Of a stretch of DNA of 64,000 nt, positions 1 to 64,000 are shown piece by piece. Below the pieces are notes generated by a model. That model was not told the origin of the DNA, made no database searches, and worked only from the letters and a program-made list of their open reading frames with translations. The stretch comes from Eubacteriaceae bacterium (lineage in GTDB: Bacteria > Bacillota > Clostridia > Eubacteriales > Alkalibacteraceae): contig JAAXUP010000005.1 in NCBI GenBank assembly GCA_013335935.1, positions 1 to 64,000 on the forward strand, given 5' to 3'. How positions within the stretch are numbered: position 1 is the first letter of the stretch; every line of letters begins with the position of its first letter. The position numbers were made by a program, and so were the translations under genes.

Positions 1-671
1 TCCATTATTTTCTTGGCATCATCTTCGATCTCGTTATGAGCTTCCTTGCGAAGGCTCAGGTCCAGCTTTCCGTCAGGCCGTACCTTTATGACTCTTGCAT
101 CCACAACTTCTCCGATATCGTAGATCCCATACATTTCCGCAAGAGGAATCATTCCGTGGTACTTGCTGTCAACTGCGACGAACACACCCATCTCCCTTCG
201 AATGCTGTATACGACGCCTTTCACCTGATCCTTCTCTTTATACGGGGAATCGCCGCTCAGCATGTTGTAAATCTTCATGGAAGCGCATAGTCTGTCACTT
301 TTATCAACATATAAACCCACAAGGTAATATTCATCTTTTTGGATTTTGCCGATCTGCTCTTTAAAAGGCAGCAGCAAGTCTTTTTCAAGACCCCAATCCA
401 AAAATGCACCGATGCTTCCTACTTCCACAGCCCTGAGCATCTGAATTTCACCCATGACCAGCTTAGGTCTTCGGACTGTAGCGATCATCCTGTCTTTTGA
501 ATCCCTGTAGACAAATACGTCTATGGTGTCTCCCACCTTGGCTTTTTCCGGAACCTGAGTTTTTGGAAGGAGAATATCATCATCATGGGACTCCTCGGTA
601 GTGTTGAGATACACACCGATACTTGTCTCCCTTAAAATTGTCATTTTTTGCATTTTACCTAATTCTATCAT
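1..671 (-). CDS. cvfB: CvfB-like S1-domain RNA-binding protein (C-terminus cut off)
   Basis: The reading frame starts at ATG 671 (MIELGKMQKMTILRETSIGV) and is still open at position 1, so about 223 residues are visible and the C-terminal part, which in this family carries a winged-helix domain, lies outside the window. The start follows AAGAGG at 678-683. The order of segments fits the CvfB/YitL family: an N-terminal OB-like S1 domain, then a second one (GSIGAFLDWGLEKDLLLPF), then a third (GVFVAVDSKYHGMIPLAEM). CvfB proteins bind RNA and affect virulence gene expression in Staphylococcus; in anaerobes the role is not known. It lies downstream of the MacAB-like genes on the same strand, 55 bases away, and may be co-transcribed. 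Confidence 0.85.
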   Translation of the reverse strand, partial: MIELGKMQKMTILRETSIGVYLNTTEESHDDDILLPKTQVPEKAKVGDTIDVFVYRDSKDRMIATVRRPKLVMGEIQMLRAVEVGSIGAFLDWGLEKDLLLPFKEQIGKIQKDEYYLVGLYVDKSDRLCASMKIYNMLSGDSPYKEKDQVKGVVYSIRREMGVFVAVDSKYHGMIPLAEMYGIYDIGEVVDARVIKVRPDGKLDLSLRKEAHNEIEDDAKKIM

Positions 672-726
672 TTCATACCTCTTTAACTTTGATTTTTTTC
701 TATTATATCATGTTTCCAGGGTTTTA

Positions 727-1944
727 TCACTCATACCTTAACGCATCGATGGGATTCATAAGGGCCGCTTTTCTGGCGGGATATAAACCAAAGAAAATCC
801 CTATGGCTGATGAAAAAAGAATAACCCCCACGATTTCCCGGATGGAGAGGACTGCTGTGACGCCGATCTGGTTACCTCCGATCATCGCGCCGGCGATGCC
901 AACCGCCATCCCCAGAACTCCCCCTATAAGGGAAATGATCACCGATTCTGTTAAAAACTGCAGCATAATATTTGTCGTAGTAGCTCCAATGGCCTTTCTG
1001 ATTCCGATTTCCCTTGTCCTTTCCGTTACGGAGACCAGCATGATGTTCATGACCCCTATTCCTCCTACAAGAAGGGAAATGGCGGCAACCGCGCCAATAA
1101 AGTTTGTAAATATGGTGACGATACTTCCGATCTGATCAAGAGTGCTTAAAAAATCAGCGGCTTCGTACATGTCCCGCTCAGCATTGCCTTTTCGCAAATT
1201 CAAAAGGTTAATTACCGTTCTGGCCACTTCATCTGTAGTTTCCTTTGACATTGAAGAGATATAAAAACTGGAGACCAATCCGTCGTCCCCTGTCATATCG
1301 ATGTAAAATTTGTAAGGCACAAAAGCAAATGCCGGGATTTCATCTGAACCGGCAAATGCCGCACCAAGCCCTGTTATGGATTCTGTCACTCCAATGATTT
1401 TCACTGTCCTTTGGGTAGACCCTATGGCGATATTTAGGCTCTCTCCAACGATTTCCGTTTTTCTTCCGAAGATCGCCTGAGCTCCATCCACATCGATGAC
1501 CATAACATTTCTTGCTTCCTCCGCTTCCGCTTCGCTGTAGAATCTGCCCTCAATGATCGTAAGGTCTCTGATGTAAATAAGATCCTCGCTTCCTCCTGTG
1601 ATCACCGTGAATTTTTCTTTTGCATCCGTGATGGCTCTCCCTCTGTTCTGTCCGATGGGGGTGGCATATTTCACATTTGACACATTTCCTTTGATGTATT
1701 TGATGTCATCCTGGGTAAAATAATCTGATTGTTCCGCATCAGCCCCTGAGACTTTTATCTCCAGGGTGGTGGCTCCAATTTGTTCGAATACCCCGGTGAT
1801 GTACCTCTTTCCCCCTTCTCCCAGGGACAGTATGGCAATGACGGAGGCTATGCCGATAATGATCCCAAGCATAGTCAGAAATGACCGGAGCTTATTTGAC
1901 CTGATGCTGTCCAGCGCTATCTTAAAACTCTCTCTTAAACTCAT
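727..1944 (-). CDS. MacB-type ABC transporter permease
   Basis: 405 residues. An N-terminal membrane segment (about residues 20-42) is followed by a large extracytoplasmic MacB-like core domain, then three C-terminal membrane segments typical of FtsX domains (about 280-400), including the family signature region GGIGVMNIMLVSVTERTREI followed by GIRKAIGA. This type VII ABC architecture works by mechanotransmission rather than by passing substrate through the membrane, and exports peptides, antibiotics or lipoproteins. The gene is 8 bases downstream of its ATPase and completes a three-gene adaptor-ATPase-permease operon. Here the permease is separate from the ATPase, as is usual in Gram-positive bacteria. 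The substrate cannot be told from sequence. Confidence 0.92.
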   Translation of the reverse strand: MSLRESFKIALDSIRSNKLRSFLTMLGIIIGIASVIAILSLGEGGKRYITGVFEQIGATTLEIKVSGADAEQSDYFTQDDIKYIKGNVSNVKYATPIGQNRGRAITDAKEKFTVITGGSEDLIYIRDLTIIEGRFYSEAEAEEARNVMVIDVDGAQAIFGRKTEIVGESLNIAIGSTQRTVKIIGVTESITGLGAAFAGSDEIPAFAFVPYKFYIDMTGDDGLVSSFYISSMSKETTDEVARTVINLLNLRKGNAERDMYEAADFLSTLDQIGSIVTIFTNFIGAVAAISLLVGGIGVMNIMLVSVTERTREIGIRKAIGATTTNIMLQFLTESVIISLIGGVLGMAVGIAGAMIGGNQIGVTAVLSIREIVGVILFSSAIGIFFGLYPARKAALMNPIDALRYE

Positions 1945-1952
1945 AGCTCCTC

Positions 1953-2681
1953 CTATGGCACCCTGGGATATTCCTCTGGTGGAATATCCTTCAGCACTCT
2001 TCTATCTTCTACCTTGGAATCTTCTACAATGACACCATCATTGAATTTCAACACCCTCTTCAGATACTTGATATTTTCAGGTTCATGGGTCACCATAAGA
2101 ATGGTTACCCCCTCATCGTTGAGATCCTGAAAAACTCTGAGGATATCCAGGGAGGATTTGGAATCCAGATTTCCTGTGGGTTCGTCTGCCATCAGCACAA
2201 CCGGATCGTTTGCGATCGCTCTTGCAATGGCCACTCTTTGTTTCTGTCCCCCTGAAATTTCATTGGGCTTGTGTTCCTGCCAATTGAGAAGTCCCACTTT
2301 GTCCAAAGCTTCTAAAGCTCTTTCCCGTCTTTCCTTCCTGGGAATCCCCCCATAAACCATAGGCAGTTCAACATTCTCAAGGATGGTGAGCCGTGGAAGC
2401 AGATTAAAGGTTTGAAATACAAACCCTATCTTCTTGTTTCTGATTCCCGCCAGTTCTTTATCATTTAAAGAAGATACATCTTTTCCATCAAGGATATATT
2501 TCCCCTGGGTCATCCGGTCAAGACATGCCAGTATATTCATCAGAGTGGATTTTCCTGACCCTGAAGGTCCTGTAATGCCTGTAAATTCTCCGTTTTCCAC
2601 CTTAAGAGAGACACCCTTCAGAGCCGTGAAACTTATACTCCCGGACTCGTAGGTCTTATATGCATTTTCAAGTTCAATCAA
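1953..2681 (-). CDS. MacB/LolD-type ABC transporter ATPase
   Basis: 242 residues. Walker A GPSGSGKST is near residue 39, the Q-loop VFQTFNLLPRLT near 88, the ABC signature SGGQKQRVAIARAIA near 142, and Walker B VVLMADEPTGNLD near 160, followed by the H-loop (VTHEP). The GNLD extension of Walker B is typical of the LolD/MacB/FtsE subfamily. It energises the permease encoded just downstream. Its start overlaps the end of the adaptor gene by 8 bases, which points to translational coupling. The protein is cytoplasmic and membrane-associated. About 20 residues longer than LolD at its C-terminus, with an acidic-proline tail of no known function. Confidence 0.94.
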   Translation of the reverse strand: MIELENAYKTYESGSISFTALKGVSLKVENGEFTGITGPSGSGKSTLMNILACLDRMTQGKYILDGKDVSSLNDKELAGIRNKKIGFVFQTFNLLPRLTILENVELPMVYGGIPRKERRERALEALDKVGLLNWQEHKPNEISGGQKQRVAIARAIANDPVVLMADEPTGNLDSKSSLDILRVFQDLNDEGVTILMVTHEPENIKYLKRVLKFNDGVIVEDSKVEDRRVLKDIPPEEYPRVP

Positions 2682-3933
2682 TCACCTTCACCTTCTCTCC
2701 ATCTTTAAGATCCTGGGAAGGGCTTAGAATGATTTTTTCCCCTGCTTTCAATCCTTCCGTCACTTCAACAAAAGTCGGAGAAAATATCCCTGTGGTTACA
2801 TATTCGGGTTTGACAATGCCTTCTTCACTAATAGTGAAAACTTTTGTTACTCCCCCTTTTTCGTAAATCAGCGCCTCTATGGGGATCCTTGTCACCCCCT
2901 GCTTTTTTTCCAGAAGGATTTCCACATCAGCATCGAAATCTATGGTAAGTTTTTCAGGCTGTTCAACCCGGATATAGGCTGAAAGGGTTGCATCCCCGCC
3001 ACCTGTAGTAAGACTTGACGCTAATCCTGTAATCGAGGAGGATGCCGCAGGGCTGACGAAAGAAACACTTCCTGCATATTCTCTCCCGGAGAATTTGATC
3101 TTAGCACTCTGCCCCAAAACGATCTTTTCTGAATCGATTTTCCCCAGTGCCAGTTCTATTCGTATATTTTTATCATCCATGATCGTGATCAACAGATTTT
3201 GAATGGAGGCTGTCTGTCCTTCGTTGGCATTTAAATAGGTCACCACTCCATCAAAGGGCGCTTTAATGCTTCCCCCTGTGACAGCAAGCCTGTTTTGTGC
3301 TGTACGAACAGCAAGATCAGCAGTTGCTACCGTATTTCTAAGGAGATTGACCTGGCCGTCGGACACTGCCGGTATAGATATTTTTGCTGTGTTCAGACTT
3401 TGCAATGTCTCCGTAAGGATCGTTACCTTCTGGTTCAGTTCGATCAATTCGATGATCCCTTCAGGTGTAGGGTTATTTTTCAGATATGCCATCCTTTCAG
3501 AGACAGCTTTAAGTTCAGCGCTCGTCCTGTTGATCTGTGCATCCAGATCGCTTTTCTGCTTTTTAGCAGAAGTTATGGCTTTCTCCGCCTCGCTCAATTG
3601 AATGGAGGCACTGTTTTTGGAAAGCTTTGCTTGTTCCACTGCCGCTTCCAGATCTGCGGTTTCAAAACTCACCAGTTCAGTTCCCGCTGCAACCCGGTCT
3701 CCAACCCTGACATTAACTTTTTTTACTGTCAGTTGGTTTCCGTAGTAATCCCTACGATTCTCCGATTTGATCGCACCACTGGTAGAAAGTATGGACTCGA
3801 TATCTCCTTTATCCACTAATGCTGCTTTTACCTCAGTCAGTTTTACCTTCGTAGATTGGTAGTAGCCATAGGCTGATCCTATGGCGATCACTCCTATGAT
3901 TAATCCTATGATAACCTTATTATTCTTTTTCAT
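2674..3933 (-). CDS. HlyD/MacA-family membrane fusion (adaptor) protein
   Basis: 419 residues, first gene of the exporter operon. A single N-terminal membrane anchor (VIIGLIIGVIAIGSAYGYYQ) is followed by a split biotinyl-lipoyl-like domain (VNVRVGDRVAAGTELVSFET and, after the hairpin, SIKAPFDGVVTYLNANEGQT), with a coiled-coil hairpin of about residues 95-200 between the halves, then beta-barrel and membrane-proximal domains. In Gram-positive bacteria such MacA-like proteins sit on the outer face of the membrane and deliver substrate to or from the MacB permease. The next two genes encode the ATPase and permease, so the three form one export system of unknown substrate. The start ATG 3933 has GGAGGG seven to eight bases upstream. 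Confidence 0.9.
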   Translation of the reverse strand: MKKNNKVIIGLIIGVIAIGSAYGYYQSTKVKLTEVKAALVDKGDIESILSTSGAIKSENRRDYYGNQLTVKKVNVRVGDRVAAGTELVSFETADLEAAVEQAKLSKNSASIQLSEAEKAITSAKKQKSDLDAQINRTSAELKAVSERMAYLKNNPTPEGIIELIELNQKVTILTETLQSLNTAKISIPAVSDGQVNLLRNTVATADLAVRTAQNRLAVTGGSIKAPFDGVVTYLNANEGQTASIQNLLITIMDDKNIRIELALGKIDSEKIVLGQSAKIKFSGREYAGSVSFVSPAASSSITGLASSLTTGGGDATLSAYIRVEQPEKLTIDFDADVEILLEKKQGVTRIPIEALIYEKGGVTKVFTISEEGIVKPEYVTTGIFSPTFVEVTEGLKAGEKIILSPSQDLKDGEKVKVID

Positions 3934-3992
3934 GGTCTACCCTCCAAATTCCTGCATAATATTAATTACTTTTTATAATTAAATATAAGCTA

Positions 3993-4021
3993 ATATTACA
4001 CTATTTGCTCCTTGTTTACAA
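3993..4021 (-). promoter_or_regulatory. Predicted promoter of the MacAB-like operon
   Basis: Read on the minus strand: TTGTAA, 17 bases, TAATAT, lying about 60-90 bases upstream of the adaptor start at 3933. It is the best sigma-A match in the divergent intergenic region. Predicted from sequence only. Confidence 0.5.
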
Positions 4022-4077
4022 TTGGTATCGGAGCATGCATAATTATAGATTTTTTACGTTTTAAAAACCAATTTCTC

Positions 4078-4086
4078 TGATATAAT
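4078..4086 (+). promoter_or_regulatory. Extended -10 promoter of the amino acid ABC operon
   Basis: TGATATAAT combines a TGn extension with a perfect TATAAT, about 40 bases ahead of the lipoprotein start at 4128. No good -35 box is seen at 17 bases, which fits an extended -10 promoter. Confidence 0.45.
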
Positions 4087-4127
4087 GATATAGCAATCAA
4101 TTGAAAATATTTTGGGGGGAAAGAATT

Positions 4128-4925
4128 ATGAAGAAGTTTTATTTAGGATTTGCTGCCTTGCTGCTTGTTATGTTTCTTCTGGCTGGCTGCAGTTCGGCAA
4201 AATCAGACAAATGGTCGGAAATCGAGGAAAGAGGTACGATAATCGTCGGACTTGACGATACCTTTGTTCCCATGGGATTTAGAGACAGCAATGGCGATTT
4301 AACCGGCTTTGACGTGGAATTGGCAAAAGAAGCGGTCAAGCGAATTGGTCTCGAGGTCAAATTTCAGCCTATCAACTGGGACTTGAAAGAAACCGAATTG
4401 TCTACAGGAAATATCGACTTGATCTGGAATGGGTATACTATGACGGATGAACGGAAAGAAAAAGTGAATTTTACAAAACCATATTTGGATAACCAGCAGG
4501 TAATTGTGGTTTTATCAGGATCTGCTGTAAAAACCAAAACCGATCTAAAAGGCAAAGCAGTCGCTACCCAGACCGGTTCCAGTTCATATGACGCAATCGT
4601 GGCTGAAGGCGCTGACGCGGACTTCAAAGATGGGGAAATCGTACTCTTTGAGACTTACAATGACGCTTTTATGGATCTTGAAGCAGGAAGAGTTGACGCT
4701 GTAGTGGCAGACGAGATCCTGGCAAGATATTATATTGCTGAAAGAGGTGTGGAGAAATACACTGTTCTTGCTGAAAATTTCGGACAGGAAGAATATGGTG
4801 TTGGTGTAAGGCTTGAAGATAAAACCCTTCTTGATAAACTTAACACTGTTTTAGATGAAATGAAAGCAGATGGTACTGCCGCTGAGATTTCAAAAAAATG
4901 GTTTGGAGAAAATATTGTAAAGTAA
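4128..4925 (+). CDS. Polar amino acid ABC transporter substrate-binding lipoprotein
   Basis: 265 residues from ATG 4128, chosen because it follows the strong site GGGGGGAAAG and gives a proper lipoprotein signal (MKKFYLGFAALLLVMFLLAGC, lipid-modified Cys21). The mature part is a family 3 solute-binding protein: GTIIVGLDDTFVPMGFRD, FDVELAKEAVKRIG, WNGYTMTDERKEKVNFTKPY, and a C-terminal KADGTAAEISKKWFG are all hallmark segments of the His/Gln/Arg-binding group. It captures a polar amino acid outside the membrane and passes it to the permease encoded next. Exact ligand not predictable. The permease gene starts 12 bases later and the ATPase follows, giving a complete importer. Confidence 0.93.
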   Translation: MKKFYLGFAALLLVMFLLAGCSSAKSDKWSEIEERGTIIVGLDDTFVPMGFRDSNGDLTGFDVELAKEAVKRIGLEVKFQPINWDLKETELSTGNIDLIWNGYTMTDERKEKVNFTKPYLDNQQVIVVLSGSAVKTKTDLKGKAVATQTGSSSYDAIVAEGADADFKDGEIVLFETYNDAFMDLEAGRVDAVVADEILARYYIAERGVEKYTVLAENFGQEEYGVGVRLEDKTLLDKLNTVLDEMKADGTAAEISKKWFGENIVK

Positions 4926-4937
4926 AAGGGTGAAGAA

Positions 4938-5579
4938 ATGGATTATATCATGGACATGATGCCTCTTATGCTGAAAGGCTTCAAGACGACGGTATGGGTT
5001 TTCGCATTTACCGCCATCTTCTCGATTCCTTTAGGCATGGTGGCCTGCACGCTGAGATTATCAAAAAACAAGGTTCTTCAGGGGCTCATGCAGTTTTATA
5101 TATTGATCATGAGGGGCACGCCTCTACTTTTGCAGCTCATCTTTATTTTCTTTGGGCTGCCTCTTATTGGCATCGTCCTTAACAGGGAAACCGCCGTAAT
5201 AGTCGCTTTCGTTATCAATTATGCAGCTTATTATGCAGAAATTTTTCGAGGCGGAATCATCTCCATCAGCGAAGGTCAATATGAAGCATCAAAAGTGTTG
5301 GGTCTTTCTAAAGCTCAGACATTTTTCGGGGTCATCCTTCCTCAGGTTGTCAAAAGAGTTTTACCTCCTGTTGGCAACGAGATCATCACACTGGTGAAGG
5401 ATACTTCCCTGGTTTATGCCCTGGGTCTTGGAGATGTCTTACGGGCGGCGAAAACTCTTGCAAACACTCAGGCTTCACTCGTTCCGTTATTCCTGGCAGG
5501 GATCATGTATCTGATTTTTATTGCTATTGTAACGTATTTTCTTAAAAGAATCGAGATCAGATATGAATATTTCAGGTAG
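4938..5579 (+). CDS. Polar amino acid ABC transporter permease (HisM/GlnP family)
   Basis: 213 residues with about five membrane segments. The binding-protein-dependent transport motif is visible as YYAEIFRGGIISISEGQYEA followed by SKVLGLS, the EAA loop that docks onto the ATPase, and the N-terminal segment LKGFKTTVWVFAFTAIFSIP is typical of the HisMQ family. It probably works as a homodimer because no second permease gene is present. It lies between the binding protein and the ATPase with gaps of 12 and 8 bases, so the three are one transcription unit. Confidence 0.93.
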   Translation: MDYIMDMMPLMLKGFKTTVWVFAFTAIFSIPLGMVACTLRLSKNKVLQGLMQFYILIMRGTPLLLQLIFIFFGLPLIGIVLNRETAVIVAFVINYAAYYAEIFRGGIISISEGQYEASKVLGLSKAQTFFGVILPQVVKRVLPPVGNEIITLVKDTSLVYALGLGDVLRAAKTLANTQASLVPLFLAGIMYLIFIAIVTYFLKRIEIRYEYFR

Positions 5580-5587
5580 GTGCATAT

Positions 5588-6217
5588 ATGCTTAAAGTAG
5601 AAAATCTTTCGAAAAGTTTTGGACAAAAAAAAGTTCTTGATAATATCAGTTTTCAGGTGGATAAAGGGGATATTGCCATTATAACCGGACCCTCCGGTGT
5701 GGGAAAAACAACCCTGATCAGATGTCTGTCTTCCCTGGAGGAATATGATTCAGGAAATATTGAGATCACCGAGAGAAGGGAAGAGAAGGAGCATCCTGTG
5801 GGGATGGTATTTCAGAGTTTTAACCTGTTTCCTCATCTCAGCGCCCTGGAAAATATCACATTTCCGCTGATCAAAGTAAAAAAGTACAGTCAGAAAGACG
5901 CTAAGGATAAAGGAGAGGCTCTCCTGAATTCTCTTGGACTGGAAGGCCTGGAAGAAAGCTATGAATTTCAGCTTTCAGGAGGCCAGAAACAGCGTGTCGC
6001 CATCGCCAGAGCCTTGGCTATGGATCCCGAGTATCTCTGTTTCGACGAGCCTACATCTGCCCTGGACTCTGAGCTTCGGGACAGCGTAGGCGAGATCCTG
6101 AAAGAAATCGCTGGCCGGGGAACTGGTGTCATTGTCATAACCCACGACAGGGTATTTGCTGAGAAATTTGCAACCAAGCTCTACGAACTGGGTGCCGAAC
6201 TTAAAAGAGTCCGATAG
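5588..6217 (+). CDS. Polar amino acid ABC transporter ATPase (GlnQ/HisP family)
   Basis: 209 residues, a complete but compact ATPase domain (GlnQ is about 240). Walker A GPSGVGKTTLIR is near residue 36, Q-loop FQSFNLFPHLSALENITFPL near 80, signature LSGGQKQRVAIARALAMDP near 127, Walker B LCFDEPTSALD near 150, and the H-loop (VITHD). The segment between Walker A and the Q-loop, which includes ITERREEKEH, is shorter than usual, which accounts for most of the missing length. It ends in LKRVR. It powers the importer encoded by the two preceding genes. A bidirectional terminator follows at once. Confidence 0.92.
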   Translation: MLKVENLSKSFGQKKVLDNISFQVDKGDIAIITGPSGVGKTTLIRCLSSLEEYDSGNIEITERREEKEHPVGMVFQSFNLFPHLSALENITFPLIKVKKYSQKDAKDKGEALLNSLGLEGLEESYEFQLSGGQKQRVAIARALAMDPEYLCFDEPTSALDSELRDSVGEILKEIAGRGTGVIVITHDRVFAEKFATKLYELGAELKRVR

Positions 6218-6221
6218 CCTC

Positions 6222-6258
6222 AAAAGAGATCATTCCACCTTGGAATGATCTCTTTTTC
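6222..6258. terminator. Bidirectional rho-independent terminator
   Basis: A perfect 15-bp stem (AAAGAGATCATTCCA paired with TGGAATGATCTCTTT) with a 3-base loop, flanked by A and T runs, sits between the convergent amino acid ATPase and methyltransferase genes and should stop transcription in both directions. Confidence 0.9.
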
Positions 6259-6260
6259 GT

Positions 6261-6986
6261 TTACGATGCAACCGCTACCAGTAAAAATGAGTTGTCTTTA
6301 TCAAAATTCTTCCCGGTAAAATCTCCCATGAAATCGATCCTGCTGAAACCGGCATCTGTTAAAAGCCTACGCAAATCATCAGAACGCAGCGGGAAAAGAG
6401 GAATCTCATTTTCTATCTGAACCTCTTCAACATTTAATATTGTCCTGAAGTAGATCCTGTTCTCTTTCTGATCGTACCGATAAAGCCTTTGGAAAGTAAG
6501 ACCTGCCGACTTATTTTCTATCGTCGGAAGGGATTTTACGTCGTATTTCAAGATCCTGTCGTAATTGATGACCTGAAGGATAAGCTTTCCCTGAGGTTTT
6601 AAAAGCTTCTTCACACCGGTCAAAAATTCTAAAATGGCATCATTGCTGTTAAGGTGCACAATGGAATTGCCGATACAAAAAGCAGTGTCATAGTTTCCAC
6701 CTATGGAACTTTCCAGGTTAAGCATATTGGCAGTTGCGACTTTAATAGGGAGACTATTCTCCCTGGATTTCTTTTTCAAAGCCTCCACCATGCTGCTGTC
6801 CAAATCCACCGCTGTCATTATGTACCCTTTTTTTGCAAGGCTGACCGAGTAGCCCCCTGTTCCGCAAGCGATGTCCAGAAGCTCTTTGGGAGACTCCCCT
6901 GCAGTATTCACAATAAAATCGATCTGATCATTTCCGACTGGAAATATTTCATCATAATATTTTGCTATTTCTTCATAAAAACCCAT
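6261..6986 (-). CDS. Class I SAM-dependent methyltransferase
   Basis: 241 residues. The SAM-binding Rossmann motif I is LLDIACGTGGYSVSLAKKG (about residues 36-54), motif II ends in AVDLDSSMVE, and FCIGNSIVHL is motif IV. These identify the methyltransferase-11/25 superfamily, but not the acceptor, which may be a small molecule, tRNA or protein. The start ATG 6986 follows GAAGGAGGAAG. It is the last gene of a probable three-gene minus-strand group with ygiQ-like and pgsA genes, 41 bases after pgsA. Function beyond methyl transfer from SAM is unknown. Confidence 0.85.
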   Translation of the reverse strand: MGFYEEIAKYYDEIFPVGNDQIDFIVNTAGESPKELLDIACGTGGYSVSLAKKGYIMTAVDLDSSMVEALKKKSRENSLPIKVATANMLNLESSIGGNYDTAFCIGNSIVHLNSNDAILEFLTGVKKLLKPQGKLILQVINYDRILKYDVKSLPTIENKSAGLTFQRLYRYDQKENRIYFRTILNVEEVQIENEIPLFPLRSDDLRRLLTDAGFSRIDFMGDFTGKNFDKDNSFLLVAVAS

Positions 6987-7027
6987 TTTCTTCCTCCTTC
7001 GTGTTCATGGCTGTCTTGACATCAAAT

Positions 7028-7603
7028 TCATACACCTTTCCCATGGGAATTTTCTCCTTGCTTCTCTTCGGTCCGGCGTTTTTTAATCGCCTGCCAGTAG
7101 GTATAAAGGTAGCTCACCAGAGCGGTCATGGTCAACACAATGGAAGCATAGAGCATAAAGTATAACTGTTTGTTTTCCGGGAAGATCATCATCAATACGA
7201 TGGATACTGTGAAAAGTACCGTGGCGCTTTTTCCAAATATATTTGCAGGGATGACGATCCTGTCTTTCCTGAAGAAGAGCACGGACGTGGAAAGGATCAA
7301 AAAGGCTTCTTTTATGATCACAACAGGCAATATGAAGCCCGGTATGATTCCTTTGAGATAGAGGCTTACGAGAACTGTAAGCAGCATGAGTTTGTCTGCA
7401 AATGGATCCAATACTTTTCCAAGATCCGTTATATAGTTGTATTTCCGGGCGATATAACCATCCAGAAGGTCGGTGAAGGATGCGGCTGCATATACCCCAA
7501 GAGCTGCCAGCCTGGCATTCTCCAAATCGGAGAAAAATACATAAACGAATACGGGTACCAGCAAAATTCTTAATCCAGACAAAATATTTGGAATGTTCTT
7601 CAT
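7028..7603 (-). CDS. pgsA: CDP-diacylglycerol-glycerol-3-phosphate 3-phosphatidyltransferase
   Basis: 191 residues. The CDP-alcohol phosphatidyltransferase signature D-x2-D-G-x2-A-R-x8-G-x3-D-x3-D is complete: DLLDGYIARK, then GKVLDPFADK at about residues 58-83. Roughly five to six membrane helices surround it. The enzyme makes phosphatidylglycerol phosphate, the committed step to phosphatidylglycerol and cardiolipin. ATG 7603 is chosen over an in-frame GTG three codons earlier because it is ideally spaced from AAGGGGTG. A related phosphatidylserine or inositol phosphate synthase is less likely given the N-terminal MKNIPNILSGLRILLVPVF, which is typical of PgsA. The C-terminus is rich in charged residues (KKRRTEEKQGENSHGKGV). 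Confidence 0.92.
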   Translation of the reverse strand: MKNIPNILSGLRILLVPVFVYVFFSDLENARLAALGVYAAASFTDLLDGYIARKYNYITDLGKVLDPFADKLMLLTVLVSLYLKGIIPGFILPVVIIKEAFLILSTSVLFFRKDRIVIPANIFGKSATVLFTVSIVLMMIFPENKQLYFMLYASIVLTMTALVSYLYTYWQAIKKRRTEEKQGENSHGKGV

Positions 7604-7627
7604 TGTAATCACCCCTTCGGAATAAGT

Positions 7628-9574
7628 CTATCTTTTCTTTCTTCCTTTTACAGCCTTGCTTCTCTGAACTTTCTTACCCTCATTACCTCCGGTCTTTCTT
7701 TCCCCTGATGTCTTTTTATCGGGTTTCCCCTGATAATTCTTTTGAGGTGTTTTTCCCTGAGCGTTTTTGAAATCCCCTGAACCTCTGCCTGGCTTTATGA
7801 GACAATTTTTCCCAAAGCCGATCAAATCGGTCCTTCCAGCCTTGACCAACGCTTCATAAACCAGCTGATAATTCTGGGGTTTACGATATTGGATCAGCGC
7901 TCTTTGCATGGCCTTCTCATGGGGTGACTTTGGAATGTAAACCTCCTCCATCGTCCTGGGATCTAAGCCTGTATAAAACATTGTTGTAGACATTGTGGCG
8001 GGGGTTGGGTAAAAATCCTGCACCTGCTCTGGCATAACTCTCAGATCCCTCAGATATTCTGCCAGCTCAACAGCATCCTTCAGTGTGGAACCTGGATGAC
8101 TGGACATGAGATAAGGAACCAGAAACTGGTTCATCCCCAAATCCTTATTGATCTTATTATATTTTTTTACGAATCTGTCATAAATATCACGTTGAGGTTT
8201 ACCCATCTTTTGAAGCACACCAGGTGATACATGTTCAGGCGCAATTTTCAGCTGGCCGCTGATATGATGCTGGCAAAGCTCCCTGAAGAATTCATCATTT
8301 TTATCATATATCAAATAGTCATAACGAAGACCTGACCTGACGAATACCTTTTTCACTTTTGGCAGCACTCTCAGTGCCCTTAACAGTTTCAGGTAATCCT
8401 GATGGTCTATTTTAAGCTGCTTGCAGGGCGCAGGAAACAGACATTGCTTGTCCCGACAAACTCCATGTTCGATTTGTTTTTCACATGCCCTGTCCCGAAA
8501 GTTGGCCGTAGGTCCGCCCACATCGTGAATATAGCCTTTGAAGTCAGGCTCCTCCGTGATATGCTGAGCTTCCTCAATGATCGACTGGTGGCTTCTGACT
8601 TGTACAACTCTTCCCTGGTGGAACGTTAGTGCGCAGAAGTTGCAGCTTCCAAAGCATCCTCGGTTGCTGATCAGGCTGAATTTGACTTCCTTTATCGCTG
8701 GGATACCACCCATACTTTCATAGATGGGATGATAGTTTCTCATATATGGCAAAGCATAAACATTGTCAAGCTCCGACTGGCTCATGGGATCGGCAGGGGG
8801 ATTTTGAACGACATACCAGTTTTTATAAGGCTCCATGAGAGGTTTCCCCTGGATGGAATCCATATTCTTGTATTGGAGCATAAAACTTTCCGCATATTTT
8901 CTCTTTGATGCAAGAATCTCATCGTAATGGGGAAGCCATAAGGGTTTGTATGCCCGGTCTTTATCCTTAGTCTTATAGGCAGTGCCTTTTATAAAGGTGA
9001 TCTCACTGACAGGCAGTCCGCTATCCAGGGCTTCTGCGATGTCAACGATCTGTTGCTCCCCCATACCGTATACGACGATGTCGGCTTTTGCATCCAGAAG
9101 AATCGACCTTCGGACCTTGTCCGACCAGTAATCATAATGGGCAAACCTGCGAAGGGAAGCTTCAATTCCGCCGAGAATAATAGGCACATCGCTGTAGGCA
9201 TCCTTTATTTTTTGTGAATAGATGATGACCGCTCGGTCTGGCCGGTATCCGGATTTTCCCCCTGGAGAATAAAGATCGTCTTTTCTTCTTTTCCTGGCTG
9301 CGGAGTAATGGTTCACCATGGAATCAATATTCCCTGAGGTAACCAAAAATCCCAGTCTTGGCTTTCCAAATCTTTTGAAATCACTGGTATCGTTCCAGGC
9401 TGGCTGAGGAATGATTCCAACTTTGTATCCCCGGTTTTCCAGCACCCGTCCGATCACGGCTGCTCCAAAGGAAGGATGGTCTACATACGCATCACCTGAG
9501 ACCAGCACAAAATCTAGCTGGTCCCAGCCTCTTTCAGTCATATCCTCTTTATTTATAGGCAGATATTTTTTCAT
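7628..9574 (-). CDS. YgiQ-family radical SAM protein
   Basis: About 648 residues. The [4Fe-4S]-binding motif C-x3-C-x2-C is seen in [19 protein letters not shown], near residue 315. The N-terminal half is a B12-binding-like Rossmann domain, and the C-terminus has the YgiQ-specific domain followed by a long basic tail rich in Lys, Gly and Arg (about the last 50 residues) that may bind nucleic acid or ribosomes. The family is widespread in bacteria but no reaction is firmly established. ATG 9574 is preferred because GAGG lies six bases upstream; an in-frame ATG at 9586 is also possible. First gene of the group with pgsA and the methyltransferase. Confidence 0.9.
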
Positions 9575-9681
9575 TTTTTTCCTCATTTTTTCTTCTTACT
9601 TTTTTCCTGGAGTATATTTATTCAATTCATACCCATTTTTACAGGTATAACTACGTTGTGTCTCATATATTATGGAATAGC

Positions 9682-9711
9682 TTGTAAAAACACAGTTAGG
9701 TTAAGTATAAT
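9682..9711 (+). promoter_or_regulatory. Predicted promoter of truA
   Basis: TTGTAA, 18 bases, TATAAT, ending 54 bases before the truA start at 9766. A good sigma-A match. Confidence 0.6.
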
Positions 9712-9765
9712 TAATTGTACCAATCATATCAACCAATAAAATATTTTTCATTAAGGGGACAGGAC

Positions 9766-10506
9766 ATGAAAAGAAATATCCGAATGACAATAGCCTATGA
9801 TGGGGGAAGATACAACGGCTGGCAAAGACTAAGTACCACGGACAATACGATACAAGGTAAACTGGAGAATGTGGTAAGCAAGATGACTTCTGAAGCCGTT
9901 GAAATCATCGGATCCGGAAGAACAGACGCCGGAGTGCATGCCCGGGGGCAGGTTGCTAATTTTTGGACAGAAACCAAGATTCCACTCCATGAAATGCAAA
10001 CCCTGATCAATCACTATCTCCCCAATGACATCGCAGTAACTGAAATATCTCAGGCTTCAGACAGATTCCACAGCAGGTACAATGCCTGCAGCAAAAAGTA
10101 CTCTTATTATCTGTGGAATGACCCGGTTCATTCCGTTTTCCAACGGAAGTATAGTTTCCATATTCCTGAAAAATTTGATCTGGAAAAGATACGAAAGGCT
10201 GCTGAAATTTTCCAGGGCACCCATGACTTTATTGGCTTTTCCTCTGTGAAAAAAACCAGTAAATCCACTGTCAGGACCATTAACAGCATCCAGATCATTG
10301 AGGACGAAAAAATGCTACGCTTCATTTTCTCTGGAGATGGGTTCCTTTACAACATGATCAGAATAATTATGGGTACCCTGGTTGAAATCGGTTCGGGGAA
10401 AAAAGAGATATCTTCAATAAATGAAATACTCCAAACGGGGAAAAGATCTGAAGCCGGTTATACCCTTCCGCCTCATGGTCTTTTCCTGGATAAAGTTTAT
10501 TACTAA
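9766..10506 (+). CDS. truA: tRNA pseudouridine(38-40) synthase TruA
   Basis: 246 residues from ATG 9766, which follows AGGGGACAGG. The catalytic motif SGRTDAGVHARGQVANF, with the nucleophilic Asp, lies near residue 52; FHSRYNACSKKYSYYLWN and FSGDGFLYNMIRIIMGTLVE are the other conserved TruA blocks. The enzyme converts uridines 38-40 of the anticodon stem-loop to pseudouridine. It is transcribed alone, from its own promoter, and ends at a shared bidirectional terminator. Some Clostridia carry two truA paralogues, one in the ribosomal protein cluster; this stand-alone location suggests it may be the extra copy, but that cannot be checked here. Confidence 0.92.
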   Translation: MKRNIRMTIAYDGGRYNGWQRLSTTDNTIQGKLENVVSKMTSEAVEIIGSGRTDAGVHARGQVANFWTETKIPLHEMQTLINHYLPNDIAVTEISQASDRFHSRYNACSKKYSYYLWNDPVHSVFQRKYSFHIPEKFDLEKIRKAAEIFQGTHDFIGFSSVKKTSKSTVRTINSIQIIEDEKMLRFIFSGDGFLYNMIRIIMGTLVEIGSGKKEISSINEILQTGKRSEAGYTLPPHGLFLDKVYY

Positions 10507-10525
10507 AATAATTACCTGGGAATAA

Positions 10526-10572
10526 AAGAGGGTTCCAGACACCGACTGCTTAAGTCAGGTTTGGAACCCTTA
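10526..10572. terminator. Hairpin terminator between truA and the phosphate symporter gene
   Basis: GGGTTCCA (10530-10537) pairs with TGGAACCC (10562-10569), with a small inner stem in the loop. On the minus strand it is followed by TCTTTTATT, so it is mainly the terminator of the minus-strand symporter gene; on the plus strand the T tract is poor. Confidence 0.75.
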
Positions 10573-10593
10573 AAAAGAAATGCACTGTTCTCA

Positions 10594-12231
10594 TTACAAA
10601 TCAGAAATAAGATTATCCTCCATCACGATCATGTAGACTTTGAAGATATGGTCTCCCATTCTTTCCAAATGAGCAATGAGATCCACAAAAATTATTCCGG
10701 CCTCCACATTGCAGACACCCTTTTCAAGTCTTTTGATATGATTCTTCAGAGCCGTCTGATACAGATTGTCCAGCTGTTCTTCCAAAGCCCGGATCCTCTC
10801 AGTGTTTGAATTATCTTTTTCACTTATGCCCTTAACGGTTATATCGATCATTTCAATAAGGATCTTTTCAAAGTTTTTGATTTCATTTATGGAAACATCT
10901 GAAAACGGAAGCTTCTTGTCAATCTTTAACGTTATATTTCTTAAGTACTCCACCGTATGATCTCCAACGCGTTCGATGTTATTGATGGCATTTATGAAGG
11001 CAGGGACCATGACCGAATACTGATCGATCAATACAAGCTTAGAAATATCAACGATGTAGGACGTTACATCCTTTTGTATCCGATTAAGTGTTTCTTCATC
11101 CTGGTTGACCTCATCAAAAGGTTCAGTTGAGTTCTTATAGAAGGCACTCAAAGATTTATTGATCATGTTTTTTACGATGCCAAGGGCCCTTGATGTCTCC
11201 TGAAGTGTTGCTCTAAACGCAGCAACAGGAGTGGTGAGAAGATTCTTGTCCAGATATTCAAATTCGTCGACTTTTTTATCCCGGATAATTTTCTCAAGAA
11301 ATTTCACATATAGCTTGTGGAAAGGAAGAAAAATAATCGCGCTCAAAACGTTGAATATCGTATGGGAATTTGCGATTTGCAGAGCGATATTATCACTGTG
11401 ACTAAAAAACTGGGTTGCAGCCTCTACCACATGTATGAAGGGACCAATCATCAATGCACATATGGTTACACCGATGATATTGTAAAGGGAATGTGCCCAG
11501 GCAGTCCTTCTTGCATTGATATTTCCTGTCATACTTGCAAGCTGTGCTGTAATGCAGGTACCGATATTATCTCCAAGCATAATTGCGATGGCACCTGGAA
11601 GCCCGATGACCCCTGCCTGACCAAGCATAAGGACCAGTCCTACCGTCGCGCTGCTGCTGTGAACCATGGCTGTTGCTATCGCACCCAATATGATCCCTAT
11701 TATGGTTATGGAGGCGTAATTTTGAAAGAACATCCTGATAGCCTCGTTTTCTCTTACAAAAGGGATGCCGGAATTCAGTATTTTAAGGCCTAAAAACATG
11801 ATCCCGAAGCCCATTACTGCGTTCCCTATGTTTTTTAAAATATCTTTTTTTGCAAAGTATGAAATTGCAAAGCCTATTCCGATTACCGGCAGTGCAATTT
11901 CAGTCAGTTTGAATTTAAAACTGAAAGCCATCAGCTGGGCAGTGATGGTTGTCCCGATATTCGCTCCATAAATTATCCCTATGGCTTGAGATAAGTTCAT
12001 TAACCCCGAATTTACAAAGCCTACGGTTAAAACGGTTATTGCAGTGCTGCTCTGAACCAGCACTGTCGTCGCGATCCCAACAAAAAAAGCACTCCATATG
12101 TTCCCTGTCAATACAGATAATATTTTGTGCATCAATTTTCCTGAAGCTTTCTCCAGGCCGTCTCCCATCTTGTCAACACCGTACATAAGCAGGGCTGTAC
12201 CGCCGATAAGACCGAATATGAATTCTAACAT
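10594..12231 (-). CDS. Na/Pi cotransporter family protein with PhoU-like domain
   Basis: 545 residues from ATG 12231, preceded by AGGGGGAAA. Two inverted Na/Pi-cotransporter repeats occupy the N-terminal 310 residues; the repeated QSS motif is visible in TTVLVQSSTAITVLTVGF and AMVHSSSATVGLVLMLGQAG. The last 200 residues are helical and match a PhoU-like regulatory domain (INNIERVGDHTVEYLRNITL and LIAHLERMGDHIFKV, the E-x2-GD metal-binding repeats). Members import phosphate with sodium; some act on other anions. Gene stands alone, divergent from the DMT transporter gene. The PhoU part probably senses or gates phosphate. Confidence 0.9.
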   Translation of the reverse strand: MLEFIFGLIGGTALLMYGVDKMGDGLEKASGKLMHKILSVLTGNIWSAFFVGIATTVLVQSSTAITVLTVGFVNSGLMNLSQAIGIIYGANIGTTITAQLMAFSFKFKLTEIALPVIGIGFAISYFAKKDILKNIGNAVMGFGIMFLGLKILNSGIPFVRENEAIRMFFQNYASITIIGIILGAIATAMVHSSSATVGLVLMLGQAGVIGLPGAIAIMLGDNIGTCITAQLASMTGNINARRTAWAHSLYNIIGVTICALMIGPFIHVVEAATQFFSHSDNIALQIANSHTIFNVLSAIIFLPFHKLYVKFLEKIIRDKKVDEFEYLDKNLLTTPVAAFRATLQETSRALGIVKNMINKSLSAFYKNSTEPFDEVNQDEETLNRIQKDVTSYIVDISKLVLIDQYSVMVPAFINAINNIERVGDHTVEYLRNITLKIDKKLPFSDVSINEIKNFEKILIEMIDITVKGISEKDNSNTERIRALEEQLDNLYQTALKNHIKRLEKGVCNVEAGIIFVDLIAHLERMGDHIFKVYMIVMEDNLISDL

Positions 12232-12382
12232 AATTAAATTTCCCCCTATTATGTACCACTTCATTCTTTGTCACTTTTTCTGTATAATATTAAAGTATAT
12301 CTGATCATCCGATATCACACGAATATTGTATATGAATAGTAAAGCTTATGCAATAACATTTATGACTATGGAGGTCTCTATT

Positions 12383-13345
12383 TTGAAAAAAGGTTACCTG
12401 TTTATTTTTCTCGCCACATTATTGTTCAGCTCCATGGAAATCGCGCTTAAGGCGAATTCCCATTCCTTTAATCCTGTGCAGCTGAATTTTTTAAGATTCT
12501 CTATTGGTGCCCTGTTGCTCTGCCCCTTTGCTTACAACCGGCTGAAAATCATGAACTTACGCCTGGAAGGCAGAGATTTTGCTTTTTTTGCATTTACCGG
12601 CTTTATTTGTATCGTAATATCCATGACCTTTCATCAGTTGTCGGTGGTATATTCCAAAGCTTCCCTGGCGGCAATACTTTTTAGCAGCAACCCAATATTT
12701 TTAGTGCCAATGGCTCATTATTTTCTAAAAGAGAAGGTCACTCCGGGTATTGTTGTATCTATCATTGTCAGCTTATTCGGAATGGGAATCATACTGAATC
12801 CTTTCCATATGACAGCAGATCCAAAAGGAATACTATTTGCTTTTCTGGCTTCCTTCACTTTTGCAATATACAGCGTAATGATAAAATCCAGAAATAAAAA
12901 GTATGGGGGGATCGTGCTCACCTCCTTTAGCTTTATCATGGGCAGCATCGAACTTTTTATCCTTATCCTTGTCACCCGAATAGAATACGTATCCCATTGG
13001 CTCACTTTTTCAGGTCTGGGTACCTTTGCAAATATACCAATTTTTGATGGAATTACCCTATTTCTTATCCCCAGCCTTATTTATATTGGAGTGTTTGTTA
13101 CCGGACTTGGGTACATGTTTTACTTCCTTGCAATGGAGGAAACCTCAGCCTCAATGGCATCCCTTGTTTTTCTCATCAAGCCGGCGCTTTCACCGGTAAT
13201 GGCTTTTTTTATCCTTCAGGAATCAATAACGGCTAATATTGCTATTGGAATTCTGATCATCATGGTCGGCTCAGGCATAATGTTCATATCAAATAACCAA
13301 ATAAATTCTGCTCTGGTATTCCCCGGGCGAGAACAGCATCTTTGA
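12383..13345 (+). CDS. EamA-family (DMT) transporter
   Basis: 320 residues. TTG 12383 is chosen because GGAGG stands at 12370-12374 with eight bases between; the upstream in-frame ATGs have no ribosome binding site. Two EamA repeats of five membrane helices each are seen (about residues 5-135 and 150-290). The family exports amino acids, nucleosides or other metabolites, and the substrate cannot be assigned. The last codons, encoding PGREQHL, lie inside a copy of the stem-loop repeat described at 13322-13382, so the C-terminal residues may have been changed by insertion of that repeat. Confidence 0.88.
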   Translation: MKKGYLFIFLATLLFSSMEIALKANSHSFNPVQLNFLRFSIGALLLCPFAYNRLKIMNLRLEGRDFAFFAFTGFICIVISMTFHQLSVVYSKASLAAILFSSNPIFLVPMAHYFLKEKVTPGIVVSIIVSLFGMGIILNPFHMTADPKGILFAFLASFTFAIYSVMIKSRNKKYGGIVLTSFSFIMGSIELFILILVTRIEYVSHWLTFSGLGTFANIPIFDGITLFLIPSLIYIGVFVTGLGYMFYFLAMEETSASMASLVFLIKPALSPVMAFFILQESITANIAIGILIIMVGSGIMFISNNQINSALVFPGREQHL

Positions 13346-13382
13346 CGCGTTATTCTCGTGTTAGTCCAGGGAAAATGTGGGT
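13322..13382 (+). repeat. Stem-loop repeat family, copy C (diverged)
   Basis: CGAGAA (13328-13333) pairs with TTCTCG (13353-13358), with a central GACGCG block, followed by AGTCCAGGGAAAATG, which matches the arm of the 84-nt copies at 52.7 and 54.6 kb. It overlaps the stop codon of the DMT transporter gene, as copy B does at the RACo gene. It may act as the 3' end structure of this transcript. Confidence 0.7.
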
Positions 13383-13425
13383 AGATATGAAATTGTAATA
13401 GAAATATTTGCGCGAGGTGATATTT

Positions 13426-14193
13426 TTGAGTAAAATGCCGGTACTATTCGTAGGCCATGGCTCTCCGATGAATACAATAGAAGATAATGAATACACCAGA
13501 ACCTGGAAGGAAATAGCCAAAACAATTCCAAAGCCAAAAGCGATCCTGGCAGTATCTGCCCACTGGTATACAAAAGGCACCAGAATAATGAATGAAGCCA
13601 CTCCAAAGATGATCTACGACATGTATGGATTCCCAGAAGCATTGTACAAGGTAGTCTACCATGCCCCCGGTTCTCCAGAATTTGCAGGAAAGTCAAAGGA
13701 GCTGATCAGTAAAGATACTGTTTTCGACAACAGCTGGGGTTTTGATCATGGAACCTATTCTGTTCTCTGTCAGATGTACCCCAGCCAGGATATACCAGTT
13801 TTCCAGATCAGCGTGGATGGTCTCTCTCCGGGGGAAACTCATTTTGAAATTGGAACTCAGCTGAGATCCCTTCGTGAACAGGGTGTCCTGATTTTTGGGA
13901 GCGGAAATATCGTCCATAACCTTCGAAGCGTTGACTTCAATAATGCTAAAGGATTTGACTGGGCATACGATTTTGATGACAAAATCAAAAATAGTATCCT
14001 GGATCGGGATTTTAGCACAGCTGTTCATTATGAAAGTATTGGGGACAGCGCCCGTCATGCGGTTCCTACTCCTGATCATTATTTCCCATTACTTTATGTG
14101 TTGGGTGCTTCTGATGAATCGGATAAGGTTTCCATTTATAACAACAGCTGTACCATGGGTTCATTATCCATGACAAGCTATCTATTCGAATAA
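13426..14193 (+). CDS. LigB-family class III extradiol dioxygenase-like protein (DODA/YgiD type)
   Basis: 255 residues from TTG 13426, with GAGGTGAT upstream; ATG 13435 is a possible alternative. Conserved blocks of the family are present: FVGHGSPMNTIEDN with the metal-ligand His near residue 9, ILAVSAHWY with the second His, FDHGTYSVL and FGSGNIVHNLRSVDF. Relatives include plant and bacterial 4,5-DOPA dioxygenases and YgiD. They need Fe(II) or Zn and, for ring cleavage, oxygen, so the true role in what looks like an anaerobe is uncertain; catechol-like products of O-demethylation are conceivable substrates but this is speculation. Transcribed alone and followed by a terminator. Confidence 0.85.
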   Translation: MSKMPVLFVGHGSPMNTIEDNEYTRTWKEIAKTIPKPKAILAVSAHWYTKGTRIMNEATPKMIYDMYGFPEALYKVVYHAPGSPEFAGKSKELISKDTVFDNSWGFDHGTYSVLCQMYPSQDIPVFQISVDGLSPGETHFEIGTQLRSLREQGVLIFGSGNIVHNLRSVDFNNAKGFDWAYDFDDKIKNSILDRDFSTAVHYESIGDSARHAVPTPDHYFPLLYVLGASDESDKVSIYNNSCTMGSLSMTSYLFE

Positions 14194-14208
14194 ATTCCTT
14201 CTCGATCT

Positions 14209-14253
14209 CAGGAAAGCAATAGCTCAAACTATTGCTTTCCTGGGATATTTTTA
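14209..14253 (+). terminator. Rho-independent terminator
   Basis: A perfect 14-bp stem, CAGGAAAGCAATAG (14209-14222) with CTATTGCTTTCCTG (14229-14242), then GATATTTTTATT. It ends the dioxygenase-like gene. Confidence 0.92.
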
Positions 14254-14322
14254 TTGTCTGTTTCTTTTCTTTTATATATGTTAAAATTAGGTTTACATCA
14301 ATTTAGAAAAGGGAGCCAAATA

Positions 14323-15765
14323 TTGAAAAAAACATTCCAAGCACATAATAAAGTTTCATTCCTTGATAAAGCCGGCTATGGCTCAGGAAATTTCAGTACA
14401 GGTGTCATCAATCAGGTGGTGGGCACGTATTTGGTATTTTACTGTACTGCCATACTGGGCATCCCCGGATATCTTATCGGCCTCGCTGTAAGTCTTAGCA
14501 TTGTCTGGGATGCTGTCACTGATCCCATCATGGGCTACTTGTCGGACATCACCAAATCGGAAAAATTCGGCCGCAGGCATCTATATGTGCTTATCGGCGG
14601 AGTCGGAATGGCACTTTGCAACTATTTGTTATGGAACATCCATTCCGATTTTACCGTTCAAGTGAAGTTTATAATAATTTTCATTCTGCTTTTATTAATC
14701 AAAACTTTCAGTACCATCTATGTGACCCCTTATACAGCATTGGGTGCCGAGCTTTCCAGCGACTACAATGAAAGAACCAGCATCCAGGGAATAAAGACCA
14801 TCTTTTTTCTTTTGGGGCTTGCTTTTGTATCAGTTTTTGGTATGTATGTTTTTTTCAAGCCAACACTTGCGTTTCCATCAGGCCAGCTGAATCCTTCTTC
14901 CTATAGTATGATGGGCCTCTTTTCTTCCATCATTATTGTCATTTTTGCCCTGGTATGCTTTTTTACTACCAAAAAATACATCCCGATCCTCAATGAAAAA
15001 GTTCAGGATGATACCGGCATCGCAAAATTATCCCATATACTCTCTGATTTCAAGGCGATCTTCATGAACAGGAGTTTCCGATATGTGGCATTTGCTTATA
15101 TGTTCACCAATGTAGCGTCCGCACTTATTGCCAACATGGGACTTCATGTTTTTACATATACATTCCTTCTTACCAGCCAGCAAATTGCAGCAATAATCGG
15201 GATACAATTCGCTGTATCGATTTTGTCTCAGCCTGCATGGTTTTATATTTCCGAAAGGCTCGATAAGAAGCCTTCCGTAATATTGGGAATACTTATCAGT
15301 ATTTTCAGTTCTCTGGGATTTATGTTTATGGTATTAGTCAACAATCAAATTAGCGGAAATATCTTGTACTTCATTCCTTTTGCTGTCCTGGCAGGCTTCG
15401 GCACCGCCGCCTTGTTTACACTGCCTTTGTCCATGATCGCCGACATTATCGATATTGACGAAGTGCAGACTGGTAAGAGGACAGAAGGGAGTTATTACGG
15501 ATTTCTCACAATGTTTTACAAGATGTCTCAATCGGTGACACTCCTTTTAATTGGTTTTGTTCTTGATCTGGTAAATTTTGATCCAAATCTTGCCATACAG
15601 TCAGAAAGTACAGTAGTAATTTTAGGATTATTCTTAAGCATTGGTTCTACTTTTAGTTTTGTTGCCGGTTATTTCATGATACGAAAATATGATATCAATA
15701 AATCCCTTGTAGAACTGGCTCAAAAGCAGCTCGCCAGTACAAATGACGGTTCATTAATTAAATAG
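14323..15765 (+). CDS. GPH-family sodium:sugar symporter (MFS)
   Basis: 480 residues from TTG 14323, which follows AAAAGGGAG; upstream in-frame starts lack such a site and lie in the terminator of the previous gene. Twelve membrane helices are predicted. Family signatures of the glycoside-pentoside-hexuronide:cation symporters are seen: DAVTDPIMGYLSD in the N-terminal half (cation site region) and ADIIDIDEVQTGKRTEGSYYG in the C-terminal half. It should take up a sugar, glycoside or related compound with Na+ or H+. No glycosidase or kinase gene is next to it, so the substrate is open. Confidence 0.88.
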   Translation: MKKTFQAHNKVSFLDKAGYGSGNFSTGVINQVVGTYLVFYCTAILGIPGYLIGLAVSLSIVWDAVTDPIMGYLSDITKSEKFGRRHLYVLIGGVGMALCNYLLWNIHSDFTVQVKFIIIFILLLLIKTFSTIYVTPYTALGAELSSDYNERTSIQGIKTIFFLLGLAFVSVFGMYVFFKPTLAFPSGQLNPSSYSMMGLFSSIIIVIFALVCFFTTKKYIPILNEKVQDDTGIAKLSHILSDFKAIFMNRSFRYVAFAYMFTNVASALIANMGLHVFTYTFLLTSQQIAAIIGIQFAVSILSQPAWFYISERLDKKPSVILGILISIFSSLGFMFMVLVNNQISGNILYFIPFAVLAGFGTAALFTLPLSMIADIIDIDEVQTGKRTEGSYYGFLTMFYKMSQSVTLLLIGFVLDLVNFDPNLAIQSESTVVILGLFLSIGSTFSFVAGYFMIRKYDINKSLVELAQKQLASTNDGSLIK

Positions 15766-15871
15766 CTTCATTATCTGATTATTTCTCAGCTTTTGGGGCA
15801 TATATATTTCAAGCTAATTTTATTGACTGAATTAGATTATCTGACAAGAATAAAATGAAAGAGGTATGTTT

Positions 15872-15982
15872 ATGCCAAAAAAAAAATGTTGCGAAAAGTA
15901 CAAGAAGAATGGCAAATACTGCAAAGATTGCCCTATGAAAGAAGAAAAAAAGGGTAAAAACCATAAAAAAGACAAGAAATAG
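15872..15982 (+). CDS. Small Cys/Lys-rich protein (36 residues)
   Basis: ATG 15872 to TAG 15982, preceded by AAAGAGGTATGTTT, a good ribosome binding site. The protein has four cysteines arranged CC-x9-C-x2-C within a lysine-rich chain (MPKKKCCEKYKKNGKYCKDCP at the front), suggesting a metal-binding knuckle. I recall similar short 'CCxKYxKKGKxCKxCP' proteins from various bacteria, but no function is known. Base composition, with long A runs, is unlike its neighbours because of the lysine codons. It stands alone between the symporter and the convergent thpR gene. Confidence 0.7.
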   Translation: MPKKKCCEKYKKNGKYCKDCPMKEEKKGKNHKKDKK

Positions 15983-15992
15983 TATTCCACTG

Positions 15993-16538
15993 CTACCTAT
16001 AAGGTTCGATATTTTTTGAGTAGATCTCCGTGTACAAAAGTTTCCCCTCTGTACTCTCAGATTTCATTAAACTGATGGATCTGACATCTTGTTCCATAAC
16101 CGGCAAACTTCCTTCAAATCTTTCTTTGTCAAATTTCTTATCCATGATGATTTTTCTTCCCAAAGTCAGATGAGGAAAGTATTCTCTGGCCTCGAGTACA
16201 AAGCCTTCCTCGGCAAGCATCCAGGAAAGCTGGTTCTCGATTTCCTGGAGTATTCTGTTTTTTTCAGCCCCTATCCAAAGGATGCTGCCTCCAGGTTTTC
16301 TAAAAAATCCTATCCCTGAGAATTTTAGCTGAAAAGGCTTAAAAATGACCTTGTCCATGACATCTTTGATCGCTGGCACGCTTTCTTCTCTCACATCCCC
16401 AAGAAACACCACTGTCAGGTGAAGGTTTTCCCATGATGTGAATTTTCCTTTCAGGGTAAAGGGCTTGATCCTGAATATGGTTTCCTGGAGGCTGTCTCTT
16501 AACCTTCTATCGAATTTGACTGCTATAAACATTCTCAT
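15993..16538 (-). CDS. thpR: RNA 2',3'-cyclic phosphodiesterase (2'-5' RNA ligase family)
   Basis: 181 residues. Two HxT/S motifs define the 2H phosphoesterase superfamily: LHLTVVFLG (about residue 44) and PHLTLGR (about residue 127). The enzyme opens 2',3'-cyclic phosphates on RNA. ATG 16538 is chosen, with AAGGTG upstream; ATG 16532 is possible. A longer frame would run into the divergent carbonic anhydrase promoter region. Single gene, convergent with the 36-residue gene. Confidence 0.88.
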   Translation of the reverse strand: MRMFIAVKFDRRLRDSLQETIFRIKPFTLKGKFTSWENLHLTVVFLGDVREESVPAIKDVMDKVIFKPFQLKFSGIGFFRKPGGSILWIGAEKNRILQEIENQLSWMLAEEGFVLEAREYFPHLTLGRKIIMDKKFDKERFEGSLPVMEQDVRSISLMKSESTEGKLLYTEIYSKNIEPYR

Positions 16539-16647
16539 TTTTTCCTGCACCTTCTTATCAGCGGATTGAACTGTTTTTTTCTTGACATTCCTACTAAAAA
16601 AAGTTAAAGTATCATTCAATATATTTTATTCTATAGGAGGTAAAATT

Positions 16648-17187
16648 ATGATCGATGAGATACTAAAATACAACAGCGAATTCGTTTCTGGCCACAGTTA
16701 TGAAAAATACCTGACAAGCAAATTTCCGGAAAAAAAAATCGCTATACTTTCCTGTATGGATACCAGACTGACTGAATTGATGCCCGCCGCCTTAGGATTG
16801 AAAAATGGTGATGTCAAAATTATTAAAAATGCCGGAGGTGCCATCTCCCATCCATTTGGAAGTGTTGCCCGAAGTCTCCTGATTGCAATATATGATTTAG
16901 GAGTTGAAGAAATTCTGGTTATCGGACATACCGATTGTGGTGTTCAGCATATGGACAGTACAAGGATGCTAAAGAAAATGAAAGAAAAGGGCATATCTGA
17001 CGAAGATATCAATTTGATCCGCTACTGTGGGGTTGATTTTGATTCCTGGCTGAGCGGATTTGACAGTGTAGAAATTTCTGTGGCTGAAACCGTAGAACTC
17101 ATTGTCAAGCACCCCTTGATTCCTAAAGACATCAATGTTTACGGCTTCATCATGGACTCAACGACCGGAGAGCTTAAATCCATCTAA
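16648..17187 (+). CDS. Beta-class carbonic anhydrase
   Basis: 179 residues from ATG 16648, preceded by TAGGAGG. Zinc ligands and the catalytic dyad are clear: Cys36-x-Asp38-x-Arg40 in LSCMDTR, and His94-x2-Cys97 in VIGHTDCG. Short beta-class enzymes of this size form the Cab-type (plant-type core) group found in archaea and Firmicutes. It interconverts CO2 and bicarbonate, useful to an organism that fixes CO2 through the Wood-Ljungdahl route, although the enzyme is general. Transcribed alone; an imperfect bidirectional hairpin follows. Confidence 0.93.
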   Translation: MIDEILKYNSEFVSGHSYEKYLTSKFPEKKIAILSCMDTRLTELMPAALGLKNGDVKIIKNAGGAISHPFGSVARSLLIAIYDLGVEEILVIGHTDCGVQHMDSTRMLKKMKEKGISDEDINLIRYCGVDFDSWLSGFDSVEISVAETVELIVKHPLIPKDINVYGFIMDSTTGELKSI

Positions 17188-17190
17188 TTT

Positions 17191-17237
17191 AAAAGATTCC
17201 TTAGCTGAAGAACTATCTTCAACCTGAGGGATCTTTT
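17191..17237. terminator. Imperfect bidirectional terminator
   Basis: AAAAGAT at one side pairs with ATCTTTT at the other, with inner pairing CCTTAG/CTGAGG and TGAAGA/TCTTCA around an ACTA loop. It lies between the convergent carbonic anhydrase and Ogt genes. Confidence 0.75.
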
Positions 17238-17245
17238 GAATTAGC

Positions 17246-17716
17246 TTATTCCATGGTGTTTTTCTCCAGATTGAGCAGTTTATGTTTCATCTCTATACCG
17301 CCGGCATATCCGATCAGCTTTCCATTTGCACCGATCACTCTGTGGCAGGGAATGAAAATCGATATGGGATTTCTGTTGTTTGCCATGCCCACAGCCCTGC
17401 TGGCTTTGGGATTTCCCGCCAGAACTGCCACATCTTTATAGCTCCTCGTCTCTCCATAGGGTATGGTTCTCAGGATATTCCAAATCAGCTGCTGAAATTC
17501 CGTGCCTTCTGTCTTAATTGGCAGATCAAAGAATTTTCGTTTTCCTCTGAGGTATTCCTCAAGCTGGGCTGCAGCCTCCTTTATCAGTCCGGTTTCATTC
17601 AATTGTGCTTCTTTGGGCCCAGTCTCTCCATCCAGACATAGATTGGTTATGGCTTCTCCATCGTCTGCAATCCCCACTTTTCCGAGAATTGTCACGTAGA
17701 AAAAAATATTTTTCAT
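17246..17716 (-). CDS. ogt: Methylated-DNA--protein-cysteine S-methyltransferase (Ogt)
   Basis: 156 residues. The active-site motif IPCHRVIG contains the acceptor Cys124; FQQLIWNILRTIPYGETRSY and the helix-turn-helix segment with the arginine finger (KASRAVGMANNRNPI) precede it. The protein removes methyl groups from O6-methylguanine in DNA in a suicide reaction. The start ATG 17716 follows GGAGGTAGCG. The short N-terminal domain matches Ogt rather than Ada. A convergent terminator separates it from the carbonic anhydrase gene. Confidence 0.93.
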   Translation of the reverse strand: MKNIFFYVTILGKVGIADDGEAITNLCLDGETGPKEAQLNETGLIKEAAAQLEEYLRGKRKFFDLPIKTEGTEFQQLIWNILRTIPYGETRSYKDVAVLAGNPKASRAVGMANNRNPISIFIPCHRVIGANGKLIGYAGGIEMKHKLLNLEKNTME

Positions 17717-17799
17717 TTCGCTACCTCCGTTGCTTTATGACCGATATTATTATTATACATCAAGTCCGGTTCTCAGTTTACGGAAAATTCATCAGCCAA

Positions 17800-18657
17800 T
17801 CATTTTTTCCCATAATACATCTTGAACATTTTTACCACTGCGATATCAATAACCATTGCCGGTAGTCGAAGCAAAAGTTTCGGACTTAAAATGTTTTTCG
17901 CGATAATATACCTGGCTTTCGGATTTTTCTCCAACAAAATATTGGCAATCATCCCAGCGGCATCATCCACATCCATCCCATGATTCCCGCCTTCAATGAA
18001 GTTGTCCCTGAAACGGTAGAGACTATCCATGTATTTTTCTTCAACGAATGAAATGTCCTGATTTTTTGCTTTATTCCAGATGGGCGTAGCAACTGCAGCC
18101 GTCTCAAGGAGAACCGTTTTGACCCCAAAGGGCTTCATCTCCCGTCTGAGGGAATCACAAAATCCTTCAAGGGCAAATTTTGTAGAAACATAGGGAGATA
18201 GAAAAGGCATTGCGATCCTTCCTGCCATGGAGCCGTGGATGATGATTTTCCCCTTATTTAAAATCAATTCCGGTATCAGAGACTGAATGACTTTTACCGC
18301 GCCAAAATAGTTGATTTCGAAGCTCTCCCGATAAATCCCGATTGGGATGTTTTCAATTGGTCCTCCTAAAGCGACTCCAGAATTTGCAATGACGGCTTCA
18401 AGTTTTCTGCCTTCCTTGCAGATCCCTCTTACGTATTTGCAGAAATCTTCAGTTTCCTCCGGTATGCGGTGGTCCATCTTTCTGGCGAAAGGAACCTTTT
18501 CATCTCCAAAAGGATTTTTATCTACATAGGAAATGACTACCCCATATCCTCTTTGAACCAGGATCCCCGCAAGACTCTTCCCTATCCCGGTATCACAGCC
18601 TGTAATAACAACAAGTCCTTTAGATTTCTTACCTGAGTTTATTTTGCTATTATTCAC
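17800..18657 (-). CDS. Short-chain dehydrogenase/reductase
   Basis: 285 residues from GTG 18657. The NAD(P)-binding motif is VVITGCDTGIGKSLAGIL (TGxxxGxG), NSGVALGG is the structural NAG-like motif, and the active site is complete: Ser in IIHGSMAGRIAMPF and Tyr-x3-Lys in SPYVSTKFALEGF. The C-terminal tail contains hydrophobic stretches (LLRLPAMVIDIAVVKMF) as in retinol-dehydrogenase-like SDRs, suggesting membrane association. The substrate is unknown. It stands alone on the minus strand. Confidence 0.85.
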   Translation of the reverse strand: MNNSKINSGKKSKGLVVITGCDTGIGKSLAGILVQRGYGVVISYVDKNPFGDEKVPFARKMDHRIPEETEDFCKYVRGICKEGRKLEAVIANSGVALGGPIENIPIGIYRESFEINYFGAVKVIQSLIPELILNKGKIIIHGSMAGRIAMPFLSPYVSTKFALEGFCDSLRREMKPFGVKTVLLETAAVATPIWNKAKNQDISFVEEKYMDSLYRFRDNFIEGGNHGMDVDDAAGMIANILLEKNPKARYIIAKNILSPKLLLRLPAMVIDIAVVKMFKMYYGKK

Positions 18658-18779
18658 TCCTGCACCTCTTCCCCAAACAAATCAATGATATTTTCTCAAG
18701 TAATCAATGACCGCCTGAATCTCAACAGGTTTGCTTAGTTTAACGTTTTGAATGCACCTTTCCTGGCAATCAGATAGTC

Positions 18780-19442
18780 TTACTTTTGGTGCTCCTCAAT
18801 AAACTTTTCTGCTCGTTTTGCTACTGATTTTCTTGTATTGTTTCGCTGTCCAGCGGCAAATTCCATCATTTCCCTTTTATGTTCTGAAATCGGATAATAT
18901 TTTTCGAAACAATCGATCACATTCCCCAACATGATGTTCCTGCACTCGGCGGAAGGCTTTCCTTTATTGACATAGGTGTTGTCTGTGACACCAAGGAGTC
19001 GCTTCGTTATATCTCCTTCATATTCCGGATTTTTCATGATGATCTTCCAGGCATTTCCCACCACATTTCCGGCGGTGATCATGGATTCAGAATCGATCAT
19101 GGAAAAATATTTTTCATAGATCCCTTTGAATTTATTCTTGTCATCTACAGCCGCAAGGTTTGAAAGGGTAATTAATCCCCCCCACTTAATGAAACTGTTT
19201 TTGCTGTCAATAAAGCGTGAAATATCGTCAAAATAAGGATAGATGAGCTTAGGCTCTGTCTCGCTGATCAGCCGGATAATCTTTTCACAAAAGAATTTTA
19301 TACTTCCCTTGTCCTCTCTTATAATATCAAGGAGCAAAGGAACCACTTCAATATTTTCTGTCACAATTTTTTGAAATTCATCAACATCCGGTTTTTTGTC
19401 AAGCATTTCTTTTAGTTCAGCGACCGTCAATTCTTTATTCAT
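18780..19442 (-). CDS. Hypothetical protein, HEAT/ARM-repeat-like
   Basis: 220 residues, no family recognised with confidence. It is almost all helical and soluble, with repeated helix-turn-helix units (for example PLLLDIIREDKGSIKFFCEK, SFIKWGGLITLSNLAAVDD and SMITAGNVVGNAWKIIMKNP) that look like HEAT or armadillo repeats, and a basic C-terminus. Such folds usually serve protein binding. ATG 19442 follows AAAGGGGTGAAAGG, a good ribosome binding site. No signal peptide or catalytic motif is visible. It sits between an SDR gene and a TspO-like gene, both on the same strand, without clear functional link. Confidence 0.65.
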   Translation of the reverse strand: MNKELTVAELKEMLDKKPDVDEFQKIVTENIEVVPLLLDIIREDKGSIKFFCEKIIRLISETEPKLIYPYFDDISRFIDSKNSFIKWGGLITLSNLAAVDDKNKFKGIYEKYFSMIDSESMITAGNVVGNAWKIIMKNPEYEGDITKRLLGVTDNTYVNKGKPSAECRNIMLGNVIDCFEKYYPISEHKREMMEFAAGQRNNTRKSVAKRAEKFIEEHQK

Positions 19443-19488
19443 CCTTTCACCCCTTTATATTGGAAGAAATTCAATATCCATGTTCAAT

Positions 19489-20289
19489 TTAATCCAGTTT
19501 CCTTTTATTTGATACAATAAGATATACTTCAGCAAGGAGTAATAAGAATATACACAGGATCACAGTAATCTTTATTTCAGGATATTGGCCTGCAAATCCA
19601 CTTGCTGAGGTGTGCTTTAACAGTATTCCTGCATAAGCCCAGATAATCACAAGTCCGTACGCCATATCCTTATTCATTACCATTGCAGCAATACCAATAA
19701 TAAGACCAATCGATAGGATAATCACTGTCCAGACCTGCTGGGATATTCCAAAGCCGTCCCATCCTGCACTAACTAGAAGCGTAGTTGCGTTAGCAATTGT
19801 GGCAACGGTGATCCATCCAAAGTATATGCTGAAGGGCAGTCTGATAAATAGGTTTTCTCGAGGGAGAAGTTTTACTTTCCTTAGTTCTTGAATAATTACT
19901 ATCAAGCATATCAGAATCAAAATCATTAGAATCATGGACAAGGGGATGACCCTGTAATGCCAGGAAAAAATCCATAAGGCATTGATAATTGAAGATATGG
20001 AAAAGTAAATCCCCACTCTTTCAAGGAGATATGACTTAAATCCATATTTATCAATTTGAAAAAATCCAAGCTGATAAAGGGTAAATCCTGCAAGCAGAAG
20101 ATAAATGACACCCCATATAGCGAATGTAATTCCCGCCGGAGCAAAAAGATTTGGATAAGAATCTGAAACCTGGCCAGTTCCTACCCCATTGATTGGAAGG
20201 ATGTTTGCCAGGGCATTTACAGCAACCATCACAATAAAAGAAACTAGCACCATATACTTGATAAATTTACCGCTTTTTCCACTTGTCAT
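19489..20289 (-). CDS. TspO/MBR-related integral membrane protein
   Basis: 266 residues with about seven to eight membrane helices. The front part (NLFAPAGITFAIWGVIYLLL) matches the 'tryptophan-rich sensory protein' relatives common in Firmicutes, and WISIFSW-like aromatic motifs appear later. True TspO proteins have five helices and about 160 residues, so this belongs to the longer uncharacterised branch. Function is unknown; tetrapyrrole binding cannot be inferred for the long form. The start ATG has GAGGAG upstream. Confidence 0.7.
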   Translation of the reverse strand: MTSGKSGKFIKYMVLVSFIVMVAVNALANILPINGVGTGQVSDSYPNLFAPAGITFAIWGVIYLLLAGFTLYQLGFFQIDKYGFKSYLLERVGIYFSISSIINALWIFSWHYRVIPLSMILMILILICLIVIIQELRKVKLLPRENLFIRLPFSIYFGWITVATIANATTLLVSAGWDGFGISQQVWTVIILSIGLIIGIAAMVMNKDMAYGLVIIWAYAGILLKHTSASGFAGQYPEIKITVILCIFLLLLAEVYLIVSNKRKLD

Positions 20290-20421
20290 TTTTACTCTCC
20301 TCCATACCTAAATATTAGAAGATATCTGATATCAGCTCTCATGAATAAATGCTGCTGCTTTTTCTTTACCCATATTATCAATTCTTCTAACTATTCCTAT
20401 GGTCTATATGCAGAAATGTTT

Positions 20422-20973
20422 CTATTTTTCAATTATTTCCGCAATCGCCTCATTGAGGGTTTCTTCATCAATTGCACCTTGGTAAGCTTTGATGATATTC
20501 CCATCAGAATCAATAAAGAATGTTGTGGGAATTGATGAAATCCCATAGGCATTTGCAGCCTGCCCCTGAGTATCGAAATATACTGGAAAATCAAAGCCCT
20601 GATCAGCCACATACTCTTGCCCCTTTTGCAGGGTTTCCCTCTGACCATCAACCAAGTCTACCATCATAAATACAACATCGTCTCTGACTGTAGCATATAC
20701 TGTGTTAAAATGTGGCATCTCACTTTTGCAAGGAGGACACCAGGAGGCCCAAAAATTCAGCACCACAGGTCTCCCTTTAAAGTCTGATAATTTCACCTTG
20801 TTTCCTGCACTGTCCTCAACTGTAAAATCAGGCGCAGCATAAATCTTTCCTTCCTGCGCTGGATCTTTTCCAGCATTGTAGTTCTGGGTTAAAGCGTTAT
20901 ATGTAAAATACGCAATGCCAAGGAATGCCCCAAAAAGAATAATTCCTAATATCGTTTTTATTTTTATATTCAT
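20422..20973 (-). CDS. TlpA/ResA-type thioredoxin-like protein
   Basis: 183 residues. An N-terminal membrane anchor (about residues 5-25) is followed by a thioredoxin fold with the redox motif in NFWASWCPPCKSEMPHF (Cys-Pro-Pro-Cys near residue 77) and the cis-proline segment GISSIPTTFFID. It works on the outer face of the membrane, taking electrons from the CcdA protein encoded just upstream to reduce disulfides or peroxides, or to aid cytochrome maturation. Spacing to ccdA is 9 bases. The start follows AGGGGGAAA. Confidence 0.92.
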   Translation of the reverse strand: MNIKIKTILGIILFGAFLGIAYFTYNALTQNYNAGKDPAQEGKIYAAPDFTVEDSAGNKVKLSDFKGRPVVLNFWASWCPPCKSEMPHFNTVYATVRDDVVFMMVDLVDGQRETLQKGQEYVADQGFDFPVYFDTQGQAANAYGISSIPTTFFIDSDGNIIKAYQGAIDEETLNEAIAEIIEK

Positions 20974-20982
20974 AATTTCCCC

Positions 20983-21654
20983 CTAAAATGTGAGTTTCGA
21001 TAGCAAATATCCCATGTAACCTGTGATCATTAAAATACCAACTGCGATAAGTATTCCGCCTGAGATCAAATTAATGATTCCATAATTCCTTTTAATAAAA
21101 TCAAATGTGGACTTTAACCGGTCAATCAAAATTGCGCTGGCAATAAAAGGAATTCCCAATCCAAGGGAAAAACTCAAAAGCATAAGAATTCCTTTAATAC
21201 TTTCGCCTGCAGAAGCGGCGAGCATTAATGCAGAACCTAAAAAAGCTCCAACACACGGTGTCCAGCCTATGGAGAATATCACACCGAATATCACCGATGA
21301 CAGAAATCCTGTTTCGACTTTCTTCACTTTTAATCGTCGGCTCATATTGATAAATGGGACTCTGATAATTTCCATAAAATTCAGACCCAATAGGATCATA
21401 ATGACCCCGGATATCACATTGATGGCCGTTTTATATTCCTTTAAAAAATCACCCATCACTCCAGCGAATGCGCCCATTGCTACAAACACCAGGGTAAACC
21501 CCGAAACAAAGCCCATGGCGTTAATAACCGCTGTTTTCTTTTTTCCATCACTATACGGTCCAGCAAAATACGATATGTAAATGGGCAGCATTGGCAAAAG
21601 GCAGGGGGAAATAAAGGTAATGATCCCTTCCAGAAATGTTATCAGATAATCCAT
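20983..21654 (-). CDS. ccdA: CcdA/DsbD-type thiol electron transport membrane protein
   Basis: 223 residues and six membrane helices. Two conserved cysteine-proline elements are visible: LEGIITFISPCLLPMLPIYI near the N-terminus and SIGWTPCVGAFLGSAL in the fourth helix; these two cysteines carry reducing equivalents across the membrane. It is the first gene of a two-gene unit with the TlpA-like protein, the normal partner. The pair supplies reductant to extracytoplasmic thiols. A diverged copy of the stem-loop repeat lies directly upstream. Confidence 0.92.
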   Translation of the reverse strand: MDYLITFLEGIITFISPCLLPMLPIYISYFAGPYSDGKKKTAVINAMGFVSGFTLVFVAMGAFAGVMGDFLKEYKTAINVISGVIMILLGLNFMEIIRVPFINMSRRLKVKKVETGFLSSVIFGVIFSIGWTPCVGAFLGSALMLAASAGESIKGILMLLSFSLGLGIPFIASAILIDRLKSTFDFIKRNYGIINLISGGILIAVGILMITGYMGYLLSKLTF

Positions 21655-21721
21655 TTGTTCATCCTTTCATTGTTGCTTAAGTAATTATACAGCACCTGGA
21701 CGATCTTTTACAAACAATAAT

Positions 21722-21795
21722 AGCCAGTCGAACTTTCCCTGGACACGAGAACAACGTCCTTGACGCTTTATTCTCGTGTGATAGTAAAGACACGA
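21722..21795 (+). repeat. Stem-loop repeat family, copy D (diverged)
   Basis: GTCGAACTTTCCCTGG, which matches the right arm of the 84-nt copies, is followed by a hairpin in which ACACGAGAA (21743-21751) pairs with TTCTCGTGT (21771-21779) around a CGTC...GACG inner stem. The modules are in a different order from copies A and B. It lies between ccdA and the transketolase operon terminator. Confidence 0.7.
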
Positions 21796-21835
21796 AAATC
21801 GAGCTGGCAAATGATATTCTCATATGCCAGCTCGT
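21796..21835 (-). terminator. Hairpin terminator of the transketolase operon
   Basis: CGAGCTGGCA (21800-21809) pairs with TGCCAGCTCG (21825-21834). Read on the minus strand it follows the transketolase C-half stop codon and is trailed by ATTTTCG, a weak T tract. A run of nine G residues on the plus strand lies between gene and hairpin. Confidence 0.65.
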
Positions 21836-21860
21836 GGGGGGGGGTACTAACTCTTTTTAC

Positions 21861-22829
21861 TTATTTACCTAGAAGTTCACTGATTGTTTTTGCGATGCCT
21901 TCTGGATCCATACCATAGTATTTATAAACTTCCATAGGATCTCCCAGAACAGCGAATTGATCCGGCAACCCTATTCGTTTGAATTTACCCTTAAATCCTG
22001 TCTCTGACAAGACCTCAGCCACTGCTCCGCCAAGTCCGCCATTGATGCTGTGTTCCTCAACAGTCACGACACAATTTGTTTCCTGTGCGCACTTTTTGAT
22101 CATGTCGACATCAAGAGGCTTGATGGTATGCATGTCGATGACTCTGGCATTAATTCCTTTTTTCGCCAGTTCTTTGGCTCCCATCATGGACCAGTACACA
22201 CTGCTTCCTGCACTGATGATCGTAAGATCGTCTCCACCCTTAACCTCAATGGCTTTTCCGATCTCGAACTCATAATCGTTGTCCATATAAACATTAGGCT
22301 CAGCTCCACGTGCGATTCGGATGACCATTGGCCCCACATGAGTCATTGCTGCTCTTATGGTCTTTATACATTGCCCAGCATCTGCAGGGATAACAACTGT
22401 CAAATTAGGGATCGCTCGGTATATGGCAAGGTCAGCAATACAGTTGTGTGTTGGTCCTCCACCGGCTGTAACGCCTGAATGGGTAACAATAAGCTTTACA
22501 TCCACATCATTATAGGCGATGTCTGTATGGAGCTGATCGGTTGCTCTTAAAGATAAAAATGGTCCAAACCACTGTCCAAATACTTTCTCTCCAGCCAATG
22601 CCATTCCTGCGGATGCACCAACCTGGTTGGCTTCTGCGATGCCGAAGTTAAAGCAACGTTCTGGATATTTTGTGAGAATTCTTCCTGATGCTGTTGAAGG
22701 AGCGATATTGTCACTGTAGGTCAAAACAAAATCCAAACCCTCATCTGCCATTTTAAGCAATTCTTCGCCTGCTGCATCACGGGCGCTTGATAACATTTGA
22801 TCAAAATCATAAGTAACTTTTACAGTCAT
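21861..22829 (-). CDS. Transketolase, C-terminal subunit
   Basis: 322 residues, covering the pyrimidine-binding and C-terminal domains of transketolase. FNFGIAEANQVGASAGMALAG holds the catalytic Glu that activates thiamine diphosphate, HSGVTAGGGPTHNCIADLAI is the conserved substrate-site loop, and the C-terminal domain starts near residue 195. It forms a heterotetramer with the N-terminal subunit encoded two bases upstream. Such split transketolases serve both the pentose phosphate pathway and special sugar pathways (for example sulfoquinovose or apiose degradation). The company of dehydrogenases and a sugar importer suggests a special catabolic role here. Confidence 0.92.
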   Translation of the reverse strand: MTVKVTYDFDQMLSSARDAAGEELLKMADEGLDFVLTYSDNIAPSTASGRILTKYPERCFNFGIAEANQVGASAGMALAGEKVFGQWFGPFLSLRATDQLHTDIAYNDVDVKLIVTHSGVTAGGGPTHNCIADLAIYRAIPNLTVVIPADAGQCIKTIRAAMTHVGPMVIRIARGAEPNVYMDNDYEFEIGKAIEVKGGDDLTIISAGSSVYWSMMGAKELAKKGINARVIDMHTIKPLDVDMIKKCAQETNCVVTVEEHSINGGLGGAVAEVLSETGFKGKFKRIGLPDQFAVLGDPMEVYKYYGMDPEGIAKTISELLGK

Positions 22830-22831
22830 GG

Positions 22832-23701
22832 TTATTTCCCCTTCCTTGAGTTATTGATACAAACCAATGCTTCATCCAGTTGCTGCTTGGCGATACCGCC
22901 TCCATGCCATTTCACATTGCCTTCCATGAAGTCAACACATTTGCCTTTAGTGGTGTTGGCAATAACGAATATCGGTCTTCTTCGGATAGCAGGATCTGAA
23001 GCAGGAAGGGACGCAAAGGCTTCACAAACAGCTTTCATGTCATTCCCATCAATTTCGATGACATCCCATCCAAAGGCTTCCAATTTTTTGTCCAGAGGAT
23101 CGAGACCCATGACTTCACTTGTCGTGCCTGTCATCTGCAGACCATTCTTGTCGACGATTGCTACCAGGTTGCCCAACTGATAATGCCCTGCGGCCATAAT
23201 GGCTTCCCAGTTAGTGCCTTCATTCATCTCGCCGTCGCCAACAAAGACAAAGGTTCTCCAGTTTTTATTTTGTTTTCTTGCAGCCAAAGCCATACCCAGG
23301 GCAATTGGAAATCCATGGCCCAAGGAACCCGCTGATGCTTCTATCGCCGGGACATATTTTCTATTGGAGTGCATTCCGAATACTGCAGTGTCAAGGGTTT
23401 CAAAATGATCTACCATATAATCCATGGTGTACATTCCAAGGTCTGAGAAAATCGTATAAAGGGTTTCACTGCAATGACCTTTACTGAGTACAAACCTATC
23501 TCTTTCTTCCCACTTTGGATTTTTGGGGTCATATTTCATATATTTGTAGTAAAGCGCTACAGCGACTTCCACCATAGAAAGTTCTCCACCTAAATGACCC
23601 ATACCAATCCTATAAATGAAATTTACCAGATCTTTTCTGATCTTTATACACTTTTCTTCAAGTTCATTGACCATTTCCATGTCGATTTTAACGTTGTTCA
23701 T
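22832..23701 (-). CDS. Transketolase, N-terminal subunit
   Basis: 289 residues, the thiamine-diphosphate-binding half. The cofactor motif is seen in FVFVGDGEMNEGTNWEA (GDG...N), and RIGMGHLGGELSMVEVAVAL, LSKGHCSETLYTIFSDLG and ASAGSLGHGFPIALGMAL are the usual N-half blocks with the substrate-contacting histidines. It pairs with the C-half encoded downstream. It lies 27 bases after the zinc dehydrogenase gene at the head of the operon. The start ATG 23701 has AGGAGG upstream. Confidence 0.93.
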   Translation of the reverse strand: MNNVKIDMEMVNELEEKCIKIRKDLVNFIYRIGMGHLGGELSMVEVAVALYYKYMKYDPKNPKWEERDRFVLSKGHCSETLYTIFSDLGMYTMDYMVDHFETLDTAVFGMHSNRKYVPAIEASAGSLGHGFPIALGMALAARKQNKNWRTFVFVGDGEMNEGTNWEAIMAAGHYQLGNLVAIVDKNGLQMTGTTSEVMGLDPLDKKLEAFGWDVIEIDGNDMKAVCEAFASLPASDPAIRRRPIFVIANTTKGKCVDFMEGNVKWHGGGIAKQQLDEALVCINNSRKGK

Positions 23702-23728
23702 ATTTCCAGCCTCCTTTTTATATTTGTA

Positions 23729-24772
23729 TTAAAAATCATTACACTTAATTAATATTTTTGGATATTTCCCTGAGACCTGAGCCTCAAACGCTTCTTCTGC
23801 CTGATCGATGGTGAAGATCTTGTTCGTAAATTTATCCAGTTTCATTCTTGGAAGAATCTGCATCGCTCTTGGGAAGGCGTATGGGGAAACATTGGTTCCC
23901 GAGATTGTAAGCTCGTTGGAATAACATTTCTCATACAGATTCAATGGCATTACATAATCTTTGGGAAACATTGCTATGTAGAGAACCGTGCCGCCTTTTG
24001 CTGCAATATTGCAGGCTGCAGGTGCTGCTTTTGGTGAGCCGGAGGCTTCAATAACCAGATCGAATCCTAACCCGCCGGTTATTTTTTTCGCTTCCTCTTC
24101 AACATTCTGACTGATCGGATCAATGATAAAATCGGCACCAAATTCACGAGCCAGTTCTTGTCTCTGAGGGATAGGTTCAATCAATGTCAGTGAAGTGGCT
24201 CCAAACATTTTTAGCATCTGTAAAGTCAGCAGTCCAATGGGACCTCCTCCTGATACAGCTACTCTTTGACCGATCTTAATATTGGTTTTATCGATGATAC
24301 GAACAGCAACGGATACCGGTTCTAAAAGACAGGCTTGTTCGAAGGAAACCTCATCAGGCATTTTAAAAACCTGAGATTCATGCCAAACAACGTATTCAGC
24401 CATTCCAGGCTCATTTCGAGTATGTTCACAAAACTGCTCTTGTCCATTGCGGCAGTAATAGCAGGTTCCGCAAAATTGTAAAAAATTCCCTGCGACCTTG
24501 TCCCCGATTTTCAAACCCTTTTTGTTAGCATTCTTTCCTAATTCAACAATTGTTCCTGAAAGTTCATGCCCAAGACCAAATGGAGGCTCCCATCCAAAAA
24601 TACCTTCAACCAGATGTGGGTCGGAACCGCAAATCGCGCAGTAAGCTACCTTGATTTTGACATCCTCATCCCCCATGGGTGATTCCGGTACGTCCAGTAC
24701 ACCAACCTTGCCTCTTTTTGACTCATCGCTGTCTTTCATATTCCCGATCTTAATCGCAGAAATAACTTTCAT
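23729..24772 (-). CDS. Zinc-dependent alcohol/polyol dehydrogenase (MDR)
   Basis: 347 residues, medium-chain dehydrogenase of the threonine/sorbitol dehydrogenase group. Catalytic zinc ligands: Cys48 (AICGSD) and His69-Glu70 (GLGHE); structural zinc lobe: CGTCYYCRNGQEQFC. The NAD-binding Rossmann motif is VAVSGGGPIGLLTLQMLKM. It should oxidise a hydroxyl of a sugar, polyol or sugar acid. It is the first gene of the operon with the split transketolase and starts downstream of an AraC-controlled promoter. It is clearly homologous to the second MDR gene at 26-27 kb. Confidence 0.9.
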   Translation of the reverse strand: MKVISAIKIGNMKDSDESKRGKVGVLDVPESPMGDEDVKIKVAYCAICGSDPHLVEGIFGWEPPFGLGHELSGTIVELGKNANKKGLKIGDKVAGNFLQFCGTCYYCRNGQEQFCEHTRNEPGMAEYVVWHESQVFKMPDEVSFEQACLLEPVSVAVRIIDKTNIKIGQRVAVSGGGPIGLLTLQMLKMFGATSLTLIEPIPQRQELAREFGADFIIDPISQNVEEEAKKITGGLGFDLVIEASGSPKAAPAACNIAAKGGTVLYIAMFPKDYVMPLNLYEKCYSNELTISGTNVSPYAFPRAMQILPRMKLDKFTNKIFTIDQAEEAFEAQVSGKYPKILIKCNDF

Positions 24773-24820
24773 TGTATATCTCCCTTCATTATTTTTCCGA
24801 CTTCCCTTTTAAAATCAATA

Positions 24821-24834
24821 GTAAAACGATTTCA
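24821..24834. promoter_or_regulatory. Possible catabolite-responsive element (weak)
   Basis: GTAAAACGATTTCA differs at two positions from the CcpA cre consensus TGWAANCGNTNWCA. It lies in the predicted leader of the dehydrogenase operon. The same AAAACGATT core appears in the leader of the co-regulated operon at 32064-32077. Confidence 0.35.
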
Positions 24835-24900
24835 TAAGCCATTGGATAAATAGTTTTCAGCCTTATCAGTAATCTTCTTTAGTTTGTATGTTATACTTCA

Positions 24901-24929
24901 ATTATAAGATTTCCATCTTCTCATAACAA
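24901..24929 (-). promoter_or_regulatory. Promoter of the dehydrogenase/transketolase operon
   Basis: On the minus strand: TTGTTA, 17 bases, TATAAT. The inverted repeat GGACA-N15-TGTCC begins 10 bases upstream of the -35 box, a classic place for an AraC-type activator. Confidence 0.65.
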
Positions 24930-24937
24930 TGTCTGAG

Positions 24938-24966
24938 AAGGACACATCCTTTCGATAGTTGTCCTT
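24938..24966. promoter_or_regulatory. Predicted AraC-family operator, site 1
   Basis: AAGGACA (24938-24944) and TGTCCTT (24960-24966) form an inverted repeat with core half-sites GGACA and TGTCC 20 bases apart centre to centre, that is two helical turns. An equal site with the same spacing, the same internal CGAT and the same distance to the -35 box stands at 32148-32172. Confidence 0.7.
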
Positions 24967-25030
24967 ATGAAACATATCGTTTTGTTTTTATCATTTTTCA
25001 ATGCTTCATTGCCATTCTGCACTTAACTTA

Positions 25031-25059
25031 TTGAAAATGAAAAGTTAAAATGGTAAAAT
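25031..25059 (+). promoter_or_regulatory. Predicted promoter of the AraC-type regulator gene
   Basis: TTGAAA, 17 bases, TAAAAT, ending about 50 bases before the predicted CTG start. Confidence 0.5.
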
Positions 25060-25112
25060 CATGATATCGATACCGCCGCTGTATATATTTGATATTTTTG
25101 GAGGTTATTAAA

Positions 25113-26045
25113 CTGAGTGTAAAAGAAATCTCATCGATCTATCAGCCTTATATCGTCAGAATTCCATTGTGGGATTCAGAAATACTGGTTCGTCATGTTG
25201 AACTCCTTGATCAGGAAGCTACTGAGTTTCCCCATGTCCATAACTCCTTTGAAATCTATTATTCGTTGAAAGGAGTACTGAAAATGAACGTCGCAGGGCA
25301 TATTGTGGGCATTCCTCCTCAGCAACTGCTGCTGGTCTCTCCAAATACTCCACATGGGCGAATCTACGAACCTGATTCGGAACGGGAATATTTCATAATA
25401 ATATTCGATCTTCCGGACAAATTATTTTCAGCGGCAGAAACAATTTCTGCCAGCGAGGAAGTGCATGAACTTAAGAATATTTTAAGTGAGTTCATCACCG
25501 ACTATCATTCCGTTTATCATGATCATAATCAATGCACAGAAATCATCGAACAAATTGCGTTTGAATTGAAAGAAAGAAGATTGGGATGGCAGTCGATCAT
25601 CAAGGGACTGTATCTCGAGTTCATCCTTAAATCTTTTCGAAACATCGTTCCTTCCACGCTGAATATCGCCAGCCATGACAGTCAAAATTTGAATTTAGCG
25701 ATAGAAATATCCAAATATTTGCATGCCAATTACGATAAGGAAATCACCCTGCAAAGTGTTGCAGACACCATGCATGTTACGCCTCGTCATATCAACCGGG
25801 TTTTTGAGGCTTGCTTTGGAACAACTTTTAGCAATACTCTAAGCTTATTCCGGCTCAATCATGCAAAGGAATACCTCTATAAAACCTCGTATTCCATCGA
25901 TAAAATTGCAAACTTAGTCGGTTTTTCGTCATCCAGGACTCTCCATCGATTATTCCAGGAAAACGAAAATATTACTGCAACACAATATCGAAAGAATGTC
26001 CGCAAATCAATGACCTGCGATGAGTACATAAAGGACTCAGAATGA
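25113..26045 (+). CDS. AraC-family transcriptional regulator
   Basis: 310 residues. An N-terminal cupin sensor (FPHVHNSFEIYYSLKGVLKM, QQLLLVSPNTPHGRIY) is followed by a linker and a C-terminal double helix-turn-helix (about residues 205-300: EITLQSVADTMHVTPRHINR and YSIDKIANLVGFSSSRTLHR). It probably binds the sugar taken up by the neighbouring ABC importer and activates both operons around it; two matching operators are seen. The only in-frame start codon well placed behind GGAGG (25100-25104, eight bases) is CTG at 25113; the two in-frame TTG codons upstream lie before or next to the ribosome binding site, and the next ATG is far inside the cupin domain. Convergent with the second MDR gene. 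Confidence 0.88.
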   Translation: MSVKEISSIYQPYIVRIPLWDSEILVRHVELLDQEATEFPHVHNSFEIYYSLKGVLKMNVAGHIVGIPPQQLLLVSPNTPHGRIYEPDSEREYFIIIFDLPDKLFSAAETISASEEVHELKNILSEFITDYHSVYHDHNQCTEIIEQIAFELKERRLGWQSIIKGLYLEFILKSFRNIVPSTLNIASHDSQNLNLAIEISKYLHANYDKEITLQSVADTMHVTPRHINRVFEACFGTTFSNTLSLFRLNHAKEYLYKTSYSIDKIANLVGFSSSRTLHRLFQENENITATQYRKNVRKSMTCDEYIKDSE

Positions 26046-27062
26046 CTATTTGGAACAATCCAACAATATTTTGGGATATTCCGACTTTTCAAATAAGGCA
26101 AAGGCTTCCACTGCATCACTTAATGGCATTACCTTTCCAATGACTTTATCCAACTGCAGCCGTGGAATCAGATTGATGGTTCGAGGCATGATGGTCGTGG
26201 TTGTAAATACCGTTTGGAGCCTGCCTTCTTTCATATATAGATCATACAAATTCAGAGGCATTTGATAATTTGGAGGGAATACTGCAAAATAAACGACCGT
26301 GCCGCCTTTCCCCATGATTTTCAGCGCAGGTTCCGCAGCCTTTGGGGATCCTGATGCTTCGAATACAAAATCAAATCCATCTCCATCAGTAATGTCCATA
26401 GCACGCTCTTCCATATTTTCCTGGAAAGGATCGATCACATTTTGCGCTCCCATATCCAGGGCCAGTTGCCGCTTGGATGCCACAGGATCGATTGCTGTAA
26501 CTTTGGATGCTCCCGAAAGCAGGATCATATTCAGCAGGATAGAACCGATTCCACCTATTCCCGAAATCGCAACCGAAGCGCCATGACTGATCTGGGCCAG
26601 ATCCATTGCCCTGATGGTGCAGTTTGCCGGTTCTGTCAAACAATAATGCATTAAATCCGCATCGGGGGGAATTTTAAAAACTGCACTTACATCTGTAACC
26701 ACATACTCTGCAAAGGCGCCTGTATCTTTTGAATTTTCACAATATTGAGGCTGTCCCCTTTTACAGGCTTTGCAGTTTCCACAGCTGGTTACGGGGAAAA
26801 GTACAACCTTATCGCCAATGCTGAATCCGAATTTTTCTGCCCCATCTCCCAGCTCTTCTATGATCCCGGAAGCTTCATGCCCCAGATGCATGGGAGGTTT
26901 CGCCCCAAGAATCCCCATGGATACCATATGGATATCCGTAGCGCAAAGGGCGGCATATGCAATTTTCACTTTAACCTGATTTGCTCCTGGTGCAGGGATA
27001 TCAACTTTACGCACTTCCACTTTATCCTTATCCGCAAACCAAACCTGATTCATTTTTTCCAT
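26046..27062 (-). CDS. Second zinc-dependent alcohol/polyol dehydrogenase (MDR)
   Basis: About 338 residues. Zinc ligands are in AALCATDIHM (Cys) and LGHEAS (His-Glu), the structural zinc lobe is CGNCKACKRGQPQYC, and the cofactor motif is VAISGIGGIGSILLNMIL. It resembles the dehydrogenase at 23.7 kb over its full length, so the two probably act on related intermediates or on the same one in opposite directions. ATG 27062 is used; an in-frame TTG at 27068 and ATG at 27053 are alternatives, none with a strong ribosome binding site. It follows the ABC importer genes after a 145-base gap containing a stable hairpin, so it may be read through from them at lower level. Confidence 0.88.
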   Translation of the reverse strand: MEKMNQVWFADKDKVEVRKVDIPAPGANQVKVKIAYAALCATDIHMVSMGILGAKPPMHLGHEASGIIEELGDGAEKFGFSIGDKVVLFPVTSCGNCKACKRGQPQYCENSKDTGAFAEYVVTDVSAVFKIPPDADLMHYCLTEPANCTIRAMDLAQISHGASVAISGIGGIGSILLNMILLSGASKVTAIDPVASKRQLALDMGAQNVIDPFQENMEERAMDITDGDGFDFVFEASGSPKAAEPALKIMGKGGTVVYFAVFPPNYQMPLNLYDLYMKEGRLQTVFTTTTIMPRTINLIPRLQLDKVIGKVMPLSDAVEAFALFEKSEYPKILLDCSK

Positions 27063-27137
27063 TATCAACCCAGCTTTCTATAATCTTCAGACACATCCAA
27101 TTTATTTCGTGGTCACCTGATGATGTGATCGTAATTG

Positions 27138-27168
27138 CAAAGAAAGTGCTCAAAGAGCACTTTCTTTG
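27138..27168 (-). terminator. Intercistronic stem-loop after the binding-protein gene
   Basis: A perfect 14-bp stem, CAAAGAAAGTGCTC with GAGCACTTTCTTTG, and a 3-base loop. No T tract follows on the minus strand, so it is more likely an mRNA-stabilising or partially terminating structure than a full terminator. Confidence 0.7.
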
Positions 27169-27213
27169 TGTGTTTAGATACAATAAAGAGAATTCTAATT
27201 TAAATCATTTTAC

Positions 27214-28521
27214 TTATTTGGTAGCGTTTGCTGCGTTGTATTCTTCGATTGTCAATACTTTCCAATCTCCAGCCTTTGCAAATGGAGCATTTGCATCGTA
27301 ATATTCGTCCACATTGCCTGCATTAATGCACATTGTAGGCGTATAGGAATTTGCTGGAAGGTTGTTTCCATCGAAATCTTTTTCAGAGAACATTCTGTGG
27401 ATCAGATCAACAAGCTTTTCACCATTGTAAGTAGGTATGTTTGTTGCTGTTGCAAAAAGCGCACCATCTTTAATGTATTTTAGAGCTTCTGTTGTACCAT
27501 CAGCACAGCAGACGATTTTAATATCAGTTCCGGCAACCAGGTCATGTTGTTTGACTTCTGTCAGGGCACCAGGAAGCATAGTGTCTGTTTCTACCAATAA
27601 GATATCCATGTCAGGATTTGCTGTTAAAAGGTCAGAAGAAGCTACCTGACCAGCTGCAGCATCGGTGCTTTTTCCTGAGCCATAACCCACAAAATCAAGT
27701 GGCAGGTCACCGCCAACTACTTTGCCTGTATCACGGATAGCGATCCATGTGTCATATGCTTCTAATGCAGCATCCCATTTGGTGTCATAAGGTTTTCCTT
27801 CAATATTTGCCGCTTCAAACAGATATCCTGTTATGAAACCAGTTGATCGGCTTTGTGCATCCGCGCTGTCCATCATGCTTAAGGCAAAGCCCATTTTAAG
27901 AGGATCTGAACCTTTTTTATAGAGTTGTGAAGCCGTATAAACACCTACTTCGTATCCGGAGTTGAAACTGCCGGAAATGATGTTGGTTACGATCTGATAT
28001 TCATTTGCGGCTGATCTTGGACCTGTAACGATGACAGGAATACCAGCTTCAACTGCTCTGGTGATATCAGCAACTGAAGAATCCAAGTCAACTGCATTCA
28101 ATACGATGATATCGACTTTCTGAGTGATAAACGTATCCATTTGAGTCAACTGTTCCTGCAAATTGAAATTTGCATTCTGGTATTTGATGGTATATCCGTA
28201 TCCATCAGCTGCCTTGTTTGCGGAATTCATCATTTCTTCAAAGAAAGTACTGCCCAGGAATGCTCCTGCCCAACCGATTACAACGTCATCCTTTTTCTCT
28301 ACCGGAAGTCCTTTTGCAATCTCGGTTCTGTCATCAAGCTTTAATGCCTGTAGTCCTGAAAGTGGAAGTCTGTCTTCCTTCGCCATTAGTTGATCGTAAG
28401 CACTTAAATCTGAACCGTTTCCGTTATCGGTATCCTGATCTCCGCTACAGCCGATCAAAGCGATACCGATCATGAAGACAACCAATAAAGCAGCCAAACC
28501 TTTTAACTTTTCCCTCTTCAT
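27214..28521 (-). CDS. Sugar ABC transporter substrate-binding lipoprotein (RbsB-like)
   Basis: 435 residues. A lipoprotein signal ends in IGIALIGC (lipid-modified Cys25). The mature protein has the periplasmic-binding-protein fold of the ribose/galactose group (VVIGWAGAFLGSTFFEEMMN, VDIIVLNAVDLDSSVADITR, EAGIPVIVTGP). It is about 100 residues longer than RbsB, with an N-terminal extension of roughly 50 residues and insertions in the C-lobe (DTWIAIRDTGKVVGG, VGYGSGKSTDAAA). It feeds the permease and ATPase encoded upstream in the same operon. The ligand is probably a sugar or polyol, not identifiable from sequence. Confidence 0.9.
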   Translation of the reverse strand: MKREKLKGLAALLVVFMIGIALIGCSGDQDTDNGNGSDLSAYDQLMAKEDRLPLSGLQALKLDDRTEIAKGLPVEKKDDVVIGWAGAFLGSTFFEEMMNSANKAADGYGYTIKYQNANFNLQEQLTQMDTFITQKVDIIVLNAVDLDSSVADITRAVEAGIPVIVTGPRSAANEYQIVTNIISGSFNSGYEVGVYTASQLYKKGSDPLKMGFALSMMDSADAQSRSTGFITGYLFEAANIEGKPYDTKWDAALEAYDTWIAIRDTGKVVGGDLPLDFVGYGSGKSTDAAAGQVASSDLLTANPDMDILLVETDTMLPGALTEVKQHDLVAGTDIKIVCCADGTTEALKYIKDGALFATATNIPTYNGEKLVDLIHRMFSEKDFDGNNLPANSYTPTMCINAGNVDEYYDANAPFAKAGDWKVLTIEEYNAANATK

Positions 28522-28577
28522 TTTTTTCCCTCCTTAAATTTATATATAATCTGATTTTATCAGTTATATAACAGCGT

Positions 28578-29612
28578 TTATGCAGTTCTTTTGGATGTGA
28601 TCCCTTTCAATAATACGGCGATGATGATGATTGCCGCTTTCACGACCATCTGAGGATATGTCGGCAAATTAATGAGGTTCATGATGTTTCCGATTACAGC
28701 AATGATAAAGATACCTATTACCGTAAAGGATACCTTTCCTTCTCCACCCAGCAGACTGGTTCCCCCGATAACAACCGCAGCAATCGTCGTCATATTATAA
28801 TCTACTCCAGCTGTTAGCGGAGTAGCGGTTCCCGTTCTTGCGGTAATGATCACCCCTGCGATGCCGCTTAGGATCCCACTGATCACATATGCGCTGAAGA
28901 TGTATTTTTTTGTGTTTATACCGGATAATCGAACAGCGACTTCATTGCTTCCTGTAGCCATTAAAAGTCTGCCAAAAGTTGTATAGTTCATGATGAACAT
29001 AAATACCAGGACAACCAGAACCGCCACATAGATCGGGTAGGGGATATTGAACAGTGGATCGCCACTTCCCGCAAAACTGGTTAATAATTTGGCTGCTGGT
29101 TTTGTTGTGTTCAGCATAATGGTAGATCCTTTTGTAATAATAAACCCTACACCCTGAAAAGCCATCATAGTCGCCAGCGTGGTTATTATTGGCGTGACCT
29201 TAACGACGGATATCAAAAATCCATTGATAACTCCGATACCTGTAGCGCATGCTATTCCGATGAGCATCGCTAAAAGCAATCCGCCTACGCTGCCATTCAA
29301 TCCCAATTTAGTTAAGGAGTAAGCCACCATGATACTGCTGATTGCAGCCATGGAACTTACTGATAAGTCAATACCTCCAGTCAATAAAACCATCATCATG
29401 CCGATTGCGATGATCGAATAAGTAACCTGCTGTCTGATCAGATTAGATATATTCTGAGATGTCAGAAAGATTGGAGATATTAAAGATGCTACTATAATTA
29501 ATCCTAAAAGGATTAAAGCCGGATAGTAATTTATTAGAAACTTTTTTATTGCGTGAGAATGATCCTTCTCGATTGGTTTTCCCTCATTGGACAGATCTTT
29601 ATTCGACGTCAT
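28578..29612 (-). CDS. Sugar ABC transporter permease (RbsC-like)
   Basis: 344 residues with eight to ten membrane helices, of the branched-chain/ribose permease family: NLIRQQVTYSIIAIGMMMVL, LTGGIDLSVSSMAAISS and VVIGGTSLLGGEG are hallmark segments. ATG 29612 is chosen because GGGGG lies 10-14 bases upstream inside the end of the ATPase gene, giving a 14-base overlap and translational coupling; a longer frame would start far inside that gene. A hydrophilic N-terminal tail of about 30 residues precedes the first helix. It is the membrane channel of the importer. Confidence 0.92.
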   Translation of the reverse strand: MTSNKDLSNEGKPIEKDHSHAIKKFLINYYPALILLGLIIVASLISPIFLTSQNISNLIRQQVTYSIIAIGMMMVLLTGGIDLSVSSMAAISSIMVAYSLTKLGLNGSVGGLLLAMLIGIACATGIGVINGFLISVVKVTPIITTLATMMAFQGVGFIITKGSTIMLNTTKPAAKLLTSFAGSGDPLFNIPYPIYVAVLVVLVFMFIMNYTTFGRLLMATGSNEVAVRLSGINTKKYIFSAYVISGILSGIAGVIITARTGTATPLTAGVDYNMTTIAAVVIGGTSLLGGEGKVSFTVIGIFIIAVIGNIMNLINLPTYPQMVVKAAIIIIAVLLKGITSKRTA

Positions 29613-31155
29613 CTTTTGTAACCCCCATCGCATATTTAATAATGTTGATTTCTGAAAGTTCATTTTTTTGTAATTCTCCAACACTTTTTCCTTCTCTGAT
29701 AACAACAGTTCTGTCGCACATTCCAATGATTTCAGTCATTTCAGAAGAAACCATAACAACCGCGCAGTTGTTTTCCACCATATCGTTGATCAACTTGAAA
29801 ATTTCAGTTTTGGATCCTACATCCACACCTCTGGTAGGTTCATCCAGAATTAAAATCCTTGAATTCGGCGCTAAAAGCTTGGCAAGTGCGACCTTTTGTT
29901 GATTTCCTCCAGACAGGCTTTCTACGTTGTTGTCTAAGGAAGCGGCTTTTATTCCTACTTCACCCGAAAAACGATCCACAAATGCGCTTTCTTTCTTTAG
30001 ATTTAAGCATCCTGCCCGTGCAAAAGCATCGAGGCTAGTAAGTGTTATGTTATGCTTGATGGGCATCCTCAGCAAAACACCCTGACTTTTTCTATCTTCG
30101 GGAAGCAATCCTATTTTATTTTTAAATGCATCTTTCGCAGATTTGAATCTGATAGGTTTTCCATGCAACTCCACCGTTCCGCTGTCCAATGGATCGATAC
30201 CAAGCATGGCGCGTATGGCCTCTGTTCTCCCCGCGCCTACCAGGCCGCTTAGACCTAAAACTTCACCAGAACGGACCTCAAATGAAATGTCTTCCACCAT
30301 GCTGCCTGCTTTTAAATTTTTTGCGCTCAGTACGACTTCGCCTATGGTTGCATTTCTTTCCGGGAAAAAAGTATCCAGGTTACGTCCAATCATCAATTTT
30401 ACAAGCCCTTCTTCATTAATGGAATTACGATCTACAACAGCAACAAACTGTCCATCCTTGAGAACAGTGATACTGTTTGCCAATTCGAAAATTTCTTCCA
30501 GCCGATGGGAGATATAGATAATGGAAACTCCCTGTTGCCTTAGCTGCTTCAACAACTCAAACAGCTTTCTTACTTCCTTCATCGTTAACACTGCCGTTGG
30601 CTCATCCAATACCAACACTTTGGATTTTCGGGTCAATGCTTTACAGATTTCAACGATCTGCTGATAGGCTACCGTCAGATCCTTGACCTTATCATTCACA
30701 TTGATTTCGCCAAACCCTAATTTTTCCAAGTATGTTTTTGCTCTTTTTCTCAGGTCTTTCCAGTCGATAATATTCTTTTTTTCATTGAATTCATCCAGAA
30801 ATATATTCTCCATTACTGACAGATCCGGAATCAAGGAAATTTCCTGATAGATTACGGAAATTCCGTTTTCCAGTCCCTCTTTTGGATTCCTGATTCGAAC
30901 TTCTTTCCCATTGATCTTAATTTCGCCTTTATCAGGGTGCTGAGCTCCGGCTAATATTTTTATTAAAGTTGATTTTCCGGCACCGTTTTCACCCATTAAA
31001 GCATGTATTTCTCCTGGTTTCACGCGAAAGGTAACATCCGTTAACGCATTTACACCACCGAAGCTCTTGGTAACATTGAACATTTCAACCCGATACTCGC
31101 TTTGGGGTTCAGCTTGAACTTCCTCTTCAGAAATTACATTTTCTTTTTCCAGCAC
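29599..31155 (-). CDS. Sugar ABC transporter ATPase, double domain (RbsA-like)
   Basis: 518 residues with two ATPase domains in tandem. The first has Walker A GENGAGKSTLIK near residue 55 and Walker B VLVLDEPTAVL; the second has degenerate Walker A (GLVGAGRTEAIR), signature LSGGNQQKVALAKLLA and Walker B ILILDEPTRGVD, exactly as in RbsA/MglA/XylG. A single chain thus serves both sides of the homodimeric permease. An N-terminal acidic extension of about 20 residues precedes the first domain. The gene sits between the SDR gene and the permease gene. Confidence 0.93.
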   Translation of the reverse strand: MLEKENVISEEEVQAEPQSEYRVEMFNVTKSFGGVNALTDVTFRVKPGEIHALMGENGAGKSTLIKILAGAQHPDKGEIKINGKEVRIRNPKEGLENGISVIYQEISLIPDLSVMENIFLDEFNEKKNIIDWKDLRKRAKTYLEKLGFGEINVNDKVKDLTVAYQQIVEICKALTRKSKVLVLDEPTAVLTMKEVRKLFELLKQLRQQGVSIIYISHRLEEIFELANSITVLKDGQFVAVVDRNSINEEGLVKLMIGRNLDTFFPERNATIGEVVLSAKNLKAGSMVEDISFEVRSGEVLGLSGLVGAGRTEAIRAMLGIDPLDSGTVELHGKPIRFKSAKDAFKNKIGLLPEDRKSQGVLLRMPIKHNITLTSLDAFARAGCLNLKKESAFVDRFSGEVGIKAASLDNNVESLSGGNQQKVALAKLLAPNSRILILDEPTRGVDVGSKTEIFKLINDMVENNCAVVMVSSEMTEIIGMCDRTVVIREGKSVGELQKNELSEINIIKYAMGVTKDDVE

Positions 31156-31221
31156 AGCGATACCTCCTTCAGTATAAATTCGCTTTCTTGTTATTGTTCA
31201 CAGGCATGCTGATCAAAATAA

Positions 31222-32007
31222 CTATAAGGTAGTGGTAAATCCGCCGTCTACACTGATGCTCCAACCGTTTACGTAGTCTGATGCTTTGCTGGCTAAAAAT
31301 ACCACGGTTCCCATGAGATCCTGGGGATTGCCCCATCTTCCAGCAGGAATCCGGTTGTTGATCTTATCGTAAAATGTTTTGTCGTTACTGATGGCTGCAT
31401 TGACTTCCGTGACCAAAAATCCTGGTGAGATAGCATTGGTCTGAATATTGTATTCCCCAAGCTCATTGCAGAAGGTTCTGGTCAGCCCGATCACTCCATG
31501 CTTAGCTACCACATAGGGAGGGCATTTCTTGTCGGCGGTATAGGATAATGCGGAACCGATATTGATGATCTTTCCGCTGTTTTGCTGTTTCATGACTTTG
31601 GCTACTTCGTGGGACAGATAGTACACTGCATTTAAATTGACTTCCAATACGGACTGGTAATATTCATCCGGATAGTTTTCAAAATCAGCGAAACGTCCGA
31701 TTCCCGCATTATTGACCAGGATGTCTATTTTGCCATATTCTTTTAAACAGGTCTCAACGATGTTTTTTCGGTACTCATCCTTTGTCACATCCCCCTGCAA
31801 AAACACTACACGGCGTCCTTCTTTTTCTACAAGTTCTTTTACTTCTGCTACATTATCGGTCATATGGGGAATGAGCAAATCCGCCCCTGCTTTGGCAAAT
31901 GCTACAGCATATCCTAAACCCAAGCCTTGATTAGCTCCGGTGATGATGGCTACTTTACCTTTTAAACTGAAATAATCCATACTGAAATTTTCAATTCCAT
32001 TGTTCAA
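31222..32007 (-). CDS. SDR-family sugar/gluconate-type dehydrogenase
   Basis: 261 residues from TTG 32007, behind AAGGGGG. NAD(P)-binding motif VAIITGANQGLGLGYA, NNAG at VNNAGIGRF, catalytic Ser in IGSALSY and Tyr-x3-Lys in PPYVVAKHGV. Overall it resembles gluconate 5-dehydrogenase and 2-keto-3-deoxygluconate/ketose reductases (PAGRWGNPQDLMGTVVFLAS, DYVNGWSISVDGGFT). It is the first gene of the importer operon, directly under the AraC-controlled promoter, so it probably catalyses an early oxidation or reduction of the imported compound. Confidence 0.9.
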   Translation of the reverse strand: MNNGIENFSMDYFSLKGKVAIITGANQGLGLGYAVAFAKAGADLLIPHMTDNVAEVKELVEKEGRRVVFLQGDVTKDEYRKNIVETCLKEYGKIDILVNNAGIGRFADFENYPDEYYQSVLEVNLNAVYYLSHEVAKVMKQQNSGKIINIGSALSYTADKKCPPYVVAKHGVIGLTRTFCNELGEYNIQTNAISPGFLVTEVNAAISNDKTFYDKINNRIPAGRWGNPQDLMGTVVFLASKASDYVNGWSISVDGGFTTTL

Positions 32008-32063
32008 AATAGAACCCCCTTATTTTATTAGCAGCTTCTTGCTGCCAAAATACCTGAGCTAAT

Positions 32064-32077
32064 CGGAAAACGATTAC
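32064..32077. promoter_or_regulatory. Possible catabolite-responsive element
   Basis: GGAAAACGATTACA matches the cre consensus TGWAANCGNTNWCA at all but the first position. It lies about 25-40 bases downstream of the predicted transcription start of the SDR/importer operon, where CcpA would block elongation. Confidence 0.45.
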
Positions 32078-32107
32078 ACTTAAAGGCATTTTGTACGATT
32101 GACTACA

Positions 32108-32137
32108 ATTATAAACTTTAAAGGGTGTTTATGGCAA
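32108..32137 (-). promoter_or_regulatory. Promoter of the SDR/sugar importer operon
   Basis: On the minus strand: TTGCCA, 18 bases, TATAAT, about 100 bases upstream of the SDR start. The operator-like repeat at 32148-32172 begins 10 bases upstream of the -35 box, as at the other operon. Confidence 0.6.
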
Positions 32138-32147
32138 TGCTTCAAAC

Positions 32148-32172
32148 GGACATGTGAACACGATTGATGTCC
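32148..32172. promoter_or_regulatory. Predicted AraC-family operator, site 2
   Basis: GGACA (32148-32152) and TGTCC (32168-32172) with 15 bases between, and CGAT at offset 13, exactly as in site 1 at 24940-24964. Confidence 0.7.
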
Positions 32173-32211
32173 TGTATTGTCACATTGTTAAAAGTTAAAT
32201 AACAATGATTT

Positions 32212-32243
32212 TTAAAAAGATCCAGCCTGTAAGAGGCTGGATC
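32212..32243 (-). terminator. Rho-independent terminator of the DEAD-box helicase gene
   Basis: GATCCAGCCT (32219-32228) pairs with AGGCTGGATC (32234-32243) around a 5-base loop; on the minus strand a TTTTT run follows the stem. Confidence 0.9.
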
Positions 32244-32250
32244 AACTATA

Positions 32251-33528
32251 TTATCTGGCCTGATCCCATTTTGATCGCTTATGCTTTTCGGCGCTGGTCC
32301 TTCTGCTTTTTCTTAAATTATTAGGATCTGCAGCCTTTGGAGCAAACGCCTTCCGGGCACGATCGGTGGTGGAAGGCTTAATTTGTGTTTCCATTAATGG
32401 ATAAGGATGATCTTCTACGACTGGCAGAACCTTGTCGATGAGTTTTTGAATATCCCGAAGCAGGGGTTTTTCTTCCTGATCACAAAATGAGAGTGCAATT
32501 CCTCCCATTCCTGCTCTACCCGTACGCCCGATTCTGTGAACATACGTCTCGGGAACCTCCGGCAAATCGAAATTAATAACATGTGATAGTTCATCCACAT
32601 CTATTCCACGAGCGGCAATATCTGTAGCGACTAAGATCCTTGTTTTTCTTTCCTTAAAGTTATTTAACGCCAGCTGTCTCATATTCTGAGATTTATTTCC
32701 ATGAATAGCCTGAGCTTTTAATCCGGCTTTTTCTAAAGCCGTCACGATTTTATCCGCACCATGCTTAGTTCTGGAGAAAACCAGAGCAGAAATAATTTCT
32801 TTATTTTTCAGCAGGTGGATCAGCAAATTCATTTTATTTTTCTTGTCCACGTAATAGATGGTTTGTTCGATAATATCTACTGTGGAAGAAACTGGTGTTA
32901 TTTCTACTGTAACTGGATTTTTAAGGATGGTCTCTGACAGCTTAGCGATTTCAGTGGGCATAGTTGCAGAAAAAAACATGGTTTGTCTGGTTTCTGGGAT
33001 ATGTTTGATGATTTTTCGAACATCATGGATCATTCCCATATCCAGCATGCGATCTGCCTCGTCAAGTACAAAATATTCTATATTATTTAAGCTGATGAAT
33101 TTTTGATTCATCAGATCAAGAAGCCTTCCTGGAGTTGCCACTAAAATATCAATTCCTCTTGCCAATGCATTCGTCTGGGGATTTTGAGGTACTCCTCCAA
33201 AGATGACCAATTTTCTAAGTCCTAAATGTTTGCCATAGGCATCAAAACTTTCTCCAATTTGGATTGCCAGTTCTCTGGTCGGGGCTAAAATCAATGCTTT
33301 AATTTGTCGGCGCCCTTTTGTGTTTCCCTGCCCAAAGGAAAGTCCCTGCAATATGGGTATCGCATAAGCGGCTGTTTTTCCTGTGCCTGTTTGAGCACAC
33401 CCCAGCAAATCTCTTCCTTCAAGGAGAGGAGGAATAGCCTTTGCCTGTATTGGTGTGGCTTTTTCGTACCCTTCAGTATTTAAAGCCCTCTGAATCGGCT
33501 TAATTAAATTTAATTTTTCAAATAACAA
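32251..33528 (-). CDS. DEAD-box ATP-dependent RNA helicase
   Basis: 425 residues. Motifs in order: Q motif ([13 protein letters not shown]), I (AQTGTGKT), Ia (PTRELAIQ), II ([10 protein letters not shown]), III (FFSATMP), IV, V ([11 protein letters not shown]) and VI ([10 protein letters not shown]). The basic tail ([17 protein letters not shown]) is typical of the RhlE-type group. It unwinds short RNA duplexes in ribosome assembly or decay, often induced in the cold. TTG 33528 gives the usual family start ([15 protein letters not shown]) and lies 8 bases after AAAAGGAG; an ATG two codons earlier is too near that site. The 52-residue gene is just upstream. Confidence 0.92.
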
Positions 33529-33588
33529 TATCATTTCTCCTTTTGGTATCATACCAACTTCTAATTTCATCAAATTATAACGGGGTGT

Positions 33589-33747
33589 TTATTTATCAAA
33601 AACTCCCCCACGTTTTTTACTGCTAAAGGCCTTTCGATTGCTGCCTTTCTTCTGACTTGGTTTTTCATCTGTGGTTCCCTGCTGGGCACTTTGTTTCTTC
33701 TTTTCTTCTATGATCTTTTTCATTCTCTCGATATTAGTGATCGACAT
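33589..33747 (-). CDS. Small basic protein upstream of the helicase gene (52 residues)
   Basis: ATG 33747 to TAA 33589, behind a clear AAGGAG. The protein is highly charged: a helical front (MSITNIERMKKIIEEKKK) and a Lys/Arg/Ser/Gly-rich tail (SQKKGSNRKAFSSKKRGGVF). It is not a family I recognise. The tail resembles the disordered basic tails of DEAD-box helicases, and the gene lies 60 bases upstream of the helicase start on the same strand, so an RNA-related role or a split-off helicase extension is conceivable. Confidence 0.6.
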   Translation of the reverse strand: MSITNIERMKKIIEEKKKQSAQQGTTDEKPSQKKGSNRKAFSSKKRGGVFDK

Positions 33748-33943
33748 TTTTTCTATTCTCCTTCTATATATGGGATAGGGCTTGAAATATTCCCTTCCTT
33801 CAATTTATATATGTGCTATGGCTGCTCCAGCAATAGTCCAAAAAACAGTATTATAATGGAAGTACTTAATAAGCTGTAATAAATCATTATAACACTATCT
33901 GCCCACAAAAAGGGATTTTTTCAAGTCTGGCCTCATTTTTGTT

Positions 33944-34285
33944 TTATCTTGGTGCCCAATGAAATATATTTTTGCACTTTAGACAGGTCACTTTCACTGT
34001 GCCCTGGTTGCTGGGCACACGCAGTTTTGTGTGACATCTTTCACATTCCACAAGACGATGATCAACAAGGGCAAGAATCTTTTCCTTGTCTAATCCAACG
34101 ACTGCATCCTCTCCAATAATAAATGCCGGGACACCCCGGATGCTTCTTTTTGCCATCTCATTTTGTGCCTGCACATCATTTCCTAAATCTTTTTCGATGT
34201 AATGGATCCTATTCGCTGACAGAAACTCTTTTGCTTGCCTGCAATATCCACAGGTTTTTGTGGTATACATGATTACTTTCTTCAT
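33944..34285 (-). CDS. Glutaredoxin with C-terminal zinc ribbon
   Basis: 113 residues. Residues 1-75 are a glutaredoxin: redox motif in TKTCGYCRQAKEFL (Cys-Gly-Tyr-Cys) and the cis-Pro segment RGVPAFIIGEDAVVGLD. Residues 78-110 add a zinc ribbon of two Cys pairs, VECERCHTKLRVP and VTCLKCKNIFHW, of the MJ0042/zinc-ribbon type. The fusion suggests a redox switch on a metal site or a partner-binding module. It lies 26 bases after the MutY gene on the same strand. Confidence 0.85.
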   Translation of the reverse strand: MKKVIMYTTKTCGYCRQAKEFLSANRIHYIEKDLGNDVQAQNEMAKRSIRGVPAFIIGEDAVVGLDKEKILALVDHRLVECERCHTKLRVPSNQGTVKVTCLKCKNIFHWAPR

Positions 34286-34311
34286 CCGCTCCCCTTCTTT
34301 CTTCTTTCAGA

Positions 34312-35805
34312 TTATTTTCCTTTAGCTCTGCTTTTACTTTTTTTCCCCCTGGCAAAGTGATATGCCTGAATTATCCATGACATTATTTCTTCGTCAATTT
34401 CCGTCACATTTTCTATGATGACGTGGTGAGTCCATCGATTAGGATAAGGCTCGACCGCCTGAACGATCCGGGGATGCACTACCTGATGATCCAGACCAAA
34501 TGTCAGGATCAAATAGTTTTCCGGCCGGTCTCTTAGTTTTCTTATAGGAAGCCACACCCATGCAAAGGCATTTTCTGCCGTGAAGGTGATCTGTGTTTTT
34601 TGCACTTTACTATTAACACCCGGCAACTGAGAAATTTTCTCTCTGATTGCCTCGTAAACCGGAAAAATCAGTGGTTTTTTGGAAAAAAAGTGAAGTTCAT
34701 CAGTATATTCGCTGTAGGCTGAAGCCATTGGATATTTCAGTCCGATTTCTTCACCGGTTGCCCATACCAGCGCCGGGGTTGCTTCTTCCGTCTCAGCAAC
34801 CTTCATGGTGTCTCCTGCTGCTTCTTCCAATGAAGACTCCCATAAAGTGACAGCATAACCATGAATGCGCCACTCCAGATGAGAAAAAATTGCCTTCGTA
34901 TTCTTCAGGAACAAGATTTCCTTTATTTTCATTCCCTGAGACTCCAGACGCTTTTGTACGTCCTCTGCCGTGAGGTGACCCTCTTCCAAGGGGAGTTCCC
35001 ACAATCCTCCTAAAAGCGCGTTTCCCGGTCTCTTACGAATAGCAAATTTATCCTTGCAGCGAATCAGCAAAACCGTTTTATTCTGGATCGACCGGTCACG
35101 ACCTTTCGATTTGTATGGAATCATTACCTGTGTTCCATGATTAAACGAAAGGCAATACTCTGTAACGGGGCATTCCGCACATTTAGGTGAAACTCTTGAG
35201 ATGCAGACCAAGGCTCCAAGCTCGATCATCCCCTGATTAAAATCTCCAATGCGCCTGTCAGGAAGCAACCTTTCGGCTTCCCTCTTCAAGATATTCTTTA
35301 ACCTGTTATCCCTAAGATCTCCCCTGTTTTCCGTCAATCTTGCCATTACGCGAAAAACATTCCCATCAACTGCCGCTACTTTCTCTCCAAAGGCGATGGA
35401 TGCAATAGCCCCTGCGGTGTATTCCCCGATACCTTTTAGTTTTTGAAGCTCTGAGGCTGTTTCAGGTAATTTTCCTCCATGGTTGTTGATAAGCTCTGTT
35501 GCAGCAGCCTTCAGGTTTCTGGCTCTGGAGTAGTATCCCAATCCTTCCCATAGTTTAAGGAGTTCATCTTCCTCTACATCAGCCAGATTCTCAACAGACG
35601 GAAGCCTCTCCAGAAATCGATTAAAGTATGGAATCACCGTGTCAACACGGGTTTGCTGAAGCATGATTTCTGATACCCAGACCCTGTAGGGCGCGGGATC
35701 ATCCCTCCAGGGCATGCTTCTTTTATTTTTATCGAACCAGTCAAGGATTTTTCCCTGAAAATCCTTGATCCTCCACTCCTCACCCATCCATTGTTTCCCT
35801 GCCAT
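34312..35805 (-). CDS. mutY: A/G-specific adenine glycosylase MutY fused to a DUF5655-like domain
   Basis: 497 residues from ATG 35805, behind AGGAG. The front is MutY: MPWRDDPAPYRVWVSEIMLQ, the helix-hairpin-helix LKGIGEYTAGAIASIAFG with catalytic Asp in VDGNVFRVMAR, and the Fe-S loop CISRVSPKCAECPVTEYC (Cys-x6-Cys-x2-Cys-x5-Cys type). A NUDIX-like 8-oxoG recognition domain follows (FAIRKRPGNALLGGLWELP). The last about 120 residues (from KPLIFPVYEAIREKI through HPRIVQAVEPYPNRWTHHVI) match DUF5655, normally a stand-alone domain. The enzyme removes adenine opposite 8-oxoguanine. Confidence 0.9.
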   Translation of the reverse strand: MAGKQWMGEEWRIKDFQGKILDWFDKNKRSMPWRDDPAPYRVWVSEIMLQQTRVDTVIPYFNRFLERLPSVENLADVEEDELLKLWEGLGYYSRARNLKAAATELINNHGGKLPETASELQKLKGIGEYTAGAIASIAFGEKVAAVDGNVFRVMARLTENRGDLRDNRLKNILKREAERLLPDRRIGDFNQGMIELGALVCISRVSPKCAECPVTEYCLSFNHGTQVMIPYKSKGRDRSIQNKTVLLIRCKDKFAIRKRPGNALLGGLWELPLEEGHLTAEDVQKRLESQGMKIKEILFLKNTKAIFSHLEWRIHGYAVTLWESSLEEAAGDTMKVAETEEATPALVWATGEEIGLKYPMASAYSEYTDELHFFSKKPLIFPVYEAIREKISQLPGVNSKVQKTQITFTAENAFAWVWLPIRKLRDRPENYLILTFGLDHQVVHPRIVQAVEPYPNRWTHHVIIENVTEIDEEIMSWIIQAYHFARGKKSKSRAKGK

Positions 35806-36111
35806 GGCATCTCCTGTTCGACATACTAATCTACATTGATTATAATTCAATTTCCATATTTTATCAATCTATCAGATTCCCACCAATAAACTCTTGATTT
35901 TTTTCAGCCCTTGCCTTATTCTATGATAACTATAGTTTTTATCAATGGAATAAAAGGATCTAATTTATTGGACAAGAATATCTACTCGTGATATAAATTA
36001 ATTGCTATCTTTTTTAAAGATGTTTTACAGGCGCGTCAGTATATGTTAGTTATTTAACAAACATACTCTGACAAGGCATGATACTTTATTACCGAAGACA
36101 GGGGGCTGCAA
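35806..36111. other. Intergenic region between mutY and the TTT transporter
   Basis: 306 bases with no gene recognised. It contains the predicted plus-strand promoter at 35968-35997 and a roughly 100-base leader before the transporter operon. No convincing riboswitch or operator was seen. Confidence 0.6.
35968..35997 (+). promoter_or_regulatory. Predicted promoter of the TTT transporter operon
   Basis: TTGGAC, 18 bases, TATAAA. The stretch ACAAGAATATCTA from the -35 into the spacer is identical to the one in the promoter at 46029-46058. Confidence 0.5.
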
Positions 36112-37170
36112 ATGAAGTTTATAAAAGTAATAAAAAATAAGTCTGTTCTTTTATTGAGTGCAGCATTGATTACAAGTCTGTTGATAACAGGCTGTGGAAA
36201 CAAGACAAATGAACCCACCAGTGAACCTGAAGGAAATTATCCCAGCCAGAATATCAATGGGGTCGTCGCTTGGGGCGCAGGGGGTACAACCGATAATGTA
36301 GCCAGAAGGCTTCAGCCTCTGGCAGAACAGGTACTGGGAAAATCGATTATCATGTCCAATAAAGCCGGCGGTGCCGGAATTTTAGCCATGCAATATGTCA
36401 ATGATCAGAATCCGGATGGTTATACCCTGATCTTTAATGCAGAAACACCTGCACTTTATCCCGTACTTGGACTGCCTGATCTGACGTACGATGAATTTGA
36501 ACCCATCGTTCTTTTTACTAAAGGGAGCAGCGTTATTGTTGTCCCAAACAACTCCCCATATGAAAACTTCGACGATCTCATAAAGGACGCCAAGGAAAAT
36601 CCAGGAAGAATCCATTTGGGGATCAGTGGAGTAGGTGGCCAGCCTTATATGGCGGCTGCGATATTAAAGAATATCGATGGCGCAGATTTTAATCTTGTAC
36701 CCTATGATGGTGACAGTTCTCTGATCACGGCTCTTTTAGGCAATCAGATACAAGTTACCGCCTTATCTGTGGGTGCGGCAACTCAGTTTATTAAGAATGG
36801 TAACATGAAAGCCCTTGCAGTTATGTCTGCTGAGCGCAATGAGATCATCCCTGAGGTGCCCTCTGTCGTTGAAAGTAATCCTGAATATAAAGAAATCCTT
36901 ACAGCATCCGGTTTTTTCAATGGTGTGTTTGTGAAAAAAGGTACTCCGGAAACTGCCATCCGTAAGCTTAAGGAAGCTTTTATGTCAGCTTTTAATGATC
37001 CCGGCTTTCAGGAGTATGCAGCAGAAAATGGCATGAAACCCCTTGGACTTACAGGAGAAGAGGCGAAATTATATATAAAAAAATGGCAGTCCCAGATGGC
37101 ATGGCTTATTTATGAAACAGGTGATTCTAAAGTGTCTCCAGAAAAATTCGGAATTCCAAAACCTGATTGA
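36112..37170 (+). CDS. Tripartite tricarboxylate transporter substrate-binding lipoprotein (TctC-like)
   Basis: 352 residues. Lipoprotein signal with lipobox LLITGC (Cys28). The mature part has the TctC/Bug fold: INGVVAWGAGGTTDNVARRL near the start of the first lobe, LPDLTYDEFEPIVLF, and the C-lobe segment FFNGVFVKKGTPETAIRKL. It binds a carboxylate outside the cell and hands it to the TctAB membrane pair encoded next. Many family members bind non-citrate carboxylates, including aromatic acids, so the ligand stays open. Start behind AGGGGGC. Confidence 0.92.
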   Translation: MKFIKVIKNKSVLLLSAALITSLLITGCGNKTNEPTSEPEGNYPSQNINGVVAWGAGGTTDNVARRLQPLAEQVLGKSIIMSNKAGGAGILAMQYVNDQNPDGYTLIFNAETPALYPVLGLPDLTYDEFEPIVLFTKGSSVIVVPNNSPYENFDDLIKDAKENPGRIHLGISGVGGQPYMAAAILKNIDGADFNLVPYDGDSSLITALLGNQIQVTALSVGAATQFIKNGNMKALAVMSAERNEIIPEVPSVVESNPEYKEILTASGFFNGVFVKKGTPETAIRKLKEAFMSAFNDPGFQEYAAENGMKPLGLTGEEAKLYIKKWQSQMAWLIYETGDSKVSPEKFGIPKPD

Positions 37171-37229
37171 ACCAAATAATCAACAAAATCGAGAAATTCT
37201 GAATAATTATTTAAACGAGGGGGATATAA

Positions 37230-37718
37230 ATGTCTGCGAAAGATAAAGAAATGAAACAGGCAGCACAGTCTGTTCAAAATCCGGGAGAGCTATATTTTTT
37301 ATTGATACTTTTTTCAGTCTTTGCCTTGTTCTTTTATGAGGCGTCAAAACAAAATGGTTTGCTTCAAGGTGAATTAGGCGGACCAGGTGTAATACCACAA
37401 TTGATGATTGGCGCTTCACTAATTATGATCGTATTGTTGTTCCTTCAATTCCGTAAGAATCACTATAAGGAGAGTTATATCAATGATGTCATAAAAACCT
37501 TGTTTTCTAAAGATCTTGTAGCGATTCTAGGAACGGTTGTATTATATGCTTTGCTGCTTGAAAGTTTGAAATTTATTCTGACCTCTTCACTGTTTCTCTT
37601 TTTCAGCATGGCTCTTCTTGACAGGAAAAAATTCGGTCATAAACTTATGATTTCCCTGGCAACTGTAGCAATGATAGTTTTGATTTTTAGATATATTTTT
37701 CAGGTTGTATTACCATAG
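37230..37718 (+). CDS. Tripartite tricarboxylate transporter small membrane subunit (TctB-like)
   Basis: 162 residues with four predicted membrane helices (about 20-38, 52-70, 95-115 and 140-158), the size and topology of TctB. Sequence is weakly conserved in this family, so the call rests mainly on position between tctC- and tctA-like genes. GPGVIPQLMIGASLIMIVLL is the family-typical second helix. Start behind GAGGGGG. Confidence 0.88.
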   Translation: MSAKDKEMKQAAQSVQNPGELYFLLILFSVFALFFYEASKQNGLLQGELGGPGVIPQLMIGASLIMIVLLFLQFRKNHYKESYINDVIKTLFSKDLVAILGTVVLYALLLESLKFILTSSLFLFFSMALLDRKKFGHKLMISLATVAMIVLIFRYIFQVVLP

Positions 37719-37739
37719 ATTATTATGAGGAGATAAAAT

Positions 37740-39242
37740 ATGATAGGTATCGAAGGGTTCTTAATACCATTTTTAAATTTAGAACTGATTATGTATATAG
37801 CAGCTGGTGTTTTTGTCGGCATTTATGTTGGTGCAATTCCTGGTCTTTCCGTCACAATGGCGGTTTCCATTCTGATTTCCTTCACATTTTCATGGGATAT
37901 CCTGCCTGCTTTAGCTGTAATGATCGGAGTTTTCGTCGGCGGTGTCTATGGCGGCAGCCGCTCAGCGATTCTGCTGAATATTCCCGGAGCACCGGCAGCT
38001 GTTGCCACAGCATTTGATGGATTCCCCCTGGCAAAAAGGGGCGAAGCTGGAATTGCTATGGGAATCAGTACCACAGAGTCCGTCATCGGTACATTTTTTG
38101 GAATCGCAGTACTGGTTGTGGCGTCACCTATTGTTTCCAGCCTGGCTCTAAAAGTATCTCCCAGAGACTATGTACTTTTAGCCATAATGGGTTTACTTCT
38201 TGTAGGGAGTTTAAGTAAAGGCTCCATGTTAAAAGCAATGATCACAGCCGCTTTAGGGATCATCGCCGGACTCGTTGGAATGGACCCTATAACAGGGCAG
38301 CCACGACTGAACTTTGGCTTTGACGGACTTTTGGGAGGAATCAGCTTCATCGTTGTAATGATCGGGATTTTTGGATTATCCGAGGCTCTTATGCAGCTTC
38401 GGCATAACGTTCAGCCTGTGAAACAAAATGTAGATAAAGTTCGCCCTGGCTGGGATGTGATTTTAAAGAATCTTCCCCTCACCATAAGATGTTCTTTAAT
38501 AGGCGTAGTGATTGGCGCTCTTCCAGGTACTGGTGGCGATATCGCGGCATTGATGGCCTATGACCATGCCAAACGATCGGTCAAAAATCCATCCCGGCCA
38601 TTTGGGGAAGGTGCTATCGAGGGTGTCATCGCTCCGGAATCAGCAAATAATGCCGCCATAGGAGGCGCTTTTATCCCGATGATGACTTTGGGTATTCCAG
38701 GTGACGCAGTAACAGCTGTGCTGATCGGAGGCATGGTTGTGCATGGCCTGCGGCCCGGGCCCATGCTTATGAAACAGCAGCCTGAGTTTTTCTGGACCAT
38801 CGTTGCCTGCCTTTTAATATCGAATATTTTTCTTTATATATTTGGAATGACAGGAATCAAGCTTTTTAGTAAAATCGTTGAAATTCCCAAGGCAATTATA
38901 ACCCCAATCATTATTGTTCTGTCAATTATCGGCAGTTATAGCATCAGTAACAGCGTAACAGATATTTATTGGATGATCGCCTTTGGTATACTGGGTTACT
39001 TCTTTAAGACTTATGACTACCCGGTTGCCCCAATGGTCTTAGGGCTGATCCTAAGCCCGATCATTGATACAAACTACAGGCGTGCCATGGCACTCAGCCA
39101 TAACAATTTGGGTGAATTTATCACCGGAATGTTCACCAATACCATTTCTGTCGTGATCATCCTATTTATTGTCGTTTCACTACTTTCACAATCTAAGTAT
39201 TGGGAAAAGATCCGTTCTGGATTTGAAAATAAATTTAAATGA
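37740..39242 (+). CDS. Tripartite tricarboxylate transporter large membrane subunit (TctA-like)
   Basis: 500 residues and about twelve membrane helices. Family signatures include GVYVGAIPGLS-like residues 25-36 (GIYVGAIPGLSVTMAV), GGVYGGSRSAILLNIPGAPA, and the repeat in the C-half GALPGTGGDIAALMAYDHAK. These paired GxPGxxG motifs line the cation and carboxylate sites. With the binding protein and TctB it makes a secondary, ion-driven, high-affinity carboxylate importer. Ends at a perfect palindromic terminator. Confidence 0.95.
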   Translation: MIGIEGFLIPFLNLELIMYIAAGVFVGIYVGAIPGLSVTMAVSILISFTFSWDILPALAVMIGVFVGGVYGGSRSAILLNIPGAPAAVATAFDGFPLAKRGEAGIAMGISTTESVIGTFFGIAVLVVASPIVSSLALKVSPRDYVLLAIMGLLLVGSLSKGSMLKAMITAALGIIAGLVGMDPITGQPRLNFGFDGLLGGISFIVVMIGIFGLSEALMQLRHNVQPVKQNVDKVRPGWDVILKNLPLTIRCSLIGVVIGALPGTGGDIAALMAYDHAKRSVKNPSRPFGEGAIEGVIAPESANNAAIGGAFIPMMTLGIPGDAVTAVLIGGMVVHGLRPGPMLMKQQPEFFWTIVACLLISNIFLYIFGMTGIKLFSKIVEIPKAIITPIIIVLSIIGSYSISNSVTDIYWMIAFGILGYFFKTYDYPVAPMVLGLILSPIIDTNYRRAMALSHNNLGEFITGMFTNTISVVIILFIVVSLLSQSKYWEKIRSGFENKFK

Positions 39243-39250
39243 GCGTACAA

Positions 39251-39280
39251 AAAAACCGGCGAGAATTCTCGCCGGTTTTT
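39251..39280. terminator. Perfect palindromic bidirectional terminator
   Basis: A 30-base perfect palindrome: AAAAACCGGCGAGAA followed at once by its complement, with A and T runs on the flanks. It serves both the TTT operon and the convergent L25 gene. Confidence 0.92.
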
Positions 39281-39284
39281 GTCT

Positions 39285-39893
39285 CTATACAGTCGGACTT
39301 TCTTTAACCGTTTCAATTTCTTCTTCTGTTTCATGTACCCTTGATTCGGATACAGACACAATAACTACTGAAGGGTCATTCTCGACAACTACTTTTTTCG
39401 AGAGCTTTAAATCACTGATATGTATTGATTCTCCTACATTCAAAGCTGAAACGTCAATTTCTACATGATCAGGGATATCCTGGGGAAAACCCTTTAACGA
39501 AATAAAGTTTGTTTGCCGCATCAAAATCAATTTTTTTGCATCCAGGATTTCTGCTCCTACGATTTTTATCGGCACCTCCGTGTGAATTCCCTCGGATAGG
39601 GATACCTTTTGAAAATCAACATGCAAATATTCTCTGCTTAAGGGCGCATGCTGTATTTCCTTTATGATAACTGTGACTGGTTCTTCATTGGCTACTGCTA
39701 AGTTAAATACAGCATTTCTCCCTAATGTGGTTAAAACTCTTTTCAATTCATCAGTTTTTACGGTGACTGACGTTGTTTCTATCCCTTTACCGTAAATGCT
39801 GGCTGGTAAATAACCGGACTTTCTCAGCCTCATATTGACATTGCTATTTGCATTTTCTCGTTTTTCGATCTTAATAGTTTTCATCTTTTTCAT
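39285..39893 (-). CDS. rplY: Ribosomal protein L25/Ctc
   Basis: 202 residues, so the long (Ctc/TL5) form with an added C-terminal domain. N-terminal 5S-rRNA-binding domain: RLRKSGYLPASIYGKGIETT and IKEIQHAPLSREYLHVDFQK; C-terminal TL5 domain from about residue 95 (VPIKIVGAEI, GFPQDIPDHVEIDVSALNVG, IHISDLKL). It binds 5S rRNA and is a general stress protein in Bacillus. Start behind GGGAGG. The usual neighbour pth is not present; the gene stands alone. Confidence 0.93.
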   Translation of the reverse strand: MKKMKTIKIEKRENANSNVNMRLRKSGYLPASIYGKGIETTSVTVKTDELKRVLTTLGRNAVFNLAVANEEPVTVIIKEIQHAPLSREYLHVDFQKVSLSEGIHTEVPIKIVGAEILDAKKLILMRQTNFISLKGFPQDIPDHVEIDVSALNVGESIHISDLKLSKKVVVENDPSVVIVSVSESRVHETEEEIETVKESPTV

Positions 39894-40025
39894 CTTGTGG
39901 TGCCTCCCTCTATCTTAAACTACAATTATTTATACCCCATTATACCACACAATAAGCATTTAAAACCTTTTACAGTTTAATTTGGATTTATTAACATTTA
40001 TTTCCTATTGTAGTGTCTTTGGCTT

Positions 40026-42002
40026 TTATTCGCTTGGAAAGCGATACCTGAAATAATCTCTGGTTAATGTTTGGGCAGATACATTCATGTAATTCTTCAC
40101 TTTTTGGGTAACCCCATTTAAGTATTCATCCGTGACTGTATCCGATAATCGTTCATAGGTGCCGCTTTTGGGGAAATACATCGCCTTGTCTGTGATCCAG
40201 CCTCCAGTGGTAAAAATCACTGTAGTTTCCTCCTCTGAGAAAACATCTTTTCCCACATAATATCTTGGATCATAGTAGTTCAAATCGAACAGGTTTGCCA
40301 AGGTAGGCAAAATATCAAAGGTACTTGCTGTTTTCGTTATCGTTTTGGATTCCACTGCGCTGTTATAGATAATAAATGGCAGACGATCCATGTTGTACTG
40401 GCTTGTTCTGTCGGTTCCAGTAGCTTCCTCCAGATATTTTAATTCCATATGTAAAGGATGGTGGTCCCCAAATATTGCAAAAACCGTATCATCAAGTTTC
40501 CCTTTTTCTTCTAAAGAATTTATTAAATATTCCAGCGCCAGGTCTGTTTCGATGGCTTTCGCCAAATACCTTTTTACTTTAATATTGTAGGGCAAATTCT
40601 TTACCTTATCCCAATGGGTTTTCACTACACCCTTATGTCCGCCATCATCATATGGAAAATGCATGGTTGAGGTGATGATAAAACTGAAGAATCTGTCCTG
40701 ATCAATAAAATAGGGCAATGCTTCCTGCATCATGTTCAGATCACTTGGCCATCCTCCGATCCTTTTAATATTCAAATCATCATGGCTGTAAAATTTAAGG
40801 GAGCCCATGTTTTGATGCAATTCTGTTCTATTGTAGTATTGATCTGTCCAGTTATGATATGACGTATTGTAATAGCTGTTCTTTTTAAACAAACTAAAAA
40901 TTGATGTGGAATAATTGTTTTTCGTAAATGCATTTGGGGTGCACACCGTTGGGGAGGGAATTATGGATGTTAAAGCAATGTACTCGCTTTCTCCGGTGGT
41001 GCAGCTATATTTTGGGGTATAATAATTATTAAAGTACCAGCCTTCCTTTGCCAGCCTAAAAAGCGTTGGTGTCACTTCTTCATTGATTGCAGTCACATCC
41101 AAGGCTTCAATCATGATCAGTATCAAATTCTTATCTTTAAATATTCCCGTCATCTCATTTTTAGGCGTTATATTTTGATTGATATAGAATTCATGCAAGC
41201 TTTTGATTACAGGATCCTTTTCATTTTCAATCAAAGTCCGCCATCTTGTATCAATAATTTTTCGTTCATAATCCGGTTCATCAATAACTTCTTCTTCCTC
41301 TTTGTCATCCACAACAATTTCCTGGGATGTTTCTCCAGGATCGATCATATACAGAATATCCCGCCACAGAAAACGCATTGTGCCAAATTCCTTCAAGGAT
41401 GTCTCAATGAAAATCGGATTGGAATACAATACTTGATTGCTTACCATTAAATTCGGGCTTTGAAATATAGGTAAAATCAATGTGGAAATCGATAAAAAGT
41501 GTAAGGATATCACAAAAATGAACATGGTTACTATTTGTTTAAAGTTATATTTTCCCTGGCGCAAAAACCCTTTAGCAAAGATGAAAATCAGCAAAACGAT
41601 CATAAAAGGAAGAAACCCGAGATAGTAAATCGGCTTGATGTAACTTAAAAAAACACTGATCTGTTCAGTTATCCTCCCAGCCCCATCATTTGCCGCATTG
41701 ACCGACATATAATTTCCCATGAAGCTTTGAAAATTCAACTGGATCACTGCATAAATGGAAGAAAATAAAATCGTCATCAATATGATTACTTTGCTCATTC
41801 GAGGAGAGAAAAAACTGCATAGGAAGGCAATAATAGTGCTTGTCGTCAATGTAAAAAGGGTGATCCTTACGAGTTCAATAGTAAATAAACTGCCAAAGGT
41901 CAAAATTTTAAAAAATCCTTCTATGAAAATCAGGCTAAAAAAAATGATCAGTATTATTTTGGAAAAATAGAAGTTTGTCTCTAAAATTTTAGTTTTTTTC
42001 AT
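40026..42002 (-). CDS. LTA synthase-family sulfatase (phosphoglycerol transferase-like)
   Basis: 658 residues. Five N-terminal membrane helices (to about residue 190) precede an extracytoplasmic sulfatase-type domain: LILIMIEALDVTAINEEVTP (metal-binding Glu), the catalytic Thr region YSCTTGESEYIAL, FSFIITSTMHFPYDD and the metal-site AIFGDHHPLHMELKYLEEA. LtaS-type enzymes transfer glycerol phosphate from phosphatidylglycerol to build or modify lipoteichoic acid. The presence of one supports a monoderm cell. A true LtaS and related glycan-modifying enzymes cannot be told apart here. An acidic linker (DDKEEEEVIDEPDYE) joins membrane and catalytic parts. Confidence 0.88.
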   Translation of the reverse strand: MKKTKILETNFYFSKIILIIFFSLIFIEGFFKILTFGSLFTIELVRITLFTLTTSTIIAFLCSFFSPRMSKVIILMTILFSSIYAVIQLNFQSFMGNYMSVNAANDGAGRITEQISVFLSYIKPIYYLGFLPFMIVLLIFIFAKGFLRQGKYNFKQIVTMFIFVISLHFLSISTLILPIFQSPNLMVSNQVLYSNPIFIETSLKEFGTMRFLWRDILYMIDPGETSQEIVVDDKEEEEVIDEPDYERKIIDTRWRTLIENEKDPVIKSLHEFYINQNITPKNEMTGIFKDKNLILIMIEALDVTAINEEVTPTLFRLAKEGWYFNNYYTPKYSCTTGESEYIALTSIIPSPTVCTPNAFTKNNYSTSIFSLFKKNSYYNTSYHNWTDQYYNRTELHQNMGSLKFYSHDDLNIKRIGGWPSDLNMMQEALPYFIDQDRFFSFIITSTMHFPYDDGGHKGVVKTHWDKVKNLPYNIKVKRYLAKAIETDLALEYLINSLEEKGKLDDTVFAIFGDHHPLHMELKYLEEATGTDRTSQYNMDRLPFIIYNSAVESKTITKTASTFDILPTLANLFDLNYYDPRYYVGKDVFSEEETTVIFTTGGWITDKAMYFPKSGTYERLSDTVTDEYLNGVTQKVKNYMNVSAQTLTRDYFRYRFPSE

Positions 42003-42093
42003 TGCTCCACCCCTGCAAAATTGTACTTTCTAAAATGATTATAATATATTTTGATTTTAATTTCATATTTTTGTAATTCCATATGTCTAAATT

Positions 42094-44229
42094 TTAATCG
42101 ATTTTCAGTAGTCTTGCATTAATTGAAACAATGATCGTACTTAGCGACATGAGTACCGCTCCCGCTGCCGGACTGATGACTATTCCCTGATTGTATAGAA
42201 TCCCTGCTGCCAAGGGCAGTGCAACGACATTATATCCGGTAGCCCAGATTAGATTTTGGATCATCTTTCTGTAGGTCGCTTTTGAAAGTTTAATGATATT
42301 GATGACATCCAAAGGGTTGCTTTTTACAAGAATGATATCGGCAGTTTCAATAGCAATGTCTGTTCCCGCTCCAATAGCGATCCCTAAATCTGCTTTTGCC
42401 AGAGATGGTGCATCGTTGACTCCATCGCCGGTCATTGCAACGATTTTCCCCTGCTTAATAAGCTCATCGATTTTCGATGCCTTCTCCTGGGGCAGTACTT
42501 CCGCAATGATATGATTGATCTTAAGGATCCCCCCTACATACGCTGCAGCTCTTTTGTTATCTCCGGTAAGCATTATGGATTCTACCTGCATGTTCTTCAA
42601 TGCCTGGACAGCTTCCTTTGCCGTGTCTCTGACAATATCAGAAAGCGCAATATAACCCAGGAGCACACTATCTTCCAGTATAAAGATTACGGTCTTTCCT
42701 TCCTGAGCGAGATTAGCATAATGACCTTCATCAAAGGCTACCTTCGAAGTTCTCATGTAACCCGGACTGACTATCCTTATATTTCTGCCATCAACCTTCG
42801 CTTTTAGTCCTTGACCCGTCAGATTCTGGTATTGGGTGACTTCTTTCAATCTAAGGTTTAACTTTTCCCCTTCTTTGACGATTCCTTTCGCAATAGGATG
42901 TTCCGAATTGGATTCTACAGAATAGGCAATAGAAAGCAGTTCATCTTTTGAAACGGTTAATTCATTGATGTCCGTGATGCCAAATTGCCCTTCTGTCAGG
43001 GTTCCTGTTTTATCAAATACAACGGCTGTCAATTTTCTTGCATTTTCAAATGCCGCCCTGTTTCTGATCAGAAGCCCTCTCTTTGCACCAATGCTCGTTG
43101 ATACTGCTGTAACTAAAGGCGTTGCCAGTCCTAAGGCATGTGGGCAGCAGATTACAATTACCGTAACCCCTCTTTCAATGGCAAAGCCTAGATCCTTTCC
43201 CATAAGCATCCAAATAATAAAGGTTGCAGCGCCGGAGATCACTGCAATATAAAACAGGCATTTCGCTGCAATGTCCGCCAATCTTTGGGTATCCGATTTT
43301 GAAGCCTGTGCTTCACGAACCAGTTTGATCACCTGGGACAGGAATGTGAATTCACCGGTCCTGCTAACCTTAAATTTCAAGATACCTTCTCCATTGATAG
43401 AGCCACCGATAACCTCATCTCCTGTTGCTTTTTCAACAGGAACCGATTCACCTGTTATCATAGACTCATTTACTTCTGAACTGCCATCGTATACGATCCC
43501 GTCTATGGAAATTTTCTCTCCCGGCTTAACCAGCACACGATCGCCGGTTTTTAATTGCTTCACTGGAATATCCCTGGTTGCACCCTCTATACTTATCAGA
43601 TGAGCTTCCTCGGGCATGAGTTTTGCCAGGTCTTCCAGTGCTTTCGATGCGCCCGTGACAGATTTCATCTCGATCCAATGACCAAGGAGCATGATTACGA
43701 TCAAAGTTGCCAGTTCCCAGAAGAAATCATTCCCGTAAAGAACAAATACCGTCAGGGCACTATAAATATATGCAACCGAAATAGCAAGAGCGATGAGTGT
43801 CATCATTGCCGGTGATTTTTTCTTAAGTTCTTCTATGGCTCCCGTGATAAATGGTTTCCCCCCATAAATGAAAAGTATAGTAGAAAGTATAAGGAGTAAG
43901 TAGGTGTCCCCGGAAAACCGCCAGTCAACACCCATAAACATTTGAATCATTGGAGACAAAAGCAAAACAGGTATCATAAGTATGAAAGAAATAAAAAACC
44001 TTTTCTTAAAGTCTTTCACCATCATCCCATGGTGATCATGATCTCCTTGGTGACTATCATATTCATCATGTAAATTTTGATTATGCACCGGTTCATTCTC
44101 TTGCTGTTTGATGTCTTTATGACCAGTATCGTCTATCGGTCCAGTCTCATTTTTAATGCCATGTTGATGTTCCATGTGCTCATGTCCTTGATGTTCCCTT
44201 TTGTCGTGATCCATATTTTTATCCATCAT
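42094..44229 (-). CDS. CPH-type heavy-metal P-type ATPase (CopB/P1B-3 class)
   Basis: 711 residues. Instead of N-terminal CxxC metal domains it has a His-rich tail of about 70 residues (HDKREHQGHEHMEHQHG, SHQGDHDHHGMM). The membrane metal motif is Cys-Pro-His in VIVICCPHALGLATPLV, which defines P1B-3 (CopB) rather than CPC copper ATPases. Phosphorylation site DKTGTLTEG, actuator TGESVPVEKATGDEVIGG and hinge MTGDGVNDAPSLAKADLGIA are all intact. It exports Cu(II), Cu(I) or Ag(I). Start ATG 44229 follows GAGGAGG. No copper chaperone or CopY-type regulator gene lies next to it. Confidence 0.93.
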   Translation of the reverse strand: MMDKNMDHDKREHQGHEHMEHQHGIKNETGPIDDTGHKDIKQQENEPVHNQNLHDEYDSHQGDHDHHGMMVKDFKKRFFISFILMIPVLLLSPMIQMFMGVDWRFSGDTYLLLILSTILFIYGGKPFITGAIEELKKKSPAMMTLIALAISVAYIYSALTVFVLYGNDFFWELATLIVIMLLGHWIEMKSVTGASKALEDLAKLMPEEAHLISIEGATRDIPVKQLKTGDRVLVKPGEKISIDGIVYDGSSEVNESMITGESVPVEKATGDEVIGGSINGEGILKFKVSRTGEFTFLSQVIKLVREAQASKSDTQRLADIAAKCLFYIAVISGAATFIIWMLMGKDLGFAIERGVTVIVICCPHALGLATPLVTAVSTSIGAKRGLLIRNRAAFENARKLTAVVFDKTGTLTEGQFGITDINELTVSKDELLSIAYSVESNSEHPIAKGIVKEGEKLNLRLKEVTQYQNLTGQGLKAKVDGRNIRIVSPGYMRTSKVAFDEGHYANLAQEGKTVIFILEDSVLLGYIALSDIVRDTAKEAVQALKNMQVESIMLTGDNKRAAAYVGGILKINHIIAEVLPQEKASKIDELIKQGKIVAMTGDGVNDAPSLAKADLGIAIGAGTDIAIETADIILVKSNPLDVINIIKLSKATYRKMIQNLIWATGYNVVALPLAAGILYNQGIVISPAAGAVLMSLSTIIVSINARLLKID

Positions 44230-44316
44230 ACATACCTCCTCACGTCATACTCATATATACCCCTAAATCCAGGAAAAAATAATTTTATACATTTTAATTC
44301 CGTTTAAATTTATATA

Positions 44317-44346
44317 TTGACATCCATTAGCAAAATTTAATATACT
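44317..44346 (+). promoter_or_regulatory. Strong predicted promoter of the SDR gene
   Basis: TTGACA, 18 bases, TATACT, 50 bases ahead of the start codon at 44396. Confidence 0.7.
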
Positions 44347-44395
44347 AAATTTTAGATAACGGTAAAATATAATGAATGAAAAGAGGAGAACTTTT

Positions 44396-45391
44396 ATGGG
44401 CGATTTATTAAAAGGAAGAGTGGCTATCGTTACCGGATCCGGCCAAGGAATCGGAAGAGCAATTGCCATATATATGGCAATTGAAGGTGCAAAAATAGTA
44501 ACGAATAATCGTAAAAAGGGCTCTACAGGTAATGCCATATTAAGTGACGAATTGGTCAATTCTCTTGACGATGATAAAAAAGAGTGGCTAAAAAAAGAAG
44601 CAGAAGCATCAACCGGCGATGCTGAGACTACCACACAAACAATTCGGGCATTAGGGGGAGAAGCTGTTCCTTTTTTCGGAGATATCTCGAATTTTGATAC
44701 TGCAAGAGCTTTAGTGCAAACTGCTATAGATAATTTTGGAAAGTTGGATATCCTTGTTAACGTAGCTGGAAATTTCGGATTTAGTCCTGTTTGGGAAATT
44801 ACTGAAGAAACCTGGGATCGGGTGAATGATACAAAACCTAAAGGTTATTTTAATGCCATTCGTCATGCTGTCCCGCACATGATAGAAAATAAATGGGGAC
44901 GTATCATCAACTGTACTTCAAGAGCATTTTTAGGAGATGTATTAAAACATGCCGAATACTGTGCAGCCAATGCTGGTGTTGTAGGCCTCACCAGGGGTGT
45001 TGCAAAAGAATTGTTTTCTTATGGAATTACCTGCAACGCGTTTTCTCCATTTGCCAAGACTCGAGCAGATCATGAATTGAAAGCGTATGAGATGGCCGTG
45101 AGCTCTGAAAAAAGTCCTTGGATGGATAAGAAATTTTCAGCTGCTATGCCGGCTGAGACCCCAAGTCCGGAACATATTGCGCCTTTTATCACCTATTTGG
45201 CTTCTGAATATGCGGCTGGGATCAGCGGCTCCGTATTCAGTGTGGGAGGCAATGGCATCGGACTATATTCCGAACCTGAAATAAAAAAACAGCTGGTGAA
45301 ATTTGGTGACCCATGGTCAATGGAAGAACTTATCCAGCAAGCGCCAAGAGCACTGTTTGCTGATTATAAAAGCACAGCCGATTTAGGTTAA
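44396..45391 (+). CDS. SDR-family protein with altered active site (Tyr-x3-Asn)
   Basis: 331 residues from ATG 44396, behind GAGGAG. Cofactor motif VAIVTGSGQGIGRAIAIYMA is intact and VNVAGNFGF replaces NNAG. The active site should read Tyr-x3-Lys but is Tyr188-CAA-Asn192 (EYCAANAGVVGL), while Ser175 (NCTSRAF) is present. Without the Lys, ordinary SDR proton relay should fail, so the protein may catalyse something else, bind NAD(P) as a sensor, or use a different base. A 50-residue insertion (about 35-85, GSTGNAILSDELVNSLDDDK) separates strands 2 and 3. It stands alone with a strong promoter and terminator. Confidence 0.82.
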   Translation: MGDLLKGRVAIVTGSGQGIGRAIAIYMAIEGAKIVTNNRKKGSTGNAILSDELVNSLDDDKKEWLKKEAEASTGDAETTTQTIRALGGEAVPFFGDISNFDTARALVQTAIDNFGKLDILVNVAGNFGFSPVWEITEETWDRVNDTKPKGYFNAIRHAVPHMIENKWGRIINCTSRAFLGDVLKHAEYCAANAGVVGLTRGVAKELFSYGITCNAFSPFAKTRADHELKAYEMAVSSEKSPWMDKKFSAAMPAETPSPEHIAPFITYLASEYAAGISGSVFSVGGNGIGLYSEPEIKKQLVKFGDPWSMEELIQQAPRALFADYKSTADLG

Positions 45392-45399
45392 AAAAGAGT

Positions 45400-45440
45400 G
45401 AGACTGCTGCCTTTAGATACAGGTATCAGTCTCGATTTTT
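45400..45440 (+). terminator. Rho-independent terminator
   Basis: GAGACTG (45400-45406) pairs with CAGTCTC (45427-45433), with an inner ATAC/GTAT pairing, then GATTTTT. It overlaps the stop of the convergent SOUL gene. Confidence 0.8.
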
Positions 45441-45942
45441 ACACTACCCTGACCATAATTTCATTATGCCTGAACATGGGTGGTGTAAAGGGTGGGTTAA
45501 AAAAGGCAAGCATGTAGTTGGAAGCTTCCTGATAGTTTTTGGCTACAACCCAGTCAGAAAGCTTCTCAATCATGATGTGTTCCTTCCCTTCATTTGAAAA
45601 GCCGCTATATTTTATGACGGCAAAAATACCGCTTTCGAATTTTTTTACAGAGAGCAAGTGGCTGTTGGGTTCCGGGATATGATCCCACTGCATTTTTGGA
45701 ACGACAAAAGCCATTTTCATCTGATTTCCAGCAATTTCCTCAATAACTGGAACGGTCATGCTGATTTTCTGCAATGTTTTATTTTCTCTGGAAATATAAC
45801 GAAACAATGTGCCAAATCCGTTTTCGATTTCAGGATCATTCTCATTGCTGTACTCAACAATGTAAAAATCTTTATACTTCCTCAACTCAAAGGAAGACTC
45901 CGTCAGGATCACTTCAAACTTTGGACGTTCGTACCTGGCCAT
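45439..45942 (-). CDS. SOUL-family heme-binding protein
   Basis: 167 residues. The SOUL/HBP fold is recognised by FEVILTESSFELRKYKDFYI, the middle segment GFGTLFRYISRENKTLQKISMTVPVIEE and the C-terminal YMLAFFNPPFTPPMFRHNEI. Such proteins bind heme or other tetrapyrroles or act like GyrI-type small-molecule binders. The heme ligand is not conserved in the family, so binding is only likely. Single gene, no signal peptide, hence cytoplasmic. The start follows AGGAGGTGG. Confidence 0.85.
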   Translation of the reverse strand: MARYERPKFEVILTESSFELRKYKDFYIVEYSNENDPEIENGFGTLFRYISRENKTLQKISMTVPVIEEIAGNQMKMAFVVPKMQWDHIPEPNSHLLSVKKFESGIFAVIKYSGFSNEGKEHIMIEKLSDWVVAKNYQEASNYMLAFFNPPFTPPMFRHNEIMVRVV

Positions 45943-46028
45943 ATATGACCACCTCCTTATGTATTTATACCCGCTTTATTTAAGCAACCCCATCTTCTGG
46001 AAAATACTGTACTCCTTTCTTGCCCGGA

Positions 46029-46058
46029 TTGTACAAGAATATCTAATGAGTATATAAT
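46029..46058 (+). promoter_or_regulatory. Predicted promoter of the lipoprotein gene
   Basis: TTGTAC, 18 bases, TATAAT, 40 bases ahead of the start at 46099. It shares ACAAGAATATCTA with the promoter at 35968-35997. Confidence 0.6.
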
Positions 46059-46098
46059 GGAATTATCAGGTTACTTATATTTTTCGGAGGGGGATCCT

Positions 46099-46830
46099 AT
46101 GAAAAAGCTATTGTTCTTTCTAATCCTTTTACTCCTTGGTTCGACATTAACCACAACTGCCGGTTGCTCTATATTTCCTGAGAAAGACCTTCCCTTTATT
46201 CTTGATATTATCCCTAAGGAACTGAATGGGCATTCAATTGCCGGTCAACATTGTGTTTTCCTGGTCACTATCACCGATGAAAAACAAACAAGGGAAGCCG
46301 CCGTTGAGATTTCCGCTATTGCTCCAGGTGCCGAAATCGTTATCTCTAAAAAAGAAATTTTAGAAGGCCAGGTTGCCGAGGTAATTGTTATCCCAGAAAA
46401 ATCTAGCATTGGAAAATCTATTGAAGTCACCATTACTGGGAATCGAGGCCGCTTGACTGAGAAGGAAACAATTGTTTTCAACGTTATCGAAGGTGAAGAT
46501 GACCGGAAAGAATACGCTGAAGTTTTACAATCAAAGTTTATTAAATGGCTGGAATCAAACCATCCCGAATTTGGAATAAAAAGTGATACCAAATGGGCAG
46601 GAACAATGGTCAGCCCCCAGTGGCTGGTGGTATCCCATTACCTGTTCTTCTCTGATGAGTGGGAAATGCATATGGCGTGGCACGTCATGATCCCCCCATA
46701 CGACTGGGTTCGGATTGACCTGAGGCACAGATTTGATGAACAAAAACCATCCTTCGCCTTTGAAATTTCATCTCTAGATGGAGAAAGCGAGCCAATTCCT
46801 ATAGAAGTCCCTGAATCCGTATGGAGGTAG
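46099..46830 (+). CDS. Hypothetical lipoprotein
   Basis: 243 residues from ATG 46099, behind GGAGGGGG. Signal peptide with Cys23 in TTTAGCSIF. The mature part looks like two modules: a beta-rich, Ig-like segment of about residues 35-130 (GQHCVFLVTITDEKQTREAA, GAEIVISKKEILEGQVAEVI, SIEVTITGNRG) and a C-terminal region rich in Trp and Tyr (KWAGTMVSPQWLVVSHYLFF, HVMIPPYDWVRIDLRHRF). I do not recognise the family. It is probably anchored on the cell surface. It has its own promoter and no functional neighbours. Confidence 0.75.
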   Translation: MKKLLFFLILLLLGSTLTTTAGCSIFPEKDLPFILDIIPKELNGHSIAGQHCVFLVTITDEKQTREAAVEISAIAPGAEIVISKKEILEGQVAEVIVIPEKSSIGKSIEVTITGNRGRLTEKETIVFNVIEGEDDRKEYAEVLQSKFIKWLESNHPEFGIKSDTKWAGTMVSPQWLVVSHYLFFSDEWEMHMAWHVMIPPYDWVRIDLRHRFDEQKPSFAFEISSLDGESEPIPIEVPESVWR

Positions 46831-46869
46831 AAAAAGGTAAAATAATTTAAGTGCACATCAAATTCATGT

Positions 46870-46898
46870 TTGACAAAAACCCGAAAATGGAGTACGAT
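46870..46898 (+). promoter_or_regulatory. Promoter of the first corrinoid methyltransferase operon
   Basis: TTGACA, 17 bases, TACGAT: a strong sigma-A match. It leaves an untranslated leader of about 165 bases before the GTG at 47072. The leader can form short stems (for example ACCTC with GAGGT near 46916-46943), but no cobalamin riboswitch core was recognised. Confidence 0.65.
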
Positions 46899-47071
46899 TA
46901 AATTACGAAAAGTTGACCTCATTAAAAAATCAATATCGAGGTTAATCCCTATTCGGTGGCAAGATCATTCGTACCATGTAATCGGTAACAAATCATAGAT
47001 TGCATTTACCTGAATTTGATCGAATCGTCGAGTAGAAAAAAGAATAAAATGCAAATGGAGGTAGACTGATA

Positions 47072-47875
47072 GTGATCATTATTGGAGAAAAAATTAATGG
47101 TGCGATTCCTTCTGTAGCGAAGGCAATTGCAGCAAAAGACGCAGACTTTATTCGCAATCTGGCGAAGGTACAAACAGAAGCAGGGGTAACTTTTATCGAT
47201 GTATGTGCTTCCGTAGACGATGACATCGAACTGGAAACCATGAAATGGCTGATCGATATCGTACAGGAGGCAACAGATCTTCCAATCGCAGTGGACAGCC
47301 CCAACGTGTACACTTGTATCGAAGCTATGAAATTCTGCAACAAGCCGGGCTTGTTCAACTCCGTTTCTTTGGAAGGCGGCAAGGTTGATTTGGCATTCCC
47401 CATTATCGCGGATACCAAATGGGAGGTTGTTGCCCTTTTAAACAGCGACAAAGGAATCCCAAAAACCGCACAAGACCGTCTTGACGTATTTGACGAATTG
47501 ATGGCAAAAGCCAAAGAGTACAACATTGCGCCATCCCGTTTTCACATTGATCCCCTGGTTGAAATGCTTTGCACCTCGGAAGACGGCATCAAGATGGTCA
47601 CCGAAGTGATCGGAAAAATCAAAGCCGCCTACCCTACCATCCATGTAACCGGAGCGGTCAGTAATATTTCCTTTAACCTTCCGGCAAGAAGGATCGTCAA
47701 TCAGGCCTTTACCGTACTGGCCATAAACGCCGGCATGGACAGCGGTATTTTAGATCCTTTAAACAAAGACCTGATGGGCATGATTTATGCGACTGAAGCG
47801 TTACTGGGTGAAGATGAATATTGCATGGAATATATAGGAGCCTTCAGAGAAGGTATATTCGGTGCAAAGAAATAA
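47072..47875 (+). CDS. Methyltetrahydrofolate:corrinoid methyltransferase (MT II), copy 1
   Basis: 267 residues from GTG 47072, with GGAGG ten bases upstream. A pterin-binding TIM barrel of the AcsE/MtgA/MtvA family: IIIGEKINGAIPSVAKAI at the N-terminus, GVTFIDVCASVDDD, AVDSPN, FHIDPLVEML and TGAVSNISFNLPARR are its folate-site blocks. It moves a methyl group between the corrinoid protein and tetrahydrofolate, the second half-reaction of demethylation systems in acetogens (as in OdmD/MtvA). The corrinoid protein and substrate methyltransferase follow in the same operon. It is closely related to the copy at 62.9 kb. Confidence 0.93.
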   Translation: MIIIGEKINGAIPSVAKAIAAKDADFIRNLAKVQTEAGVTFIDVCASVDDDIELETMKWLIDIVQEATDLPIAVDSPNVYTCIEAMKFCNKPGLFNSVSLEGGKVDLAFPIIADTKWEVVALLNSDKGIPKTAQDRLDVFDELMAKAKEYNIAPSRFHIDPLVEMLCTSEDGIKMVTEVIGKIKAAYPTIHVTGAVSNISFNLPARRIVNQAFTVLAINAGMDSGILDPLNKDLMGMIYATEALLGEDEYCMEYIGAFREGIFGAKK

Positions 47876-47912
47876 TCAATAATAAAATTTTAAAAATACA
47901 GGAGGAATTTAA

Positions 47913-48542
47913 ATGTCAAAGATTTTAGAAGTAAAAGCAAAAGTAGAAGCAGGAAAAACGAAACTGATCGCAGGTTTAGTACAGGAAGCCTTGGATGAAG
48001 GCATCAAAGCAGAAGACATTCTTCAGGCTATGGTAGACTCCATGGGCGTTGTAGGAGACAAATTCTCTACAGGAGAAATCTTTGTACCAGAAATGCTTAT
48101 CGCTGCAAAAGCTATGGCGAAAGGTGTGGAAGTTCTTAAACCTTTAATGGCAAGCGACAGCGCTTCTTCTTTGGGAACTTGCATCATCGGAACCGTAGCA
48201 GGAGACCTTCATGACATTGGTAAAAACCTTGTATCCATGATGGTTGAAAGCGCAGGCTTTAAAATGGTTGACCTTGGAGTAGACGTACCGGCACAAAAAT
48301 TTGTTGATGCCATCAAAGAAAATGAAAATGTAACTTTAGTTGCCTGCTCAGGACTTCTTACCACAACTATGCCAGCACTGAAAGAAGCTGTTGAGACAAT
48401 CAAAGCCAGCGGACTAGCTGTAAAAGTTATCGTTGGAGGAGCTCCTGTAACTCCGGAATATGCCGCTGAAATTGGCGCAGATGGCTATGCTCCTGATGCA
48501 GGCAGCGCAGCTGTAAAAGCGAAAGAATTAGTAACAGCTTGA
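47913..48542 (+). CDS. Corrinoid protein, copy 1
   Basis: 209 residues. A helical cap domain (about 1-85) precedes a B12-binding Rossmann domain with the ligand motif Asp98-x-His100-x2-Gly103 in AGDLHDIGKNLVSMM; His100 should bind cobalt from below. GLLTTTMPALKEAV and VGGAPVTPEYAAEIGADGYA contact the cofactor tail. It shuttles the methyl group between the URO-D enzyme encoded next and the MT II encoded before. Excellent ribosome binding site (AGGAGG). It is about 90 % identical to the protein at 49.9 kb by eye. Confidence 0.95.
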   Translation: MSKILEVKAKVEAGKTKLIAGLVQEALDEGIKAEDILQAMVDSMGVVGDKFSTGEIFVPEMLIAAKAMAKGVEVLKPLMASDSASSLGTCIIGTVAGDLHDIGKNLVSMMVESAGFKMVDLGVDVPAQKFVDAIKENENVTLVACSGLLTTTMPALKEAVETIKASGLAVKVIVGGAPVTPEYAAEIGADGYAPDAGSAAVKAKELVTA

Positions 48543-48575
48543 CTCATACCCTAATCTAAGGAGGCAGCAAACTAT

Positions 48576-49553
48576 ATGTTGACAATAAGACAAAATTTAA
48601 TGGAAACGATCAAAGGCGGAAGCCCGGATCGCTTTGTGAACCAATACGAATTTATGGAAATAATCATGGAAGCACCCATGGGAACTTTTGTTACACCAGG
48701 ACAGATCGTTAAAAACGAATGGGGCATCACCTTCAGCTGGCCAGAAGGCCAACTTGGGGGTTTCCCAGTGCACGACGCCGAGCATAAGGTGTTGAAAGAC
48801 ATCTGTGAGTGGAGAAAATATGTTAAAGCGCCTGCTGTCAATACTTCTGACGAAGCTTGGGCTGCAGCTGTAGAACATGCAAACGCTGTAGATCGTAACG
48901 AAAAATTCGTTACCCCATTTGTTGCACCTGGCATCTTTGAAATGACTCATCACCTTATGGGTATGGAGGACGCATTAATGGCTTTATACGAAGAGCCTGA
49001 AGCCATGCATGAGCTCATTGACTACCTGACAGAATATGAGTTAGCTTACGCTAAAGAACTCATCAGCCGTCTTCATCCGGATGCGCTTTTCCATCATGAC
49101 GACTGGGGCAGCCAAATTTCTTCCTTCGTTGCTCCTGAAATGTTTGAAGAATTCTTTGTTCCTGCTTATAAGAAAATCTATGGCTTCTACAAAGAAAATG
49201 GCGTTGAATTGATTGTTCACCATAGTGATACTTTTGGAGCTAATCTGGTTCCTTCAATGATCGAAATGGGCATCGACATCTGGCAGGGAGTTATGACTAC
49301 TAACAACACCCCTGAACTGATCAAGAAATATGGTCCACAAATTACTTTCATGGGAGATCTGGACAGCGGTAAAATCGATTTCCCTGGCTGGACACCTGAA
49401 ATCATTGCTGAACATGTAGAAAGAGCTTGCAAAACTTGTGGAAAATTATACTTTATCCCGAATTTAACACAAGGCTTGAATTTCAGTTCTTTCCCAGGCG
49501 TTTATGAAGAAACAACTGCAGCAATCGACAGAATGAGCAAAGAAATGTTCTAG
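48576..49553 (+). CDS. URO-D-family substrate:corrinoid methyltransferase (MT I), copy 1
   Basis: 325 residues, uroporphyrinogen-decarboxylase fold without the decarboxylase role. LMETIKGGSPDRFVNQYEF at the front, FHHDDWGSQISSFVAPEMF in the middle and LIVHHSDTFGANLVPSMIEM define the acetogen demethylase type (OdmB/VdmB-like). The His-x-Cys zinc motif of MtaA is not present at the usual place (it reads His-His-Ser-Asp); Cys residues in ACKTCGKLYF near the C-terminus may help bind zinc. It should move a methyl group from a methoxylated aromatic or other methylated substrate to the corrinoid protein. A terminator follows. Confidence 0.9.
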   Translation: MLTIRQNLMETIKGGSPDRFVNQYEFMEIIMEAPMGTFVTPGQIVKNEWGITFSWPEGQLGGFPVHDAEHKVLKDICEWRKYVKAPAVNTSDEAWAAAVEHANAVDRNEKFVTPFVAPGIFEMTHHLMGMEDALMALYEEPEAMHELIDYLTEYELAYAKELISRLHPDALFHHDDWGSQISSFVAPEMFEEFFVPAYKKIYGFYKENGVELIVHHSDTFGANLVPSMIEMGIDIWQGVMTTNNTPELIKKYGPQITFMGDLDSGKIDFPGWTPEIIAEHVERACKTCGKLYFIPNLTQGLNFSSFPGVYEETTAAIDRMSKEMF

Positions 49554-49565
49554 ATCCTATATTCA

Positions 49566-49611
49566 CAGCAAGGCCAAGTATAATTTTTATACCTGGCCTT
49601 GCTGCCTTTTT
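49566..49611 (+). terminator. Rho-independent terminator of corrinoid module 1
   Basis: CAGCAAGGCCA pairs with TGGCCTTGCTG, with an inner TATA/TATA pairing, followed by CCTTTTT. Confidence 0.92.
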
Positions 49612-49684
49612 GTCTTCATTTAGTATGGATCCAACTGAAATTAATTGATATTTAAAATAATATCGCATTTTTACAAAAAATAAT

Positions 49685-49712
49685 TTGTAATCATCCTTAA
49701 TATTGATTACAA
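49685..49712. promoter_or_regulatory. Operator-like dyad ahead of corrinoid module 2
   Basis: TTGTAATCA (49685-49693) and TGATTACAA (49704-49712) form a perfect 9-bp inverted repeat with 10 bases between. No such site was seen ahead of module 1, so module 2 may have its own regulator. Confidence 0.45.
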
Positions 49713-49873
49713 TTATATTATACATAAATAATATTAATTTATGCTAATATTATCTGAACGAAAGTTTATACCCGACAGCCGTGTAAAGGTTTACATTCAA
49801 AGAAAAATCAAACACATTTCTTCTGCTGAGATATCTCCCAGTAGAAGTTAAAATTAATAAGGAGGAATAGTTA

Positions 49874-50506
49874 ATGTCAAAAATTGCAGAAGTAAAAGCA
49901 AAGGTAGAAGCAGGAAAAACAAAACTAGTAGCAGGTTTAGTACAGGAAGCATTGGATGAAGGCGACAAAGCGGAAGATATCCTTCAGGCCATGGTAGACT
50001 CTATGGGTGTTGTGGGCGACAAATTCTCTACCGGAGAAATTTTCGTACCGGAAATGCTTATTGCAGCAAAAGCAATGGCAAAAGGTGTGGAAGTCCTCAA
50101 GCCTCTTATGGCAGGAGACAGCGCTTCTTCATTAGGTACCTGTGTTATCGGTACTGTAGCAGGCGATTTGCATGACATCGGAAAGAACCTTGTTTCCATG
50201 ATGATCGAAAGCGCAGGCTTTAAAATAGTTGATCTTGGGGTAGACGTACCTGCTCAAAAATTTGTAGATGCCGTAAAGGAAAATGACAATGTAACCTTGG
50301 TAGCATGCTCCGGTCTTCTCACCACAACGATGCCTGCACTTAAAGAAGCTGTTCAAACCCTCAAAGCCAGCGGATTAACTGGATTTAAAGTAATCGTCGG
50401 CGGAGCGCCTGTAACACCTGAGTATGCAGTCGAAGTAGGTGCAGATGGATACGCTCCTGATGCAGGAAGCGCTGCTGTAAAAGCAAAAGAATTGGTTACT
50501 GCTTAA
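49874..50506 (+). CDS. Corrinoid protein, copy 2
   Basis: 210 residues, nearly the same sequence as copy 1, with the same cobalt-binding motif GDLHDIGKNL (His100) and the same start MSKI-x-EVKAKVEAGKTKL. Differences from copy 1 are conservative (for example one extra residue in SGLTGFKVIVGG). Because the corrinoid proteins are so alike, both could interact with the same MT II and activator, while the methyltransferases encoded downstream differ more and may set substrate range. Start behind AAGGAGG. Not preceded by an MT II gene in this module. Confidence 0.95.
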   Translation: MSKIAEVKAKVEAGKTKLVAGLVQEALDEGDKAEDILQAMVDSMGVVGDKFSTGEIFVPEMLIAAKAMAKGVEVLKPLMAGDSASSLGTCVIGTVAGDLHDIGKNLVSMMIESAGFKIVDLGVDVPAQKFVDAVKENDNVTLVACSGLLTTTMPALKEAVQTLKASGLTGFKVIVGGAPVTPEYAVEVGADGYAPDAGSAAVKAKELVTA

Positions 50507-50540
50507 GCCCTGAACCATAAATTTAAGGAGGTCGATATAT

Positions 50541-51521
50541 ATGTTAACCAAAAGACAAAATTTGATGGAGACCATGAAAGGCGGCAAACCTGATCGCTTT
50601 GTAAATCAGTATGAGTTCATGCAAATGATAATGTCTGTTCCCATCACACGTGTCAGACCGGCAATCGGCGAAGAGAAAGTAAATGAATGGGGCGTTACCT
50701 TCCGATGGCCAGAAGGTCAACTTGGAGGTTTCCCGGTTCACGATGAAGAGCATATCCTGATAAAAGACATCGAAAATTGGAAAGATTACGTTAAAGCACC
50801 TTCAGTAAAGCGCCCTGAAGAAGATTGGGTTCCTGCCATAGAAGCTGCAAATGCGGTAGATCGAAATGACCAATTTGTAACTTGTTTTGTCGCACCAGGC
50901 CTTTTCGAGCAAACTCATCACTTTATGCGAATGGAAAATGCCTTGACAGCTTTTTATGAGTATCCAGATGAAATGCACGAGCTCATCGATTACCTGGTTG
51001 AATACGAGCTGACCTATGCAAAGGAGCTTATTGATCATATTCACCCTGACTGCATTTTCCATCATGATGACTGGGGCGGACAGATTTCCACCTTCCTTTC
51101 TCCTAAAATGTTCGAAGAATTCTTTCTTGAGCCTTATAAAAAAATCTACGGATATTATAAGGCAAATGGCGTCGAATTGATCGTTCACCACAGCGATAGC
51201 TACGCTGCCACGTTGGTACCCTATATGATCGAAATGGGTATCGATATCTGGCAAGGCGTTATGACCAGCAATCATACCCCTGAGCTTATCAAAAAGTACG
51301 GTGGAAAAATCACCTTCATGGGAGACCTTGACAGCGGTGTGATTGATTTCCCTGCATGGAATTCTGAAATAATCGCTAAAGAAGTGGAAAGAGCCTGCAA
51401 AACATGCGGAAAATTGTATTTTATTCCTTGCCTGACTCAAGGCCTGGGGATCAGCTCCTTCCCTGGCGTTTACGAAGAAACCTCTGCAGCAATTGACAGA
51501 ATGAGCAAGGAATTGTTCTAG
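50541..51521 (+). CDS. URO-D-family substrate:corrinoid methyltransferase (MT I), copy 2
   Basis: 326 residues, colinear with copy 1 at 48.6 kb (LMETMKGGKPDRFVNQYEFM, FHHDDWGGQISTFLSPKMF, LIVHHSDSYAATLVPYMIEM) but clearly more diverged than the corrinoid proteins, especially in residues 30-45 (MSVPITRVRPAIGEEKVNEW) and 80-110, which line or approach the substrate pocket. This pattern fits duplication followed by change of substrate. Start behind AAGGAGG. It ends at a long bidirectional terminator shared with the convergent third URO-D gene. Confidence 0.9.
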   Translation: MLTKRQNLMETMKGGKPDRFVNQYEFMQMIMSVPITRVRPAIGEEKVNEWGVTFRWPEGQLGGFPVHDEEHILIKDIENWKDYVKAPSVKRPEEDWVPAIEAANAVDRNDQFVTCFVAPGLFEQTHHFMRMENALTAFYEYPDEMHELIDYLVEYELTYAKELIDHIHPDCIFHHDDWGGQISTFLSPKMFEEFFLEPYKKIYGYYKANGVELIVHHSDSYAATLVPYMIEMGIDIWQGVMTSNHTPELIKKYGGKITFMGDLDSGVIDFPAWNSEIIAKEVERACKTCGKLYFIPCLTQGLGISSFPGVYEETSAAIDRMSKELF

Positions 51522-51546
51522 TCACAGAATAACTATTACATTAATA

Positions 51547-51595
51547 TAGCTCTATTCGGAAAAGATCCTTCAGATCCTTTTCCAGAATAGAGCTA
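51547..51595. terminator. Long bidirectional terminator
   Basis: TAGCTCTATTC pairs with GAATAGAGCTA and, inside, GGAAAAGATC with GATCCTTTTCC (one bulge). A and T runs flank both sides. It separates MT I copy 2 from the convergent third URO-D gene. Confidence 0.88.
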
Positions 51596-51612
51596 TTTCT
51601 TTATTTACAAAA

Positions 51613-52518
51613 CTACTGTCTTTCAATTGATTTGTCATCAATCGTCTGATAGATATTTCTTAAACCATGGAGATCCATGCCAGTGAAAAGACCGCTGTTG
51701 GTGCCAAGTATAAATCCCTTAAAATCTGTAGTCTCTTTCATCTGGCCGACCAATTGATTTAATCCGGCTTCCTCCCTGGATGCCTTCAGGTCCTCGATAT
51801 CCAGATGGCCCCATAAACAGATTTTTTTGCTGTATGGTGCAAGTTCTTCCAGACTCACGCCGCAATTCTTATCGATGCAATGGATCCCTTTAAAACCTGC
51901 ATCAATAACATCCTCCATGATCGAAAGATAATTCCCATCAGAGTGGAAAAACGGGATCATATTCTTCTGACTGACGGCTCTCACCTGTCTTTCCAGGGAA
52001 GGCAAAAACAGTTCCCTGAAAAGCTGATGCCGAATGATCAGACCATCCTGATAGGCAACATCATCTGCGATGATGATTCCATTTACTCCTAGATCAGCCA
52101 GCTTCGAAGCGGTCTCCATATTTAATCTTTCCACACGCTCTACAAATTCCAGTGTGTCTTCGGGATCTTCCATGATCATGGACAAAAATTCTTCAAATCC
52201 AAATACCCGCATACCAAGTTCAAATGCGCCATCCAAAAGAACAAAACTAAATAAGCTGGTTTTCTTCGTCCACGCCTCGACGTTCATACTTTCAAGCTCA
52301 ATGCTCACTTCCCCCTGATCATGAAGATATTTCGGCGATAAGCTGATGATATCCAGTCCTAGAGAATGTGCAAATTCCGATCTTTCTTCAAAACCAATGG
52401 TTTTACAGGTTAAGGCCTTTTGGATCACTTCATCATCAAGTACCAGTTCTCCTTTTGGCACCTTAAATGTAGCTTGCCGTTTGATTGTTTGTATCACTAA
52501 TTCACGGGAACTTATCAT
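51613..52518 (-). CDS. Divergent URO-D-family methyltransferase-like protein
   Basis: 301 residues from ATG 52518, giving the normal family start (MISSRELVIQTIKRQATFKV); AGGAG lies 13 bases upstream. GTG 52554 is possible but has no ribosome binding site. The URO-D fold is seen in DLGVNGIIIADDVAYQDGLI, MIPFFHSDGNYLSIMEDVID and CIDKNCGVSLEELAPYSKKI. The region after it (GFILGTNSGLFTGMDLHGLR) resembles corrinoid methyltransferases rather than HemE. It is only distantly related to the two MT I proteins and lacks its own corrinoid gene. Function: perhaps a third substrate-specific methyltransferase using the same corrinoid proteins. Confidence 0.8.
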   Translation of the reverse strand: MISSRELVIQTIKRQATFKVPKGELVLDDEVIQKALTCKTIGFEERSEFAHSLGLDIISLSPKYLHDQGEVSIELESMNVEAWTKKTSLFSFVLLDGAFELGMRVFGFEEFLSMIMEDPEDTLEFVERVERLNMETASKLADLGVNGIIIADDVAYQDGLIIRHQLFRELFLPSLERQVRAVSQKNMIPFFHSDGNYLSIMEDVIDAGFKGIHCIDKNCGVSLEELAPYSKKICLWGHLDIEDLKASREEAGLNQLVGQMKETTDFKGFILGTNSGLFTGMDLHGLRNIYQTIDDKSIERQ

Positions 52519-52636
52519 CTGTTCAAATTCACTCCTATCAAATAACTCTATCACTATTTTACCATGACATGGGTTTAAAAATAAACTCCATTCAGATATT
52601 TATACGACTTATTTTTAACAATTTAATAAATCTAGA

Positions 52637-52665
52637 ATGTTATCATATTGATTATTTTTTGTCAA
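52637..52665 (-). promoter_or_regulatory. Promoter of the third URO-D gene
   Basis: On the minus strand: perfect TTGACA, 17 bases, TAACAT, about 120 bases upstream of the predicted start. Confidence 0.6.
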
Positions 52666-52673
52666 TAATATAA

Positions 52674-52703
52674 TTGCACTTTGTGATGAATTTATGATAT
52701 ATT
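52674..52703 (+). promoter_or_regulatory. Promoter of the RACo gene
   Basis: TTGCAC, 18 bases, TATATT with a TGA just before the -10. Transcription should begin near 52710, so repeat copy A is in the 5' leader. Confidence 0.55.
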
Positions 52704-52721
52704 TAAATTAAATTTAGCAAG

Positions 52722-52805
52722 AACAAGAATAGCGTCTTAGACGCGTTATTCAAGTAGACTAGGAAAGTTTGGACCCCAGCGAGCTAGTCGAACTTTCCTA
52801 GTCTA
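52722..52805 (+). repeat. Stem-loop repeat family, copy A (84 nt, RACo leader)
   Basis: Two hairpins. First: GAATA-GCGTC pairs with GACGC-GT-TATTC (2-base bulge). Second: TAGACTAGGAAAGTT (52755-52769) pairs perfectly with AACTTTCCTAGTCTA (52791-52805) around a 21-base loop containing CCCCAGCGAGCTAG. It is 82/84 identical to copy B at 54624-54707. Confidence 0.92.
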
Positions 52806-52837
52806 AAATATTTCTCAAAATTAAAGGAGACGAATTT

Positions 52838-54625
52838 ATGGGCAGAAATGTGATCGTAAATTTTCCACTGCTGAAAGAAAGCATCGAGGTAGCGGAGAAG
52901 ACATTGCTTTCAGAGGCCTGTGCAATCGCAGGGTATCCACTGAACCTGGTTTGCGGAGGTAAGGGAAAATGCAAGAAATGCGCTGTGGAAATCGAAGAAG
53001 ACGGTGAATTAAAAAAAGTACTATCCTGTAAAACTGAAGTTTATGATGGAATAAAGGTAATGCTCAAAGAGGAGGAACAGAAGGTTCAGATCCTTACTTC
53101 CTCCACACTTGACAGCACTCCTTTAGATCCTTCCCTGCGTTTGATAACCATTGAAAGTTCAAAGCTTAAAACGGAGCTTTGTGAAAACGATTGGGAAACT
53201 TTGCGCAAGGCTATTGGAAATGGCATTGAATATCCCTCCCTGGAGGTTTTGCAGAAGTTATCATTTCATTATCATGACCCTGCAGGCATAAAGCTTGTGC
53301 TAAACCACAACAAAATTATCGATGTGCTGCCTGGGAGCAACAATAATACCCTCTATGGAATCGCCTTTGACCTGGGTACAACCTCCGCTGTAGGCTACCT
53401 GTACGACATGCAGGATTTAACCATGATCGGGATCAGTTCCACGCTGAATAAGCAGACAGAAATGGGCGGTGATGTCATCAGCCGGATATCCTATTGTGTC
53501 ACAGATCATGCTAATCTACTCAAACTGCAGAAACTTGCCATGAATACGCTGAATCAGATCATTGAGGAACTATGCGGGAAATACAAAATAAACCCGGATG
53601 ATATCTATTTGGCAGTCGTTGGGGGCAACAGCACCATGCAGCATTTATTCCTGGGGATCTATCCGGAATTTTTAGGAAAGGCTCCCTTTACAAGCACTAC
53701 CCATCTGGGTGTCAATACACCTGCCCGAACATTGCATTTGAAAATCAATCCTAAGGGTGTTGTCACCTTCCTTCCTCTTTTAGGAGGATTTGTCGGGGCA
53801 GATACGACGGCTGTTCTGATTTCCCTGCCAAAGGACAACAGAGTCAGGCTCATGCTGGATCTGGGAACCAATGGTGAAATCGCAGTGGGAAAAAATACTT
53901 GCTATAAGGTATCTTCAACGGCATGCGGTCCCGCACTGGAAGGTGCTGGGCTCTCGTACGGAATGCGCGGCACCCATGGCGCTATCGAAAGAGTATCTTT
54001 AGAAAACGGAGATATCAAATACCAGGTCATCGGCAATCAAAAGCCTCTGGGCATCTGTGGCTCAGGAGTGATCGATCTGATATCCGTTTTGTTCAACAAC
54101 GATGTCATCAAAGCCAGCGGTTCATTGAGCGATCCGTCAGAAATAGAAAATCCGAATATTGCCAGGCGGCTGGTCAACAGAAAAGAACAGAAGGTATTCA
54201 TTATTGCATTCGCTGACGAGACTGCCAATGGTGAGGATATTTATTTCAGTCAGCTGGATATCCGCCAGGTCCAACTGGCGAAAGGTGCCATCTACACCGG
54301 CTGTATGATGGTTCTGGAGGATTATGGAATAAAGGGAGCGGATCTGGCTGAAATCACCATCGCTGGCGCCTTTGGAAACTACATTGATGTTACCCATGCC
54401 CAGTCCATTGGAATGCTCCCTTACTTTGAAGGCGTCCCTGTCCGGTCTTTAGGGAATGCCGCAGGCACAGGCTGCCAGATGTATCTTCTTTCAAAAGAAA
54501 AGCAGACAGAATGCGAGGATATTGCGAAAAATGCCATCCATGTGGAACTGGCCAATAATCCCAACTTCTCCACACACTATGTAATGAATACTTCTTACAT
54601 TAATTTGCTTGAAGAGCAGGAGTAA
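52838..54625 (+). CDS. Reductive activator of corrinoid proteins (RACo; ASKHA + 2Fe-2S)
   Basis: 595 residues. An N-terminal plant-type ferredoxin domain has the cluster ligands Cys39-x5-Cys45-x2-Cys48 and Cys64 (VCGGKGKCKKC, LSCKT). A linker and middle domain follow, then the ASKHA ATPase domain (DUF4445 region): YGIAFDLGTTSAVGYLYDMQ, the conserved LDLGTNGEIAVGK and TIAGAFGNYIDVTHA. In O-demethylase systems this protein (AE/OdmC) uses ATP to drive electrons onto Co(II) and return the corrinoid to Co(I). It serves presumably all corrinoid proteins in the window. Flanked on both sides by the same 84-nt repeat. Start behind AAAGGAG. Confidence 0.94.
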   Translation: MGRNVIVNFPLLKESIEVAEKTLLSEACAIAGYPLNLVCGGKGKCKKCAVEIEEDGELKKVLSCKTEVYDGIKVMLKEEEQKVQILTSSTLDSTPLDPSLRLITIESSKLKTELCENDWETLRKAIGNGIEYPSLEVLQKLSFHYHDPAGIKLVLNHNKIIDVLPGSNNNTLYGIAFDLGTTSAVGYLYDMQDLTMIGISSTLNKQTEMGGDVISRISYCVTDHANLLKLQKLAMNTLNQIIEELCGKYKINPDDIYLAVVGGNSTMQHLFLGIYPEFLGKAPFTSTTHLGVNTPARTLHLKINPKGVVTFLPLLGGFVGADTTAVLISLPKDNRVRLMLDLGTNGEIAVGKNTCYKVSSTACGPALEGAGLSYGMRGTHGAIERVSLENGDIKYQVIGNQKPLGICGSGVIDLISVLFNNDVIKASGSLSDPSEIENPNIARRLVNRKEQKVFIIAFADETANGEDIYFSQLDIRQVQLAKGAIYTGCMMVLEDYGIKGADLAEITIAGAFGNYIDVTHAQSIGMLPYFEGVPVRSLGNAAGTGCQMYLLSKEKQTECEDIAKNAIHVELANNPNFSTHYVMNTSYINLLEEQE

Positions 54626-54707
54626 CAAGAATAGCGTCTTCGACGAGTTATTCAAGTAGACTAGGAAAGTTTGGACCCCAGCGAGCTAGTCGAACTTTCC
54701 TAGTCTA
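54624..54707 (+). repeat. Stem-loop repeat family, copy B (84 nt, at RACo stop codon)
   Basis: Same two-hairpin structure as copy A, with two substitutions, both in the first hairpin (GTCTTCGACGAG instead of GTCTTAGACGCG). It starts two bases inside the RACo stop codon and ends seven bases before the terminator hairpin. Confidence 0.92.
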
Positions 54708-54713
54708 TAACAA

Positions 54714-54750
54714 AGAGATCAGAATTGGTTATAATTCTGATCTCTCCTTA
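54714..54750 (+). terminator. Hairpin terminator of RACo
   Basis: AGAGATCAGAAT (54714-54725) pairs perfectly with ATTCTGATCTCT (54734-54745), then CCTTATTTG. The T tract is modest. Confidence 0.75.
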
Positions 54751-54770
54751 TTTGAAAAAAACATCTCTGG

Positions 54771-55295
54771 TTAATACAGCACTCCGCCGATGTAGGTGAC
54801 CGTATTGGGTCCATTATTGTACTTCAGGCCATTATCCTTCATCAAGGACATAACATCGATTCCATGGGCTTCAAGGGAGATGATTTTGTCATTGGGGCGC
54901 CTGCAGGGTTCACCTTTACTATAGGTGCATTCTTTGCATAGGGTGCAGCCTCCAACACCTAAGATCATACTATTAAACTGATCGCCGATCTCATTCTTGA
55001 CCTTTAATAATCTGTTTTGAAAATCAACGACAGATTCAACCATGCCCTCCCAGTCATATTGATCCTCCAGCTGGTATACTTCGTGCAATACAATGAAATT
55101 CTTGTATTTGGAAAACGTGCCTTTGATCGTCTCTAAGCTTGCAATTGCAGGGGGACATGCCCAGTTTTTTCCGTAGCTTCCGCAGTGATTTTTCTCGCAC
55201 AGGGCTCTGACCTCATCCCGGAGTATAATTGAATCCATTGGAATTTCACTGTAGTTTGATATATGTTTTTTTATGACCTCAACGATTTCTTGCAT
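54771..55295 (-). CDS. DUF2284 cysteine-rich metal-binding protein
   Basis: 174 residues from ATG 55295, behind AAGGAGG; a longer frame would start upstream of this site. Cysteine motifs: ALCEKNHCGSYGKNWACPP at about residues 30-48 and GGCTLCKECTYSKGEPCRRP at about 118-137, enough to hold one or two Fe-S clusters or zinc. DUF2284 proteins are often found next to corrinoid methyltransferase and activator genes, and may supply electrons or help load the corrinoid, but their role is unproved. Convergent with RACo. Confidence 0.85.
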   Translation of the reverse strand: MQEIVEVIKKHISNYSEIPMDSIILRDEVRALCEKNHCGSYGKNWACPPAIASLETIKGTFSKYKNFIVLHEVYQLEDQYDWEGMVESVVDFQNRLLKVKNEIGDQFNSMILGVGGCTLCKECTYSKGEPCRRPNDKIISLEAHGIDVMSLMKDNGLKYNNGPNTVTYIGGVLY

Positions 55296-55383
55296 TAGAT
55301 GCCGCCTCCTTTTTCCTTCTTTCATTCTATTTCATGACTATCCTCTTGTCAATATTTATCATGTTCATTTTTCAGATCCAGCC

Positions 55384-56139
55384 CTAAGCCGCTTTCCTAT
55401 AACGTTCGATATTGCTTTCGCTCAAAAACTCATAGGCATCATTTATTTTTTGGAACATTTTTGTCGCACCTGATGACGAATTGATGTCCGGGTGATACTC
55501 TTTTGCTTTCTTCCGATAGGCCGCTTTGATCTGGCTGGAATCCGAAGAATAATCTACTCCTAAGAGATCACAGCTCTCTCTGTATCTCGTATGAAAATTC
55601 TGTTCAAAGCCTCCAGAATTAGTATAGCCACCCCGATGCTGTGACTGCTGTGAATTTTGCCATTGGCTAAAGTGCTCCTCCCAGGCCCTCTGCTGCTGAG
55701 CCTGACGTCTTTGCTGTTCCTCCTGCCTTTTTGCGGCTTCCACTCTTTTATATTCGATTTTGTATTCTGATAAAGTCTTGTATTTTCTAAGCTTCCCCAT
55801 CACCAAACTATTGGCTAAGTCAGACAAATACTCCGTCAGGGTATGATTTATATATTTCAGGTAGGACACAAAACTTCTTCCCAGAATCGGAAAGAACACT
55901 AAAAATAATACCGTCAGGATTACTGCAGGATTAAAGAGCAGATAAATTCCCAAAGGTCCTGCGAACATAAAAAACAGCAAAAATCCGCCTATGCCAATAA
56001 AGGCTATAAAACTCTTTGCAATGGTGTTCACCACATTCACAATAAAATCAAAAATTCCTGTCAGACCGTCTAAAACTACCGAAATTACTTTTACGAGAAA
56101 TAATAATACGAGCCCAAAGGGCTTTTTAATTAGATTCAT
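55384..56139 (-). CDS. Membrane protein with C-terminal J domain (DnaJ-like)
   Basis: 251 residues. Two to three membrane helices fill residues 5-85 (IIGIGGFLLFFMFAGP-like stretches, VILTVLFLVFFPILGRSFV). A charged, Gln-rich coiled coil (about 120-160, RQEEQQRRQAQQQRAWEEHF) leads to a C-terminal J domain: CDLLGVDYSSDSSQIKAAYR, then KEYHPDINSS with the essential His-Pro-Asp. It should recruit DnaK to the membrane. It follows a zinc-ribbon membrane protein gene, 27 bases apart, and the two may work together. Confidence 0.88.
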   Translation of the reverse strand: MNLIKKPFGLVLLFLVKVISVVLDGLTGIFDFIVNVVNTIAKSFIAFIGIGGFLLFFMFAGPLGIYLLFNPAVILTVLFLVFFPILGRSFVSYLKYINHTLTEYLSDLANSLVMGKLRKYKTLSEYKIEYKRVEAAKRQEEQQRRQAQQQRAWEEHFSQWQNSQQSQHRGGYTNSGGFEQNFHTRYRESCDLLGVDYSSDSSQIKAAYRKKAKEYHPDINSSSGATKMFQKINDAYEFLSESNIERYRKAA

Positions 56140-56166
56140 TTAAAATTGATCTCCCTGTCGTTAATA

Positions 56167-56559
56167 TTATGTGCTTTTCGCAAATCTCTTTTTGCATTTC
56201 GGACATGTTACCAAAACCTTATTTTTGCCTTTTGGGATCCTCATCATGGTCATACAATCCGGACACTTGAAGTATTTATAGGTTTTTGAGTCTCTGATCC
56301 GATTTTTTGTTTTGTTAAACTTCGAATATATTGGACTTACAAGCATTGCAAACTTATAATTTTCCATTCTGCGCTTTTCTGTATTTTTTGAAAAAATCCT
56401 GAAAACAGCAGCAGCTAAGGGAATATAACTAATTGTAATCAATACCCCTATTGAAGCAAACTGACCTGCAAGGGATAAAATCACCGATAACACCAGCAGA
56501 ATTGTTGAGAGCTGATCCCCTCCATATCTCCCTGCCATAAACTTATTGATCCATTTCAA
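56167..56559 (-). CDS. Small membrane protein with C-terminal zinc ribbon
   Basis: 130 residues from TTG 56559, behind GAGGAG, giving the start LKWINKFMAGRYGGDQLSTI that is typical of a Firmicutes family of unknown function. Two membrane helices (about residues 18-55) are followed by a basic linker and a zinc ribbon, KCPDCMTMMRIP and VTCPKCKKRFAKS. The same ribbon type occurs in the glutaredoxin at 33.9 kb. It precedes the membrane J-domain gene, so a membrane chaperone pair is possible, but no function is established. Confidence 0.8.
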   Translation of the reverse strand: MKWINKFMAGRYGGDQLSTILLVLSVILSLAGQFASIGVLITISYIPLAAAVFRIFSKNTEKRRMENYKFAMLVSPIYSKFNKTKNRIRDSKTYKYFKCPDCMTMMRIPKGKNKVLVTCPKCKKRFAKST

Positions 56560-56645
56560 GCTACCACTCCTCGTATTTTCTAAAAATATCGTTAATAATT
56601 CATTATACACAAACTTCCTGAAAAAATCCTTAAATAATGCAATCC

Positions 56646-56690
56646 AAAAAACCTCCCTGCTTATGAGCTATCATAAACAGAGAGGTTTTA
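56646..56690 (-). terminator. Rho-independent terminator of the FAD oxidoreductase gene
   Basis: On the minus strand AAAACCTC pairs with GAGGTTTT at the ends and TTATGA with TCATAA inside; a TTTTTT run follows. It lies just past the stop at 56709. Confidence 0.85.
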
Positions 56691-56708
56691 AGTTGTTAAA
56701 TGAATTAA

Positions 56709-58658
56709 TCAGATATCAAGCCCTGCATGATATCCCTGATAAACGGCAGTTGTAATGGTCGATGCTTTCACACAGTCACCGATTTGAATCACATGAGGAG
56801 CACAATCGAGAAGTTCATCCGCCATATCCCTTCTTGCCTTCTGTCCAAGAGCGCAGATCACGGTCTTTCCTGGAACAAGCTGCTCTGCGCAATCGCCATC
56901 CGCGCAAACAACGCCTTCTTCCGTAACGATCAAGCCCTTAAATCCCAGATGGACCTGTATACCACTTTTCTCGATTTCTTTAAGAAGGATCGGACGATGT
57001 CTGATATTTGCATCTGGAGCCAGTTCATCTCTCATCTCTACCAGATGAACCGTCTTGCCTTCACGGGCAAGATGGATAGCGGCTTCACAGCCTGCCAGAC
57101 CGCCGCCTAATACGATCACCTCATCGGCTACCTTATCCTTTTGAAGATAGTAGTCATTCACAATGATCACGTTATCTCCTTTCAAGCCTGGGATTGGAGG
57201 AACCAGGGGTTCAGAACCCACAGCGATGATCAGAGCGTCCACATTTTCATTATCTGCATATTCTTTCGTGACCGGTGTGTTCAGCCGGATCTCTACCCCT
57301 GCATCCTCAGCAAGTTTACCCAGGGTAACACCCAGCATATACATCTCATATTTAAATGGTATGGCTTGCTCGCCCACCAAAATGCCCCCTAATTGGTCAG
57401 ACTTCTCACAAAGGATGACCTTGTGTCCCCGCTTTGCAGCGGAAATGGCTGCTTCCAGTCCACCTGGCCCTCCTCCTGCTACCAATACCTTTTTCGGGTC
57501 AGCTGAAGGAATAATTTCTGTGCCATCCAGTTCTCTTCCGATCAAAGGATTGACAGTACATCGTCTTGTTGAAGTAACCGCACGTTCAGCCATACAGACA
57601 AAGCATCTCAGACATTGCACAATGTCTTCATCCCGATTTGTCATTACTTTTTGAGGAATTTCAGGGTCTGCCAGAAGCGCTCTGGCCATCTCCACTACAT
57701 CAGCCTTGCCGGAAGCGATGATCTCTTCCATCATTGCCGGGTCATTTAATCCCCCAACGGTTGCAACAGGGACATTTACATGCTTCTTGTATTCAGCCGC
57801 AAGATAAACATTGCTTCCATGAGGTAAAAACATAGATGGATGTGTCACGCTGAATCCAAACTGATAGGAACCTGCGGAAATATGAAGCAGGTCAATTCTG
57901 GATTCCAGTAATTTTGCGATTTCTATTCCTTCTGCCAGTTCATAACCGCCTTCGAAAAGTTCAGCGCCGCTTAGTCGAAACTCGATTGGAAAACCAGGTC
58001 CAACTGCCTTACGGACACTGTCCAGAACTTCCTGTGCGAAACGTACTCGGTTTTCAAGTGAACCGCCATATTTATCTGTTCTTTTATTGAAAAACGGAGA
58101 AAGAAACTGATTGACTAGCCACCCATGGCCGCCATGTACCATGATCATCTCAAAACCAGCTATTTTAGCAAGTTCCGCACAGTTTCCATAAGATGCCACG
58201 ATATCGTCTATGAGTTCCTGGGTAAGTTCCTGCACCTGGAGACCATCTGGCCGTACATTTGCGCTGACTCCCCATTGGGTAAGTCCTTTTTTCTTGTCCT
58301 TATCCACAAGATAAGTTCCTGCGTACTGTCCGGAATGAGACAGCTCTACACTGGCAATTGCCCCATGACGGCGGATCGCATCTGCTGTATAGGTGAAGCT
58401 GGAAAGTGAACCTATTGTCTTACGGTCCAAATGAAACATATGAGAACCTTCCGTTTCCGGATGAACGACCACTTCACTCACCGTGACCGCTCCTGCTCCT
58501 CCTTTGGCTCTCAATTCATAAAAAGCTGTGGATTTTGGTCCGAGGGTGCAATCAGCAGTGATGTCGGTTCCGCCCATGGGAGCAGAAAACATTCTGTTTC
58601 GGAAAATAACATCTCCAATTTTAATGGGTTTACATAGGTTGGGAAATTTTCTTTGCAT
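56709..58658 (-). CDS. NADH:flavin oxidoreductase / 2-enoate reductase-type enzyme
   Basis: 649 residues. An old-yellow-enzyme FMN barrel (about 1-340: MFSAPMGGTDITADCTLGPK, MIMVHGGHGWLVNQFLSPFF, NKRTDKYGGSLENRVRF), then four cysteines Cys349-x2-Cys352-x2-Cys355-x11-Cys367 for a [4Fe-4S] cluster, then FAD and NAD(P)H domains (VLVAGGGPGGLEAAISAAKR, VIVLGGGLAGCEAAIHLARE). This is the layout of 2-enoate reductase, dienoyl-CoA reductase and BaiCD/H. It probably reduces an activated double bond, for example an acrylate side chain. The promoter is a perfect consensus under a PadR-type operator. Confidence 0.9.
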   Translation of the reverse strand: MQRKFPNLCKPIKIGDVIFRNRMFSAPMGGTDITADCTLGPKSTAFYELRAKGGAGAVTVSEVVVHPETEGSHMFHLDRKTIGSLSSFTYTADAIRRHGAIASVELSHSGQYAGTYLVDKDKKKGLTQWGVSANVRPDGLQVQELTQELIDDIVASYGNCAELAKIAGFEMIMVHGGHGWLVNQFLSPFFNKRTDKYGGSLENRVRFAQEVLDSVRKAVGPGFPIEFRLSGAELFEGGYELAEGIEIAKLLESRIDLLHISAGSYQFGFSVTHPSMFLPHGSNVYLAAEYKKHVNVPVATVGGLNDPAMMEEIIASGKADVVEMARALLADPEIPQKVMTNRDEDIVQCLRCFVCMAERAVTSTRRCTVNPLIGRELDGTEIIPSADPKKVLVAGGGPGGLEAAISAAKRGHKVILCEKSDQLGGILVGEQAIPFKYEMYMLGVTLGKLAEDAGVEIRLNTPVTKEYADNENVDALIIAVGSEPLVPPIPGLKGDNVIIVNDYYLQKDKVADEVIVLGGGLAGCEAAIHLAREGKTVHLVEMRDELAPDANIRHRPILLKEIEKSGIQVHLGFKGLIVTEEGVVCADGDCAEQLVPGKTVICALGQKARRDMADELLDCAPHVIQIGDCVKASTITTAVYQGYHAGLDI

Positions 58659-58713
58659 ACTTTCATTCTCTCCTTTTATTTAGTAATGTGTTCCGGCAAT
58701 AATCCTGGTATTA

Positions 58714-58742
58714 TTGCATTTTGTTGTTTTTTCTATTATACT
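58714..58742 (+). promoter_or_regulatory. Promoter of the PadR-type regulator gene
   Basis: TTGCAT, 17 bases, TATACT. Transcription should start near 58749, upstream of the operator at 58765-58788, so the regulator would block its own gene. Confidence 0.55.
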
Positions 58743-58746
58743 TGTT

Positions 58747-58775
58747 ATTATAATAACCAAGTCGCAACATGTCAA
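58747..58775 (-). promoter_or_regulatory. Consensus promoter of the FAD oxidoreductase gene
   Basis: On the minus strand: perfect TTGACA, 17 bases, perfect TATAAT. The -35 box lies inside the PadR-type operator at 58765-58788, and the -10 inside the palindrome TTATTATAATAA. Confidence 0.8.
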
Positions 58776-58788
58776 TACTTACATGTTG
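58765..58788. promoter_or_regulatory. PadR-type operator
   Basis: CAACATGT (58765-58772) and ACATGTTG (58781-58788) with 8 bases between: the ATGT-N8-ACAT pattern known for PadR family repressors. It overlaps the -35 box of the oxidoreductase promoter and the start of the PadR transcript. Confidence 0.75.
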
Positions 58789-58818
58789 TTTTACCTGGAG
58801 AGAGGTGGTGGCTGACAA

Positions 58819-59382
58819 ATGCGTACATTAAAATATGCGATTTTAGGATTGATCAACAGAAATTCCATGACGGGCTACGATTTGATGAAAGTTTTCAATC
58901 TGGAGCTGGTGAATTTTTGGTATGCAAAACACAGTCAGATTTATCCTGAGTTAAAAAAGCTGACTGACGATGGGCTGATCACTTATGAAACCGTACTCTT
59001 GGGAGATAAGTTGGAAAAGAAACTTTATTCCATTACTCAAGAAGGAAGAAAAGATTTTCTTAATTGGCTTGCCAAACAAGATCAGCTGGAACCAACACCA
59101 AAAGATATTTTCAGGCTGAAAACCTTTTTCATCGAATCAATGACCAGGGAAGAAATGCTGAAACAATTTTACTACCAGCTGGATCAGCGGAAAGCGAAAT
59201 TAAAGAAATTGGAGACCTCCATGTCTCAGCATCCCTATTCCAAAGAAATTTCAGATATTGCATCTCCGGAATATGGAGACTACATTGTATTAAAAGGCGC
59301 CATCATGAGGGAGCACACCTATATTGACTGGCTGAAAGGATGCATCAAAGAAATCGAAAGCTTTACAAAACCGCACTTTTAG
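58819..59382 (+). CDS. PadR-family transcriptional regulator
   Basis: 187 residues. An N-terminal winged helix (LKYAILGLINRNSMTGYDLM, IYPELKKLTDDGLITYETVL, KKLYSITQEGRKDFLNWLAK) and a C-terminal helical domain (about 95-180, Vir_C-like dimerisation part) make it a long PadR of the subfamily that responds to phenolic acids or other aromatics. Its operator lies between it and the divergent FAD oxidoreductase, which it probably represses until a ligand binds. Start behind GAGAGAGG. Its stop overlaps the end of the convergent ligD gene by four bases. Confidence 0.9.
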   Translation: MRTLKYAILGLINRNSMTGYDLMKVFNLELVNFWYAKHSQIYPELKKLTDDGLITYETVLLGDKLEKKLYSITQEGRKDFLNWLAKQDQLEPTPKDIFRLKTFFIESMTREEMLKQFYYQLDQRKAKLKKLETSMSQHPYSKEISDIASPEYGDYIVLKGAIMREHTYIDWLKGCIKEIESFTKPHF

Positions 59383-61820
59383 GGATGAAGCAGGATTTTT
59401 TTTGCTTCATCCCCTATCATTTGCTTTGTATCCGCGTATTTCCCCCAGGGATTTTCTCCTGAATCCAGACGCTCCCATGCATTGGAGACTGTCCAATGGG
59501 CGCCCCCCGTCAAGGTCGAAAGTTCCTCCCAGGAACATGGCATAGAAACACCCATTCCAGGACGGGCACGCACTGATAGCGAGGCAACTGTAGTAGCTCC
59601 CCGACCATTGCGAATGTAGTCAACGAAAATCTTGCCCACCCGATTCCGTGGTCCGCTGATATCCGTGAATCGGCTTGGTATTACTTTTGCCAGGTGCTGG
59701 GCGACTGCCCTGGAAAAATCTTTTACCGTATCCCAGTCATCAACCGGCAGCAACGGAACGACAATATGCAGGCCTTTGCCTCCACTGGTTTTCAGGAAGC
59801 TTTCCAACCCCAGTTCTTCCAGTAAGGTGTGGGTCAGACCAGCGGCTTCCAGCATCATCGCCCATGTAATGCCTTCTCCCGGATCCAGATCAAAAACCAT
59901 GCGATCCGGCATTTCAAGATTTTGGGTCGTGGCGTTCCAGGTGTGAAACTCGATGACATTCATCTGGACTGCGCCCATCAAGGCTTCAAATGAGTCTATT
60001 TCCATCAAAGACGGATGACCCGGGTCAAAAGACGGATCCAAAAGCTTCAACCCAGTTATCCTTAAACTTTCCCCATGCTTTTGGAAGAACATCTGTCCAC
60101 CCAACCCTGAAGGCGCCCGAAGAAAAGATACCGGACGGCCGGCAAGCTGAGGCAGCATCCACTTTGATGCCAGCTGGTAATAGTTTATAATATCTTGTTT
60201 TTTTATCCCTGTACTGGCATCTATCACCCTGTCAGGGTTGCTGATTTGATATCCAGATTTTTCTGGTGCCTTAATCAGTACAGGAGCCATATCCTGGGCT
60301 GCTTCTCTGTGTATCAAAGCTGCCGGTTTATCCTTTCGCAGTCCTCGAAAAACCCCGTGCCTTATTCTGCCTGATTTGGTCCAACCGGCAAAAGACACCT
60401 CTGCAACCAAATCAGGACTTACCCAGTTCCCCATGGCATCTTTTGGTTTCTCAAATAATGGCGACTCCCCAACTGCCTTTTGCGCAAGTTTTTCATAGAG
60501 CTTTTTCGCTGTATCATTATCAAATCCTGTACCGACCCTGCCTGTATAAATCAGGCAACCGTCATCATCATTGACTCCCAGGAGCAATGCACCGATTCCT
60601 CCCCTTTGACCCTTGTTTTCAGTATACCCAACCACTACAAATTCCTGACTTTGAGAGCATTTGAGCTTGATCCAATTCAAAGATCTTCCTGACACATAGT
60701 ATGAATCCTTCCGTTTTCCAATAACTCCTTCCAGTCCGATTTGACAGGCGCTTTTTACGATGTCACTACCCCTCGCTTCAAAGTCTTCACTGAAAAGTAC
60801 TGAACCGGAAGGCCTATCCCGCAAAACCTCTTGAAGGAGCGCCCGGCGTTCAGCCAGACGAACGCTTCGCAGGTCAAATCCTGCATGATAAGGAAGATCA
60901 AAGACATAATAACGGAGCCCCTTGGTATTTCCAGATTCAAACGCCTTCTGCAGAGCACCAAAATCAGGCATCCCATCAGCTCCAAGGGCAACGAGTTCAC
61001 CATCCAGCCAGCCAGGAGCGATTTTCAAACCCTTAAGGTCCAATTCCAGGCTTTCCAGTTTGTCTGTCCAGTCGAGGCCGTTTCGAGTGAATAAGTTCAC
61101 TTGATCCCCGTCGATTCGTGCTAAAATCCGGTAACCGTCGAATTTTATTTCATAGCTCCAGTCCCCCTCCCTGGGAGCACCTTCAACTAACGTTGCCAGC
61201 TGTGGAGAGAGGGAAGAAGGAACTGGTGCCTCCTTCGCGCCAAAAGGTATGAACAGTCTTCCACGCCCACTAAGCACGCTATCCGGCAATGCCTCAAGGA
61301 CATTATATTCGGCTTCCTTCCGAATGTAAGTATCCCGTTCCTTTATTAGCAGCCAGGGCTCTTGTTTTTCACCTGATTTTTTATTCATCCTGACCAGAAC
61401 CCATGTGCCCTGCAGTTTTACTCCGTGCAGCCGAAACTTCAGATCACCGGTGTTTAACCCCTGGACAGGATCCCCCATAGGTTCCCAGGTTCCTTTGTCC
61501 CAGATGATCACCTTGCCTGCGCCATATTGCTTGGGTGGGATGACCCCTTCAAATTCCCCATAAGATACAGGATGATCCTCAACCTTCACAGCCAGGCGCT
61601 TTTGAGTTGGATCATAACTTGGCCCCTTAGGTATGGCCCAGCTTTTCAAAACCCCGTCCAACTCCAGACGCAAGTCGTAGTGAGTGTTTCTGGCATCATG
61701 TCTCTGGATGACATACGACAGGCGTGTTGTTTTATTGGAATTATCCTCTTTCGGTTCTGGGGTGATGGAGAAATCTCGTTTTTCCTTATATGGTAAAAGG
61801 GGATCATCGATCATCTTCAT
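59379..61820 (-). CDS. ligD: ATP-dependent DNA ligase D (phosphoesterase-ligase-polymerase)
   Basis: 813 residues with three domains. 3'-phosphoesterase, about 5-165: VIQRHDARNTHYDLRLELDG with catalytic His and Asp. ATP-dependent ligase, about 200-510: nucleotidyl motif YEIKFDGYR with Lys226. Primase-polymerase, about 520-813: MVFDLDPGEG (metal Asp pair) and SGGKGLHIVVPL. It repairs double-strand breaks by nonhomologous end joining together with Ku, encoded 31 bases upstream. This order matches Pseudomonas LigD; many Bacillus enzymes lack the phosphoesterase. The last codons overlap the PadR stop codon. Start behind AAGGAG. Confidence 0.95.
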   Translation of the reverse strand: MKMIDDPLLPYKEKRDFSITPEPKEDNSNKTTRLSYVIQRHDARNTHYDLRLELDGVLKSWAIPKGPSYDPTQKRLAVKVEDHPVSYGEFEGVIPPKQYGAGKVIIWDKGTWEPMGDPVQGLNTGDLKFRLHGVKLQGTWVLVRMNKKSGEKQEPWLLIKERDTYIRKEAEYNVLEALPDSVLSGRGRLFIPFGAKEAPVPSSLSPQLATLVEGAPREGDWSYEIKFDGYRILARIDGDQVNLFTRNGLDWTDKLESLELDLKGLKIAPGWLDGELVALGADGMPDFGALQKAFESGNTKGLRYYVFDLPYHAGFDLRSVRLAERRALLQEVLRDRPSGSVLFSEDFEARGSDIVKSACQIGLEGVIGKRKDSYYVSGRSLNWIKLKCSQSQEFVVVGYTENKGQRGGIGALLLGVNDDDGCLIYTGRVGTGFDNDTAKKLYEKLAQKAVGESPLFEKPKDAMGNWVSPDLVAEVSFAGWTKSGRIRHGVFRGLRKDKPAALIHREAAQDMAPVLIKAPEKSGYQISNPDRVIDASTGIKKQDIINYYQLASKWMLPQLAGRPVSFLRAPSGLGGQMFFQKHGESLRITGLKLLDPSFDPGHPSLMEIDSFEALMGAVQMNVIEFHTWNATTQNLEMPDRMVFDLDPGEGITWAMMLEAAGLTHTLLEELGLESFLKTSGGKGLHIVVPLLPVDDWDTVKDFSRAVAQHLAKVIPSRFTDISGPRNRVGKIFVDYIRNGRGATTVASLSVRARPGMGVSMPCSWEELSTLTGGAHWTVSNAWERLDSGENPWGKYADTKQMIGDEAKKILLHP

Positions 61821-61851
61821 AAGACTTCTTCCCGCTCCTTCCTCTGTTTAT

Positions 61852-62700
61852 TCAAAAATTATCTTTCGTCTTTTCCATATCCTCTGGAGGCTGGCTTTCT
61901 TTTTCCCTCTGCAGGCTCTTCCTCAATAGTTCTGTGAAATCAACAACATCTGCCATCCCGACATTTTCAGCCTCGCTTTCAGAACGGTTGACAGTCTGAA
62001 TATCATCTGCCTTTGCCTTTTCTTCTACGATGGCCATCACCTTGTTTTTGAAGGAATCTTCAAATTTTTCAGGCTTCCAGGATTCTGACATGGCTTGAAC
62101 CAGCTGATCCGCCATGGCGTATTCCCGCTCGGTTACCCCGGCTTCAGCCAGAGGGGTAAAGGAGAAATCCTCAGTGGGACGAATCTGGTTTGCCCACCTG
62201 AGAAGGATCAGCACAAGAACTGATTCCGTTGGGATTATCGCGGCTAAATGCTGTTTTGTATGGATCACCACCTTTGCGATCCCTACGCGTTTCGCTTTTA
62301 ATAGCGTCTCCCGAAGCAAGACGTAGGCTTTGTCCGACTCCCCAAGGGGAGCAAGATAGTACGGCCTTTCGAAATAGACAAGGGGAATTTCCTCCCCGCA
62401 TACAAAAGACTCAATTTCGATGACCTGAGTGCTCTTTGGCAAAGCATACTTGATTTCTTCATCGGATAAGATCACATATCGCTCCTTGTCATAAGCGATT
62501 CCCTTAACAATATTTTCTTTGTCTATTTCTTTCCCCGTTTGCTTGTTGATTCGCTTGTATCCCACTGGGTCCATGGTGCGCTTATCCAGCCAATCAAAAT
62601 CCAGACCTGACTCTCTCGTAGCTGTATGCAGCGCTACCGGGATATAGACAAGGCCGAAACTGATTGCTCCATTCCAAATCGTTCGTGTGGCTGGAGTCAT
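61852..62700 (-). CDS. ku: Ku, nonhomologous end-joining DNA-binding protein
   Basis: 282 residues. Bacterial Ku core: AISFGLVYIPVALHTATRES at the start, YKRINKQTGKEIDKENIVKG, VYFERPYYLAPLGESDKAYV, and the tail segment MADQLVQAMSESWKPEKFED that leads into a Lys/Glu-rich C-terminus. The homodimer forms a ring on DNA ends and recruits LigD, whose gene follows in the same operon. Start behind AAGGGGAC. Such NHEJ pairs help cells that have a single genome copy, such as spores or stationary cells. Confidence 0.94.
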   Translation of the reverse strand: MTPATRTIWNGAISFGLVYIPVALHTATRESGLDFDWLDKRTMDPVGYKRINKQTGKEIDKENIVKGIAYDKERYVILSDEEIKYALPKSTQVIEIESFVCGEEIPLVYFERPYYLAPLGESDKAYVLLRETLLKAKRVGIAKVVIHTKQHLAAIIPTESVLVLILLRWANQIRPTEDFSFTPLAEAGVTEREYAMADQLVQAMSESWKPEKFEDSFKNKVMAIVEEKAKADDIQTVNRSESEAENVGMADVVDFTELLRKSLQREKESQPPEDMEKTKDNF

Positions 62701-62809
62701 TTTTTAGTCCCCTTTCTATCAGGTATCTTTCATAAATCTCAGGTTATCTATACCCATTTGATTCTGACTTCAAAATGCACCTTCAATTCGAACTGATAAT
62801 ATTTATGCA

Positions 62810-62868
62810 TAGGAAAAGCCAGTCAATCAAATATAACGGATCGTTACACTGACTGACTGGCTTTTTTA
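62810..62868 (-). terminator. Terminator of the second MT II gene
   Basis: AAAAGCCAGTCA (62814-62825) pairs with TGACTGGCTTTT (62854-62865) around a long loop; on the minus strand the stem ends in TTTT. It separates the corrinoid pair from the ku-ligD operon. Confidence 0.75.
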
Positions 62869-62898
62869 CTGTCTGAACTTTAAACTTTTCTCTTCGTC

Positions 62899-63711
62899 TT
62901 AACCGATGATGCCTTTTCGAACGGCTGCTGAGAATTTTCTGGTATGTCTGTCTCTCCCAAGGAGCGCTTCTGATGCAAAAATCGAGCTCATGATTTCCTT
63001 GTTCAAAGGATCCATGATAGCCGAATCCATGCCTGCATAGATGGCCAGGGTCATGAAATTCTGGTTGATGAGTTTTCTTGCAGGCATTCCAAAGGAAATG
63101 TTGCTAAGTCCTGATGTTATCTTGACGGTAGGGTAAACCGCTTTGATCTTATTGATACTGTCAATAAAATTGATAAGGGACTGATTATCAGTAGAAAGGG
63201 CCATAACCAGGGGATCGATGTGGATCCTGTCTGGGGTAATGCCATACTTTGCCGCTTTTTCGATGATTTTTAAAGCAATATCCACTCTCGGCTGTACGTC
63301 GCAGGGAATACCGCTGTTGTCGCAGGTAAGGGCCACAACTTCCCAGTCATTGCCTTCCATCAGAGGGAAAATGACATCGCATTTATCCTGGTCTGTTCCT
63401 GCTACCATCTCCAAATTGACGGAGTTAATCAGGCCTTGCTTTTTGATGAACGGGATGACTTCTTTCAGAAATATTGGATTTGGACTATCGATGCAGATTG
63501 GCGTATCCACGGCATCCTGAACGATGTCGATCAGCCATTTTAACGTTTCCACCTCAACATCCGGCGCGGTGGAAGCGCATACATCGATGAAGTTGGCGCC
63601 TGCTTCGGCTTGTTTGATGGCTCTGTCTCTGATGAAATCAGCATTTCTTTCTTCGATCGCCTTTTTAACGGGTGGAATTGTTCCGTTGATTTTTTCTCCG
63701 ATAATAATCAA
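62899..63711 (-). CDS. Methyltetrahydrofolate:corrinoid methyltransferase (MT II), copy 2
   Basis: 270 residues from TTG 63711, behind AGGAGGG. Same family and blocks as copy 1 (IIIGEKINGTIPPVKKAIEE, ANFIDVCASTAPDVE, ICIDSPN, IHIDPLVMAL, TSGLSNISFGMPARKLI). It moves methyl groups between a corrinoid protein and tetrahydrofolate. Transcription runs from the corrinoid-protein gene at the window edge into it, 52 bases apart. It differs from copy 1 in many positions, including a longer stretch VEMVAGTDQDKCDVIFPLME-type loop, and likely belongs to a third demethylation module that continues outside the window. Confidence 0.92.
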   Translation of the reverse strand: MIIIGEKINGTIPPVKKAIEERNADFIRDRAIKQAEAGANFIDVCASTAPDVEVETLKWLIDIVQDAVDTPICIDSPNPIFLKEVIPFIKKQGLINSVNLEMVAGTDQDKCDVIFPLMEGNDWEVVALTCDNSGIPCDVQPRVDIALKIIEKAAKYGITPDRIHIDPLVMALSTDNQSLINFIDSINKIKAVYPTVKITSGLSNISFGMPARKLINQNFMTLAIYAGMDSAIMDPLNKEIMSSIFASEALLGRDRHTRKFSAAVRKGIIG

Positions 63712-63763
63712 TTGTGTTCCCTCCTGAAATGAATTTAAACGTTTAAGTTTTCGCCGACTTTAT

Positions 63764-64000
63764 TTACTTGACCCAGTTCTGAGCAATCTTAACGCCTTCT
63801 GCTGCATTGGTGGTAAATGCGTCCGCTCCAATATGCTCGCAAGCTTCCTTCGTAACAGGGTTACCGCCGATAACGATTTTGACAGAATCACGAAGACCTG
63901 CTTCCTTAAGTCCGTCTACGGTATCTTTCATGGCTTCAAGGGCTAATGTAAGTACGCCGCTCATACCCACGATATTTGGTTTAACTTCTTTAACTTTGTC
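63764..64000 (-). CDS. Corrinoid protein, copy 3 (N-terminus outside the window)
   Basis: The last 78 residues are visible and the frame is open to the window end. The B12-binding Rossmann features remain: NIVGMSGVLTLALEAMKDTV, KIVIGGNPVTKEACEHIGAD and the tail AAEGVKIAQNWVK. The Asp-x-His-x2-Gly cobalt ligand would lie upstream, beyond position 64000. It differs from copies 1 and 2 (GMSGVLTLALEAM against ACSGLLTTTMPAL), so it belongs to another subgroup and pairs with MT II copy 2. Confidence 0.88.
   Translation of the reverse strand, partial: DKVKEVKPNIVGMSGVLTLALEAMKDTVDGLKEAGLRDSVKIVIGGNPVTKEACEHIGADAFTTNAAEGVKIAQNWVK

Follow-up and report, generated by a model that had tools for sequence, protein, structure and literature searches.

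Probable within-genome concerted evolution of corrinoid shuttle and exit methyltransferase, with entry methyltransferases spared, in a Eubacteriaceae methyl-transfer cluster

In an acetogen-like bacterium of the Eubacteriaceae, the corrinoid shuttle protein (CP) and the methylcorrinoid:tetrahydrofolate methyltransferase (MT II) are very probably under within-genome concerted evolution, most simply by repeated gene conversion, and the adjacent entry enzymes (MT I) are spared. This is proposed because CPs group by genome and MT Is by orthologue group, and because the homogenised tracts stop at the CP end. As comparison across genera shows, the MT I genes escape homogenisation and descend as ancient orthologue groups. 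The stretch of DNA analysed, here called the window, is the first 64,000 nucleotides of contig JAAXUP010000005.1.

What is the region likely to do? Its gene content, MT II-CP1-MTI1-terminator-CP2-MTI2 with a gene for a RACo-type reductive activator nearby, is probably that of a methyl-ether demethylation cluster, and probably one for methoxylated aromatics. In this family, MT I transfers methyl to the Co(I) of the corrinoid protein, MT II moves it on to tetrahydrofolate, and cobalt that has been oxidised is reduced again by RACo. Here, correspondingly, each MT I would pass the methyl of its own substrate to CP Co(I), from which MT II would hand it to tetrahydrofolate, with RACo restoring cobalt that had become oxidised.

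All the genes of the cluster are on the forward strand. MT II (47,072–47,875; 267 amino acids, GTG start) belongs to the methyl-THF:corrinoid family, matching profile NF005719 at 341.7 bits (cutoff 259) and, in the PDB, best matching 4o0q/4o1e (2e-86), which has been cited as a reference structure for MT IIs of that type (PMC13222342). CP1 (47,913–48,542; 209 amino acids) and CP2 (49,874–50,506; 210 amino acids) have the two-domain B12-binding architecture, PF02607 plus PF02310. MTI1 (48,576–49,553; 325 amino acids; PF01208, 64.7 bits) and MTI2 (50,541–51,521; 326 amino acids; PF01208) are of the URO-D superfamily, with PF01208 above cutoff; the modelled MT I fold matches UROD and 4ay7. The activator (52,838–54,625; 595 amino acids; PF14574, PF17651) is of the RACo type that accompanies O-demethylase systems, and a RACo gene (62% identity) also adjoins the syntenic Alkalibacter cluster. 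Between the two modules is an intrinsic terminator hairpin with a T-run 3′ of it (49,566–49,604, forward strand; RNA-fold dG −25.6 kcal/mol, z −7.0), and a hairpin is present in the syntenic Alkalibacter spacer too. The first-pass annotation had given module 2 a control region of its own separated by a terminator; the terminator stands, but promoter matches in the 49,554–49,873 spacer were no better than chance. That spacer also lacks a second MT II ORF. Of the two modules, module 1 alone has an MT II gene, as had been claimed, though a second near-identical MT II is present on another contig of the assembly, C162.

The starting observation, that the CPs are nearly identical and the URO-D enzymes far more different, is borne out at the protein level: CP1 and CP2 are 92.8% identical (dN 0.043) and MTI1 and MTI2 74.1% (dN 0.168), with 15 of 209 and 84 of 324 residues differing respectively (Fisher p=1.4e-8). 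The divergence, equality of which had been named as the test, is thus unequal for protein, but at four-fold silent sites the contrast is gone (identity 0.51 for the CP pair and 0.43 for the MT I pair, p=0.31). Since silent sites are equally saturated in both, both window pairs are old; the conversion of CP1 and CP2 would itself be old, as their silent identity of just 0.51 is not above that of the MT Is.

C162 carries a further copy. Its CP (CP3) is identical in amino acid sequence to CP1, with silent identity 0.86 (dS 0.17), and its MT II is 98% identical to that of the window, with silent identity 0.82 (dS 0.23), whereas the MT I beside these copies is silent-saturated (dS at least 1.4); for silent sites in CP versus MT I in this comparison, p=5e-10. 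C162 is tied to the window by assembly and composition only. Bin contamination was considered as a cause and rejected: the GC content of C162 is 0.422 and that of the window 0.418, their tetranucleotide profiles agree (r 0.977), the two have one dispersed repeat in common, and the pattern is also present in single-contig genomes.

Comparison with Alkalibacter, which keeps the five genes in the same order with RACo beside them, reveals paralogues that are closer than orthologues at syntenic loci. For CP, orthologues are 72–75% identical and within-genome paralogues 93–100%; for MT II the values are 81% and 98.5–100%. For MT I the order is reversed, with orthologues at 79% (78.8% for MTI1) and paralogues at 66–74%. 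MTI2 is the weak case, being 72% identical to its Alkalibacter orthologue, yet in the tree it pairs with that cluster's second MT I (support 95). In trees of 46 modules, CPs of one genome cluster together, and MT Is fall into orthologue groups that cross genera: genome labels change 18 times on the CP tree versus 32.6 when shuffled (none of 200 shuffles being as low), and 34 times versus 33.0 on the MT I tree. AU tests reject grouping of CP1 and of CP2 with their orthologues (p=2e-36 and 5e-55), a clade of the genome's own MT Is (p=8e-48) and a clade of MTI1 with MTI2 (p=0.0013).

The pattern recurs in at least five species (genomes G000, G001, G005, G008, G012 and G035, plus A. tundrae), G001, G008, G012 and G035 being complete single-contig genomes. 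It is present in all 12 quartets that include Alkalibacteraceae. In Acetobacterium it is episodic, with 36 of 78 quartets positive overall, and in A. dehalogenans a recent homogenisation event was not found. In one Acetobacterium quartet, with syntenic loci and flanks, a 1586-bp tract of 99.75% identity ends at the CP stop codon, and the MT I is at 63%. Homogenised tracts end at that codon, and a fall in identity at CP ends is evident in four genomes. Some tracts span MT II, spacer and CP; in two genomes, G000 and G012, both genes are near-identical but the spacer between MT II and CP has diverged or lacks homology. As a check for recombination breakpoints within genes, a silent-site run test inside single genes was not significant, probably because a tract takes in the gene as a whole; tract ends coincide with gene ends.

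Could the shuttle simply be slow to change, through having to dock with several partners while MT I diverges for substrate, and conversion be absent? In all within-genome pairs from Eubacteriales CP is closer than MT I, even where silent sites are saturated, and some CP pairs are 98% identical despite such saturation (for example at silent identity 0.50, in a MAG that bears the name A. woodii); purifying selection therefore contributes too. As sole cause it is contradicted by silent sites, CP silent identity reaching 0.86 in this genome and 0.99 in others where the MT I value is 0.33–0.43, and we consider it very improbable. Furthermore, between genera MT I orthologues resemble each other more than CP orthologues do, and in single-module Desulfosporosinus CP at least keeps pace with MT I in its rate of change (CP dN at least 0.63 of MT I dN, median about 1.05, where MT I dN exceeds 0.08). 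The ‘conserved shuttle’ of the first-pass annotation has accordingly to be given up: CP diverges as much as MT I or more between genera, and the CPs of a genome owe their likeness to homogenisation within it, not to slow evolution. A second way to dispense with conversion is to suppose that MT I genes moved horizontally and that each was given a fresh resident MT II-CP cassette, CP likeness then being recent duplication. The random placing of genome labels on the MT I tree would suit this, as would the MT II-CP unit being found on either side of MT I and the tracts that take in MT II, spacer and CP together. It is nevertheless distinctly unlikely, as the five-gene order and RACo are syntenic across genera and the Acetobacterium quartet has synteny in its flanks as well, which makes both loci older than the CP identity; nor would a moved cassette have the dissimilar MT II-CP spacers of G000 and G012 between near-identical genes.

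Concerted evolution being preferred for CP and MT II, what might it be for? CP copies would be alike enough for recombination, and MT I copies (66–75% nucleotide identity) not, and homogenisation may preserve a single pool of shuttle and exit enzyme compatible with every entry enzyme. A shared-hub function of carrier and exit enzyme is likely, and in functional terms the cluster is best read as several entry enzymes feeding one downstream route, because of the genome's gene funnel for this type (7 MT I, 4 CP, 2 MT II), the commonness of MT Is without their own CP, and the precedent of Eubacterium limosum, where MtpB, MtcB and MtyB share one CP, MtqC (PMC8604678). The common path that had been suggested thus survives, with seven entry enzymes in place of two. 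We lean towards a fuller form, in which conversion holds all CP and MT II copies interchangeable and a new MT I, inherited or acquired, joins the pool; the shuttle would then drift as a single unit in each lineage, and CP and MT I would diverge jointly where a genome has just one or two modules. Alternatively, each CP may serve its own MT I only, with homogenisation a neutral by-product of sequence likeness. MT I usually has an adjoining CP, likeness by itself allows conversion, and when MT I alignment columns were screened for ones that track genome rather than orthologue group, as candidate contact residues, just a few weak matches emerged. We think such private pairing unlikely, given that MT I genes outnumber those for CP and MT II, that Alkalibacter mobilis has three MT I for one CP, that there are MT I genes without a CP within 6 kb, that CP and MT I have diverged to a like degree in two-module Desulfosporosinus, and that sharing has the E. 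limosum precedent.

Among known systems, the three-component O-demethylases (MtvABC of Moorella, Odm and Vdm of Acetobacterium dehalogenans, and those of Desulfitobacterium hafniense) likewise have MT II, CP and MT I with a RACo-type activator, the MT I of the URO-D family and the MT II THF-linked, and gene order at Acetobacterium and Desulfosporosinus loci is identical to the MT II-CP-MT I of the window; the difference is that the genome studied here has several modules with homogenised CPs and MT IIs. The E. limosum MtqC system also feeds one CP and one MT II from several substrate-specific MT Is, but these are of the MttB superfamily and act with a single CP gene in trans, rather than URO-D enzymes with many near-identical CP genes in cis. 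Within-genome homogenisation that includes corrinoid proteins, and silent sites too, is known for mtmB/mtmC and mtbB/mtbC of Methanosarcinales (PMC6053082) and for mtrA (PMC4632066). In those cases homogenisation takes in MT I and CP jointly, as isozymes; here CP and MT II alone are homogenised, the adjacent MT I being spared, and none of the 26 genes listed is a bacterial CP or MT II. The Cdm chloromethane system of A. dehalogenans resembles the present one in its MT I-CP-MT II components and URO-D fold; its substrate is a haloalkane, CdmB being a relative in the URO-D superfamily that acts on haloalkanes, and concerted evolution was not reported for it (PMC13222342).

The many O-demethylase-like sets with look-alike CPs in acetogen genomes would be explained by concerted evolution, not by simple conservation. 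For orthology or substrate assignment in these genomes CP and MT II sequences are unusable, and MT I alone serves. The arrangement also allows one to ask directly if modular pathways hold their carrier proteins interchangeable, and hints that MT Is, natural or engineered, may be swappable within one genome's carrier pool.

Where do the entry enzymes differ? The AF2 model of MTI1 (pLDDT 96.8) has the UROD/MtaA fold, and the pocket was mapped via its secondary structure. Searches of PDB sequences, with a single MT I and with an MT I profile, found no matching chain. The zinc motif E-X14-E-X20-H was found in only 59 of 126 MT Is and was hence dropped from the analysis. Differences between MTI1 and MTI2 cluster at residues 27–46, the N-terminal extension that follows strand one (p=5e-6), and the mouth of the generic barrel is not enriched in them (p=0.87), so that the divergence first placed near the pocket holds for the extension but not for the mouth. 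In the Cdm MT I, extensions between the first three strands form the substrate tunnel (PMC13222342). We infer from sequence that MTI1 and MTI2 differ in substrate profile. An Rfam scan of the whole window gave no match. Downstream of MTI2, between it and a third, convergent URO-D gene, a long hairpin (51,546–51,596; RNA-fold dG −26.7 kcal/mol, z −6.9) is a probable terminator.

The five genes stand as the first-pass annotation had laid them out, all on the + strand: the exit methyltransferase MT II (47072-47875, methyl-THF:corrinoid methyltransferase family), the corrinoid shuttle CP1 (47913-48542) and the entry methyltransferase MTI1 (48576-49553), followed by CP2 (49874-50506) and MTI2 (50541-51521). 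Both CPs have both B12-binding domains, both MT Is are of the URO-D family, and a strong terminator-like hairpin at 49566-49604 does part the two modules. With the RACo-type activator gene downstream (52838-54625), they are a predicted standard acetogen gene set for ether demethylation; the order MT II-CP-MT I is also found in Acetobacterium, Desulfosporosinus and others, and the AlphaFold model of MTI1 (pLDDT 96.8) matches uroporphyrinogen decarboxylases and the Methanosarcina methyltransferase 4ay7 in fold.

Are CP1 and CP2 so alike simply because the shuttle is a conserved protein, as had been supposed? That the CPs are far more alike than the MT Is holds (92.8% identity, dN 0.043, versus 74.1%, dN 0.168; Fisher p=1.4e-8 for residue differences), but the explanation by conservation does not. 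Divergence is unequal for protein but equal at four-fold silent sites (identity 0.51 versus 0.43, p=0.31), so both pairs are old, and the last homogenisation of CP1 with CP2 was long ago. Were CP merely a slow protein it should be slower elsewhere too, yet Desulfosporosinus loci that have a single MT II-CP-MT I set give a median CP/MT I dN ratio of 1.38, with no value below 0.63 once MT I dN is above 0.08, compared with 0.26 for the window pairs. The Desulfosporosinus values are orthologue comparisons, and faster MT I divergence between paralogues could explain part of the gap, a caveat from which the silent-site and synteny results are independent. In four two-module Desulfosporosinus genomes, CP (78-81%) and MT I (79-85%) have diverged alike.

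The window genome (268 contigs, 98% complete) holds 7 MT I, 4 CP and 2 MT II genes of demethylase type. Another of its contigs, C162, similar in composition to the window and having a dispersed repeat in common with it, carries MT II-CP3-MTI3, CP4-MTI4 and MTI5. CP3 is identical to CP1 as protein (silent identity 0.86, dS 0.17) and the two MT IIs are 98% identical (dS 0.23), while the MT I genes beside these CP copies have saturated silent sites (dS 1.4 or more, silent identity 0.43; p=5e-10 for CP versus MT I). Sliding identity stays at ~0.95-1.0 along most of MT II (dipping locally to ~0.85) and CP and drops at the CP stop codon; the MT II-CP spacer has diverged.

The Alkalibacter genome G001 has a syntenic cluster, MT II-CP-MT I-CP-MT I, beside RACo (62% identical). 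MTI1 shares 78.8% identity with its orthologue there, versus 74.1% with MTI2, and MTI3 shares 79.1% with its own. For MTI2 the orthologue figure is 72.3%, little different from the 74.1% it shares with MTI1, but the tree places it with that orthologue (support 95), an MTI1+MTI2 clade being rejected (p=0.0013). CPs are 72-75% identical across the genera and 93-100% (window genome) or 98.5-100% (G001) within one genome, AU tests reject the grouping of CP1 and CP2 with their own orthologues (p=2e-36 and 5e-55), and MT II follows the CP pattern. Two loci with conserved flanking synteny in G008, which we take to be Acetobacterium woodii, and in its congener G035 give the same picture: MT Is pair across species (93-94% versus 63-64%), and MT II and CP pair within species, a 1586 bp tract of 99.75% identity in G035 ending exactly at the CP stop. 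The likeness of MT II and CP is younger than the species split, at pre-existing loci, and therefore reflects concerted evolution, most simply gene conversion.

How general is this? Among 46 CP-MT I pairs from ten genomes, genome labels on the MT I tree are as scattered as after shuffling (34 changes versus a mean of 33.0), and they are clustered on the CP tree (18 changes versus 32.6; 0 of 200 shuffles as low). In the DNA tree all six CPs of one Alkalibacter genome form one clade (support 99), as do the four of the window genome (90) and two of another compared genome (97). CPs are more alike than MT Is in every within-genome module pair, most strongly at CP silent identity 0.95-0.99 beside MT I 0.33-0.43. 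Where MT I orthology is clear, CP paralogues are closer than CP orthologues in 36 of 78 quartets, including all 12 that involve a genome of the window's family and a minority of those within Acetobacterium, where events are episodic.

As to why MT I is spared, the likeness of MT I pairs (66-75% DNA identity) is probably too low for frequent recombination; CP pairs in the window genome are never far below 84%. Docking with every MT I, MT II and RACo would constrain CP and keep its copies alike, and that likeness would permit further conversion. Constraint and conversion both act, since some Acetobacterium CP pairs are 98% identical with silent sites saturated.

The common downstream path proposed in the annotation is likely, and is supported by a funnel in MT I:CP:MT II numbers: 7:4:2 in the window genome, and in Alkalibacter 12:7:2 and 9:5:1. 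For several MT Is the nearest CP is more than 6 kb away, and an Alkalibacter mobilis contig has the order MT I-CP-MT I-MT I, a natural layout of one shuttle with three entry enzymes. A biochemical precedent is E. limosum, where MtqC is used by MtyB, MtcB and MtpB alike (PMC8604678). The MTI1/MTI2 differences, which the annotation had placed especially near the predicted pocket, cluster in residues 27-46 (p=5e-6); the generic barrel mouth shows no such excess (p=0.87). The substrate tunnel of the related CdmB is built from extensions that lie between the first strands (PMC13222342), and the title of reference 34 in PMC12915777 has the N-terminus controlling substrate spectrum; for these reasons MTI1 and MTI2 likely differ in substrate.

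Concerted evolution of methyltransferase-system genes is itself known from Methanosarcinales, mtmB with mtmC and mtbB with mtbC (PMC6053082), but in that case homogenisation extends to MT I, which in the window genome is spared. The concerted genes listed in that paper include no bacterial CP or MT II, and no acetogen report was found in the literature searched, mostly without subscription journals. The apparent novelty is that, within a modular operon, only the components held in common are homogenised.

Several neighbouring features deserve mention. A third, distant URO-D protein (51613-52554, - strand) is encoded convergently with MTI2; outside the window genome the best matches to it reach ~41% (Clostridium loci). 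Relatives of a DUF2284 metal-binding protein (54771-55325, - strand) turn up repeatedly close to MT I genes, in Acetobacterium and Desulfosporosinus among others, with 27 matches in the loci examined. Two copies of a double-hairpin element of 81 nt (fold z -5.9) bracket the RACo gene, at 52728-52808 and 54630-54710; they belong to a dispersed REP/BIME-like repeat that occurs at least 40 times in the genome (86-100% identity), one copy being just 3′ of MTI3. Between the two demethylase modules of C162 (locus L039, 6259-9299, - strand) lie genes for an 815 aa glycyl-radical enzyme of PFL/dehydratase type, which reaches none of the NCBIfam equivalog cutoffs, and for a DUF3237 protein, with no activating enzyme seen next to them. 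Lastly, a second MT II type at 62899-63711 and on contig C112 (21243-22055) shows 94.2% DNA identity over 834 bp, with associated CPs 83.5% identical, and so homogenisation may extend beyond the demethylase modules.
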